Notes under the pieces: model-generated
The model's database searches: none
What the model was told of the DNA's origin: nothing
Seen by the model: the letters and a program-made list of their open reading frames with translations, nothing else
Assembly: GCA_944359885.1 (NCBI GenBank)
Contig: CALVTC010000005.1
Coordinates: 1-39,719, forward strand
Direction of reading: 5' to 3'
DNA: 39,719 bases
Source: an uncultured Bacilli bacterium
Lineage (GTDB): Bacteria > Bacillota_I > Bacilli_A > RF39 > UBA660
Program-made: the position numbers and the translations under genes
Shown here: positions 1 to 39,719 of the stretch, in pieces
How the letters are laid out: each line of letters begins with the position of its first letter
How positions within the stretch are numbered: position 1 is the stretch's first letter

Positions 1-54
1 AGCACACGCTTGATAAGCGTGGGGTCACAGGTTCAAGTCCTGTCAGGTCCACCA
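1..54 (+). tRNA. tRNA-Ile (GAT), 5' part outside the window
   Basis: The anticodon arm CACGC-TTGATAA-GCGTG gives anticodon GAT. The T arm and the acceptor 3' strand follow, ending in an encoded CCA at 52-54. The D arm and acceptor 5' strand lie before the window start. It is the first of four closely packed tRNA genes. Confidence 0.9.
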
Positions 55-62
55 TTAATAGT

Positions 63-139
63 GCCTCAATAGCTCAGTTGGTTAGAGCACTTGACTGTTA
101 ATCAAGGGGTCCTAGGTTCAAGTCCTAGTTGAGGCGCCA
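63..139 (+). tRNA. tRNA-Asn (GTT)
   Basis: A full cloverleaf is visible: acceptor GCCTCAA pairs with TTGAGGC, the anticodon arm CTTGA-CTGTTAA-TCAAG gives GTT, and the T loop contains GTTCAAG. CCA is encoded at 137-139. Only eight bases separate it from the preceding tRNA, so the two are surely co-transcribed. Its product is the expected effector of the asnS T-box leader at about 23219. Confidence 0.95.
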
Positions 140-142
140 TAT

Positions 143-219
143 GGCGAGTTGGTGAAGTGGCTTAACACACCGCCCTTTCACGGCGGCATTCACGGATTCG
201 AATTCCGTACTCGTCACCA
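143..219 (+). tRNA. tRNA-Glu (TTC)
   Basis: Acceptor GGCGAGT pairs with ACTCGTC (one G-T pair). The anticodon arm CCGCC-CTTTCAC-GGCGG gives TTC, and CCA is encoded at 217-219. It starts three bases after tRNA-Asn and is followed by a terminator, so it closes this tRNA transcript. Confidence 0.93.
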
Positions 220-229
220 AATGTGTAGT

Positions 230-250
230 AACTCCAAGTGGAGTTTTTTT
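230..250 (+). terminator. Intrinsic terminator of the tRNA-Ile/Asn/Glu transcript
   Basis: A seven-base-pair stem AACTCCA/TGGAGTT with a two-base loop is followed directly by a T run. Confidence 0.85.
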
Positions 251-262
251 CATTTAAATATG

Positions 263-291
263 TTGACTTTTTCATCTTTGTCATGTAATAT
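263..291 (+). promoter_or_regulatory. Sigma-A promoter for tRNA-Ser
   Basis: A -35 box TTGACT (263-268), a 17-base spacer and a -10 box TAATAT (286-291) lie about 28 bases before the tRNA. This separates tRNA-Ser from the upstream tRNA transcript. Confidence 0.85.
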
Positions 292-318
292 TATATGTGC
301 GAATGCAATTTGAGACGT

Positions 319-409
319 GGAGTAGTACTCAAGAGGCTGAAGAGGCGCCCCTGCTAAGGGTGTAGGTCGGGCAACTGGCGCGAGAGTTCAAATCTCTCCT
401 ACTCCGCCA
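319..409 (+). tRNA. tRNA-Ser (GCT)
   Basis: Acceptor GGAGTAG pairs with CTACTCC. The anticodon loop CTGCTAA gives GCT. The long variable arm (GTGTAGGTCGGGCAACTGGCG region) is typical of serine tRNAs and explains the 91-base length. CCA is encoded at 407-409. Confidence 0.94.
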
Positions 410-419
410 TGATGATTTT

Positions 420-441
420 AAGAGCTTAATGCTCTTTTTTT
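420..441 (+). terminator. Intrinsic terminator of tRNA-Ser
   Basis: Stem AAGAGC/GCTCTT with a five-base loop is followed by a T run. Confidence 0.85.
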
Positions 442-477
442 CTTACTTTTTTGTTTCGAAGATTGCCGTAAATTCGG

Positions 478-506
478 TTTACTTAATTCTTTTGTTTTGC
501 TATAAT
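478..506 (+). promoter_or_regulatory. Sigma-A promoter of the glucan synthase gene
   Basis: TTTACT (478-483), a 17-base spacer and a perfect TATAAT (501-506). The 18 bases 478-495 recur exactly at 34777-34794 before another gene (see findings). Confidence 0.75.
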
Positions 507-528
507 TGGAATTAGGAGTGGTAAGATT

Positions 529-3500
529 ATGGCAAACTTAGTAAAAAATTTTTTAACAGATTTTGAAGATATTAATGAGTATTATAGTTTTTTAGTAGAT
601 AAGACAAAAAATCGTGAATATGTAGGTATTACAAATGAATGGTTAATTGATAATTTTTATTTATTAGTAGAGCATAAAACTAATATTATGCATGATAAAA
701 AAGATATAACTAAAAGTTTAAAGAAGTATGAACGTATTTTTTATTGTTTGAAAGAAATTGTTGTACGTAATAACTATAATATTAATTTTAAATTATTAGT
801 ATCAGAGTTACGAGAGTATCAAAAGCGAACTAAGGTAAACTTTTCTTACCCTGAGCTTGTTTGTGTAAAAAATATTCTATTATTCATCTATACGAAGAGA
901 CTTGCGGAATTGTGTCATGAAGAATATGCTAATTTATTAAATAAAGAAAAAGTAGCTAGAATTATTGAAAATAGAGAAGAAAAAGATATTGAACTATCTA
1001 ATTTTTTAAGTGATAGTGTTTCTGTTTCGGAAGAAGCAAATTATATTTTTGAGATTAATAATCAATTAAAGGAATTAGGGTCTAAAAGCAGACGTTTGTT
1101 TAAAGAGTTAAATGAATTATTAGAAGAAAAAAGAATTAGTTTAAAAGAAATTATTAATAATGAATATCAGAAAAGTATTGATAATGATATTTTGATTTCT
1201 AACATTTTTGGTGATTTGAAAGAGTTTTTTGAATTTACAGAAGAAGATTTATTTAAGAAAGTTAGTAAGACTGAGAAACTGTTGTTGGAAGATGAGATTT
1301 ATGCCAAGATGACAGTGGAGTCTAAAAGATTATATCGAAATCAGTTATTAAAGCTTGCTAAAAAAAATCATAAAGATGAAGTTACGTATTTAGAGGAGTT
1401 GCTTGATAAAGTAGATGGGAATGAGTATCATATTGGTTTTTGGTTGTTTCCTAAAAAGAAGAATACGGTTAAAGTTATTTTATATATTTTAACGATTGTT
1501 GTTGTTACGCTTGTTATTAGTTTTTTCTTATCACGTTATTTTATTACTTGGAGATGGCTTGGTTTTCTTTTGTTACTTATTCCTGTTAGTCAGTTGTTTG
1601 TACAGATTTTTAATCAGTTATTGATTCGCTTTGTTCCAACGTATCCGTTGCCAAAACTTGATTATTCTAAAGGTATTCCAGATGATGCTAAAACTATGGT
1701 TGTTATTCCTACGATTATTGGTAATACGGAAAAGATTAAGAATATGTTTGATACATTAGAGACATTTTATATTATGAATCAAACAGATAATTTGTATTTT
1801 ACTTTACTTGGTGATGTTACTGCTAGTAATCAGGAAGTATTAGATATTGATCAAGAACTTGCAGAGTATGGTAAAAATTATGCCGAGGAATTAAATAAAA
1901 AGTATAAAAAAGATTTGTTTTTCTTTTTATATCGTAAACGTTTTTGGAATGAGCATGAACGTAGTTATTTAGGTCATGAGAGAAAACGTGGGGCATTGTT
2001 GCAGTTTAGTCAATTATTGCTTGGGAAGATGAGCAAAGAAGAACAAGATTATTGGTATTTTGCCAATACATTAGGTGATTTTGATGGTGATATTCGTTAC
2101 GTTATTACCCTTGATCAAGATAATCGTTTGGTTTTAAATACGGCATTAAATTTAGTTGGTGCTATGGCTCATCCTATGAATCGTCCAGTTTTAAATAAAG
2201 AGGGAACTAGGGTTGTTCGTGGTTATGGAATTATGCAACCTCGAGTTAGTTTGGATATTGAAGCTACCAATAGGAGTTTATATAGTCAAATTTTTGCTGG
2301 TATTGGTGGTTTTGATACTTATAGTGCAATAGTTCCTAATTTATATCAAGATGCTTTTGGTGAAGGTAGTTTTATTGGAAAAGGTATTTATGATCTAGAA
2401 GTTTTTGATCAAGTATTAGCGGATGTTTTTCCAGATAATTTAGTTTTAAGTCATGATTTATTAGAAGGAAATTATTTACGATGTGGATATGTTTCTGATA
2501 TTGAATTAATTGATGACTTTCCTTCTAAGTTTTTAACAGATACCTCTAGACATCATCGCTGGGCGAGGGGAGATTTACAGATTGTTAGTTGGCTTTTGCC
2601 TTTTGTTAAGAATAAACAAGGAAAAAAAGTAAAAAATCCTATTAATTTATTAGGTAAGTGGAAAATATTTGATAATATTGTCCGTATGTTTTTATATCCG
2701 ACTTTATTACTTGTATTATTATGTGCTTGCTTTTTAGGAAAAGTTAATCCATTATGGTGGATAGGTCTTGTTCTTTTAGAGATTGCAATACCAATTTTAT
2801 TCTTTTTACAAAGTAAGGTATATCAAAGAGAGTCTAAAAAAGAAAAAGCAACGGTTTATTATAAGCATTTGTTATTTGGAGGAAAGAGCTTATTTTTACG
2901 TTCTTATCTAGTTCTTGCAACATTACCATTTTATTCTAAATTATATTTAGATGCTTTTTTCCGTACTTGTTATCGATTATTAATTAGTCATGATAATTTA
3001 CTTAACTGGGTAACAGCAGAAGATGCTGCAAAGAAGACAGATAAGACATTCCTAGGCTATTTAAGTCACTTTACTTTTCACTTGGTATTTAGTTTTGGCT
3101 TATTAATTATTGGTCTTGTTTTCTTTAATGTTTATGCTTGTATTCTTTCTATTATCTTTATTACAGCACCATTTGTTTTATATTATGTAAGTCTAGATAT
3201 TGATCCTCAAAAAATAGAATTAAAAGATGATGAAGTAGAAGATATTAGGGAGATTGCTTATCAGACATGGTGTTATTTTAAAGATAACTTGAAGAGTGAA
3301 TATCATTATTTAATACCGGATAACTATCAAGAAAATCGTGAAGTAAAATTAGATTTAAGAGCTTCTCCTACAGGAATTGGTTTTTCTCTTCTTAGCATTG
3401 TTTGTGCAGTAGAGTTAGATTTTATTTCTTATGATGAGGCGAAAGAGTTAATTAGTCATATTTTAGATACAGTTGATTCTTTAGAAAAATGGCATGGTCA

Positions 3501-6500
3501 TTTATATAATTGGTATGATATAAAAAGTTTAAAAGTAATGAGGCCAAGTTTTGTATCCACAATTGATTCTGGAAATTTGGTTGCTAGTTTAATTGTTGTT
3601 CGTGAGTTTTTAGAAGATCACGAGGATGTTAGTGTTTTAAAACTTTGTGATAAACTTATTCGTAATACTAATTTTAAAAAGTTATATACTAAACGAGATG
3701 TTTTTAGTATTGGATATGATGAATTAGAAGGAAGACTTTCTATTTATAATTATAATAAGTTTGCTAGTGAATCTAGATTAACTAGTTATTTGGCTATTTG
3801 TCTTGGGGATGCTCCTAGTAAACATTGGTTTTGTCTAGATAAATCGCTTACTACTTATAAAGGAAGAAAAGGACTAATTTCTTGGTCTGGTACTTCATTT
3901 GAATATTTTATGCCGTTCTTATTTATGAAGAATTATCCTAATACTTTGCTAGATGAAAGTTATCATTTTGCGAAATTTTGTCAGGAAGATTATATTGATA
4001 GTGTTTCCCGATCTTTACCTTGGGGAATTAGTGAGTCTGCTTATAATGAATTAGATAATTCTCTTAATTATAAGTATCGAGCTTTTTCTACACCATATTT
4101 AAAAGCAAAAGAGGATAAAGAAAATCGTATTGTTATTGCGCCTTATGCTTCTTTAATGGCTATGTCTTTGTTCCCTAGAGATGTTTATGATAATTTTTCA
4201 AAATTTAAAAAATTAGATATGGTTGGAAAGTATGGTTTTTATGAATCTTATGATTATGATAACAAAGGTGTTGTTAAGGCATTCTTTGCTCATCATCAAG
4301 GAATGAGTTTAGTTGGTCTTACTAATTATCTAAAAGCAGGAGCTATTCAAAATTATTTCCATCAAAATGTTAATATTAAGACGTTTGATATTTTGTTAAA
4401 AGAAAAAGTACAAGTTCGTACTAGTATTGATATGAAGATGGCTAGATATAAGAAGTATGATTATCATAAAGAAACTATTGAAAATGATATTCGTACTTTC
4501 AATTATATTTCTTATTTACCAGAGGTTAGTGTTTTATCGAATAGGAAATATTGTTTACTTATGAATGATAGAGGAGATAGTTTTTCTAGATATCGTACGT
4601 TGCAATTAAATCGTTATCGTAAAGTAACAGAACAAGATTATGGAATTTTCTTATATATTAAAGATTTAGATACGAATTATATTTGGTCTAATACTTATGC
4701 ACCAATTAATAAGAAACCAGATAAGTATGAAGTTGTTTTTGCAGCAGATAAGATTAAGTATTTGCGTACAGATGGTAGAATTACTACAAAGACAGAAATT
4801 GTAGTTACGAAAAATCATCATGCAGAAATTCGTAAAATTACGTTTAAAAATGAAAGTGATGATGTTAAGAGATTAGAATTAACTACATATACAGAACCAA
4901 TTCTTTCTGAGAATATGGATGATGTTTCTCATAGAGCATTTAATAGTATGTTTTTGACGAGTATGTATGATTCGGATAGTAATTCGTTAATTGTTCGTAG
5001 AAAGAGTAGAAATGATTCTAATATTAATAGTTATATGCTACATCGTTTACTTGTTTTAAATCCAATGGATGAGTATAGTTTTGAAACAGAGAGAAAAAAT
5101 TTCTTAGGACGAAATCGTAGTATGCAAGATCCTAAGGGAATGCATGAGAAACTAAGTAATGTTGCTGGTACTCAGTTAGATCCTGTTTTAAGTATTCGTA
5201 ATACTATAGAAGTATTACCTAATAGTTCTACTTCTGTTTATATTATTACTGGTTTTGGACGTAGTATGGAACAAATTCATGATATTATTTCTTCTTATCA
5301 TGATGATATATCTATTAATGCAGCATTTAAGGTATCTACATTAATGAATGTAATTAATACTAAGAATATGAATATTACTGGTCGTGATATGAGAATCTTT
5401 AATATTATGCTTAATTACTTATATCAAACTACGAAGCTTTCTGTTACAGAAGAGAGAATGGATTTATTGAGGAAGAATGCTTTAGGACAATCTGCTCTTT
5501 GGAAGTTTGGAGTTAGTGGAGATCGACCTATTATCGTGGTAGAGATTTCTGATATTGCTGATTTAACATTTGTTTATGATGTGTTGAAAGCTTTTGAATA
5601 TTATAAAAATAATTCTATTTTTGTAGATATTGTTATTATTAATAGTGAATCTAGTCAATATGCTAAAATTATAAAGAAGGAAATTGATGATGAACTTTAT
5701 CGTATGTATACGTTAAATAGTTTTTATCATATACCTGGTTCTGTTACTGTAGTCGATGGATTAGAGTTGTCTAGAGAAGAGAAGAGTTTACTTTATATGG
5801 TTGCAAGATTGAATTTTGTAATTTATGATCATCATTCTTTACAAGAAGCTGTTGAAGAGTTACAGAAGAAGAATAAAGTTAGTGATTATCATACTGCAGA
5901 AATAGAGACTCATGGAGAATTTCGTTCTAGAGAAAAACTTACTTTTGATAATGGTTATGGTGGTTTTAAGAATCATGGTAGAGAGTATGTAATTTATAAT
6001 CCTGATACACCAGCGCCATGGAGTAATATTATTGCGAATAAAAAGTTTGGTACTATTATTACCAATAATGGTTGTGGATATACGTATGCTTATAATTCTG
6101 GTGAGTTTAAAATTACTTCTTGGACAAATGATATGGTTGCAAATGATAAATCTGAGGGATTTAAGTTTAATGGACGTATTTTTGATCCAATGAAATGTAC
6201 TCATGGTTTTGGTTATAGTATTTTAGAAAGTGAAAATGACGAAGTCAAAAAAGAAATTACTGAATTTGTTGCGAAGGAAGATACTGTTAAATTTTATTTA
6301 GTAAAACTTACTAATAAATTAGATAAACCGGTAGATATTGATGTTGATTTTTGGATTAATCCAGTCTTTGGTAATTTTGAAGAGAAGACGGCAAGACATA
6401 TTTTAACGGAGTTTTTAGGTGATGATAATTATTTGAAACTTCGAAATGTTTATAGTGTTAATTATTCAGATGTTTGTGTATTTATGTCTTGTAGTTTACC

Positions 6501-8193
6501 TATTTTATCTACTGAAAATGATAAGATTTTAGTTAAGAGCATTCATACTAAAATACATTTGGATGCGAAGAATACGGAAAGCTGTGTCTTTGTGTTAGGA
6601 AGTAGTATGGATAGTGATTCTATTCCTAGTATGTTAGATAAATATTTAGATGTTAAGTTTGCTAGAAGTGAGTTACGATCTGTAAAAGAATACTGGGATA
6701 AGATGTTAGGTGTTGTTCAAGTTCATAGTCCTGATGAAAGTTTTGATTATATGGTAAATGGTTGGTATTTGTATCAAGCACTTTCTTCTCATATTTTTGC
6801 AAGAGCAGGATTTTATCAGGTAAGTGGTGCTTATGGATATCGAGATCAATTACAAACTGCTATGAATCTTTCATTTGTTGCTCCTGATGCTGCTAGAAGT
6901 CAAATATTAATTAATGCTTCTCATCAGTTTGAGCAAGGTGATGTCCTACATTGGTGGCATGAAAGAAATCATTTTGGACTTCGTAGTCGTTATAAAGATG
7001 ATTATTTGTGGCTTGTTTATGCTACAGCAAAGTATTTAGATACGACCAAGGATTATTCTATTTTGGAAGAGAAAATTCCTTATGTAGTAGGACCAGAACT
7101 TAGTAATTATGAACAAGAAAAAGGTATTGTATTTACTTATTCTGATACTAAGAGTACACTTCTTGAACATTGTTTGAAATCATTACATTTATCTATGAGT
7201 TCTTTAGGAAGACATGGACTTCCACTTATGGGTGGTGGTGATTGGAATGATGGAATGAATAAAGTTGGAATCAAAGGAAAAGGAGAAAGTGTCTGGCTAG
7301 GATTCTTCTTATATGAAGTCATTAGTATGTTTATGTCTTTTATGAAAGAGTATGATAAGAAGTTTTCTTTGAAAGAGTTTAAAGAATTTAATGAAAAGTT
7401 AAAAGATAATTTGAATAAGAAAGCTTGGGATGAAGAGTATTATTTAAGAGCTTATTTTGACAATGGTGATAAACTTGGAAGTCATGAGAATAAAGAATGT
7501 AAGATTGATTTAATTTCTCAAAGCTTTGCAATATTGAGTAAGGTTGCACCAAAGGAGTTTGTACAAAAGTTAATTACTTCTGTAGAGGAAAACTTAGTAG
7601 ATGATAAAAATAAAATTATTAAACTTCTTACGCCAGCTTTTGAAAAATCTTTAAATAATCCTGGTTATATTATGAATTATCCAAAAGGACTTCGAGAAAA
7701 TGGAGGTCAGTATACGCATGCTACTTCTTGGTATCTTATGGCACTTATTCGTTTAGGATATTATGATAGAGCTTATCGTTATTATCAGATGATTAATCCT
7801 GTTAATCGAAGTCTAGATTCTCATGATGTTAATCAATATGTAGTAGAGCCTTATGTTATTGCTGCTGATATTTATTCGGCAGAGCGTTATCCTGGTAGGG
7901 GAGGATGGACTTGGTATTCTGGTACTCCTGGTTGGTATTACTATATTGGTATAGAAGAAATTTTAGGATTGAAGCGACATGGTGATGTTTTAACATTTAG
8001 TCCTAATATTCCAATTGCCTGGGATAGTGTTTTAGTGGATTATACTTATAAGGATACAATATATCATATTGAAATAGTAAAGGCAAAAACAGAACGTGTT
8101 ACTTTAGATGGTAAAAAATGTATCAACAAAGAAGTAAATCTTGTTGATGATAAAAAGGAGCATCGTGTATTAGTTCATTTTATTGCTGGATAA
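529..8193 (+). CDS. Cyclic beta-1,2-glucan synthase-like protein (GT84-GH189-GH94)
   Basis: This 2554-residue membrane protein has the domain order of cyclic beta-1,2-glucan synthases (NdvB/ChvB/Cgs family). A mostly helical, probably cytoplasmic N-terminus (1-305) is followed by membrane segments near 310-365. A glycosyltransferase region (about 400-740) contains TLDQDN near 525 and HHRWARGD at 675-682. More membrane segments follow near 720-770 and 840-900. A glucoamylase-like domain (about 940-1300, now classed GH189, the cyclising domain) contains HHQGMSL from 1255. The GH94 phosphorylase-type part, with beta-sandwich repeats, runs to the end and has the acid motif GGGDWNDGM at 2235-2243. 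Known family members make glucan from UDP-glucose and trim or cyclise it. The length is slightly below the 2800 or so residues of rhizobial enzymes. AGGAG at 514-518 sets the ATG. Expected product is inferred, since linear beta-1,2-glucan is also possible. Confidence 0.9.
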   Translation: MANLVKNFLTDFEDINEYYSFLVDKTKNREYVGITNEWLIDNFYLLVEHKTNIMHDKKDITKSLKKYERIFYCLKEIVVRNNYNINFKLLVSELREYQKRTKVNFSYPELVCVKNILLFIYTKRLAELCHEEYANLLNKEKVARIIENREEKDIELSNFLSDSVSVSEEANYIFEINNQLKELGSKSRRLFKELNELLEEKRISLKEIINNEYQKSIDNDILISNIFGDLKEFFEFTEEDLFKKVSKTEKLLLEDEIYAKMTVESKRLYRNQLLKLAKKNHKDEVTYLEELLDKVDGNEYHIGFWLFPKKKNTVKVILYILTIVVVTLVISFFLSRYFITWRWLGFLLLLIPVSQLFVQIFNQLLIRFVPTYPLPKLDYSKGIPDDAKTMVVIPTIIGNTEKIKNMFDTLETFYIMNQTDNLYFTLLGDVTASNQEVLDIDQELAEYGKNYAEELNKKYKKDLFFFLYRKRFWNEHERSYLGHERKRGALLQFSQLLLGKMSKEEQDYWYFANTLGDFDGDIRYVITLDQDNRLVLNTALNLVGAMAHPMNRPVLNKEGTRVVRGYGIMQPRVSLDIEATNRSLYSQIFAGIGGFDTYSAIVPNLYQDAFGEGSFIGKGIYDLEVFDQVLADVFPDNLVLSHDLLEGNYLRCGYVSDIELIDDFPSKFLTDTSRHHRWARGDLQIVSWLLPFVKNKQGKKVKNPINLLGKWKIFDNIVRMFLYPTLLLVLLCACFLGKVNPLWWIGLVLLEIAIPILFFLQSKVYQRESKKEKATVYYKHLLFGGKSLFLRSYLVLATLPFYSKLYLDAFFRTCYRLLISHDNLLNWVTAEDAAKKTDKTFLGYLSHFTFHLVFSFGLLIIGLVFFNVYACILSIIFITAPFVLYYVSLDIDPQKIELKDDEVEDIREIAYQTWCYFKDNLKSEYHYLIPDNYQENREVKLDLRASPTGIGFSLLSIVCAVELDFISYDEAKELISHILDTVDSLEKWHGHLYNWYDIKSLKVMRPSFVSTIDSGNLVASLIVVREFLEDHEDVSVLKLCDKLIRNTNFKKLYTKRDVFSIGYDELEGRLSIYNYNKFASESRLTSYLAICLGDAPSKHWFCLDKSLTTYKGRKGLISWSGTSFEYFMPFLFMKNYPNTLLDESYHFAKFCQEDYIDSVSRSLPWGISESAYNELDNSLNYKYRAFSTPYLKAKEDKENRIVIAPYASLMAMSLFPRDVYDNFSKFKKLDMVGKYGFYESYDYDNKGVVKAFFAHHQGMSLVGLTNYLKAGAIQNYFHQNVNIKTFDILLKEKVQVRTSIDMKMARYKKYDYHKETIENDIRTFNYISYLPEVSVLSNRKYCLLMNDRGDSFSRYRTLQLNRYRKVTEQDYGIFLYIKDLDTNYIWSNTYAPINKKPDKYEVVFAADKIKYLRTDGRITTKTEIVVTKNHHAEIRKITFKNESDDVKRLELTTYTEPILSENMDDVSHRAFNSMFLTSMYDSDSNSLIVRRKSRNDSNINSYMLHRLLVLNPMDEYSFETERKNFLGRNRSMQDPKGMHEKLSNVAGTQLDPVLSIRNTIEVLPNSSTSVYIITGFGRSMEQIHDIISSYHDDISINAAFKVSTLMNVINTKNMNITGRDMRIFNIMLNYLYQTTKLSVTEERMDLLRKNALGQSALWKFGVSGDRPIIVVEISDIADLTFVYDVLKAFEYYKNNSIFVDIVIINSESSQYAKIIKKEIDDELYRMYTLNSFYHIPGSVTVVDGLELSREEKSLLYMVARLNFVIYDHHSLQEAVEELQKKNKVSDYHTAEIETHGEFRSREKLTFDNGYGGFKNHGREYVIYNPDTPAPWSNIIANKKFGTIITNNGCGYTYAYNSGEFKITSWTNDMVANDKSEGFKFNGRIFDPMKCTHGFGYSILESENDEVKKEITEFVAKEDTVKFYLVKLTNKLDKPVDIDVDFWINPVFGNFEEKTARHILTEFLGDDNYLKLRNVYSVNYSDVCVFMSCSLPILSTENDKILVKSIHTKIHLDAKNTESCVFVLGSSMDSDSIPSMLDKYLDVKFARSELRSVKEYWDKMLGVVQVHSPDESFDYMVNGWYLYQALSSHIFARAGFYQVSGAYGYRDQLQTAMNLSFVAPDAARSQILINASHQFEQGDVLHWWHERNHFGLRSRYKDDYLWLVYATAKYLDTTKDYSILEEKIPYVVGPELSNYEQEKGIVFTYSDTKSTLLEHCLKSLHLSMSSLGRHGLPLMGGGDWNDGMNKVGIKGKGESVWLGFFLYEVISMFMSFMKEYDKKFSLKEFKEFNEKLKDNLNKKAWDEEYYLRAYFDNGDKLGSHENKECKIDLISQSFAILSKVAPKEFVQKLITSVEENLVDDKNKIIKLLTPAFEKSLNNPGYIMNYPKGLRENGGQYTHATSWYLMALIRLGYYDRAYRYYQMINPVNRSLDSHDVNQYVVEPYVIAADIYSAERYPGRGGWTWYSGTPGWYYYIGIEEILGLKRHGDVLTFSPNIPIAWDSVLVDYTYKDTIYHIEIVKAKTERVTLDGKKCINKEVNLVDDKKEHRVLVHFIAG

Positions 8194-8219
8194 ACGACTA
8201 TTTTGTTAGTCGTTTTTCT
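8192..8219 (+). terminator. Intrinsic terminator after the glucan synthase gene
   Basis: A nine-base-pair stem AAACGACTA/TAGTCGTTT (8192-8200 with 8207-8215) starts within the stop codon and ends in a T-rich tract. Confidence 0.9.
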
Positions 8220-8237
8220 TTTTCTTTTTATCAGGCG

Positions 8238-8266
8238 TTCATATCTATTTCGTTTTATGATATACT
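8238..8266 (+). promoter_or_regulatory. Probable sigma-A promoter of the pgi operon
   Basis: TTCATA (8238-8243), a 17-base spacer and TATACT (8261-8266), 26 bases before the pgi start. The -35 box is only moderate. Confidence 0.6.
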
Positions 8267-8292
8267 TTTATTAGATAGAAAGAAGGTATGTT

Positions 8293-9483
8293 ATGAAAAT
8301 AGATGTTTCTACCTATATGAAGTCTTTTTTAGATTCTACATTGGTTGAGAAGTATCAGAATAGAAAAGATGAAGTTTTTCAAAAGTTGGATTCTGTATAT
8401 ATGAATGGTTGGTGTCAACCAGATTTATCTTTTGTAGACGATATTTTCAAGGTTAGAGATCAGATATTAAAGCATTCTAAATGTTTGGTTGTTGTAGGAA
8501 TTGGTGGAAGTTTTTTAGGAAGTAGAGCTTTTTATGAATTGTTTACTCCCTATTTTAAGAAGAGAGACTTTTCTATTATATTTGCTGGTACTACTTTATC
8601 TAGTCATTATATGAAAGAGTTGATAGAATATTTAGAGGAGGTTGATTTTTCTTTAAATATTATTAGTAAGAGTGGTACTACTATGGAGACTTCACTTACT
8701 TATCAGGCAATTAAGAAAGTAATGGAGAAAAAATATACTAAGGATGAGATGAAAAAACATATTATTATTACTACTGATCCTGTGCGAGGTGCTCTACGTC
8801 AAGAAGTAAATGAAGAAGGATATTATTCTTTTAGTATTCCTGATAATATTGGTGGAAGGTACTCTTTACTTACAGCAGCACATTTATTTCCTTTATCTTT
8901 TTGCATCAATATTCGTCTACTTATTGAAGGATATCTTTGTGGTTTGCAAAGAAGAGAAGAGGCATTTTCTTATGCTGTTGTTAGAAGAGTGATGTTTGAT
9001 CTTGGAAAAGTAGTTGAAAATTTCGTATCTTATGAAAATAATTGGTATTATTATTTGGAGTGGTTGAAGCAATTATTTGGTGAAAGTGAAGGAAAGGATG
9101 GAAAGGGTGTTTTTCCAGTTTCTATGATTCATACTAGGGATTTACATTCTTTAGGTCAATTTATTCAAGAAGGAAATAAGATTATTTTTGAAACATTTTT
9201 TAAAATTAAACATAGTTTTTCATATTCCATTGAAGGATGCGATTTGCATTCTATCAATTTGTTAGTTGAAGATAGTGTTATGTCTGCTCATTACCGTGGG
9301 GGTGTTCCTTTAGTTGTTATTGAATTAGAAGAGGTATCTTTGAAAGTTATGGGAGAAGTTTCTGCTATGTTTATGTTAGTTGCTGCTTTTAGTGGATATT
9401 TATTTGATATTAATCCTTTCGATCAACCAGGTGTAGAAGTTTATAAAAGAGAGGTTAAAGCTCGTTTAGAACAAGCTAATTAA
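8293..9483 (+). CDS. pgi: Glucose-6-phosphate isomerase
   Basis: The enzyme interconverts glucose-6-phosphate and fructose-6-phosphate in the cytoplasm (glycolysis). Family signatures are clear: GIGGS at 69-73, the sugar-phosphate-binding SKSGTT at 125-130, a QEGNK motif at 292-296 whose Glu293 matches the catalytic glutamate, and the C-terminal NPFDQPGVE with the conserved downstream lysine region. At 396 residues it is shorter than the usual 430-450 of Bacillus-type enzymes but has no missing core motif. AGAAGG at 8281-8286 supports the ATG. It heads a run of four closely spaced genes. Co-location with the glucan synthase suggests glucose-phosphate supply, which is inference only. Confidence 0.95.
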   Translation: MKIDVSTYMKSFLDSTLVEKYQNRKDEVFQKLDSVYMNGWCQPDLSFVDDIFKVRDQILKHSKCLVVVGIGGSFLGSRAFYELFTPYFKKRDFSIIFAGTTLSSHYMKELIEYLEEVDFSLNIISKSGTTMETSLTYQAIKKVMEKKYTKDEMKKHIIITTDPVRGALRQEVNEEGYYSFSIPDNIGGRYSLLTAAHLFPLSFCINIRLLIEGYLCGLQRREEAFSYAVVRRVMFDLGKVVENFVSYENNWYYYLEWLKQLFGESEGKDGKGVFPVSMIHTRDLHSLGQFIQEGNKIIFETFFKIKHSFSYSIEGCDLHSINLLVEDSVMSAHYRGGVPLVVIELEEVSLKVMGEVSAMFMLVAAFSGYLFDINPFDQPGVEVYKREVKARLEQAN

Positions 9484-9485
9484 GT

Positions 9486-10085
9486 ATGAAAAAAAGAAAT
9501 ATTTATTTATCTATTATTTTTATGATTGGTTTTGTTATACTCTTGGTTTTGGTTGTGAGTGGTGCAACGGAAGATTTTGATCAAGCAGTTTATCATGCTG
9601 TTATTTCTCTTCGCTCTAATTTTTTAGATCAATACTTTATTCATATTACTAGACTAGGAAATACGATGATGATTATTTTTGTTGTTTTATTGTTTTTCGT
9701 TTCTTTTCGAAATCGATATGCTCTTATTTTAATTGCAAGTGCTATTGATTCCTTTTTATTGAACACTTTAATTAAAGTTTGTGTACAAAGAGAAAGACCA
9801 AATGTTTTAAGATTAATTTCACAAGGAGGATATTCTTTTCCTAGTGGTCATACTATGATGGCAGTATGTGTTTATGGATATCTTTTATATCTTGCCTTTT
9901 CTTGTATTAAAAATAAAGTTTTAAAGTATGGTGTATCAGTTTTCCTTTTTTTGGTTATTCTAAGTATAGGAATTAGTCGTATTTATGTTGGAGTTCATTT
10001 CGCTACTGATGTGTTAGCAGGTTATTTGTTTGCTCTTAGTTATTTATTTTTATTAATAGAAGTTACAAAAAAAGTTAAAATTTAG
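9486..10085 (+). CDS. PAP2-family membrane phosphatase
   Basis: This 199-residue protein has about five or six membrane segments and the complete three-part phosphatase signature of the PAP2 (type 2 phosphatidic acid phosphatase) superfamily: K97...R104-P105, P119-S-G-H122, and S164-R165...H171...D175. Family members remove phosphate from lipid phosphates such as phosphatidic acid or undecaprenyl pyrophosphate on the outer face of the membrane. The substrate cannot be told from sequence. The start lies two bases after the pgi stop with no obvious ribosome binding site, so translation is probably coupled to pgi. Confidence 0.88.
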   Translation: MKKRNIYLSIIFMIGFVILLVLVVSGATEDFDQAVYHAVISLRSNFLDQYFIHITRLGNTMMIIFVVLLFFVSFRNRYALILIASAIDSFLLNTLIKVCVQRERPNVLRLISQGGYSFPSGHTMMAVCVYGYLLYLAFSCIKNKVLKYGVSVFLFLVILSIGISRIYVGVHFATDVLAGYLFALSYLFLLIEVTKKVKI

Positions 10086-10097
10086 GAGGGTGTGGTT

Positions 10098-10877
10098 ATG
10101 TATAAATTATTGGTTAGTGATTTTGATGGTACTTTGATTGATTCGGATGAAGCTATTCCACTATCTACTATGGTAGAAATTGATCGTATTCGTAGAGGGG
10201 GAGTTAAATTTGTTATTGCAACGAGTAGAATTTTAAAGGCCGTGTTGGATTATAACCGTGATTTCCCATTTTTAGATTATGTTATTTCGTGTGATGGAGC
10301 ATATGTGTATGATGTAGTCCATCGTAAAGCGGTATGGAAAAAGCCACTTGGTGCTGCTGTTATTAAAAAGATTAGAAAATTGTATTGTAAAAATCCAATT
10401 TATTTTTGTACGATTCAAGAAAGCTATTTATGTCATGATGATGTTGTTTTTTCTGAGGTGAAAAGACGTAGAATGGCAATTGATTTTTTTTATGAAATGT
10501 ATAAAGACCATATTTATAAAATGGAAATAAAATTTTCAACAAAAAAAGAAAGAGATAGTGCTTTTTCAGAACTTAATGAATTAGCAATGAAAGCAAATTT
10601 TAGTAAGATTGATAAGAAGAAAGATTATCGTATTATTGTAATGTCAAAAGATGCTCATAAAGCATTGGGACTTGAGAAAATTTGTAAAAAGGAACATGTT
10701 TCTTTGAAAGATGTTGTTTGTGTAGGTGATAGTGATGATGATATTCCTATTTTCTTATCTGTTGGTAAAAGTGTTGCAGTTTCTAATGGAAGTAGAAAAG
10801 CTAAAAAGATTGCCAGTATGCAAACTAGTTCTAATGAAACAAAAGGAGTAGAGAAAGCAATTAAGAAATTGTTTTAA
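10098..10877 (+). CDS. Cof-type HAD-superfamily phosphatase
   Basis: This is a soluble HAD hydrolase of 259 residues. Motif I is D8-F-D-G-T (nucleophile Asp8 and acid Asp10) and motif IV is GDSDDD from 210. The inserted cap domain between them fits the Cof/YidA subfamily (C2B cap), which dephosphorylates sugar phosphates or similar metabolites. An in-frame GTG lies six bases earlier (10092), but AGGAGGG at 10084-10090 is spaced correctly only for the ATG at 10098. It follows the PAP2 gene by 12 bases and is co-transcribed with it. The substrate is unknown. Confidence 0.88.
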   Translation: MYKLLVSDFDGTLIDSDEAIPLSTMVEIDRIRRGGVKFVIATSRILKAVLDYNRDFPFLDYVISCDGAYVYDVVHRKAVWKKPLGAAVIKKIRKLYCKNPIYFCTIQESYLCHDDVVFSEVKRRRMAIDFFYEMYKDHIYKMEIKFSTKKERDSAFSELNELAMKANFSKIDKKKDYRIIVMSKDAHKALGLEKICKKEHVSLKDVVCVGDSDDDIPIFLSVGKSVAVSNGSRKAKKIASMQTSSNETKGVEKAIKKLF

Positions 10878-10927
10878 TTTCACATAATTTTCACAAAGTA
10901 TCGTTAAACTTTTTGTGGGAGGATATT

Positions 10928-12667
10928 ATGAAGAAAAAAGAAAAAAAGTCAATGCAAGAAAAAGATTGGGGTATGGTTAAAAGAGTCGGACTTATTATTT
11001 TATTTTTAGTGGTTATTTGCGGTATTTCTTATGGAGCAGTGGTATTTGTTCGAGGACTTAATCAGAAAATATTAGAAAGTCAGTTAAATGATGAAGATTG
11101 GCTTTCTAGTCATATTGAAATTTCTAAAGATTCTAATTTAGGTAAAAATATTTATTCTGTTACAAAACCTAATGAAGTAGAAATTTTCGATATGGTTTAT
11201 CAAGATGTGATTCAAGATAAATTGGATCAACTTTTGGAAAATGAATATAGTTTTGATAATGCTCTTATGATTTATAACCCTTATGGAACTAATACACTTG
11301 GTCTTAATATTTATTTTTCTACAGATGATGCAAGAGAAGTTTCTTATACTATTCATGTAGATGATAAAGATATTGCTGATTTTTTTAGGACTTTATCTAA
11401 TGGAGAGAAGAATAATGTTACAAAGAATCATCAATATCAGTTAATTGGATTTATTGCAGGAGAAGTAAATGAAGTTACTTTGGAATTAAAAGATGAAAAT
11501 GGCAAAAAGGTGGATGAGGTATCTTTTAGTCTAGATTTAAGTGATGTTTCTGTTAATGGTGAGAAAAAGTTAGAGGTAGAAGAGGGAGATAGTAAAGAAG
11601 AACTTGCTAATGGACTTTATGCTATGCTTGGAAATGATTCTGATAGTCAAGATTATTTAGCTTTGTATGATAATGATGGTATTTTACGTATGGAAACAGA
11701 GATTATTGGATATCGTGCTCATCGTATCTTATTCCAAGATGGTAAAATGTATTATTCTGTTTCTCAAACTAGAATTGCCGAGGTAACACCACTGGGACAA
11801 GTAACAGAAATTTATCGTACTGGACATTATTATTTACATCATGATTATGTGTTTGATGATGATGGTAATTTGATTGTATTAGCGAATAATACAGAAAAAG
11901 ATACTGAAGAAGATTGTATTATTAAAATTGATTTGGATACTAAGGCAGTTACTGAAGTGATTGATTTTGAAAATATGTTTGCATCTTATGTAGAAACTTG
12001 TCAATTAGATGATTCTAACTTTAGAGATGAAGGAGAAGATGGACTAGATTGGTTACATTTGAATTCTATTGTCTGGTTAGAAGGTGGAGATGTTATTTTA
12101 AGTAGTCGTGAGACTAGCACAATAATTCGTGTTAATAATGTAGAAGATGATCCACAACTTGTTTATTTGCTTTCTGATGATACTATTTGGGAAGATACAG
12201 AATTTAGTGATTATGTGTATGAAAAAGATGGAGATTTTAAAATTCATGCTGGACAGCATAGTTTAAACTATAAAGAAAGTGATGAAGATGGTGTTTATTA
12301 TCTTACTTTCTTTGATAATAATTATGGTAAGTCTAATTCTCAACCAGACCTTGATTTTTCAAAGATGGGTATTGAAAATCAAAAACCATTTGAAGGAAGC
12401 GAATCTTATTATTATGTTTATAGAGTAGATGAAAATGAGAAAACTTTTGAATTGGTTGATAGTTTTAGTGTTCCATATTCTGGAATTGTTAGTAGTGTAC
12501 AACCGTTAAGTAATGGTAATACTATTGTAGATTCTGGTACTGCTGGTATTTTTGGAGAGTATGATGAAGATCATAATCTGATTAGACAGTTTACAGCGAA
12601 ATTAAATAAATATATGGTATACCGAGTATTTAAATATACATTTAATGATTTTTGGTTTGAAGGCTAG
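10928..12667 (+). CDS. Membrane-anchored arylsulfotransferase (ASST)-like protein
   Basis: This 579-residue protein has a short basic N-terminus, one membrane segment (about 20-43) and an extracellular beta-propeller region of the ASST family, which moves sulfate between phenolic compounds without PAPS. The residues that act in E. coli ASST (His252, His356, Asn358, Arg374, and His436 as sulfate carrier) have plausible counterparts: His304/305, His377 and Asn379 in LHLN, Arg394 in SSRETS, and His444 in GQHSL, with similar spacing. An N-terminal domain (45-200) resembles the ASST beta-sandwich. GGGAGG at 10917-10922 selects the ATG at 10928 over the upstream TTG at 10913. There is no neighbouring disulfide-forming partner (DsbL/DsbI type). 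Function is by family, substrate unknown. Confidence 0.82.
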   Translation: MKKKEKKSMQEKDWGMVKRVGLIILFLVVICGISYGAVVFVRGLNQKILESQLNDEDWLSSHIEISKDSNLGKNIYSVTKPNEVEIFDMVYQDVIQDKLDQLLENEYSFDNALMIYNPYGTNTLGLNIYFSTDDAREVSYTIHVDDKDIADFFRTLSNGEKNNVTKNHQYQLIGFIAGEVNEVTLELKDENGKKVDEVSFSLDLSDVSVNGEKKLEVEEGDSKEELANGLYAMLGNDSDSQDYLALYDNDGILRMETEIIGYRAHRILFQDGKMYYSVSQTRIAEVTPLGQVTEIYRTGHYYLHHDYVFDDDGNLIVLANNTEKDTEEDCIIKIDLDTKAVTEVIDFENMFASYVETCQLDDSNFRDEGEDGLDWLHLNSIVWLEGGDVILSSRETSTIIRVNNVEDDPQLVYLLSDDTIWEDTEFSDYVYEKDGDFKIHAGQHSLNYKESDEDGVYYLTFFDNNYGKSNSQPDLDFSKMGIENQKPFEGSESYYYVYRVDENEKTFELVDSFSVPYSGIVSSVQPLSNGNTIVDSGTAGIFGEYDEDHNLIRQFTAKLNKYMVYRVFKYTFNDFWFEG

Positions 12668-12727
12668 TTTTATCTGGCATTTTTTTAGAGTTTGGAAAAA
12701 ATTTACAAAGCTTTCGATTAAAAATAG

Positions 12728-12756
12728 TTGTCAAAAAATTAAAAATATAGTATAGT
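12728..12756 (+). promoter_or_regulatory. Sigma-A promoter of the pilus operon
   Basis: TTGTCA (12728-12733), an exact 17-base spacer and TATAGT (12751-12756). Transcription should start near 12763, giving an untranslated leader of about 138 bases. Confidence 0.85.
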
Positions 12757-12765
12757 GAATATAGT

Positions 12766-12876
12766 AGAAGATAAACAGAGTAGGTATCCTATGGATATGC
12801 GAATAGTTGAGTGAATGATTGTATAGTTAAATTGTTCTGTAATTGTTTTTTTATGAACAATTTGTGTTTATTCTCT
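12766..12876 (+). ncRNA. Structured 5' leader RNA of the pilus operon (candidate cis-regulatory element)
   Basis: Three helices can be drawn. A closing stem pairs 12766-12776 (AGAAGATAAAC) with 12866-12876 (GTTTATTCTCT), ten of eleven positions, and begins about three bases after the predicted transcription start. Inside it are a tight hairpin GTATCC-TAT-GGATAT (12784-12798) and a nine-pair hairpin AAATTGTTC/GAACAATTT (12829-12837 with 12855-12863) with a 17-base loop containing seven T. The ribosome binding site GGAGG at 12886-12890 lies just beyond the closing stem. No known riboswitch consensus was recognised. Structure was found by eye only. Confidence 0.5.
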
Positions 12877-12900
12877 AAATAGGCTGGAGGAAGAACTAGG

Positions 12901-14991
12901 ATGAAAGATAAGAGAAAAATTATTATTGGTTCTATTATTTTAGTTGCGATACTCACGGTTGTTGCAGTGGTTGCTTCTCTTTCTTTTGCTGCTCCTTTGG
13001 AAAATGATGTTAGGGTAGCGGAAAATAGTGAGTTAATTTATTACCTAGATATCACTTATGATGGTAAAGATGGTGAGGCAATAACTTCTAGTGATAGTGC
13101 TACAGCTCAGGTGTATAGTGATTATATTTATGTTGAAGATAGATTACCAGAAGGTTTAATTTTTAATGGCTTTGTTGAGACGGAAAATGGTACAATCGGT
13201 GCGGTTAAACGGAGTGATAATAGTAGTTATTGTCCAGGTTATGTCGATGGTGGTGTGGATGGACTAAGTTATGATTCTAATACTGGACTGGTTAGTTTTA
13301 GAATTAAAAATTTACAGGCAGGTTGTAAGCTTACGGTTGGTATTAAAACTATGACACCTTCTTTAGGTGATAAGACAAGAATGGATTTTTATAATACAGC
13401 TTATGGTCGAGAGGGTGGACTTACAACAAACTCTAATACAGTTCATGTATTCATGGGTAGAGAATCTGTTACTTTATATAATGTTACTTATCGTTATGAG
13501 GGAACAGTTCCTGAGGGAGCACCTGAACTTCCAGCAGCGATGACTTATATTGCTGGTTCTGAAGTTGGTGTTGCAGCTCCAGTTACAGTCCAAGGATATA
13601 CGTTTAGTGGTTGGAGTACTACTAGTTCTGGAGTGACAATTAGCAATGGATCATTTACAATGCCGTCAAATGACGTTGAACTGGTCGGTTCGTTTACGGC
13701 AGATACTTCTCCAACGTATGAGGTTAGTTATACTATTAGTGGAGATGGTCCGAATGGATATGTGCCACCTAGAACAGATAGTTATCCAGAAGGTGCAGAT
13801 GTTAAACTCGATTCCTTAAAAGTGGGAGATATTGTTAATGGATGGCGATTCTTAGGTTGGACAACAAGTGATGTTACTTTACCGGAAATTCAAGAAGGAG
13901 AAGATACAATCTTTACAATGCCTGATAATGCGGTTCAGATTGTTGGTCGCTTTGAACGAGTTAGTTATACGGTAAGTTATCAGTTCCAAGGTTCTATTCT
14001 TCCACCAAATTCAGAAAGTTTATTACCTGCTAGTGAGACACATTATCCTGGAGAAACAGTTACTACTGCTGCTTATCCAGCGGAACCTGATGGATATGAA
14101 TTCTTGGGTTGGTATCAACAAGATGAATTTGTGATGCCAGAAGCAGATGTTGTTATTTATGGTGAATGGTCATTAAGAACTGGAACATTTTCACCAACGA
14201 TAACGAAAACTATTCCTAATAAACAGGATAGTTATCAGAATGGTGATGTTGTTAACTTTAATATTCAAGTTACTAATACAGCTGATTTTGCTATTAGTAA
14301 TGTTATGGTAGAAGAGCAAACGGAAGGATGTACTTTCGTTGCTGGAGACGGTTATACTTTATTAAATAGTCAATATATTAGTATTCCAACAATTGGTGCT
14401 CATCAAAGCATTACAATTACTGCTCAATATATAGCAGGTAGTGATGTTGTTAAAAATGTTACGAATGTTGTTGAGTTAGTTGGTGCTATTGCAGAGAATA
14501 ATTATTCTTTAGATACGAGTCAAGAGTATAAAGCAGAAGTTGATTTTGTTGTTGCTAATATTTCATTAGATATTACAAAGATTAATGAAGATGGCGAGAC
14601 GTTATCTGGTGCTGAATTTACTTTGTATCGTGATAGGAATACACAGCAGAGAATTGCAACAGGACTTTCATTTGATGGTTTGGCTCCAAATACTACCTAT
14701 TATCTAGAGGAGAGTAAAGCTCCTACTGGATACCAATTATTAGGTACAGTATTGGAAATAAATGTAGATGGTAATGGGGCAATTACTATCTCAGGATATG
14801 ATGTTACTTCGCAAAACGGAGTAAACAGCGTATCTATTGTTAATCAGAAGATTAACATATTACCAAATACCGGTGGTGTAGGGGTGATTCCTTATATTGT
14901 CGTAGGATTACTTTTAGTAATTGGTGGTGTAGTATGTTGTATCAAAATGATTAGGAAGAGAGGTGATAGAAACGAGAAAGGTCATCACTAA
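12901..14991 (+). CDS. LPXTG-anchored pilus-associated surface protein with InlB-type repeats
   Basis: This 696-residue protein has a signal or membrane segment (about 5-30), then an N-terminal adhesin-like region with two cysteines (SYCPGY and AGCKL) that could form a disulfide. Three InlB-B/Flg_new-type beta-grasp repeats (about 195-425) share GYTFSGW, GWRFLGW and GYEFLGW cores. A DUF11-like domain (about 430-545) and a Cna-B/SpaA domain (about 555-650) with the E-box YYLEESKAPTGY follow, which suggests an internal isopeptide bond. The sorting signal is LPNTG at 654-658, then a hydrophobic span and a basic tail. Being first in the operon, it is most likely the tip or ancillary pilin, by analogy with other sortase pili. 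GGAGG at 12886-12890 supports the ATG. Confidence 0.87.
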   Translation: MKDKRKIIIGSIILVAILTVVAVVASLSFAAPLENDVRVAENSELIYYLDITYDGKDGEAITSSDSATAQVYSDYIYVEDRLPEGLIFNGFVETENGTIGAVKRSDNSSYCPGYVDGGVDGLSYDSNTGLVSFRIKNLQAGCKLTVGIKTMTPSLGDKTRMDFYNTAYGREGGLTTNSNTVHVFMGRESVTLYNVTYRYEGTVPEGAPELPAAMTYIAGSEVGVAAPVTVQGYTFSGWSTTSSGVTISNGSFTMPSNDVELVGSFTADTSPTYEVSYTISGDGPNGYVPPRTDSYPEGADVKLDSLKVGDIVNGWRFLGWTTSDVTLPEIQEGEDTIFTMPDNAVQIVGRFERVSYTVSYQFQGSILPPNSESLLPASETHYPGETVTTAAYPAEPDGYEFLGWYQQDEFVMPEADVVIYGEWSLRTGTFSPTITKTIPNKQDSYQNGDVVNFNIQVTNTADFAISNVMVEEQTEGCTFVAGDGYTLLNSQYISIPTIGAHQSITITAQYIAGSDVVKNVTNVVELVGAIAENNYSLDTSQEYKAEVDFVVANISLDITKINEDGETLSGAEFTLYRDRNTQQRIATGLSFDGLAPNTTYYLEESKAPTGYQLLGTVLEINVDGNGAITISGYDVTSQNGVNSVSIVNQKINILPNTGGVGVIPYIVVGLLLVIGGVVCCIKMIRKRGDRNEKGHH

Positions 14992-15658
14992 TCTAGTTCT
15001 CTTCCTTTCAATCCTGAGTTTTGGAGTATTGAATGTAGAAGCAGAAAATATTGATGTATCAAGAGTTTCTAGTCTGAATGTTACTTATCAGTATGAAGAT
15101 GTGATGCTTTCTGATGTTGATGTATCGCTTTATCAATTAGCGATGTTTAATCCATCAGGACAATATCAATTTACTGATGAATATTTGGATGTTGCTTTTG
15201 ATCCAACTGGAATGAGTGTTTCTGATCTTAACTTGAAGGGTAAGGAAATAGAGACATTCATTACAGAAAACAATCGACAACCTAGTAGTTTACAGAAAAC
15301 AAATCAAAGTGGTGTTACTAACTTTTCTAGTTTAGTTCCTGGCTTATATTTGGTATTAGTTGATAGTACCGATGTTGGAAGTTATCGATATAGTGCTTCT
15401 CCTATGTTGATTAGCATTCCAACATTAGAAAATGGTAGCTATCAATATGATATTCAAATGAATGTCAAAACAGAACGAGAAGAGTTAGGACAAGAAGTTA
15501 CTCCACCTGTTGATGATGGAATTGAAGAAGTTCCTAATACTATTGACAATATAGTGATTTATATGGTTTTACTTGTAGTTTCCATTACAGTCATTTTAGG
15601 AGTAATGATTTATATTTCAAGAAAGAAGAAAGGTGACAAAAATGAAGAAAAAAAATAA
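14963..15658 (+). CDS. Minor (probably basal) pilin with atypical sorting motif
   Basis: This 231-residue protein has a signal peptide (cleavage probably after NVEA, about residue 27), a single SpaA/GramPos-pilin-like domain (about 30-170; core features SLYQLA and LVPGLYLVL), a membrane segment and the tail SRKKKGDKNEEKK. The position of the sorting signal holds VPNTI at 190-194, lacking both the leading Leu and the Gly of LPXTG. It starts with GTG inside the last 29 bases of the previous gene, with AGGAAGAG at 14953-14960, and its end overlaps the next gene. Small size and middle position fit a base pilin. That role is inference. Confidence 0.75.
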   Translation: MIETRKVITNLVLFLSILSFGVLNVEAENIDVSRVSSLNVTYQYEDVMLSDVDVSLYQLAMFNPSGQYQFTDEYLDVAFDPTGMSVSDLNLKGKEIETFITENNRQPSSLQKTNQSGVTNFSSLVPGLYLVLVDSTDVGSYRYSASPMLISIPTLENGSYQYDIQMNVKTEREELGQEVTPPVDDGIEEVPNTIDNIVIYMVLLVVSITVILGVMIYISRKKKGDKNEEKK

Positions 15659-17159
15659 GGTATTTTTGATGGTCATGGCTGTACTTGTTTTTGTAGGTGT
15701 TCTAAATGTTCGTGCTGCAATTACAACTGGCGATGATTTAGGTAGTGATGGTGTAAGTAAAATTATTACTGAAACATCTACCTTAACTGTTACTAGTGTT
15801 AATGCTGGTGACAAACTAAGTGCTTATAAGATTTTGGATGCATTTTATAATGCTAATACCAATGTTGTTTCTTATGAGTTTACTGATGATTTCCAAGCTT
15901 ATTTGGATGAAGAAAGTAATGATCTTACTATTGATGATTACTTTGATTTAAGTAGTGGTGATATTGTCAGTGGTAGTACTACTTCTACTTCAGAATTAGA
16001 TACACTAGCAAGTGGTTATGCTGCTTATATTAAAACAAATAGTGTAACTGGTACTGAAATGAATGTAGCTGGAACTACTGCATCTGCTACTTTAGCAGCT
16101 GGTGCTTATCTAGTTTTACCAACTGAAACATTAAGAGTTTATGCTGTTATGGTTGGAAACTTAGACTATACTGCAGATGGTAATGGTTGGTCAATTAATA
16201 GTGAGACTATTGTTGCTAAAGTTGATGATGCTGGAATTACAAAAGGTGTAGGTGCTGAAGGAGTTCCTTCTGGATCTTATGGTATTGGTGATGTTGTTCC
16301 ATATATCATTACTGGTACTGTTCCAACTTATCCAACTAATGCTACTAACAAAACATATGTAATTCACGATACTATTAGTAGTGGACTTACTTTTCAAGCT
16401 GTTACTTCAATGAAAATTTCTGATGGTGATACTCCATTAACTAATAATAACGGAACATTTACAAATGGTACTGGTCAAACAGTTGCTGTTGCTGAAATTC
16501 AAGGTCAAAATTTAACAATTACATTTACAGTTGATAATCTTACTGCTAAAACTGTAAAAGTTGAATATGGTGCTACTGTTAATGAAAGTGCTGTAGTTGG
16601 TGGAGCTGGTAACTCAAATAGTGCTACTTTAGAGTATTCTAATGATCCATACGGTGATGGTACATATAATACTGGTACTGATGGTGATGATGAAGATATA
16701 GTTCCTATTTATGTATATGGTATTGATATCTTTAAACATACTCAATCTGGAGACACTCCATTATCTGGTGCAACTTTTGAAATTTACAAAGATTCTGCTT
16801 TAGAAGAATTAGTAGATACTGTTACAACTGGTGAAGATGGTCATATTAAAACTAAAGGTTTAGGTGAAGGAACTTATTATGTAAAAGAAACAAAGGCTCC
16901 TGCTGGATATCAATTATTAACTGATACTCTTACAGTTAAAATTGGACCTAACCAAAGTGGTGTAGAAGCATTACAAGATACTGATACTGATGGTTATTAT
17001 GAATTAGATGTTCCTAATGCTGAAGTTGGTATTTTACCAGTTACTGGTGGTGTTGGTACTATTATCATAACATTAGTAGGTTTAGCAATTGTTGGTGGAG
17101 CATTCTATTTCTTCTTCGTATATCGTAAGAAAAAACAAGATCAACAACAAAATGCTTAA
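15642..17159 (+). CDS. Major pilin subunit (LPVTG-anchored, Cna-B/SpaA type)
   Basis: The 505-residue preprotein has a signal peptide (about 1-25), a GramPos_pilinD1-like domain, a fimbrial isopeptide-forming D2-type domain (about 190-345, with GDVVPYIITG and VIHDTISSGLTF), and a C-terminal SpaA domain (about 360-455) with the E-box YYVKETKAPAGY. LPVTG lies at 465-469, followed by a membrane span and a basic tail. The usual YPK pilin motif is absent, but a lysine in ETIVAKVDDAGITKG lies where the linking lysine is expected. Codons are dominated by GCT, ACT and GGT, as in highly expressed genes. AAAGG just before 15633 favours ATG 15642 over GTG 15633. The start overlaps the preceding gene by 17 bases. 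Confidence 0.88.
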   Translation: MKKKNKVFLMVMAVLVFVGVLNVRAAITTGDDLGSDGVSKIITETSTLTVTSVNAGDKLSAYKILDAFYNANTNVVSYEFTDDFQAYLDEESNDLTIDDYFDLSSGDIVSGSTTSTSELDTLASGYAAYIKTNSVTGTEMNVAGTTASATLAAGAYLVLPTETLRVYAVMVGNLDYTADGNGWSINSETIVAKVDDAGITKGVGAEGVPSGSYGIGDVVPYIITGTVPTYPTNATNKTYVIHDTISSGLTFQAVTSMKISDGDTPLTNNNGTFTNGTGQTVAVAEIQGQNLTITFTVDNLTAKTVKVEYGATVNESAVVGGAGNSNSATLEYSNDPYGDGTYNTGTDGDDEDIVPIYVYGIDIFKHTQSGDTPLSGATFEIYKDSALEELVDTVTTGEDGHIKTKGLGEGTYYVKETKAPAGYQLLTDTLTVKIGPNQSGVEALQDTDTDGYYELDVPNAEVGILPVTGGVGTIIITLVGLAIVGGAFYFFFVYRKKKQDQQQNA

Positions 17160-17166
17160 TTAAATT

Positions 17167-18309
17167 ATGAAAAAAGAGATAAAAGAAAAATTAACTATTT
17201 TTCTATTTATCCTTATGATTATACTGGGTATAGGAGTTATCTTATACCCAGTGATTAGTAATCAACTGAATAAGGTAAATTATCAGGAAGTTATTGATAA
17301 TTATCAAAATACAGTTACTAAACAGAAGAACTCTCAAAATGAGGAATTGATAGAAGAAGCAAGGGAATATAATCGTTCCCTTACTTCTCTTGATATTACT
17401 GATGTTTTTCAAGATCCTAATCGAGAATCTTCTCATGAGTATTTGTCTATTTTGAATATTGAAAAAAATGGAATGATGGGATATATATCGATACCAAAGA
17501 TAGATGTTAGAATTCCTATCTATCATGGTACGAATTCCGATGTATTACAAAAAGGGGTAGGCCATCTAGAAGGAAGTTCATTTCCAGTCGGTGGAGAAAA
17601 TACACATGCTATTTTATCTGCTCACCGGGGACTTCCATCATCACGGCTTTTTACAGATTTAGATCAATTAGAAGTGGGAGATACTTTTTATATTTATATT
17701 TTAGATCAAGTTTTTGCCTACCAGGTCGATCAAGTACAAGTAATTGAACCTTCGGAAACTGATCCGCTTAGAATAGTGGAAGGAGGAGATTATGTGACGC
17801 TTGTTACTTGTACTCCTTATGCTATTAATACTCATCGATTGCTAGTCCGTGGGGAGAGAATAGAATATAATAGAGAAGTTGAAGAAAATATTGCAGTTGA
17901 TAGATCTTTATCTACTTCTGATATTGTGTTATATGGAAGTTTGTTAATTGCGATTGTATTGATCGTTATTGCAGTTATATTTATCATTCATTATAATAAA
18001 AAGAAAGGAAAAAATAGACAATCATTATCTGATAATCATTCTACTAATATTCCTGTTCAGGAAAATGTTACTTCTATATCTCGTGGCATATATGACCAAG
18101 AGCAGTCTTATGTAGATAATGCTGTTCGTTCGGCATATCAACGAGGAGAAGTTGATTCTACTTCTTTGGAGGAATCTATGAAGAAGGATGATAATTCTTT
18201 AGATGATGTGAGAGATTTTGATGATAGTTCTTCTTTATCTTCTACTATTTCTGTAGAAGATGAAAGTAAGAATAAGGATGAAGAAGATAATAATATAGAA
18301 ATTATATAA
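17167..18309 (+). CDS. Class C (pilin-polymerising) sortase with long acidic tail
   Basis: This membrane transpeptidase would link pilin subunits through LPXTG and lysine. An N-terminal membrane span with the family feature ILYPVISN precedes the catalytic domain. Active-site residues are His153 (SAHRG), Cys215 (TLVTC) and Arg228 (LLVRGER). A DPNR sequence upstream fits the lid region. A second membrane span (about 257-277) follows. Beyond it is an unusual tail of about 100 residues, rich in Ser, Asp and Glu, presumably cytoplasmic. The gene starts seven bases after the major pilin with no clear ribosome binding site, and a strong inverted repeat lies at its codons 19-29, so it may be expressed well below the pilin. 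Confidence 0.9.
   Translation: MKKEIKEKLTIFLFILMIILGIGVILYPVISNQLNKVNYQEVIDNYQNTVTKQKNSQNEELIEEAREYNRSLTSLDITDVFQDPNRESSHEYLSILNIEKNGMMGYISIPKIDVRIPIYHGTNSDVLQKGVGHLEGSSFPVGGENTHAILSAHRGLPSSRLFTDLDQLEVGDTFYIYILDQVFAYQVDQVQVIEPSETDPLRIVEGGDYVTLVTCTPYAINTHRLLVRGERIEYNREVEENIAVDRSLSTSDIVLYGSLLIAIVLIVIAVIFIIHYNKKKGKNRQSLSDNHSTNIPVQENVTSISRGIYDQEQSYVDNAVRSAYQRGEVDSTSLEESMKKDDNSLDDVRDFDDSSSLSSTISVEDESKNKDEEDNNIEII
17223..17252 (+). repeat. Perfect 10-bp inverted repeat inside the start of the class C sortase gene
   Basis: ACTGGGTATA (17223-17232) and TATACCCAGT (17243-17252) are exact complements around a ten-base loop, about 65 bases downstream of the major pilin stop. No T run follows, so it is not an ordinary terminator. 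It could stabilise the 3' end of a processed pilin mRNA or dampen sortase expression. Confidence 0.75.
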
Positions 18310-18322
18310 TGGGAGGCTCACT

Positions 18323-19105
18323 ATGGAAAAAGGGAAATTGATAATTGCCAAAATTATTTTAATACTTTTTTCCATAGTTTTTTTGTTTTCTTTATATCAT
18401 GTTGTTGTTTGGATTTTAAATAATCGTTCAACTGGAAAGTTAATTGATGAGTTACAAGATATGGTTGTTTTGGAAGATGCTAAAGTTAGTACTACAACAG
18501 AGATTTTAGATCGTAGTAGATATCATGATGTTAGTCTGTTAAGTGTTGATTTTACAGATCTTCTAAGTCAAAATAATGAAGTTGTTGGATGGATTCAAAT
18601 CCCTGGTACTAATATTAATTATCCTTTTGTTCAACATAGTGATAATTCTTATTATTTAAATCATTCTTTTGACAGGAGTTATAACTGGGCTGGTTGGTTG
18701 TTTTTAGACTATCGATCAAGTATAGATCCATTAGATATGAATACGATTATTTATGCACATGGTAGAGTAGATGGAACTATGTTTGGTAGTTTAAAAAATG
18801 TTTTGACAAGTGAGTGGAAAAAGCAAGAACAGTATTATATTCGAGTTTCTACTTTAAGTTATAATTATTTGTTTGAAATATTTAGTGCATATTATATTCC
18901 AACTACTACAGATTATTTAAATACAAATTTTAGTAATAAGCAGGAGTATGAAGAGTTTTTAAAAAAAATTCAAAGTCGAAGTATGATTCGGTTTGATACT
19001 TCCGTTACTACTGCTAATAAAATAATTACGTTATCTACTTGTTATAATAATTATGAAAAGATGGTTGTACATGGAAAATTGATTAAACAGGAAAAAAGAT
19101 ATTAA
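18323..19105 (+). CDS. Class B-type sortase
   Basis: This 260-residue transpeptidase has one N-terminal membrane segment (about 7-31). Class B features are GWIQIPGTNINYP, FVQHSDNSYYL and the long insertions between strands. Catalytic His146 (YAHG) and Cys240 (TLSTC) are present. The third residue, Arg in most sortases (KRIVVV in S. aureus SrtB), aligns with Lys246 in EKMVVHG. A class B-type enzyme in a pilus operon has precedent as a polymerase or anchoring enzyme in streptococci. GGGAGG at 18310-18315 supports the ATG. Last gene of the operon. Confidence 0.87.
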   Translation: MEKGKLIIAKIILILFSIVFLFSLYHVVVWILNNRSTGKLIDELQDMVVLEDAKVSTTTEILDRSRYHDVSLLSVDFTDLLSQNNEVVGWIQIPGTNINYPFVQHSDNSYYLNHSFDRSYNWAGWLFLDYRSSIDPLDMNTIIYAHGRVDGTMFGSLKNVLTSEWKKQEQYYIRVSTLSYNYLFEIFSAYYIPTTTDYLNTNFSNKQEYEEFLKKIQSRSMIRFDTSVTTANKIITLSTCYNNYEKMVVHGKLIKQEKRY

Positions 19106-19125
19106 ATTTGATATCTTTTTTTCTT
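19093..19125 (+). terminator. Intrinsic terminator of the pilus operon
   Basis: AAAAAGATAT (19093-19102) pairs with ATATCTTTTT (19111-19120). The stop codon lies in the loop, and a T-rich tract follows. Confidence 0.88.
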
Positions 19126-19129
19126 TTTC

Positions 19130-19158
19130 TTGCTGAAATTTTTAATAAATAGTATAAT
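19130..19158 (+). promoter_or_regulatory. Sigma-A promoter of the vWA adhesin gene
   Basis: TTGCTG (19130-19135), a 17-base spacer and a perfect TATAAT (19153-19158), immediately after the operon terminator. The adhesin is therefore transcribed independently of the pilus genes. Confidence 0.8.
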
Positions 19159-19190
19159 ATAGTATATATGATATACGATATGTTGATTTT

Positions 19191-21305
19191 ATGAAGGATA
19201 GGTTAAAGGTATTTGTTCAAAAGTATATGAAACAACTTCTTGCTTTCAGTATTTTTTTTGTTGCTATCCTTATTACTTTTCTTGGGTATTCTTTTGCTGC
19301 TTTAACTCCTGTAAAAAGTGTTATTATTACCTCTCAGAATAGTAGTTATGCTTCTAAAGAAGAAGGTTCTTGGCAGGTAGAAAAAAGTGGTAAATGGATT
19401 AATAAAGGAAAAGCTAGAATTACTCTTGATGTTGATACTAGTTTAATGACTAATAATAATGGTCTTGATGTTATTTTTGTATTAGATACTTCTAATTCTA
19501 TGGGAGGTAATAAACTTGATCGTGTAAAGCAAGATACTATTGAGTTACTTGATATTTTGCTTTCCAATTCTAAAAATCAAGCTGCTTTAATTGCATTTAA
19601 TAGTAGTTCTACGATTTTAACTCCCTTAACTGGTGATAAAGAACTCTTGGTTAATGAAGTTAATAATTTAGTTACTACAGGAGAGACTAATTATTATCAG
19701 GCGTTAGTAAATGTCGATAACATTTTAAAAGATTATCAGGAAGAGTCTAATCGTGAAGTTATTGTTTTATTTCTTACGGATGGATATCCAACGGAAGGTA
19801 GTCCAAATCAAGTGACTCAATATCAATATTTAAAAAGTGAGTATCCTTATATTACAGTAAATGCTGTACAGTATGACATGGGAGATTATGTTTTAAAACC
19901 AATTAAAGAAATTAGTGATAATTAGTTTCTTGCGGATATGGATACTCTATATGATGCTTTGTTTGATGCTACTGTTTTACCAATTCCTTATGAAAAATTT
20001 GAAATTGTAGATTATATTGATAATCGTTATTTTAAATTAGATAGTAAAGAGAATATTACTGTTAGTGATGGAGAAGTAACTTTGGAAGAGGAAAATGGAA
20101 AACAAAAGATTACTTGGACAATTGATGACTTTAAATCGGGACAAGATGCGAAACTTACGATGGATATTAATTTAAAAGATGCCTATCTAGATGATGATGG
20201 AATTTATTCTACGAATGAGAAGGAGCAAATAATTACAAAAATTAAAGATGAGGAAGAAAATGTAACTAGTACAGAAACTCCAGTGCTTTCTCATAATTAT
20301 ACAGTTACTTATGAAGCGAATGCTCCTTCTGGAACGACGGTAAATAATTTGCCGAAAGAAGCAAGTTATTTTGTGTTTGATACGATACCTATTTCTACTC
20401 AGGAACCGACTTGTGTTGGATATGAGTTTAATGGTTGGGAGATAGTTACGGAAGGAGTAACTCATGTTGGAGAAGATTACTTTATTATGCCAGGAGAAGA
20501 TGTAATTATTCGTGCAAAATGGAGTAAGGTAGGATTATTGAAATCTATGAATGGCGTAGTTAGTGAACAAGGGGATCCTATTATAAAGAAATATCTTCCA
20601 GGTAGTAATGAGGATTTTCATAATAGTAAATATCAAAGTAAAATAACTTCTATTGTGACAAAAGATAATTTAGAAATACCAGCGGTAGCGATAGAACATT
20701 GGGATGTGTCAGCGGCTAGAGATGGAAGTGTTATTGCTTATATTGAAGATGATGGAAGAGGAAATGGAACTTATAAAGTAACGATTGGTGGACAAGGTGG
20801 AGTGATTGCTAATTCGGATTCTAGTTATTTATTTGCTGGAATTGCTGGTAGGACTTTTACTAGTTTAGAAACTATAGATTTAACTTATTTTGATACAAGG
20901 CATACAGTAAATATGCGGCCCATGTTTTCTTATGGATATTATAACATTAATAAAGATAATGGATGTAAATTAAAAAGCATTATTTTTGGCGAACATTGGG
21001 ATACTTCCAATGTAACTAACATGTCCTTTATGTTTATGGCTCAAACCAAATTAGTTAATTTGGATTTGAGAAGTTTTAATACTTCGAAAGTGACCGATAT
21101 GTCCCAGATGTTTTCAGGGTGTCTAAATTTAACCAATTTAGATTTTCGTAATGCTGATTTTAGTTCTGTAACATCTTATGACACTATGTTTTCTTCTGCT
21201 AATGCAAGTCTTCGTGTTACTGTTAAAAATAGTACGGCTTCTAGTTGGGTACGTTCTAGGTTGGACGAAGAAAAACTTTATGGAGCAACGGTTGTTATTG
21301 CTTAA
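19191..21305 (+). pseudogene. von Willebrand A-domain surface adhesin interrupted by an in-frame TAG
   Basis: One reading frame of 704 codons is broken by a single TAG at 19923-19925; the frame is unchanged on both sides. The first part (244 residues) has a membrane or signal segment (about 15-36) and a vWA domain with a complete MIDAS motif DTSNS (99-103) and FLTDG. The second part completes the domain (ADMDTLYDALFD), then carries a beta domain, an InlB-type repeat (GYEFNGW) and at least two DUF285/BspA-type repeats (WDTSNVTNMSFMF, FNTSKVTDMSQMF). No LPXTG signal ends the protein. The expected residue is probably Gln (CAG to TAG). Restart at ATG 19938 lacks a ribosome binding site. It may be a fresh pseudogene or a read-through or switchable gene. 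Confidence 0.8.
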
Positions 21306-21330
21306 GGCTAGTTTTTACTAGTCTTTTTCT
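21305..21330 (+). terminator. Intrinsic terminator after the vWA adhesin gene
   Basis: AGGCTAG (21305-21311) pairs with CTAGTCT (21318-21324, one G-T pair), followed by a T-rich tract. Confidence 0.8.
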
Positions 21331-21365
21331 TTTGTTTATATTATAATTAATGTGATGGAGGACTT

Positions 21366-22220
21366 ATGAAATTAGTTGTTAATAAAGATAGTGAATTATT
21401 GGAATATTTATATGAACATTTGGATATGCCTAAAAAAAGAATTAAACAATACTTGGTACATGGTTCTGTTTATGTTGAAGATGATCGTGTAACACAATAC
21501 AATTATCCCCTTGTTGCTGGGATGAAGATTACTATTGATACAAATAGTAAACATATTAAAAACTTACCATTTGAAATTGTTTTTGAAGATGATCATTTAA
21601 TCGTTGTTAATAAACCTAGTGGATTACTTACTATTGCAACAGAGAAGGAAAAAGAACGTACTTTATATCATATTGTAAGGGATTATGTAATTTCTAAAAA
21701 TCCAAGAGGTCGCATTTTTATTGTTCATCGATTGGATAAAGATACAAGTGGTATTGTTTTATTTGCCAAGGATGAAAAAACGAAAAATCAATTGCAAGAA
21801 CATTGGAATGAGTATGTTAGTTTACGTGAATATACAGCAATTGTTTCTGGACACCCTAAGGAGGAATCTGGACAAATTGTGCAATATTTAAAAGAAACAA
21901 AGACTAATTTGGTTTATGTTTCTCGTCATGAAGATGGTAAAAAAGCAATTACAAATTATTCTACAGTAAAATCTAGTAAGCATTATTCTATGTTAAAAAT
22001 TACGATTGATACTGGTCGTAAAAATCAAATTCGTGTAGCTTTTGCTAGTAAGAAAACACCAATAGTTGGAGATAAAAAATATGGAGATAAAACAAAAAGT
22101 AATCGTTTGTTTTTACATGCGAATCGTTTAAAAATATATTATCCAGTGATTCGAAAAGATATTTTATTTGAAATTGCTATTCCTAATGAATTTAAGAAGT
22201 TTATTAGTAATGATATTTAG
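21366..22220 (+). CDS. RluA-family 23S rRNA/tRNA pseudouridine synthase
   Basis: This cytoplasmic RNA-modifying enzyme of 284 residues has an N-terminal S4-like RNA-binding domain (about 15-60, MPKKRIKQYLVHG). The catalytic domain carries the RluA signature HRLDKDTSG, with nucleophilic Asp124. The C-terminal GRKNQIRV and VGDKKYG motifs are the usual family ones. Which uridine is modified cannot be decided; the RluC/RluD/YlyB-type group fits best. GGAGG at 21357-21361 supports the ATG. A TATAAT at 21342-21347 may be its -10 box, but no good -35 box is visible. The next gene follows by 15 bases. Confidence 0.9.
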   Translation: MKLVVNKDSELLEYLYEHLDMPKKRIKQYLVHGSVYVEDDRVTQYNYPLVAGMKITIDTNSKHIKNLPFEIVFEDDHLIVVNKPSGLLTIATEKEKERTLYHIVRDYVISKNPRGRIFIVHRLDKDTSGIVLFAKDEKTKNQLQEHWNEYVSLREYTAIVSGHPKEESGQIVQYLKETKTNLVYVSRHEDGKKAITNYSTVKSSKHYSMLKITIDTGRKNQIRVAFASKKTPIVGDKKYGDKTKSNRLFLHANRLKIYYPVIRKDILFEIAIPNEFKKFISNDI

Positions 22221-22235
22221 GAGAGGATAGAAGGT

Positions 22236-23138
22236 ATGGAGAGATTTGTTATTGTTGAAGTAGGAAGTACGAATACTAAAGCGTATTTGTATCATGATTC
22301 TATAGTGGAAGATTTGGATTTTTTGACTATTGAATTTAAAAATCATTTTAAAAAAGAAGGATGTCTTTCTTCGGTTGATAAGCAAACATTATTTTCTTTT
22401 ATTAAGAAAATTGAAGAGGAGTATATTTTTGTTTTTGGTACTAGTGTTTTTAGAAATTTAAATACTTTAGAAAAAGAAGCATGGCTTAAAGAGTTTAAAA
22501 ATGCTACTGGTCTTTTGTTTCATATTGTTAGTAGTGATATGGAAAATGAATTTACAGTTTACGGTGCTATTTCTGGTATTGATTATCGAGGTAAAATTGC
22601 TGTTATGATTGGTGGTGGTGGCTCTACAGAACTTTCTATTGTTGAAGATGGAAAGATTATTGAAAAAGCAAATTCTTCTTTTGGAGCTATGGATGTAACA
22701 GATATGTTTTCTGATTTAAGAGAGGATTATGCTATTACGGATTATGATTTTATGGTAAGTAAGGTAAAAGAACTTGTTTCTGTACCTAAGAATAGTGCTT
22801 CTTTCATGATTTTGGCTGGAGGAGATTATATTTATTATTATGAGGAATTAAATTATCCAGTGCAAGAAAATAAATTTTATTATCATCCTTTGCAGCCTTA
22901 TTGTTTAGATGTGAATACTATGGATCAACTTGATAAAAATTTCTTTTATAGTGTATCTTTAGAAGAGATTTGTAAGAGAACTGGGAAAGATGGTTGGTGG
23001 AGAGGTGCTAGAGGGATGCGCCTTTGTGTCAAGTCCTTTGTCGATATATTGGGTGTAAAATATATTATTCCGACAAGAATATCTATGGTTTATGGTATTG
23101 TTGAAAAGATAAAAAAAGATGATTTTATATTTGATTAG
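22236..23138 (+). CDS. Ppx/GppA-family phosphatase-like protein
   Basis: This 300-residue protein has the ASKHA/actin fold of exopolyphosphatases and pppGpp phosphatases. The first phosphate-binding loop is EVGSTNTK (8-15) and the second is GGGGSTELS (126-134). The end (RISMVYGI) also fits the family. Members hydrolyse polyphosphate or pppGpp. This is the short, two-domain form, without the C-terminal HD-type extension. The substrate cannot be assigned. Upstream AGGAGAGG and AGAAGG sequences support the ATG. It is probably co-transcribed with the pseudouridine synthase gene. Confidence 0.8.
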   Translation: MERFVIVEVGSTNTKAYLYHDSIVEDLDFLTIEFKNHFKKEGCLSSVDKQTLFSFIKKIEEEYIFVFGTSVFRNLNTLEKEAWLKEFKNATGLLFHIVSSDMENEFTVYGAISGIDYRGKIAVMIGGGGSTELSIVEDGKIIEKANSSFGAMDVTDMFSDLREDYAITDYDFMVSKVKELVSVPKNSASFMILAGGDYIYYYEELNYPVQENKFYYHPLQPYCLDVNTMDQLDKNFFYSVSLEEICKRTGKDGWWRGARGMRLCVKSFVDILGVKYIIPTRISMVYGIVEKIKKDDFIFD

Positions 23139-23183
23139 TGTAGATGTTATTAAAGTGTGAAATATTTTGGAATGTATAAATAT

Positions 23184-23212
23184 TTGACAAATTGCTAAAA
23201 TTATGGTAATAT
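23184..23212 (+). promoter_or_regulatory. Strong sigma-A promoter of asnS
   Basis: Perfect TTGACA (23184-23189), a 17-base spacer and TAATAT (23207-23212) with an extended TG at 23204-23205. Transcription should begin near 23219. Confidence 0.9.
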
Positions 23213-23218
23213 TAGCTC

Positions 23219-23489
23219 ATCAATCTTAAAATGTTGAAGAAAAGAAGTAACTATTTTCAACTTTTGGTAGAGAGTTCGTGGCTGGTGAAAACGAATAAAA
23301 GCGAATAGTGAATAACATTTCTGAGTGCTTAAAGAAATTAGTAGACTAGGCCGGGAGCAAACCGTTATATTTGCTAGATTTGTTAGAATCGATGAGTGAT
23401 TATATTTTTATAATAAATTGGGTGGCACCGCGGAAGACTAGTTTCGTCCCAAGATACTAAATGTATTTTGGTATGAACTAGTCTTTTAT
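23219..23489 (+). promoter_or_regulatory. T-box riboswitch, asparagine-specific, controlling asnS
   Basis: The leader has the stem I distal elements (AGAGAG...GGCTGGTGAAAAC), a specifier-loop AAC codon at 23314-23316 (GAATAACATTTCTGAG) and the conserved T-box GGGTGGCACCGCGG at 23420-23433. It ends in a long terminator pairing AAGACTAGTTT (23434-23444) with GAACTAGTCTT (23475-23485) plus T-rich bases. Uncharged tRNA-Asn should stabilise the antiterminator and let asnS be read. The specifier agrees with the downstream gene. Confidence 0.93.
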
Positions 23490-23509
23490 TATACCTGGGA
23501 GGAATGGTT

Positions 23510-24892
23510 ATGGTTATAGATGTTAAAGATTTATATGAAAAAGTAAATGAATTGATGGGGAAAGATATTATTTTACAAGGTTGGATTCGTAATCACCGAA
23601 AACAAAAAGAATTTGGTTTTATTGATTTTTCTGATGGTACTTGTTTTCAACATGTTCAGATTGTTTATGATGAGAAGTTGAATAATTTTTCAGATATTCA
23701 AAAGATTCATGTAGGTAGTGCTATTGAGGTAGTTGGAACAGTAGTCGAATCTCCTAAGGAAGGGCAAGCTTTTGAAATTCAGGCAAAGGAAGTTACTTTA
23801 CTTGGAGAATGTCCTGAGGATTATCCTATTCAACCTAAAAGACATACGAGAGAGTTTTTAAGAGAAGTTGCGTATTTACGTCCGCGAACTAATTTATTTC
23901 AAGCTGTATTTCGCGTTAGAAGTGTAGCTGCTTATGCGATTCATAAGTATTTTCAAGATCGTGGATATATTTACTTTCATGCACCTTTAATTACAGCAAG
24001 TGATTGTGAAGGTGCAGGAGAAATGTTTCATGTTACCTGTATGGATTTAGATAATATTCCTAAAAAAGATGGTAGTGTAGATTATAGTAAAGATATGTTT
24101 ATGAAACCTACTTCTTTAACAGTATCTGGTCAGTTAGAAGCAGAAACTTTTGCTTTGGCCTATAAGAAAACTTATACCTTTGGTCCAACTTTTCGTGCAG
24201 AACGTTCTAATACGAAAGTACATGCTAATGAATTTTGGATGATTGAACCAGAGATTGCTTTTTGTGATTTAAATCAAAATATGGAAATTATGGAAGAGAT
24301 GCTTAAATATGTTGTTTCTTATGTATTAGAACATTGTAAAGATGAGATGCATTTTTTTGATCAGTTTGTAGAAAAAGGTTTGTTAGAAAAACTAACCAAA
24401 TTAGTAAATTCTAAATTTACTAGAGTTACTCATAAAGAAGTAATTGAAATTTTACAAAAAGCAGATGTTAAGTGGGAATTTGAGCCAAAGCAAGGGGAAG
24501 ATATTGCTAAAGAACATGAAAAATATATTACAGAATATTTTGACGGCCCTGTATTTATCACAGATTGGCCAAAGGATATTAAAGCATTTTATATGAAGCA
24601 AAACCCTGATGGAGCAACTGTTGCGGCAGTTGATTTGGAAGTTCCTGGAGCTGGAGAAATCATGGGGGGATCACAAAGAGAAGAAGATTATCAAAAACTT
24701 GTTTCTCGTATGGATGAATTAGACATGGATCAGAGTGAATTGGATTGGTATATTAATCTTCGTAAATTTGGAGGTTGTGTTCATTCTGGATTTGGTATGG
24801 GATTTGAAAGATTATTAATTTATTTAACGGGTGTTGAAAATATTCGAGATGTTATTCCTTATCCTAGAACACCAGGAAATTGTGACTTTTAA
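23510..24892 (+). CDS. asnS: Asparaginyl-tRNA synthetase
   Basis: This class II synthetase (460 residues) charges tRNA-Asn with asparagine in the cytoplasm. The N-terminal OB-fold anticodon-binding domain (about 15-100, LQGWIRNHRKQKEFGF) precedes the catalytic core, with motif 2 FRAERSNTKVH and motif 3 GFGMGFERLL near the C-terminus. The AsnRS rather than AspRS identity follows from overall motif content (for example ADxE-type MIEPEIAF) and from the Asn T-box upstream. GGGAGG at 23497-23502 fits the ATG at 23510 (seven bases) better than the ATG at 23504 (one base). Confidence 0.96.
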   Translation: MVIDVKDLYEKVNELMGKDIILQGWIRNHRKQKEFGFIDFSDGTCFQHVQIVYDEKLNNFSDIQKIHVGSAIEVVGTVVESPKEGQAFEIQAKEVTLLGECPEDYPIQPKRHTREFLREVAYLRPRTNLFQAVFRVRSVAAYAIHKYFQDRGYIYFHAPLITASDCEGAGEMFHVTCMDLDNIPKKDGSVDYSKDMFMKPTSLTVSGQLEAETFALAYKKTYTFGPTFRAERSNTKVHANEFWMIEPEIAFCDLNQNMEIMEEMLKYVVSYVLEHCKDEMHFFDQFVEKGLLEKLTKLVNSKFTRVTHKEVIEILQKADVKWEFEPKQGEDIAKEHEKYITEYFDGPVFITDWPKDIKAFYMKQNPDGATVAAVDLEVPGAGEIMGGSQREEDYQKLVSRMDELDMDQSELDWYINLRKFGGCVHSGFGMGFERLLIYLTGVENIRDVIPYPRTPGNCDF

Positions 24893-24916
24893 GAAGAAAT
24901 TTTTCTTCTTTTTTCT
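24891..24916 (+). terminator. Intrinsic terminator of asnS
   Basis: AAGAAGAA (24891-24898) pairs with TTCTTCTT (24903-24910) around ATTT, followed by T bases. The stem overlaps the stop codon. Confidence 0.82.
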
Positions 24917-24954
24917 TTAGTTTTGTTATATAGTATGTTCTAGGGGGATTTGGT

Positions 24955-26298
24955 ATGTCTGATTATAAGTTAAAGATGCTGTTGGATTCCGTTGATTTAA
25001 AGTATGTTAAATTGATAAATATTTTTGCTTTGGATAAAGATTATTCTTTTTCTGGTGGGAAATTCTATTTTTCTTCAACTTTTTATCTTCAACATTGTGA
25101 AGTAATTGATTCTTTTTTAGATAATTATGTAAATTTTAATAACCGGGGAGAATTTATTTACGTTTCTGATTCTATTTCGGAAGATATACTGTCTGTGATT
25201 TATCACCGAGTAAAACATTGTCAAACAAATATTAATATTATTTTTGATAATATATTAGATGGAAGAAAAATTAAACAGATTATAGATGTGATGGAATCTG
25301 ATATCAAAAAAGATAAATTTAATATTAATTTTTATATCAATATATATGACAGAAGAAATTTTTTATATGAGGCCTTTGATGATTATGAACAAAATTGTCG
25401 AATTATTGTTTATAATCAAACAGATATAGATGCTCCTAGTAATATGAATGAGTATATTGCAGAAGAAAAGAAAATTTATGAGATGATGGAATTTTTCTAT
25501 TCTCAGGAGGAAAAGCTTTCTCCTTTTGAGAAATTGTTATGGCTTTATCATGATGTTTGTAGTTTTCGAACATATCAAATGGAAGAAGAATGGGAAGATG
25601 CTGATATTTCTAGAACTTTACATAAAATTTTATTTAATGACAAAATTACTTGTGTAGGTTTTTGTCGGTTGCTTATTGATATGGCAAGAAGAGTGGGATT
25701 AGAAATTTGGGAAGTTCTCTCTATGGATGAAGATTTTTATGATCATATGTGTAGTCTTGTTTCTTTGCAAGATGATAAGTATGATATACATGGTGTTTAT
25801 CTATTAGATCCAACGAATGATAATGAGACTGATAAATCATTTTATTTATTATCTCGGTTTATGCTTACTCCTGAACAATGTTTAACTAATACTATGACTT
25901 CTTTGTATATTGCTGGATATTCTTTGTTTTCCGATTATAGTTATGGAGAATTTCAACAGTTATTAAAGAATGGTGATGAAGAATTAGTCAGTTTAATAGC
26001 TATTTTAAAGAGGTATTATCCAGATAATGAGATATTGCAGACGAATGTAGTTAATTATTCCTCATTTTATTATGAACATAGTCAAGAACTTTATGATATG
26101 GTTCAAAATGTATCTATTGAGGAAATATCTGAAGATAAAATTAGAGGAGCATTATCTTATACTCTTTCGCTTAAAAATCCTGATCATTCTATGGATGAAG
26201 TAGAAGAATATGTAGATATTATTATGGATATATATCGTGATATTTATAATATTTGTTATCCAGCTAAAGCAAAAGAAAAAACACTTTCTGATTCTTAA
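24955..26298 (+). CDS. Transglutaminase-like protein of unknown function
   Basis: This soluble protein of 447 residues has no signal peptide or membrane span. The middle part has the layout of a transglutaminase-like cysteine fold: SPFEKLLWLYHDV helix, then Cys233 in TCVGFCRLLIDMARRVGLE, His264 (DHMCSL) and Asp285 in GVYLLDPT. The Cys-His-Asp order and the DPT ending match papain-like transglutaminase domains, but the His is followed by MC rather than the usual aromatic. The N-terminal 180 residues and the C-terminal helical part were not recognised. GGGGG at 24943-24947 supports the ATG. It is a single-gene transcript between two terminators. The domain assignment is inference from motifs. 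Confidence 0.6.
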   Translation: MSDYKLKMLLDSVDLKYVKLINIFALDKDYSFSGGKFYFSSTFYLQHCEVIDSFLDNYVNFNNRGEFIYVSDSISEDILSVIYHRVKHCQTNINIIFDNILDGRKIKQIIDVMESDIKKDKFNINFYINIYDRRNFLYEAFDDYEQNCRIIVYNQTDIDAPSNMNEYIAEEKKIYEMMEFFYSQEEKLSPFEKLLWLYHDVCSFRTYQMEEEWEDADISRTLHKILFNDKITCVGFCRLLIDMARRVGLEIWEVLSMDEDFYDHMCSLVSLQDDKYDIHGVYLLDPTNDNETDKSFYLLSRFMLTPEQCLTNTMTSLYIAGYSLFSDYSYGEFQQLLKNGDEELVSLIAILKRYYPDNEILQTNVVNYSSFYYEHSQELYDMVQNVSIEEISEDKIRGALSYTLSLKNPDHSMDEVEEYVDIIMDIYRDIYNICYPAKAKEKTLSDS

Positions 26299-26312
26299 TG
26301 TGTATTTTATTG

Positions 26313-26342
26313 GTTTACAGTTTATGCTGTAAACTTTTTTTT
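26313..26342 (+). terminator. Intrinsic terminator after the transglutaminase-like gene
   Basis: GTTTACAG (26313-26320) pairs with CTGTAAAC (26327-26334), followed by eight T. Confidence 0.92.
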
Positions 26343-26367
26343 AATTTCTTTTCTTTTTTCTTAGTTA

Positions 26368-26376
26368 TGGTATACT
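26368..26376 (+). promoter_or_regulatory. Extended -10 promoter of the PP2C gene
   Basis: TGG-TATACT (26368-26376), 22 bases before the start. The -35 region is a pyrimidine run without a consensus hexamer. Confidence 0.6.
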
Positions 26377-26398
26377 AGCATTTGCGAAGAGGGATATA

Positions 26399-27220
26399 AT
26401 GGAGAAATTATATGATTATATTTTACAAAAAGAAAGTCATCTTGGATTAATGAGAGCAAAGAATGAAGATAGAGTCATTGCTTTAGTTCATCCAGAAGAG
26501 GAACAAATTAAATTATTGGCTGTTGCGGATGGAATGGGTGGTAAAGAGTATGGTGATATAGCAGCAGATTATGTTATTCAAAAATTTGGTTATTGGTTTT
26601 TGCAACAATCAAAGACTTTTTTTTCTGATTTATTAAAATTAAAAGAGGAACTTTTAAATTTAGTAACCTCTTGTAATCAGCATTTAATTTCTACTTATGG
26701 TAGTGGAAATGTTGGTACTACTTTAACATTAGCTTTGGTTTTATTAGAAGATACTATTGTTCTTCATTTGGGAGATTCTCGTTGTTATTTTTATAAAAAT
26801 GGAGAAATTAGACAAATGAGTGAAGATGATAGCGATGTTTGGTTATACTATCAATATCATTATGTCAAAAAAGAATGGTTACGTTATTTTTCTACTAGTA
26901 ATGTTATTCATAATTGTATTGGGATTTCTTATGAAATATGTAGGCCGCATATTTATATTTATCCAAATTCTAGTTATCAGACGTTACTTCTTACTACAGA
27001 TGGTATTACAGATTTAATTACAGATTCTAAATTACAACGTATTTTAAGAGAAGAAAATATATATAATGTTTCTAAACGAATTATTTATGAAGCTGTTTTT
27101 GTTAATCAAAATTTATTTGTACCAGATGAATTAAGAAAATGTCATTTTGATCGATATATTGTTCCTGTTAAAGGTAGAGATAATGCTAGTATTGTTTTAT
27201 TTTCAAAATTTAATTTTTAG
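26399..27220 (+). CDS. PP2C-family serine/threonine protein phosphatase
   Basis: This is a metal-dependent (PPM) phosphatase of 273 residues, cytoplasmic. Metal-binding aspartates are all present: Asp24 in NEDR, Asp44 in ADGMGG, Asp201 in TTDGITDL and Asp261 in GRDNAS. The GTTLTLAL and HLGDSRCY strands are typical. Such enzymes reverse PASTA-kinase (PrkC/Stk1-type) phosphorylation, but no kinase gene is next to it here. It lacks the usual first residues of PrpC (MxxxxxTDxG) and has a somewhat longer N-terminus ending HLGLMRAKNED. AGAGGG at 26388-26393 supports the ATG. A lipoprotein gene follows after 48 bases without a terminator. Confidence 0.9.
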   Translation: MEKLYDYILQKESHLGLMRAKNEDRVIALVHPEEEQIKLLAVADGMGGKEYGDIAADYVIQKFGYWFLQQSKTFFSDLLKLKEELLNLVTSCNQHLISTYGSGNVGTTLTLALVLLEDTIVLHLGDSRCYFYKNGEIRQMSEDDSDVWLYYQYHYVKKEWLRYFSTSNVIHNCIGISYEICRPHIYIYPNSSYQTLLLTTDGITDLITDSKLQRILREENIYNVSKRIIYEAVFVNQNLFVPDELRKCHFDRYIVPVKGRDNASIVLFSKFNF

Positions 27221-27268
27221 AATAATTTTTTAATCTTTGGTCAAGCTATTTAATAGGAGGGATTAAAG

Positions 27269-27880
27269 ATGAAAAAATTTGCCAGTGTTGTTCTTTTCTT
27301 TGGCGTTTTATTGTTGCTTCTTTCTGGATGTAGTAATGCTATGGATACGCCAACAAGTAAAGTAGAAGAGTTTTTAGGTAAATATCAACGAATGGATGAT
27401 GATGTTGTTAGTCAATTAGATCAGGTATTAAAAGATGATGATTCTATGAATGATGATCAAAAAGAAGAATATCGTTCTATTTTAGAAAAACAATATCAGA
27501 ACTTATCTTATAAAATAGAAAATGAAGAAATTAATGGAGATAATGCTACTGTTGATGTTGAAATTGAAGTATTAGATTATGCTACAACTATTGCGAAAGC
27601 TAAAGAATATTATGAAGAACATAAAGACGAAATTGAAAAAGAAAATCAAGAAGAGCAATCTGATAATGATAATGTTGTAGAAGATGCTACTGAGGGAGTA
27701 GAAGAGGCAGTTGAAGAAAGTGCTGCTTATATTGATTATAAGTTAAAAGAATTAAAATCTGCTAGTGATACTACTACTTATAATATTACTTTCTATCTTA
27801 CGAAAGAAGATGGGGAATGGAAATTACAAGATTTATCAGACTTAGATTTACAAAAAATTCATGGATTATACGAAGGATAG
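27269..27880 (+). CDS. Secreted lipoprotein, DUF-type, unknown function
   Basis: This 203-residue protein has a lipoprotein signal peptide (MKKFASVVLFF...) with lipobox LLSGC (Cys21). The mature part begins with a sequence of the kind TPTSKVEEFLGKYQ, then a two-part alpha/beta region resembling small NTF2-like or DUF4878/DUF5105-type lipoproteins. It is highly acidic, with a Glu/Asp-rich stretch at about 110-150. AGGAGGG at 27256-27262 supports the ATG. Being co-transcribed with the PP2C phosphatase is the only contextual clue. Function is unknown. Confidence 0.8.
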   Translation: MKKFASVVLFFGVLLLLLSGCSNAMDTPTSKVEEFLGKYQRMDDDVVSQLDQVLKDDDSMNDDQKEEYRSILEKQYQNLSYKIENEEINGDNATVDVEIEVLDYATTIAKAKEYYEEHKDEIEKENQEEQSDNDNVVEDATEGVEEAVEESAAYIDYKLKELKSASDTTTYNITFYLTKEDGEWKLQDLSDLDLQKIHGLYEG

Positions 27881-27903
27881 ATATTTTTGATATCTATTTT
27901 TTT
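27878..27903 (+). terminator. Intrinsic terminator after the lipoprotein gene
   Basis: TAGATAT (27878-27884) pairs with ATATCTA (27890-27896) around TTTTG, followed by T bases. The stop codon is part of the stem. Confidence 0.85.
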
Positions 27904-27943
27904 ATATTCTTTTTTTATTTGACTTTTTTTTTCTTTCGTATTT

Positions 27944-27952
27944 TGATATACT
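27944..27952 (+). promoter_or_regulatory. Extended -10 promoter of the HerA-like gene
   Basis: TGA-TATACT (27944-27952). A TTGACT at 27919-27924 is 22 bases upstream, too far for a normal -35 box, so recognition probably depends on the extended -10. Confidence 0.55.
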
Positions 27953-27977
27953 TATAGTTAGAATAGAGGGTGTTTGT

Positions 27978-29978
27978 ATGCTAGGAAGAATTATAGAAAT
28001 TATTGATAATAGTGTTACTATAAAATTGGATATTGATATTAATGAACAACCTAATTTGGTAAATTTGCATATTGTTTTTGAAGATGGTAGTAATAGAAAG
28101 GTAGTAGCAGAGATTGCTAATGTTAATCAAACGACTATGATTGCTAACATTGTAGGAGAAATTGTTGATGGTCATTTTGTTCCTGGATCTAGTTCTAAAC
28201 CATCTTTTAAATCTAGTATTCGATTGATTACTTTGGATGAACTTACTTTGATTTTTGGTAAAAAAGAAACAGAGTTTGGTTATACTAATTTTGGAACTAG
28301 TAATGTTTATCAGGGATATAAAATTAATGTTCCTATTAATGAGTTCTTTAATGCCCATTTTTCTATTTTAGGAAATTCTGGAGCAGGAAAGAGTTGTACA
28401 GTAGCATCTATTTTACAGAAATTATTTATTAGTAGTCCTAATCCTCCTATTAATTCTGCTATTTTCTTTTTTGATGCTTATGGAGAGTATACAAATGCTT
28501 TTGGAGGCCTTCATCAACATAATCCGTTATTACATTATAAAGCTTATACTACAAATGTTATAGATCCAGATTGTGAAGTGTTACGAATTCCACCATGGTT
28601 GTTGGATGTAGATGATTTAGCTTTGTTATTAGATGCTACTACTCCTGCTCAGTTACCTATTTTAGAGAAGACTTTAAAATTAGTGCCTATTCTTACTGGT
28701 AGTTCTTCTATGGTTATTAAACGTAAAAATGATATTATTGCTAGAGCGTTACAAGATATTTTACTTAGTGGTAATGATTCTACTAAGATTCGTGATCAGG
28801 TTATTGCTGTACTTACAAAATTTAATACTACTGAGTTAAATTTAGAGAGTACTATTGCCCAACCAGGGTATGTTCGTACGTTGAAACAATGTCTTTATGT
28901 AGATAAGACTGGTAAGATGCAGGAGATGGAACTTGTTGTTGAGTTTGTTCGTGGTTATATTAGTGAAGAGCAAGAAGAAGTGGGTGAAAGTGATTTGAAT
29001 CGTTTTTATACTCTTAATGATTTAGAAGAGGCGATGGAGTTTGCTCTTATTAGTGAAGGAATTTTAAAGAGTGATAAAGTGTTTGATACTGCTAATGTTA
29101 TGAATGTTCGTCTACATACTTTAGCAACAGGAGATAATAGACATTATTTTTCATATCCAAAATATATTACGAGAGATCAATTTATTGAATCCCTTTTGAT
29201 TGATCCAGAGACTAATATGAGAGCTCAAATTGTTAATTTTAATATTAATTATATTGATGATCGTTTGGCAAAAGTAATTACAAAAATTTTATCTAGAATG
29301 CTTTTCTTGAAAGCTAGTACGACAAAACCTCGTGGCAGTCAAGCTTATCATATTATTATAGAAGAGGCACATCGATATGTTCAACATGATAGAGATATTG
29401 ATTTACTTGGTTATAATATTTTTGAACGTATTTCTAAAGAGGGTCGTAAGTATGGAATTTTCTTAGGACTTATTACACAAAGACCTAGTGAATTATCTGA
29501 TACTTGTGTTTCTCAGTGTATGAATTTTGTTATTTTAAGAACACTTCATCCAACTGATTTACAATATATTAGAGAGATGGTTCCAAATGTCTCTTCGGAG
29601 ATTGTTTTGCAGTTAAAGAATTTAAAACCTGGTAATTGTATTGCCTTTGGTAGTGCTTTTCAAGTACCAACTTCTATGTATATTGATCTTCCTAACCCTA
29701 GACCACTTTCTAATAATGTTGATTTAGAGAAAGTTTGGTATAGAAGACCTAGTTCAGATATGTTGATGGGATCTGTTGGTGCTAGTACTGATGTTAATCA
29801 GTTTGCGGTAAAGGTTGCTGATTTTGGAACTAGTCCTAATAATATTCATGTACAACCTGTAGCAACTGTTGCAGCAAGTTCCATGGGAGAAGTAAATATG
29901 AGCTCTGGTGCTGCTTTTGAACAAGTAGGGCAAGAGACTACTAATCAAAATCGATTTATTCAGCTATCACAGTCGTAA
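27978..29978 (+). CDS. HerA-like (DUF87) hexameric DNA-translocating ATPase
   Basis: This 666-residue protein has an N-terminal HAS-barrel (about 1-90), then a RecA/FtsK-like ATPase. Walker A is GNSGAGKS at 132-139, the Walker B strand runs into catalytic glutamates EEAHR at 462-466, and the arginine-bearing GRKYGIFLGLITQRP region and C-terminal brace follow. HerA proteins pump DNA, usually with the nuclease NurA, or act in phage defence with a Sir2 or other effector. No NurA or defence effector gene lies nearby; the downstream genes are sepF and divIVA. The last 70 residues are Ser/Val/Gln-rich and look disordered. GAGGG at 27965-27969 supports the ATG. Confidence 0.88.
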   Translation: MLGRIIEIIDNSVTIKLDIDINEQPNLVNLHIVFEDGSNRKVVAEIANVNQTTMIANIVGEIVDGHFVPGSSSKPSFKSSIRLITLDELTLIFGKKETEFGYTNFGTSNVYQGYKINVPINEFFNAHFSILGNSGAGKSCTVASILQKLFISSPNPPINSAIFFFDAYGEYTNAFGGLHQHNPLLHYKAYTTNVIDPDCEVLRIPPWLLDVDDLALLLDATTPAQLPILEKTLKLVPILTGSSSMVIKRKNDIIARALQDILLSGNDSTKIRDQVIAVLTKFNTTELNLESTIAQPGYVRTLKQCLYVDKTGKMQEMELVVEFVRGYISEEQEEVGESDLNRFYTLNDLEEAMEFALISEGILKSDKVFDTANVMNVRLHTLATGDNRHYFSYPKYITRDQFIESLLIDPETNMRAQIVNFNINYIDDRLAKVITKILSRMLFLKASTTKPRGSQAYHIIIEEAHRYVQHDRDIDLLGYNIFERISKEGRKYGIFLGLITQRPSELSDTCVSQCMNFVILRTLHPTDLQYIREMVPNVSSEIVLQLKNLKPGNCIAFGSAFQVPTSMYIDLPNPRPLSNNVDLEKVWYRRPSSDMLMGSVGASTDVNQFAVKVADFGTSPNNIHVQPVATVAASSMGEVNMSSGAAFEQVGQETTNQNRFIQLSQS

Positions 29979-30057
29979 ATCGATAATTTATACTTTTCCT
30001 TTTTTTAAATGTGTGATAGAATAATACTTAGTTAAGATAAAATTGGAGGATAGGAAT

Positions 30058-30486
30058 ATGGCTTTAGATAAATTAAAAAACTTTTTCGGTGGGGAAGAGG
30101 AAGTTGCGGATGATTTAGGTACAGATGAAGAGTTCTATACAACTACTCGTGAGGAGTATCACGAAGAAAACGGTGTTGCTGGCAGCAAGATGATGTTACT
30201 TGAGCCAAGAGCTTATTCTGAAAGTCAACAAATTGCAGATTATTTAAAAATGCGTTCTGCGGTTGTTGTTAATTTGAAACGTGTCACTCCTGATCAGGCA
30301 AAGAGAATTGTTGATTTTTTAAGTGGTACAATATATGCGATAGGTGGAGATTTACAGAAGTTAGGTGGAGGAATTTTCTTGTGTACTCCTAATAATGTTA
30401 ATGTAGAGGGTAAAATTAGTGATGATTCTGCTCCTAGTAAGTCTAAAACTAGTAAAAAAGAAAAAGATGATGATTTTGATTTTTAG
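30058..30486 (+). CDS. sepF: Cell division protein SepF
   Basis: This 142-residue membrane-associated partner of FtsZ has an N-terminal amphipathic helix ([12 protein letters not shown]), an acidic linker (15-50), and the SepF core (about 58-125) with [11 protein letters not shown] and [26 protein letters not shown]. In known organisms it tethers and bundles FtsZ filaments at the septum. GGAGG at 30045-30049 selects the ATG at 30058 over the in-frame TTG at 30043. It lies 24 bases before divIVA, the ylmF-divIVA arrangement of Bacillota but without ylmG and ylmH between. Confidence 0.94.
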
Positions 30487-30510
30487 TTAGTTGTTTTCTG
30501 AGGTGATTAT

Positions 30511-30948
30511 ATGGAAAAATTTAGTTATGAAGCTAATGGATATAATCGTCAAGAAGTTAATCAGTTTGTTCGTGATGTCATTGCGCAGACAGAAGGAATT
30601 ATTCAAAAGTGTAAGAGTCAGAGTAGAGCATTAGATGAGTTAAAAAGTGAACTTGAACATTATAAGAATATGGAAAAAACATTACAGACGGCAATTTTGA
30701 AAGCTGAAGAGACGGGCGATAATATAAAAAAAATGGCAAGAGAAGAATGTGATATGATTGTTCGCGATGCTAAGAATAATGCTAGTCGTATTGTCAATGA
30801 AGCACTTTTGAAAGCTGAAAAGATAGAAAACAATGCGGAAATGTTAGAAAAAAATATGAAAATATTTAAACGTAAGCTTAAAGTTATTATGGAAGAACAG
30901 ATGGCTGTTGTTGAAGAGATTGAGCTTTTAGAACTAGATTCTAAGTAG
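30511..30948 (+). CDS. divIVA: DivIVA-domain protein
   Basis: This 145-residue coiled-coil protein has the N-terminal DivIVA membrane-binding module shortened to GYNRQEVNQFVRDV (about 11-24), then a coiled coil (about 28-70) and a second helical segment (75-140). DivIVA proteins sense negative membrane curvature at septa and poles. At this length it is on the short side, and the family also includes GpsB-like members. GAGGTGAT before the ATG supports the start. It is followed by a terminator and then by ileS, an order conserved in many Bacillota. Confidence 0.87.
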   Translation: MEKFSYEANGYNRQEVNQFVRDVIAQTEGIIQKCKSQSRALDELKSELEHYKNMEKTLQTAILKAEETGDNIKKMAREECDMIVRDAKNNASRIVNEALLKAEKIENNAEMLEKNMKIFKRKLKVIMEEQMAVVEEIELLELDSK

Positions 30949-30965
30949 AACTGGTTCTTTTTTAT
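30930..30965 (+). terminator. Intrinsic terminator of the sepF-divIVA transcript
   Basis: AGAACTAG (30930-30937) pairs with CTGGTTCT (30951-30958, one G-T pair), followed by T-rich sequence. The stem begins inside the end of divIVA. Confidence 0.75.
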
Positions 30966-30988
30966 TCATTATATTTTTTTAAAAATAA

Positions 30989-31017
30989 TTGCAGTTCGTT
31001 TTAAAATATGCTATATT
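30989..31017 (+). promoter_or_regulatory. Sigma-A promoter of ileS
   Basis: TTGCAG (30989-30994), a 17-base spacer and TATATT (31012-31017) with an extended TG at 31009-31010. Confidence 0.85.
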
Positions 31018-31023
31018 AAGTGG

Positions 31024-31235
31024 GAAAGCATGTGCGAAAGACGAAATGTTTTGGAGTAAGTAGAGAGCTTGTGGTTGGTGAAAACAAGTTATGAAGAGAT
31101 ATTTAGATCACTTTCAAGTTGCGATTTATGGATAAGATAAATACGGTAACGCGTTATAGTTTTAGAGATAGTTTATCTATGAACTAAGGTGGTACCACGA
31201 GCAATTCGTCCTTTGGATGATGCTCGTTTTTTGTT
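31024..31235 (+). promoter_or_regulatory. T-box riboswitch, isoleucine-specific, controlling ileS
   Basis: Stem I elements (GTAGAGAGCTTGTGGTTGGTGAAAAC region), a specifier ATC codon at 31107-31109 placed as in the asnS leader (ATCACTTTCAAGT), and the T-box core AAGGTGGTACCACG ending near 31199. The terminator pairs ACGAGCA (31197-31203) with TGCTCGT (31221-31227) followed by T bases. Uncharged tRNA-Ile(GAU), whose gene opens this window, is the predicted effector. Confidence 0.92.
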
Positions 31236-31252
31236 TAGGAAGGAGAATAGGC

Positions 31253-34200
31253 ATGGAATTTAAAAAATTGGAAAAAGGTAGTATTCATGGAGTAGAATCT
31301 AAGTATGTACGTGAATGGCAAGAAAAAAATATTTTAGAAATGACAATTGATAATCGAAAGGATTGTCCTGACTTTGTTTTTTATGATGGACCAATTTATG
31401 CAAATGCAAAACCTGGTATTCATCATGTGTTTGCTAAGACAATTAAAGATGCTTTTTGTAAGTATAAAACAATGTCTGGGTACCGAGTTCTTCGTAAAAT
31501 TGGGCTTGATACTCATGGACTTCCAATTGAAGTTAATGTTGAGAAAAAATTAGGTTTTAAGAATAAAAGTGATATTGAAAAATTAGGAATTGAAAAGTTT
31601 TGTGAGGAGTGTAAGAAAGAGACTGATAGTAATATTGATGAAGTAAAAAAAGTTACTGATATGATGGGACAGTTTATAGATTGTTCTAATCCTTATGTTA
31701 CTTGTAGTAATGATTATATTGAGTCTGAGTGGTGGATTGTTGATGAGTTAAATAAAAAGGGTTTAATTTATCATGGGAATAAAGTATTACCATATTGTCC
31801 TAGATGTGGTACGGAACTTGCATCTCATGAAGTATCACAAGGATATAAAGAAGTTAGTGTTAATACGGTAATTGTTCCATTTAAAGTGAAAGATAAAGAT
31901 GAGTATTTCTTAGTTTGGACGACTACGCCTTGGACTTTAATGGCAAATGTTGGTTTGTGTGTTAATCCTGATTTAACTTATGTTAAGGTATCTTCTCGTG
32001 GGTATACATTTATTGTTGGTGAAAGTTTAGCTTCCAGTGTTTTAGGAGATGATTATGAAGTCCTTGAAAAATATCAAGGTAAGGACTTGGTTGGTATTAA
32101 ATATGAGCAATTAATGCCTTTTGTTGAGGTAGAGGGACGTTGTTTTGAAGTTTTAGCAGATGGTTATGTTACAGATAGTGATGGTACTGGTATTGTTCAT
32201 ATTGCTCCTGCTTATGGTGTTGATGATAGTAGAGTTTGTCAGGAAAATGGAATTGGATTTGTAAATCCAGTTGGTAAAGATGGATGTTATACAACTGGTC
32301 CTTGGGAAGGTAGATTAGTTACTGATCCAGAACTTGAGATTGATATTATCAAATGGCTTAAAGAAAATGATAAATTATTTAAAAAGCAAAAAATGGTACA
32401 TGATTATCCACACTGTTGGAGATGTAAACAACCTTTGATTTATTATGCAAAACCTGCTTGGTATGTTAAAACAACTGCTTATAAAGATGAAATTATTAAG
32501 CAAAATAAAAAAATTCATTGGCACCCTGATTATGTTGGTGAAAAGAGATTTCATAATTGGTTAGAGAATATGATTGATTGGGGAATTTCTCGTAATCGTT
32601 ACTGGGGATGTCCACTTCCTATTTGGACTTGTAGCTGTGGTCATTTTGAAACAATTGGTTCTCGTCAAGAATTAAAAGAAAAATCAGTGGAAGATATTGA
32701 TATCGATTCTTTAGAACTTCATCGTCCTTATGTTGATCGTATTCATATTAAATGTCCTAAGTGTGGTAGTACAATGAGTCGTGTTAGCGATGTATTAGAT
32801 GTTTGGTTTGATTCTGGTGCAATGCCTTATGCACAATTTCATTATCCATTTGAAAATAAAGAATTATTTGCTGCTCAATTTCCAGCTGATTTTATTGCAG
32901 AAGGTGTTGATCAAACTCGTGGATGGTTCTATGTTTTACTTGTTTTATCTACATTGATTAGTGGAGAGAGTAGTTTTAAAAATGTAGTTGTCAATGATAT
33001 GATGTTAGATGCTTATGGAAAGAAGATGAGTAAATCTACTGGAAATATTATTGATCCTGTTAAAATTATGACGCAGTATGGTGCAGATACAATTCGTTTT
33101 TATATGTTATATGCATCTCCTGTATGGACTCCATTAAAATTTGATGAAGAAGGAGTAAAAGAAGTTTATTCTAAGTATATTTCTACCTTTAGAAACGCTT
33201 ATTCTTTCTTTGAAATGTATGCTAATGCTGATCATGTTGATCCAAGAGAGTATGATATTCCTGTTTCAAAACGAGAGTTAATTGATCGTTGGATTTTATC
33301 AAAATTAAATAAATTAGTTCGTGATGTACAGAGTGCTTATCAGGAATATGATTTAAATAAAGTGACTAAATTAATTGTTCCATTCTTAAATGATGATTTA
33401 TCTAATTGGTATATTCGTAGTAACCGTAGAAGATTCTGGGATAGTGAACTTACGGAATCTAAAAAAGCAGTGTACTTAACTACTTATGAAGTACTTGTTA
33501 CTTTATGTAAATTATGTGCACCAATTACTCCATTTATTACAGAGGAAATTTATCAAAGATTGACAAATGAAGAGTCTGTTCATCTTGCAGATATGCCTGT
33601 TGAAAATACGGATTTGATTAATGATGTAGTAGAAGAGAGAATGGATTTAGTAAGAGATGTTTGTTCTTTAGGTAGATTTGCTCGTGAAGAAGCTGCTATT
33701 AAAGTACGTCAACCAATTTCTCATTTGATTTTACCAAAGAGTGACGAGGTTATTATTGGGGATTTACTTCCTGTTATTAAAGAAGAATTGAATGTTAAAG
33801 ATGTTATTTTTAAAGAAGATATGAGTCAGTATTTAGAATATGTTATAAAACCTAATTTTAAAGTATTAGGAAAAGTTCTTGGACCAAAGGTAAAACTACT
33901 TAGTGAAGTTTTAAATCATCTTACAACAGAACAAGTTACAAAACTTCAAAATGAGAGTTTAGTTGTTAGTTTAGACGGAGAAGATTTTACATTAACTAGT
34001 GATATGGTACTTATTTCTTTAAAACAGAAAGAAGGATATGCTTCTAGTAGTAACCAACGTACTTGTGTTGTACTTAATACAGAACTTAGTGAGGATTTAA
34101 TATTGGAAGGACTTGCTCGTGAGTTTGTTCGTAAAGTACAAAGTCTTAGAAAAGAAGCTGATTTTATTATAACTGATCATATTATTGTTACTTATCATGG

Positions 34201-34354
34201 AAGTGATAAGATTAAAGCTATGCTTGATAAGTATTATGATTATGTTATGGGAGAAGTCCTTGGTGATCAGTTAATTGTTGATGATAAACTTCCTTTTGAT
34301 GATAAGTTGAATGAGGAAGAAGTTTGTATTCGTGTGGAAAAGGTTAGAGATTAG
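31253..34354 (+). CDS. ileS: Isoleucyl-tRNA synthetase, class 2 (mupirocin-resistant type)
   Basis: This class I synthetase of 1033 residues charges tRNA-Ile. The class 2 (eukaryote-like) type is indicated by LRKIGLDTHGLPIE and its overall length and C-terminal layout. The editing-domain motif GTGIVHIAPAYG and KMSKS at 591-595 are normal. CxxC pairs (CPRC, CWRC, CPKC) suggest zinc sites. The HIGH position reads Gly55-Ile-His57-His58, that is GXHH rather than HXGH. This swap has been described in IleRS2 enzymes hyper-resistant to mupirocin. AGGAAGGAG at 31237-31245 selects ATG 31253; the longer frame from 31217 starts inside the T-box terminator. Confidence 0.95.
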   Translation: MEFKKLEKGSIHGVESKYVREWQEKNILEMTIDNRKDCPDFVFYDGPIYANAKPGIHHVFAKTIKDAFCKYKTMSGYRVLRKIGLDTHGLPIEVNVEKKLGFKNKSDIEKLGIEKFCEECKKETDSNIDEVKKVTDMMGQFIDCSNPYVTCSNDYIESEWWIVDELNKKGLIYHGNKVLPYCPRCGTELASHEVSQGYKEVSVNTVIVPFKVKDKDEYFLVWTTTPWTLMANVGLCVNPDLTYVKVSSRGYTFIVGESLASSVLGDDYEVLEKYQGKDLVGIKYEQLMPFVEVEGRCFEVLADGYVTDSDGTGIVHIAPAYGVDDSRVCQENGIGFVNPVGKDGCYTTGPWEGRLVTDPELEIDIIKWLKENDKLFKKQKMVHDYPHCWRCKQPLIYYAKPAWYVKTTAYKDEIIKQNKKIHWHPDYVGEKRFHNWLENMIDWGISRNRYWGCPLPIWTCSCGHFETIGSRQELKEKSVEDIDIDSLELHRPYVDRIHIKCPKCGSTMSRVSDVLDVWFDSGAMPYAQFHYPFENKELFAAQFPADFIAEGVDQTRGWFYVLLVLSTLISGESSFKNVVVNDMMLDAYGKKMSKSTGNIIDPVKIMTQYGADTIRFYMLYASPVWTPLKFDEEGVKEVYSKYISTFRNAYSFFEMYANADHVDPREYDIPVSKRELIDRWILSKLNKLVRDVQSAYQEYDLNKVTKLIVPFLNDDLSNWYIRSNRRRFWDSELTESKKAVYLTTYEVLVTLCKLCAPITPFITEEIYQRLTNEESVHLADMPVENTDLINDVVEERMDLVRDVCSLGRFAREEAAIKVRQPISHLILPKSDEVIIGDLLPVIKEELNVKDVIFKEDMSQYLEYVIKPNFKVLGKVLGPKVKLLSEVLNHLTTEQVTKLQNESLVVSLDGEDFTLTSDMVLISLKQKEGYASSSNQRTCVVLNTELSEDLILEGLAREFVRKVQSLRKEADFIITDHIIVTYHGSDKIKAMLDKYYDYVMGEVLGDQLIVDDKLPFDDKLNEEEVCIRVEKVRD

Positions 34355-34373
34355 AAAAATCTTTTCCTTTTTT
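34336..34373 (+). terminator. Intrinsic terminator of ileS
   Basis: GGAAAAG (34336-34342) pairs with CTTTTCC (34361-34367), with an inner AGATT/AATCT pairing, followed by a T run. It overlaps the last codons of ileS. Confidence 0.82.
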
Positions 34374-34802
34374 GTTAATAAGGAATATGCTTGTCTAAAA
34401 TACAAATAGAGACTTGATAAAAATGGTTGATACACGAACAAATGCATTATATGGTTTTTTCATTAGAAAGAAATATTATGGATAGAGTTTACTAGCATTA
34501 GTCAGATTAAGTTGACTTAAAAAACATTTGGTTGTAGTTGTTTTGTCTGTAATTACTATTTAGAAGAGAAAGAAACTTTATCTTGTTTTGGTATGATAAA
34601 GGACTTAAAATTAATATATAAATTATTTCTTTTAAAAGAAGTGAACTCTTGTAGTTTAAGGTGTTTGTTATTTAATCTGGGTGATACATTTAAAAGTATA
34701 AGAGAGAGAAAAATTATGATAGCGATATTGGGTCTATGAAACAGGAAAATATAAGAACTGTGACCAAGGAATTAAATTTACTTAATTCTTTTGTCTTATT
34801 TT
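34374..34802. other. Gene-free stretch of about 430 bases, possibly a decayed gene or unrecognised RNA
   Basis: No reading frame with a ribosome binding site was found. Short frames such as one starting ATG at 34423 (MVDTRTNALYG...) close after about 20 codons. On the - strand an open stretch without a start codon runs from about 34765 to a TAG at 34556. A self-complementary TTCTTTTAAAAGAA lies near 34630. No tRNA, riboswitch or known small-RNA signature was recognised. It is much longer than other gaps here that lack a leader RNA. Confidence 0.4.
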
Positions 34803-34811
34803 TGATATAAT
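34803..34811 (+). promoter_or_regulatory. Extended -10 promoter of the thioredoxin-like gene
   Basis: TGA-TATAAT (34803-34811) lies 23 bases before the start. No good -35 hexamer is at 17 bases. The upstream 18-mer 34777-34794 is identical to 478-495. Confidence 0.6.
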
Positions 34812-34834
34812 GGAACTAGAAAAGGGGAATTGAT

Positions 34835-35269
34835 ATGGAACGTAATGAAGAAGTAGAAGAAATCAAACATAAAATTCTTTTATGTGTTGTTGTCTTTATA
34901 TTTGTAGTTGCTATTGGTTTGATATTTGTCTTTAATCGATTTGGTTATGATAATGATGCTGTTTTAGATGCAGTTTATCATAAAGATAGTTTTGTTGTTT
35001 TTTTTCGTGATGATGCTTCGGAATGTCCTAATTGTGATATGGTTTTAGATACTTTAAATGAGTTGGGAGTTAGTTATTATAATTTTAATATTCGTAGTTC
35101 CAGTTATTCTGAAATATTAACAAAATTAAATATTAATTATGAAATAAAGGTTCCAGCGATTTATGTAATAGAAGAAGGTAGTGTTCGGTTTAATATTACA
35201 AATATTCAAAATAAAGAGAGTGTTCAATCTTTTGTTCAAAGTCATGATTTGGTATCTTTTTCTAATTAA
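34835..35269 (+). CDS. Membrane-anchored thioredoxin-fold protein
   Basis: This 144-residue protein has an N-terminal membrane anchor (about 13-35) and a short thioredoxin-like domain outside. It has the redox motif Cys64-Pro-Asn-Cys67 at the start of a helix, a preceding strand DSFVVFFRDDASE, and a likely cis-proline in VPAIYVIEEGS. The fold fits thiol-disulfide exchange on the cell surface, but the exact family (TlpA, DsbA or glutaredoxin-like) was not resolved. AAAGGGG at 34821-34827 supports the ATG. It is followed after 20 bases by the SDR gene, so it probably heads a three-gene operon. Confidence 0.75.
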   Translation: MERNEEVEEIKHKILLCVVVFIFVVAIGLIFVFNRFGYDNDAVLDAVYHKDSFVVFFRDDASECPNCDMVLDTLNELGVSYYNFNIRSSSYSEILTKLNINYEIKVPAIYVIEEGSVRFNITNIQNKESVQSFVQSHDLVSFSN

Positions 35270-35289
35270 GTGAGTTGTGAGGTGATGTT

Positions 35290-36033
35290 ATGTCTAAAGT
35301 AGTAGCTTTAATTACAGGTGCTAGTAGAGGAATTGGTCGAAGTATTGCGATAGAATTTGCGAAGGCGCATGTTAATGTTGTGATTCATTATCATAAGCAT
35401 GCTGTTATGGCTGAAGAACTTGCTAGAAATCTTATGGCGGATTATGGTGTAGATGTCTTATGTGTGAAGGCAGATATATCTGTTGAAGAAGAAGTAGTTT
35501 CTATGATAGATCAAGTAGTGGATATGTTTGGAAAGATTGATATTTTAGTAAATAATGCTGGTATATGTCAAGATAGTTTATTATTGGAAAAGTCTGTTGC
35601 TAGTTTTAGAAGAATTTTAGATGTCAATTTGATTGGAACGTATTTGTGTAGTAAATATGTAGCTAAAGTAATGTTAGATCGTGGTGGTGGAAAGATTATT
35701 AATATTTCTTCTACGAATGCTATTGATACTTATTATCCGGAGTCTTGTGATTATGATGCATCAAAAGCTGGTGTTATTTCTTTAACACATAATATGGCAC
35801 GTGAGTTTGCTCCTCATATTTTAGTTAATTGTGTTTGTCCAGGATGGGTAAAGACGGATATGAATGCTGGTTTATCAATTGAACAAATTCAAAAAGAAGA
35901 AGAAAAAATTTTACTGCATCGTTTTGCAGAAGCTGATGAAATCGCAAAAGTAGTTTTGTTTTTAGCAAGTTCTAAGGCAAGTTATATTAATGATTCTATT
36001 ATCCGTGTAGATGGCGGAAAATTTAATGGTTAG
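35290..36033 (+). CDS. Short-chain dehydrogenase/reductase, FabG-like
   Basis: This 247-residue NAD(P)H-dependent oxidoreductase has the classical SDR signature: cofactor motif TGASRGIG at 9-16, NNAG in the middle, a catalytic Ser in NISST (about 141), and Tyr155-x3-Lys159 in YDASK. The C-terminal CPGWVKTDM and DGGKF sequences are usual. Similarity in length and motifs is closest to 3-oxoacyl-ACP reductase (FabG), but no fatty-acid synthesis genes are nearby and SDR substrates cannot be read from motifs. An Arg at the position after TGAS suggests NADPH preference. GAGGTGAT precedes the ATG. Confidence 0.88.
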   Translation: MSKVVALITGASRGIGRSIAIEFAKAHVNVVIHYHKHAVMAEELARNLMADYGVDVLCVKADISVEEEVVSMIDQVVDMFGKIDILVNNAGICQDSLLLEKSVASFRRILDVNLIGTYLCSKYVAKVMLDRGGGKIINISSTNAIDTYYPESCDYDASKAGVISLTHNMAREFAPHILVNCVCPGWVKTDMNAGLSIEQIQKEEEKILLHRFAEADEIAKVVLFLASSKASYINDSIIRVDGGKFNG

Positions 36034-36049
36034 AATAGGAAGTGTTTTT

Positions 36050-37300
36050 ATGTATCAAGATTTAGGAATTAGTGAAAAGGTTGTTCAACTTGTAGAAGAA
36101 GCTGAACAGGATTGTAAAGAAGAGTTTTTAAAGTTAGAAAAGAATGGTTATTATAATAGTTTGAAAGTATTGTCTAGTTTTCATAAAAATGAAATAACAG
36201 AGTCTCATTTTAATGCTACTACTGGTTATGGTTATAATGATTTAGGTAGAGAGGGAATTGAGGCAGTTTTTCGTGATGTATTAGGTGCTGAGAAAGCCTT
36301 GGTTCGTAGTCAATTTATTTCTGGTTCTCATGCTCTTACTGTTTGTTTTTTTGCTTTACTTCGTCCTGGTGACTTGTTACTTAGTATTAGTGGTAAACCA
36401 TATGACACTTTGGATCAAGTGATTGGTTTAGAAGAGAATCCAAGCTCTTTAAAAAGTTTTGGTATTTTCTATGATCAAATTGATTTAGTAGATGATGATT
36501 TTAATTATTCTGCAATTGAAGAGTATTTAAAAACTCATAAGGTAAAAGTTATTGAAATTCAAAGAAGTAAAGGTTATTCTACTAGAAAGAGTCTTTCTAT
36601 TGATAAAGTAGAGAAGGTTATTTCTTTAATTAAGAAAGTAGATCCCGAAGTGGTTGTTATGGTTGATAATTGTTATTGTGAAATGGTTGGATTAAAGGAA
36701 CCTACAGAAGTTGGTGCTGATGTTATGGTTGGTTCTTTGATTAAAAACTTAGGTGGTGGTATTGCTCCTAATGGTGCTTATATTGCTGGTAGAAGTGATT
36801 TAGTTGATTTGTGTGCAGAACGCTTAACATTACCAGGTGAGGGTGCTGATGTGGGACCTACTCTAGGTATTAATAAACAACTTTTACAAGGAATTTTTAT
36901 GGCACCAAGTGTTGTTACTTCTGCTTTGAAGACAGCAGTTCTTGCTAGTCGTGTGTTAGAAAAATTGGGATATGATGTTGAGCCTAAATATCAGGATGAA
37001 CGTGTTGATATTGTGCAAAATATTATTTTCCGTAATCCTGATAAATTGATTTGTTTTACTAGAGGTATTCAAGAAGGATCTCCTATTGATTCTAATGCAG
37101 TAGTCGAAGCGTCTGATATGCCTGGTTATTTGGATCCAGTTGTTATGGCAAGTGGTGCTTTTACGCAAGGATCTTCTATTGAACTTTCTTGTGATGGTCC
37201 AGTGCGTGAACCTTATATTGCTTATATGCAAGGAGCTCTTACTTATGATTATGGAAAACTTGGTTTGATGAAAGCTGTTGATACTTTACTTAAACAATAG
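36050..37300 (+). CDS. YnbB/aluminium-resistance-type PLP enzyme (methionine gamma-lyase-like)
   Basis: This 416-residue fold-type I PLP enzyme of the Met_gamma_lyase (YnbB) family has HFNATTGYGYNDLGREG near 55, the cofactor-ring region with RSQFISGSHALT, and the Schiff-base lysine Lys232 in SLIKNLGGG. Members are annotated as carbon-sulfur lyases or aluminium resistance proteins; the natural reaction is not firmly known. AGGAAGTG at 36037-36044 favours ATG 36050 over ATG 36011, which lies inside the preceding SDR gene. It follows that gene by 16 bases. Confidence 0.88.
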   Translation: MYQDLGISEKVVQLVEEAEQDCKEEFLKLEKNGYYNSLKVLSSFHKNEITESHFNATTGYGYNDLGREGIEAVFRDVLGAEKALVRSQFISGSHALTVCFFALLRPGDLLLSISGKPYDTLDQVIGLEENPSSLKSFGIFYDQIDLVDDDFNYSAIEEYLKTHKVKVIEIQRSKGYSTRKSLSIDKVEKVISLIKKVDPEVVVMVDNCYCEMVGLKEPTEVGADVMVGSLIKNLGGGIAPNGAYIAGRSDLVDLCAERLTLPGEGADVGPTLGINKQLLQGIFMAPSVVTSALKTAVLASRVLEKLGYDVEPKYQDERVDIVQNIIFRNPDKLICFTRGIQEGSPIDSNAVVEASDMPGYLDPVVMASGAFTQGSSIELSCDGPVREPYIAYMQGALTYDYGKLGLMKAVDTLLKQ

Positions 37301-37351
37301 GAATGTTTTAAAATTTATATTGTTAGCTGTTGGAAAGAATTATGATTTCGT

Positions 37352-37379
37352 TCATATTCTTTTTTTTTGTACATATAGT
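37352..37379 (+). promoter_or_regulatory. Candidate sigma-E (mother-cell sporulation) promoter of spoIIIAH
   Basis: TCATATT (37352-37358) matches the sigma-E -35 consensus KMATATT at all seven positions. After 13 bases, CATATAGT (37372-37379) matches CATACAMT at six of eight. It lies 12 bases before the ribosome binding site. The assignment uses B. subtilis consensus sequences. Confidence 0.5.
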
Positions 37380-37403
37380 TTATTAGAACTAAGGAGGAGT
37401 CGT

Positions 37404-37910
37404 ATGATAAATAAACAAAATCTATGGTTTTTGACGTTGTTTAGTTTAATTTTGGTACTTAGTGTTTACTATATTACTATGCCTAATGATTTACTTACGA
37501 AAGCAGTGACTACAGAAGAGAAGGAGACTAAAGATGAAGAAGTAAAAGATACAGTAGAGGAGGTCTCATCTTTAACAGCAATGAGAGTCAGTTTGGAGGA
37601 AGAACGACAGGGATTGATGGATGATTTACAAGAACAGTTAACAAGTGATACCATTAGTAGTGAAGAGAAAAATAATGCATATGAACAATTAAAATATTTA
37701 AATACTTTACAGAGTAAAGAAGAAGAGTTAGAAAAGCAGATTAAAAAGGAATTAAAGTTAGATTCCTTTGTTAAAATTGATAATACTAATGTTTCTGTTG
37801 TTTGCGTTTCCTCTAAACACGATAGTAGTTTAGCGAATAGTATCATGAGATTGATTCAGTCTGGATATGAAGAGAAGATGTATATTACGGTTAAGTTTCA
37901 AAAAGCTTAG
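37404..37910 (+). CDS. spoIIIAH: SpoIIIAH-like sporulation protein
   Basis: This 168-residue protein has one N-terminal membrane segment (NLWFLTLFSLILVLSVYYIT), a long charged coiled region (about 30-115) and a small C-terminal alpha/beta (ring-building motif/YscJ-like) domain ending SVVCVSSKHDSSLANSIMRLI. This arrangement matches SpoIIIAH, the mother-cell component of the channel joined to SpoIIQ in the engulfed forespore. It is shorter than the B. subtilis protein (about 218 residues). AAGGAGG at 37391-37397 selects ATG 37404 over the longer frame from 37278. The other spoIIIA genes (AA to AG) are not upstream, so this copy is an orphan. Confidence 0.82.
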   Translation: MINKQNLWFLTLFSLILVLSVYYITMPNDLLTKAVTTEEKETKDEEVKDTVEEVSSLTAMRVSLEEERQGLMDDLQEQLTSDTISSEEKNNAYEQLKYLNTLQSKEEELEKQIKKELKLDSFVKIDNTNVSVVCVSSKHDSSLANSIMRLIQSGYEEKMYITVKFQKA

Positions 37911-37917
37911 GTAAATG

Positions 37918-37953
37918 CATACAACAAAGTATTTTATTTACATAGAATACTTT
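37918..37953 (+). promoter_or_regulatory. Possible sporulation-type -10 box and hairpin before gerE
   Basis: CATACAAC (37918-37925) matches the sigma-E -10 consensus CATACAMT at seven of eight positions, though its -35 region is poor. Directly after it, AAAGTATT (37926-37933) pairs with AATACTTT (37946-37953), ending next to the ribosome binding site AGGTGG (37954-37959). The hairpin could affect gerE translation or be a weak terminator of spoIIIAH. Confidence 0.35.
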
Positions 37954-37966
37954 AGGTGGTGCGAAT

Positions 37967-38173
37967 ATGGCAAATGGAATATTAACCGCTAGAGAAAGAG
38001 AGATTTTTGAGTTGTTGATACAGAATATGACAACAAGAGAAATTGCTAATAAGTTACATATTAGTGAAAAGACAATTAGAAACCATATTTCTAATACGAT
38101 GCAGAAATTGGGAGTAAATGGTCGAGCTGCTGCGGTTGTAGAATTATTAAAATTAAATGAGTTATCTTTATAA
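37967..38173 (+). CDS. gerE: GerE-like stand-alone LuxR-type HTH regulator
   Basis: This 68-residue protein consists only of the LuxR/GerE DNA-binding domain: LTAREREIFELLIQN, then the helix-turn-helix TTREIANKLHISEKTIRNHISN and the dimer helix MQKLGVNGRAAAV. Free-standing proteins of this size are typical of GerE (74 residues in B. subtilis), which tunes late mother-cell transcription together with sigma-K. Its position between SpoIIIAH-like and GerM-like genes supports a sporulation role. Orthology rather than another small LuxR-type regulator is inference. AGGTGG precedes the ATG. Confidence 0.85.
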   Translation: MANGILTAREREIFELLIQNMTTREIANKLHISEKTIRNHISNTMQKLGVNGRAAAVVELLKLNELSL

Positions 38174-38198
38174 ATCGTACTAAAATGGTACGATTTTT
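38172..38198 (+). terminator. Hairpin/terminator after gerE
   Basis: AAATCGTAC (38172-38180) pairs perfectly with GTACGATTT (38188-38196) around a seven-base loop. The T tract is short (five in all), so termination may be partial. Confidence 0.7.
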
Positions 38199-38221
38199 CA
38201 TATACTTTTCTAGGTGATTGT

Positions 38222-39178
38222 ATGCTTAAATCTAGGGCCATTCGTAAAATTTTTATTACGACGTTATCGTTGTTTTTATTTTTATTTGTTTACTCTTTAC
38301 CAACACTTGATGATAGTTATACCCTTCGAACAAATTTGGAGATTGAAAGTACTACAGGACTTGCGACTGATAATATTTATTTATTAAATGATGATGGGTA
38401 CTTGGTTAAAAGTAGAATTTTATTGGAGGAAAGTCAATTAGAAAAGAAAATTTCGGAGATTTTAGCACAGTTAACAGTTCGAGATGAAAATAATTTTCCA
38501 AAGGGATTAAATCCTTATATCCCGAAAGATACAAAAGTGTTGAATATTTTGTGTGGAGAGAATGTAGTAACGATTGATTTTTCTAAGGAGTTTTTAGAAA
38601 TGTCAGTTTCTTTGGAGAAACAAATTATTTCTGGTATTGTTTATAGTATTATGGATTTAGGGGATATTGAAGGTGTTATTTTATTGGTAGAAGGAGAGGT
38701 TTTAGGAGAGTATCCTAATACTCATGAAACACTTCCTAGTCCACTTACAAAAGATATTGGTATTAATAAAGAGTATTATTTAACTTCTAGAAATGATATA
38801 TCTAAGGTTGTTGTTTATTATTTATCTAGAGTTGATGATGAAATTTATTATGTTCCTGTTACTAAATATTTGAATGATGATAGGGATAAAATAAAAATTA
38901 TTATTGATGAGTTGTCTAGCAGTTATATTTATGAGTCTAATTTAATGAGTTTTTTGCATAGTAATGTTGAGCTTTTAGATTATTATGAACAAGAAAATGT
39001 GTTGTTTTTAAATTTTAATGATTATTTATTTGATAATAACGATAAAGTTTTAGAGGAAGTTTTATATAGTATTTCTTATTCGGTATTTGATAATTATGAT
39101 GTGTCTATGGTAATGTTTGAAGTAAATGATACATATGTTGGTCAGGTATCTCGGGATGGAGAGGTTTTGGAGAAATAG
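38222..39178 (+). CDS. gerM: GerM-like sporulation/germination protein (two GerMN domains)
   Basis: This 318-residue protein has an N-terminal membrane or signal segment (about 9-27) and two tandem GerMN domains (about 45-165 and 185-310). The first has GLNPYIPKDTKVLNI, VVTIDFSKEF and GDIEGVILLVEG; the second repeats the pattern with LFLNFNDYLFD. In B. subtilis, GerM is needed with SpoIIIAH-SpoIIQ for the channel complex and for peptidoglycan steps of spore formation, so its place near a spoIIIAH-like gene makes sense. No lipobox is seen, unlike B. subtilis GerM. AGGTGATT precedes the ATG. A CATATACT at 38199-38206 resembles a sigma-E -10 box but is very close to the start. Confidence 0.85.
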   Translation: MLKSRAIRKIFITTLSLFLFLFVYSLPTLDDSYTLRTNLEIESTTGLATDNIYLLNDDGYLVKSRILLEESQLEKKISEILAQLTVRDENNFPKGLNPYIPKDTKVLNILCGENVVTIDFSKEFLEMSVSLEKQIISGIVYSIMDLGDIEGVILLVEGEVLGEYPNTHETLPSPLTKDIGINKEYYLTSRNDISKVVVYYLSRVDDEIYYVPVTKYLNDDRDKIKIIIDELSSSYIYESNLMSFLHSNVELLDYYEQENVLFLNFNDYLFDNNDKVLEEVLYSISYSVFDNYDVSMVMFEVNDTYVGQVSRDGEVLEK

Positions 39179-39198
39179 GGTCTTGGACTCTTTTTTTC
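39177..39198 (+). terminator. Intrinsic terminator of gerM
   Basis: AGGGTC (39177-39182) pairs with GACTCT (39186-39191, one G-T pair) around TTG, followed by a T run. Confidence 0.8.
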
Positions 39199-39216
39199 TT
39201 TTCTTATAAAAAGGTA

Positions 39217-39245
39217 TTGCAACAAAGGGGAATTTATTGTATAAT
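39217..39245 (+). promoter_or_regulatory. Sigma-A promoter of tRNA-Arg
   Basis: TTGCAA (39217-39222), a 17-base spacer and perfect TATAAT (39240-39245), 20 bases before the tRNA. Confidence 0.9.
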
Positions 39246-39265
39246 TTAACTTGTCGATGAGTTAT

Positions 39266-39342
39266 GTCTGCGTAGCTCAGCTGGATAGAGCAATCGCCTT
39301 CTAAGCGATCGGCCAGGCGTTCGAGTCGCCTCGCGGACACCA
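39266..39342 (+). tRNA. tRNA-Arg (TCT)
   Basis: Acceptor GTCTGCG pairs with CGCGGAC (one T-G pair). The anticodon arm ATCGC-CTTCTAA-GCGAT gives TCT. The T arm contains GTTCGAG and CCA is encoded at 39340-39342. The 3' side borders an integrase remnant, so this gene probably served as an integration site. Confidence 0.95.
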
Positions 39343-39351
39343 TTTGAAATT

Positions 39352-39378
39352 AAACCCTTGTATATCAAGGGTTTTATT
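39352..39378 (+). terminator. Intrinsic terminator of tRNA-Arg
   Basis: AAACCCTTG (39352-39360) pairs with CAAGGGTTT (39366-39374) around TATAT, followed by T-rich bases. Confidence 0.9.
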
Positions 39379-39392
39379 ATTTTTATTTGATT

Positions 39393-39414
39393 TTACCTCT
39401 TATTTACCTCTTAT
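39393..39414. repeat. Two tandem copies of an 11-base repeat beside the integrase tail
   Basis: TTACCTCTTAT is repeated exactly at 39393-39403 and 39404-39414, directly beyond the end of the integrase remnant and about 50 bases from tRNA-Arg. Short direct repeats in this position are often arm-type integrase binding sites. That role is inferred. Confidence 0.6.
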
Positions 39415-39415
39415 T

Positions 39416-39553
39416 TTATTTAAGTTTTAAGTTATTTAATGTATTAACAATGTTACTACGCTTGGTTTCAAACATATGATAATATGTTTTTCTAACTACT
39501 TCTACAGAATCTCCTGATTTATCAGCTACTTCATATTCATCGCATCCTATTTC
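39416..39553 (-). pseudogene. C-terminal remnant of a tyrosine recombinase (phage-type integrase)
   Basis: On the - strand 45 codons read EIGCDEYEVADKSGDSVEVV, then RKTYYHMFETKRSNIVNTLN and a short end. Tyr-containing TYYHMF after a GD/GH-type turn is the final active-site box (RLGHxxxxxTxxxYxHLF pattern) of tyrosine integrases, with the His of GH replaced by Asp, as in some families. A TGA lies directly before the first codon and a terminator stem beyond it, so the rest of the gene is gone. The remnant ends 74 bases from tRNA-Arg, the usual place of an integrase in an element inserted at a tRNA 3' end. Confidence 0.75.
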
Positions 39554-39557
39554 TCAT

Positions 39558-39593
39558 AAAAAAAGTTCTCTAGAGTAGTCTAGAGAATTTTTT
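39558..39593. terminator. Bidirectional intrinsic terminator in the element remnant
   Basis: TTCTCTAGA (39566-39574) and TCTAGAGAA (39579-39587) form a perfect stem around GTAG, flanked by an A run (39558-39564) and a T run (39588-39593), so it can act on both strands. It now sits against the broken 5' side of the integrase remnant. Confidence 0.85.
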
Positions 39594-39719
39594 ATCGAAT
39601 ATTAATTTTTATTTATAGTCTATAACTTGATAAATTTCTATCTTTTTTTTCATCATAATCTATTTCATAAAGGTAGTAACTTTATGATGACAAATTTCGC
39701 AACTTTTCTATTCTTTACT
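39594..39719 (-). other. Possible frameshifted coding scrap from the integrated element
   Basis: On the - strand, one frame (39707 to 39663) reads KSCEICHHKVTTFMK and stops. A second frame, shifted by one base, runs from 39681 to a TAA at 39613 and reads YYLYEIDYDEKKDRNLSSYRL. Joined, they look like a small zinc-ribbon-type phage protein broken by a frameshift. The window ends here, so this is weakly supported. Confidence 0.3.

Follow-up and report, generated by a model that had tools for sequence, protein, structure and literature searches.

The window analysed here, a 39,719-nucleotide stretch of the genome of an uncultured Bacilli bacterium, carries a sortase-pilus operon on its forward strand, preceded by a 135-nt leader. 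The first operon gene (12901-14991) encodes a 696-aa LPXTG/SpaA-type surface protein with List-Bact, SHIRT and SpaA domains. The remainder of the operon (14963-19105) encodes a 231-aa protein (weakly similar to the pilin model NF033902 at E 1.1e-5, below its cut-off), the backbone pilin (15633-17159) and two sortases, of class C (17167-18309) and class B (18323-19105). A terminator-like site (12663-12678) after the upstream gene, arylsulfotransferase-like by its Pfam name, supports a separate transcript for the pilus operon. The promoter was placed by motif scan at 12728-12756 (-35 TTGTCA, 12728-12733; -10 TATAGT, 12751-12756; spacer 17; 10/12 matches), the leader region as a whole holding no more promoter matches than shuffled versions of it. 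Promoters of this type are found elsewhere in the genus as well. Further along the window, a T-box leader (23225-23454, forward strand; 133.7 bits in Rfam) precedes the gene at 23504.

DNA, protein, pattern and covariance searches of 16 genomes of the genus yielded two orthologous leaders beside that of the window, in the genomes G011 and G014; comparisons of leaders thus cover three sequences, all from one genus. G011 has a complete operon, whose first protein is 85% identical to that of the window over the 190 aa compared. In G014, the first pilin gene is present only in decayed form (locus L055, contig G014:C2, about 4252-4622, reverse strand), separating the leader from the second operon gene; the second and later genes are intact. 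Both orthologs keep the -10 and its 9-nt distance to the structure that follows.

This structure had been described in a first-pass annotation as a multi-branched RNA with a closing stem at the predicted 5' end of the mRNA, and the promoter scan puts the stem 9 nt past the -10. The stem was confirmed as claimed, with 10 of 11 pairs between 12766-12776 and 12866-12876 (A12769 and C12873 are unpaired), and A12777-U12865 extends it to 11 of 12. Its 5' strand is AGAAGATAAACA (12766-12777), at the predicted transcript start, and its 3' strand is TGTTTATTCTCT (12865-12876). The minimum free energy (MFE) of 12766-12876 is -22.7 kcal/mol (z -2.19), and 6 of 200 dinucleotide shuffles were as stable or more so; the isolated G011 leader forms the same closing stem (z -1.79; 12/200 shuffles as stable). 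Hairpins are indeed predicted in the enclosed region (12778-12864), but the MFE fold contains three (12780-12792 or 12784-12798, 12796-12825 and 12828-12864) instead of the two proposed, the first having two exclusive registers, GUAGG/CCUAU or GUAUCC/GGAUAU. The part that makes the leader multi-branched is poorly conserved. The ribosome binding site does stand close behind the stem, at nine bases to GGAGG (12886-12890), not ten.

When the Shine-Dalgarno (SD) sequence is included in the folded leader, the predicted fold shifts and the closing stem is lost to a competing fold that the first-pass annotation did not contain. The 3' strand of the closing stem, UGUUUAUUCUCU, is complementary also to the SD region (12885-12896): in the closed state, 12866-12869 pair with 12893-12896 and 12871-12877 with 12885-12891, forming a local hairpin of -8.6 kcal/mol by prediction. 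The switching strand would hence leave the SD free when paired with 12766-12777 and hide it when paired with the SD region. Ensembles were calculated at 37 C over transcripts of increasing length, using model energies without ribosomes, Mg2+ or kinetics. For the window leader, the mean pair probability of the closing stem is 0.92-0.95 at 111-123 nt, passes through intermediate values of 0.60-0.73 at 127-135 nt and is down to 0.06 by 139 nt and to 0.004 by 159 nt; as the stem disappears, the probability that the SD is unpaired drops to about 0.01. Over the same kind of series, the closing stem of G011 goes from 0.84 to 0.000, and in both leaders two mutually exclusive helices with one common strand, one of them hiding the SD, are predicted. 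The G014 leader keeps its closing stem, pairs its SD more weakly and closes it only in part (0.29-0.86 unpaired). By these model energies the closing stem would be an antisequestrator and not the final fold, the end state being one that hides the SD. No U-run follows the SD hairpin in the window sequence, which makes control at translation more likely than control at transcription. The SD is predicted to be unpaired with a probability of 0.012 at 20 C, 0.012 at 37 C and 0.078 at 55 C; being closed throughout this range, it gives no indication of the temperature sensor offered earlier among the possible roles, and an RNA thermometer was rejected.

How readily such pairings arise by chance depends on what is asked. 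When the upstream part was dinucleotide-shuffled and the 3' part left unchanged, the ensemble pairing between the 3' strand and the first 15 nt was matched by 3/1000 shuffles for the window, 15/1000 for G011 and 4/1000 for G014, results that are not independent because the three leaders are related. Pairing of the 3' strand with any upstream stretch was matched more often (41, 144 and 22 of 1000, respectively). SD closure was matched by 5 of 500 shuffles for the window and by none of 500 for G011. The bare 12-nt duplex is not rare, being equalled in 266 of 2000 shuffled leaders, and in a simple duplex test of SD pairing, 1810 of 2000 shuffled leaders held something as strong, over a larger search space. 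By a cruder 8-nt measure, SD accessibility is 0.18 at the leader and lower still at 6 of 26 other gene starts in the window.

The leader is conserved chiefly in its two strands and around the SD, and much less in the sequence between the strands. Between window and G011, identity is 6/6 in the -10, 7/9 in the spacer to the stem, 11/12 in the 5' strand, 49/92 in the interior, 12/12 in the 3' strand and 26/28 from the loop to the start codon; for G014 the corresponding values are 5/6, 4/9, 11/12, 25/87, 9/12 and 16/27, and the enclosed region of G014 has only about half the length. At 53% identity, the interior matches that of G011 better than any of 100 shuffled interiors (mean 37%, sd 9%, highest value 52%), which indicates that the two interiors are homologous but hardly constrained. 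Over the 40 nt before the start codon, window and G011 agree at 37/41 positions, as compared with 20/46 to 38/40 at six other starts; this comparison is not clean, since the upstream region is mostly intergenic only for the start at 10913 (20/46) and overlaps preceding coding sequence for the other five.

In the closing stem of G014, one C-G pair is replaced by U-A, a compensatory change, the A/C mismatch becomes A-U and one A-U pair is lost, so that 11 of 12 positions still pair with changed letters; in G011, one A-U becomes G-U. Compensatory change in homologous leaders, one of the tests named in the first-pass annotation, amounts to a single compensatory pair plus one change to G-U among the three sequences and does not exceed the shuffle control: 173 of 500 column shuffles reached the single compensatory pair of the closing stem, and 160 of 500 that of the SD helix, where the three sequences likewise hold one. 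When the partner is slid by 1-3 columns, the fraction of paired cells goes from 91.7% to no more than 66.7% in the closing stem, and for the SD helix from 90.6% to no more than 71.0%.

A scan against Rfam returned no family at gathering score over the leader, c-di-GMP riboswitches included, in agreement with the earlier statement that these are absent, and a known riboswitch was rejected on this ground. The only two sub-threshold matches nearby are DUF805b (14.4 bits, gathering 35.6; at 12768-12786, forward strand, E 0.17), taken as chance, and snR62 (21.4 bits, gathering 55). Across the 16 genus genomes, the covariance model R1 recovered the three leaders, its other six rows (E 0.055-0.75) being taken as chance, and across 291 family genomes it gave no convincing copy, only three weak rows (E 0.0096-0.036) likewise attributed to chance; in neither set was a convincing copy seen before any other gene. 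The pattern search misses the G011 leader because of a one-base insertion. A contig scan for the second operon gene found four loci, in G011, G006 and G014 plus L113 (26% identity), and G006 has its own promoter and a leader of its own without the two-state pattern (z 0.17, SD open). Upstream regions of other pilin homologs were judged by eye only: those in G005 and G010 end at a contig edge, those in G004, G007, G009 and G013 have a gene close upstream, and none of those in other genera shows a similar leader by this inspection. We found no published description of this leader, although one may exist in the literature.

As the leader promoter resembles the promoters of multi-copy inverted-repeat elements, an origin of the leader from a degenerate arm was tested and rejected. 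An HMM of 23 arms, which scores 19.2 bits on the locus L025 and 16.3 bits on L024, has no match on the leaders of the window, G011, G014 or G006, and the terminal hairpin TCATARAGTAWCTACCTTTATGA with arm sequence was not found downstream of the leader -10. This 23-nt hairpin, allowing up to 3 mismatches, occurs at 34 places in the genome of the window (including 39665-39687 of the window, reverse strand), at 17 in G011, at 3 in G006 and at 2 each in G007 and G013; the reversed pattern, used as control, matched once in all 16 genomes. The copies are often arranged as divergent pairs with a spacing of about 270-420 bp, or of 1.3 kb in L102. Of 18 such paired elements looked at (L090-L107), all 18 have a promoter on exactly one arm; judged by a crude SD-ATG test, this promoter is directed towards a start codon in 4 (in L090, start codons lie on both sides) and away from one in 11, with none in 3. 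Judged from their sequence, the elements look like a large set of invertible promoters for phase variation. Between the arms of L102 (contig G011:C37), which has TTAGTCAA-type repeats near them, lies a gene for a tyrosine recombinase (392-1471, reverse strand; Phage_integrase, E 1.2e-26), a candidate enzyme for moving or flipping this family. In G009 (L128) and G013 (L129), the genes ahead of the pilin homologs are of the VWA/DUF285 tip-adhesin-like kind and are themselves preceded by an inverted-repeat-type promoter arm, which suggests that pili are phase-variable in these two genomes, unlike in the window.

The first-pass annotation had proposed a cis-regulatory RNA controlling surface pili. 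This is a fair reading, given that pilins and class C and B sortases follow, that no Rfam family reaches its gathering score and that the strands and the SD region are conserved above the interior, although the closing stem turns out to be only half of two competing structures. We tentatively favour, with confidence just short of even, a lineage-specific bistable switch that acts on translation of the first pilus gene. The strand 12865-12876 would be common to two exclusive helices: during synthesis, its partner would be 12766-12777 at the 5' end, a pairing that holds it away from the SD and places the 5' end of the mRNA within a stem; after synthesis of the SD (12886-12890), it could pair there instead and hide the SD, and this closed state is predicted to win at equilibrium. 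Pilus output may then be set by ribosome loading before the exchange, or by a factor holding one of the states, possibly a protein, an sRNA or RNA polymerase pausing. The computed ensembles show the two helices, the order in which they form and the occurrence of both in G011; in cells, the helices would presumably exchange in response to some trigger and thereby control translation. Against this reading, the G014 leader may be drifting, its first pilin gene being decayed, conservation near an SD can have other causes, and strong predicted SD pairing is not unusual in the window.

Two main rivals have to be weighed against the bistable switch. The leader may have no RNA function at all, the purine-rich start of a strong promoter and a conserved pyrimidine-rich, ribosome-binding region pairing through their composition. 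We consider this rather unlikely: it would account for the ease with which shuffled leaders equal the bare duplex, for the similar purine-rich runs that begin other promoters of the genus, for covariation at the level of the controls and for the closed SDs common in the window, but not for 5'-end pairing that beats shuffles in all three leaders, SD closure that does so in both intact ones and the 11 of 12 pairs kept in G014 despite changed letters. The other possibility, unlikely and to us slightly more so, is that the closing stem mainly shields the mRNA from 5'-end-dependent decay of the RNase J type and that SD pairing is incidental. A stem at the predicted start of three leaders, always 9 nt from the -10, speaks for this, as does an enclosed sequence free to vary, which a clamp would lead one to expect. 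However, a clamp has no need of a 3' strand adjacent to the SD or of 26/28 identity across the loop and the SD, and in both species with intact operons the full-length transcript is predicted to lose the stem.

Sensing by the enclosed region itself is much less probable. In translational riboswitches, an enclosing stem contributes its 3' strand as the switching strand, and the leader has this layout, so that the enclosed region could be an aptamer and the common strand its expression platform. We nevertheless regard a true riboswitch as very improbable, and a metabolite aptamer, as implied by the ligand sensor of the first-pass annotation, as unlikely: the three sequences share no conserved core, the interior differing as much as given above and being about half as long in G014, and neither an Rfam match at gathering nor a convincing copy elsewhere among the 16 genus and 291 family genomes was found. 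Most improbable of all is translation attenuation, in which a short leader reading frame would stall ribosomes and free the SD. A short frame does follow AGTAGG, with its ATG at 12791 and M D M R I V E before the stop, and at the corresponding place G011 encodes M I R V L, but peptide and length differ, the SD of this frame is weak in G011, and G014 has no counterpart there.

With translational riboswitches and other SD-sequestering leaders, the bistable switch would share the use of one strand by an enclosing 5' stem and an SD-hiding hairpin; it differs from them in having no conserved aptamer or Rfam match and in being found before only one operon, in three species of one genus. Among pilus systems, the type IV pili genes of C. 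difficile are preceded by the c-di-GMP-II riboswitch Cdi-2-4, which acts on transcription read-through (PMC6200980). Both are pilus operon leader RNAs in Gram-positive gut bacteria; the pili here are sortase pili, and no c-di-GMP family is matched. In S. pyogenes, the sRNA FasX acts on cpa, the first gene of the pilus operon (PMC4691137). There, as predicted here, a pyrimidine-rich strand lowers ribosome access to the first pilus gene, but FasX works in trans, whereas the strand here is part of the same mRNA. Expression of the Ebp pilus of E. faecalis depends on RNase J2, an effect its authors think likely to run via EbpR (PMC5383250). It is likewise a sortase pilus operon influenced at the RNA level, which is a prediction in our case; the accessible part of that article describes no leader structure for Ebp.

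A bolder proposal, which we think decidedly unlikely, is that the leader represents a new, lineage-specific RNA switch, in which the first 12 nucleotides of the transcript serve as an antisequestrator that times when sortase pili are translated; co-transcriptional folding or a trans factor, and not a small-molecule aptamer, would provide the read-out. If the bistable switch favoured above is real, the leader would be a simple two-state device outside the known riboswitch families. The surface pili of this uncultured Bacilli lineage would then be set post-transcriptionally by RNA exchange, in contrast to related pilus loci of at least two species within the same genus, G009 and G013, which follow a tip-adhesin-like gene with an inverted-repeat-type promoter arm.
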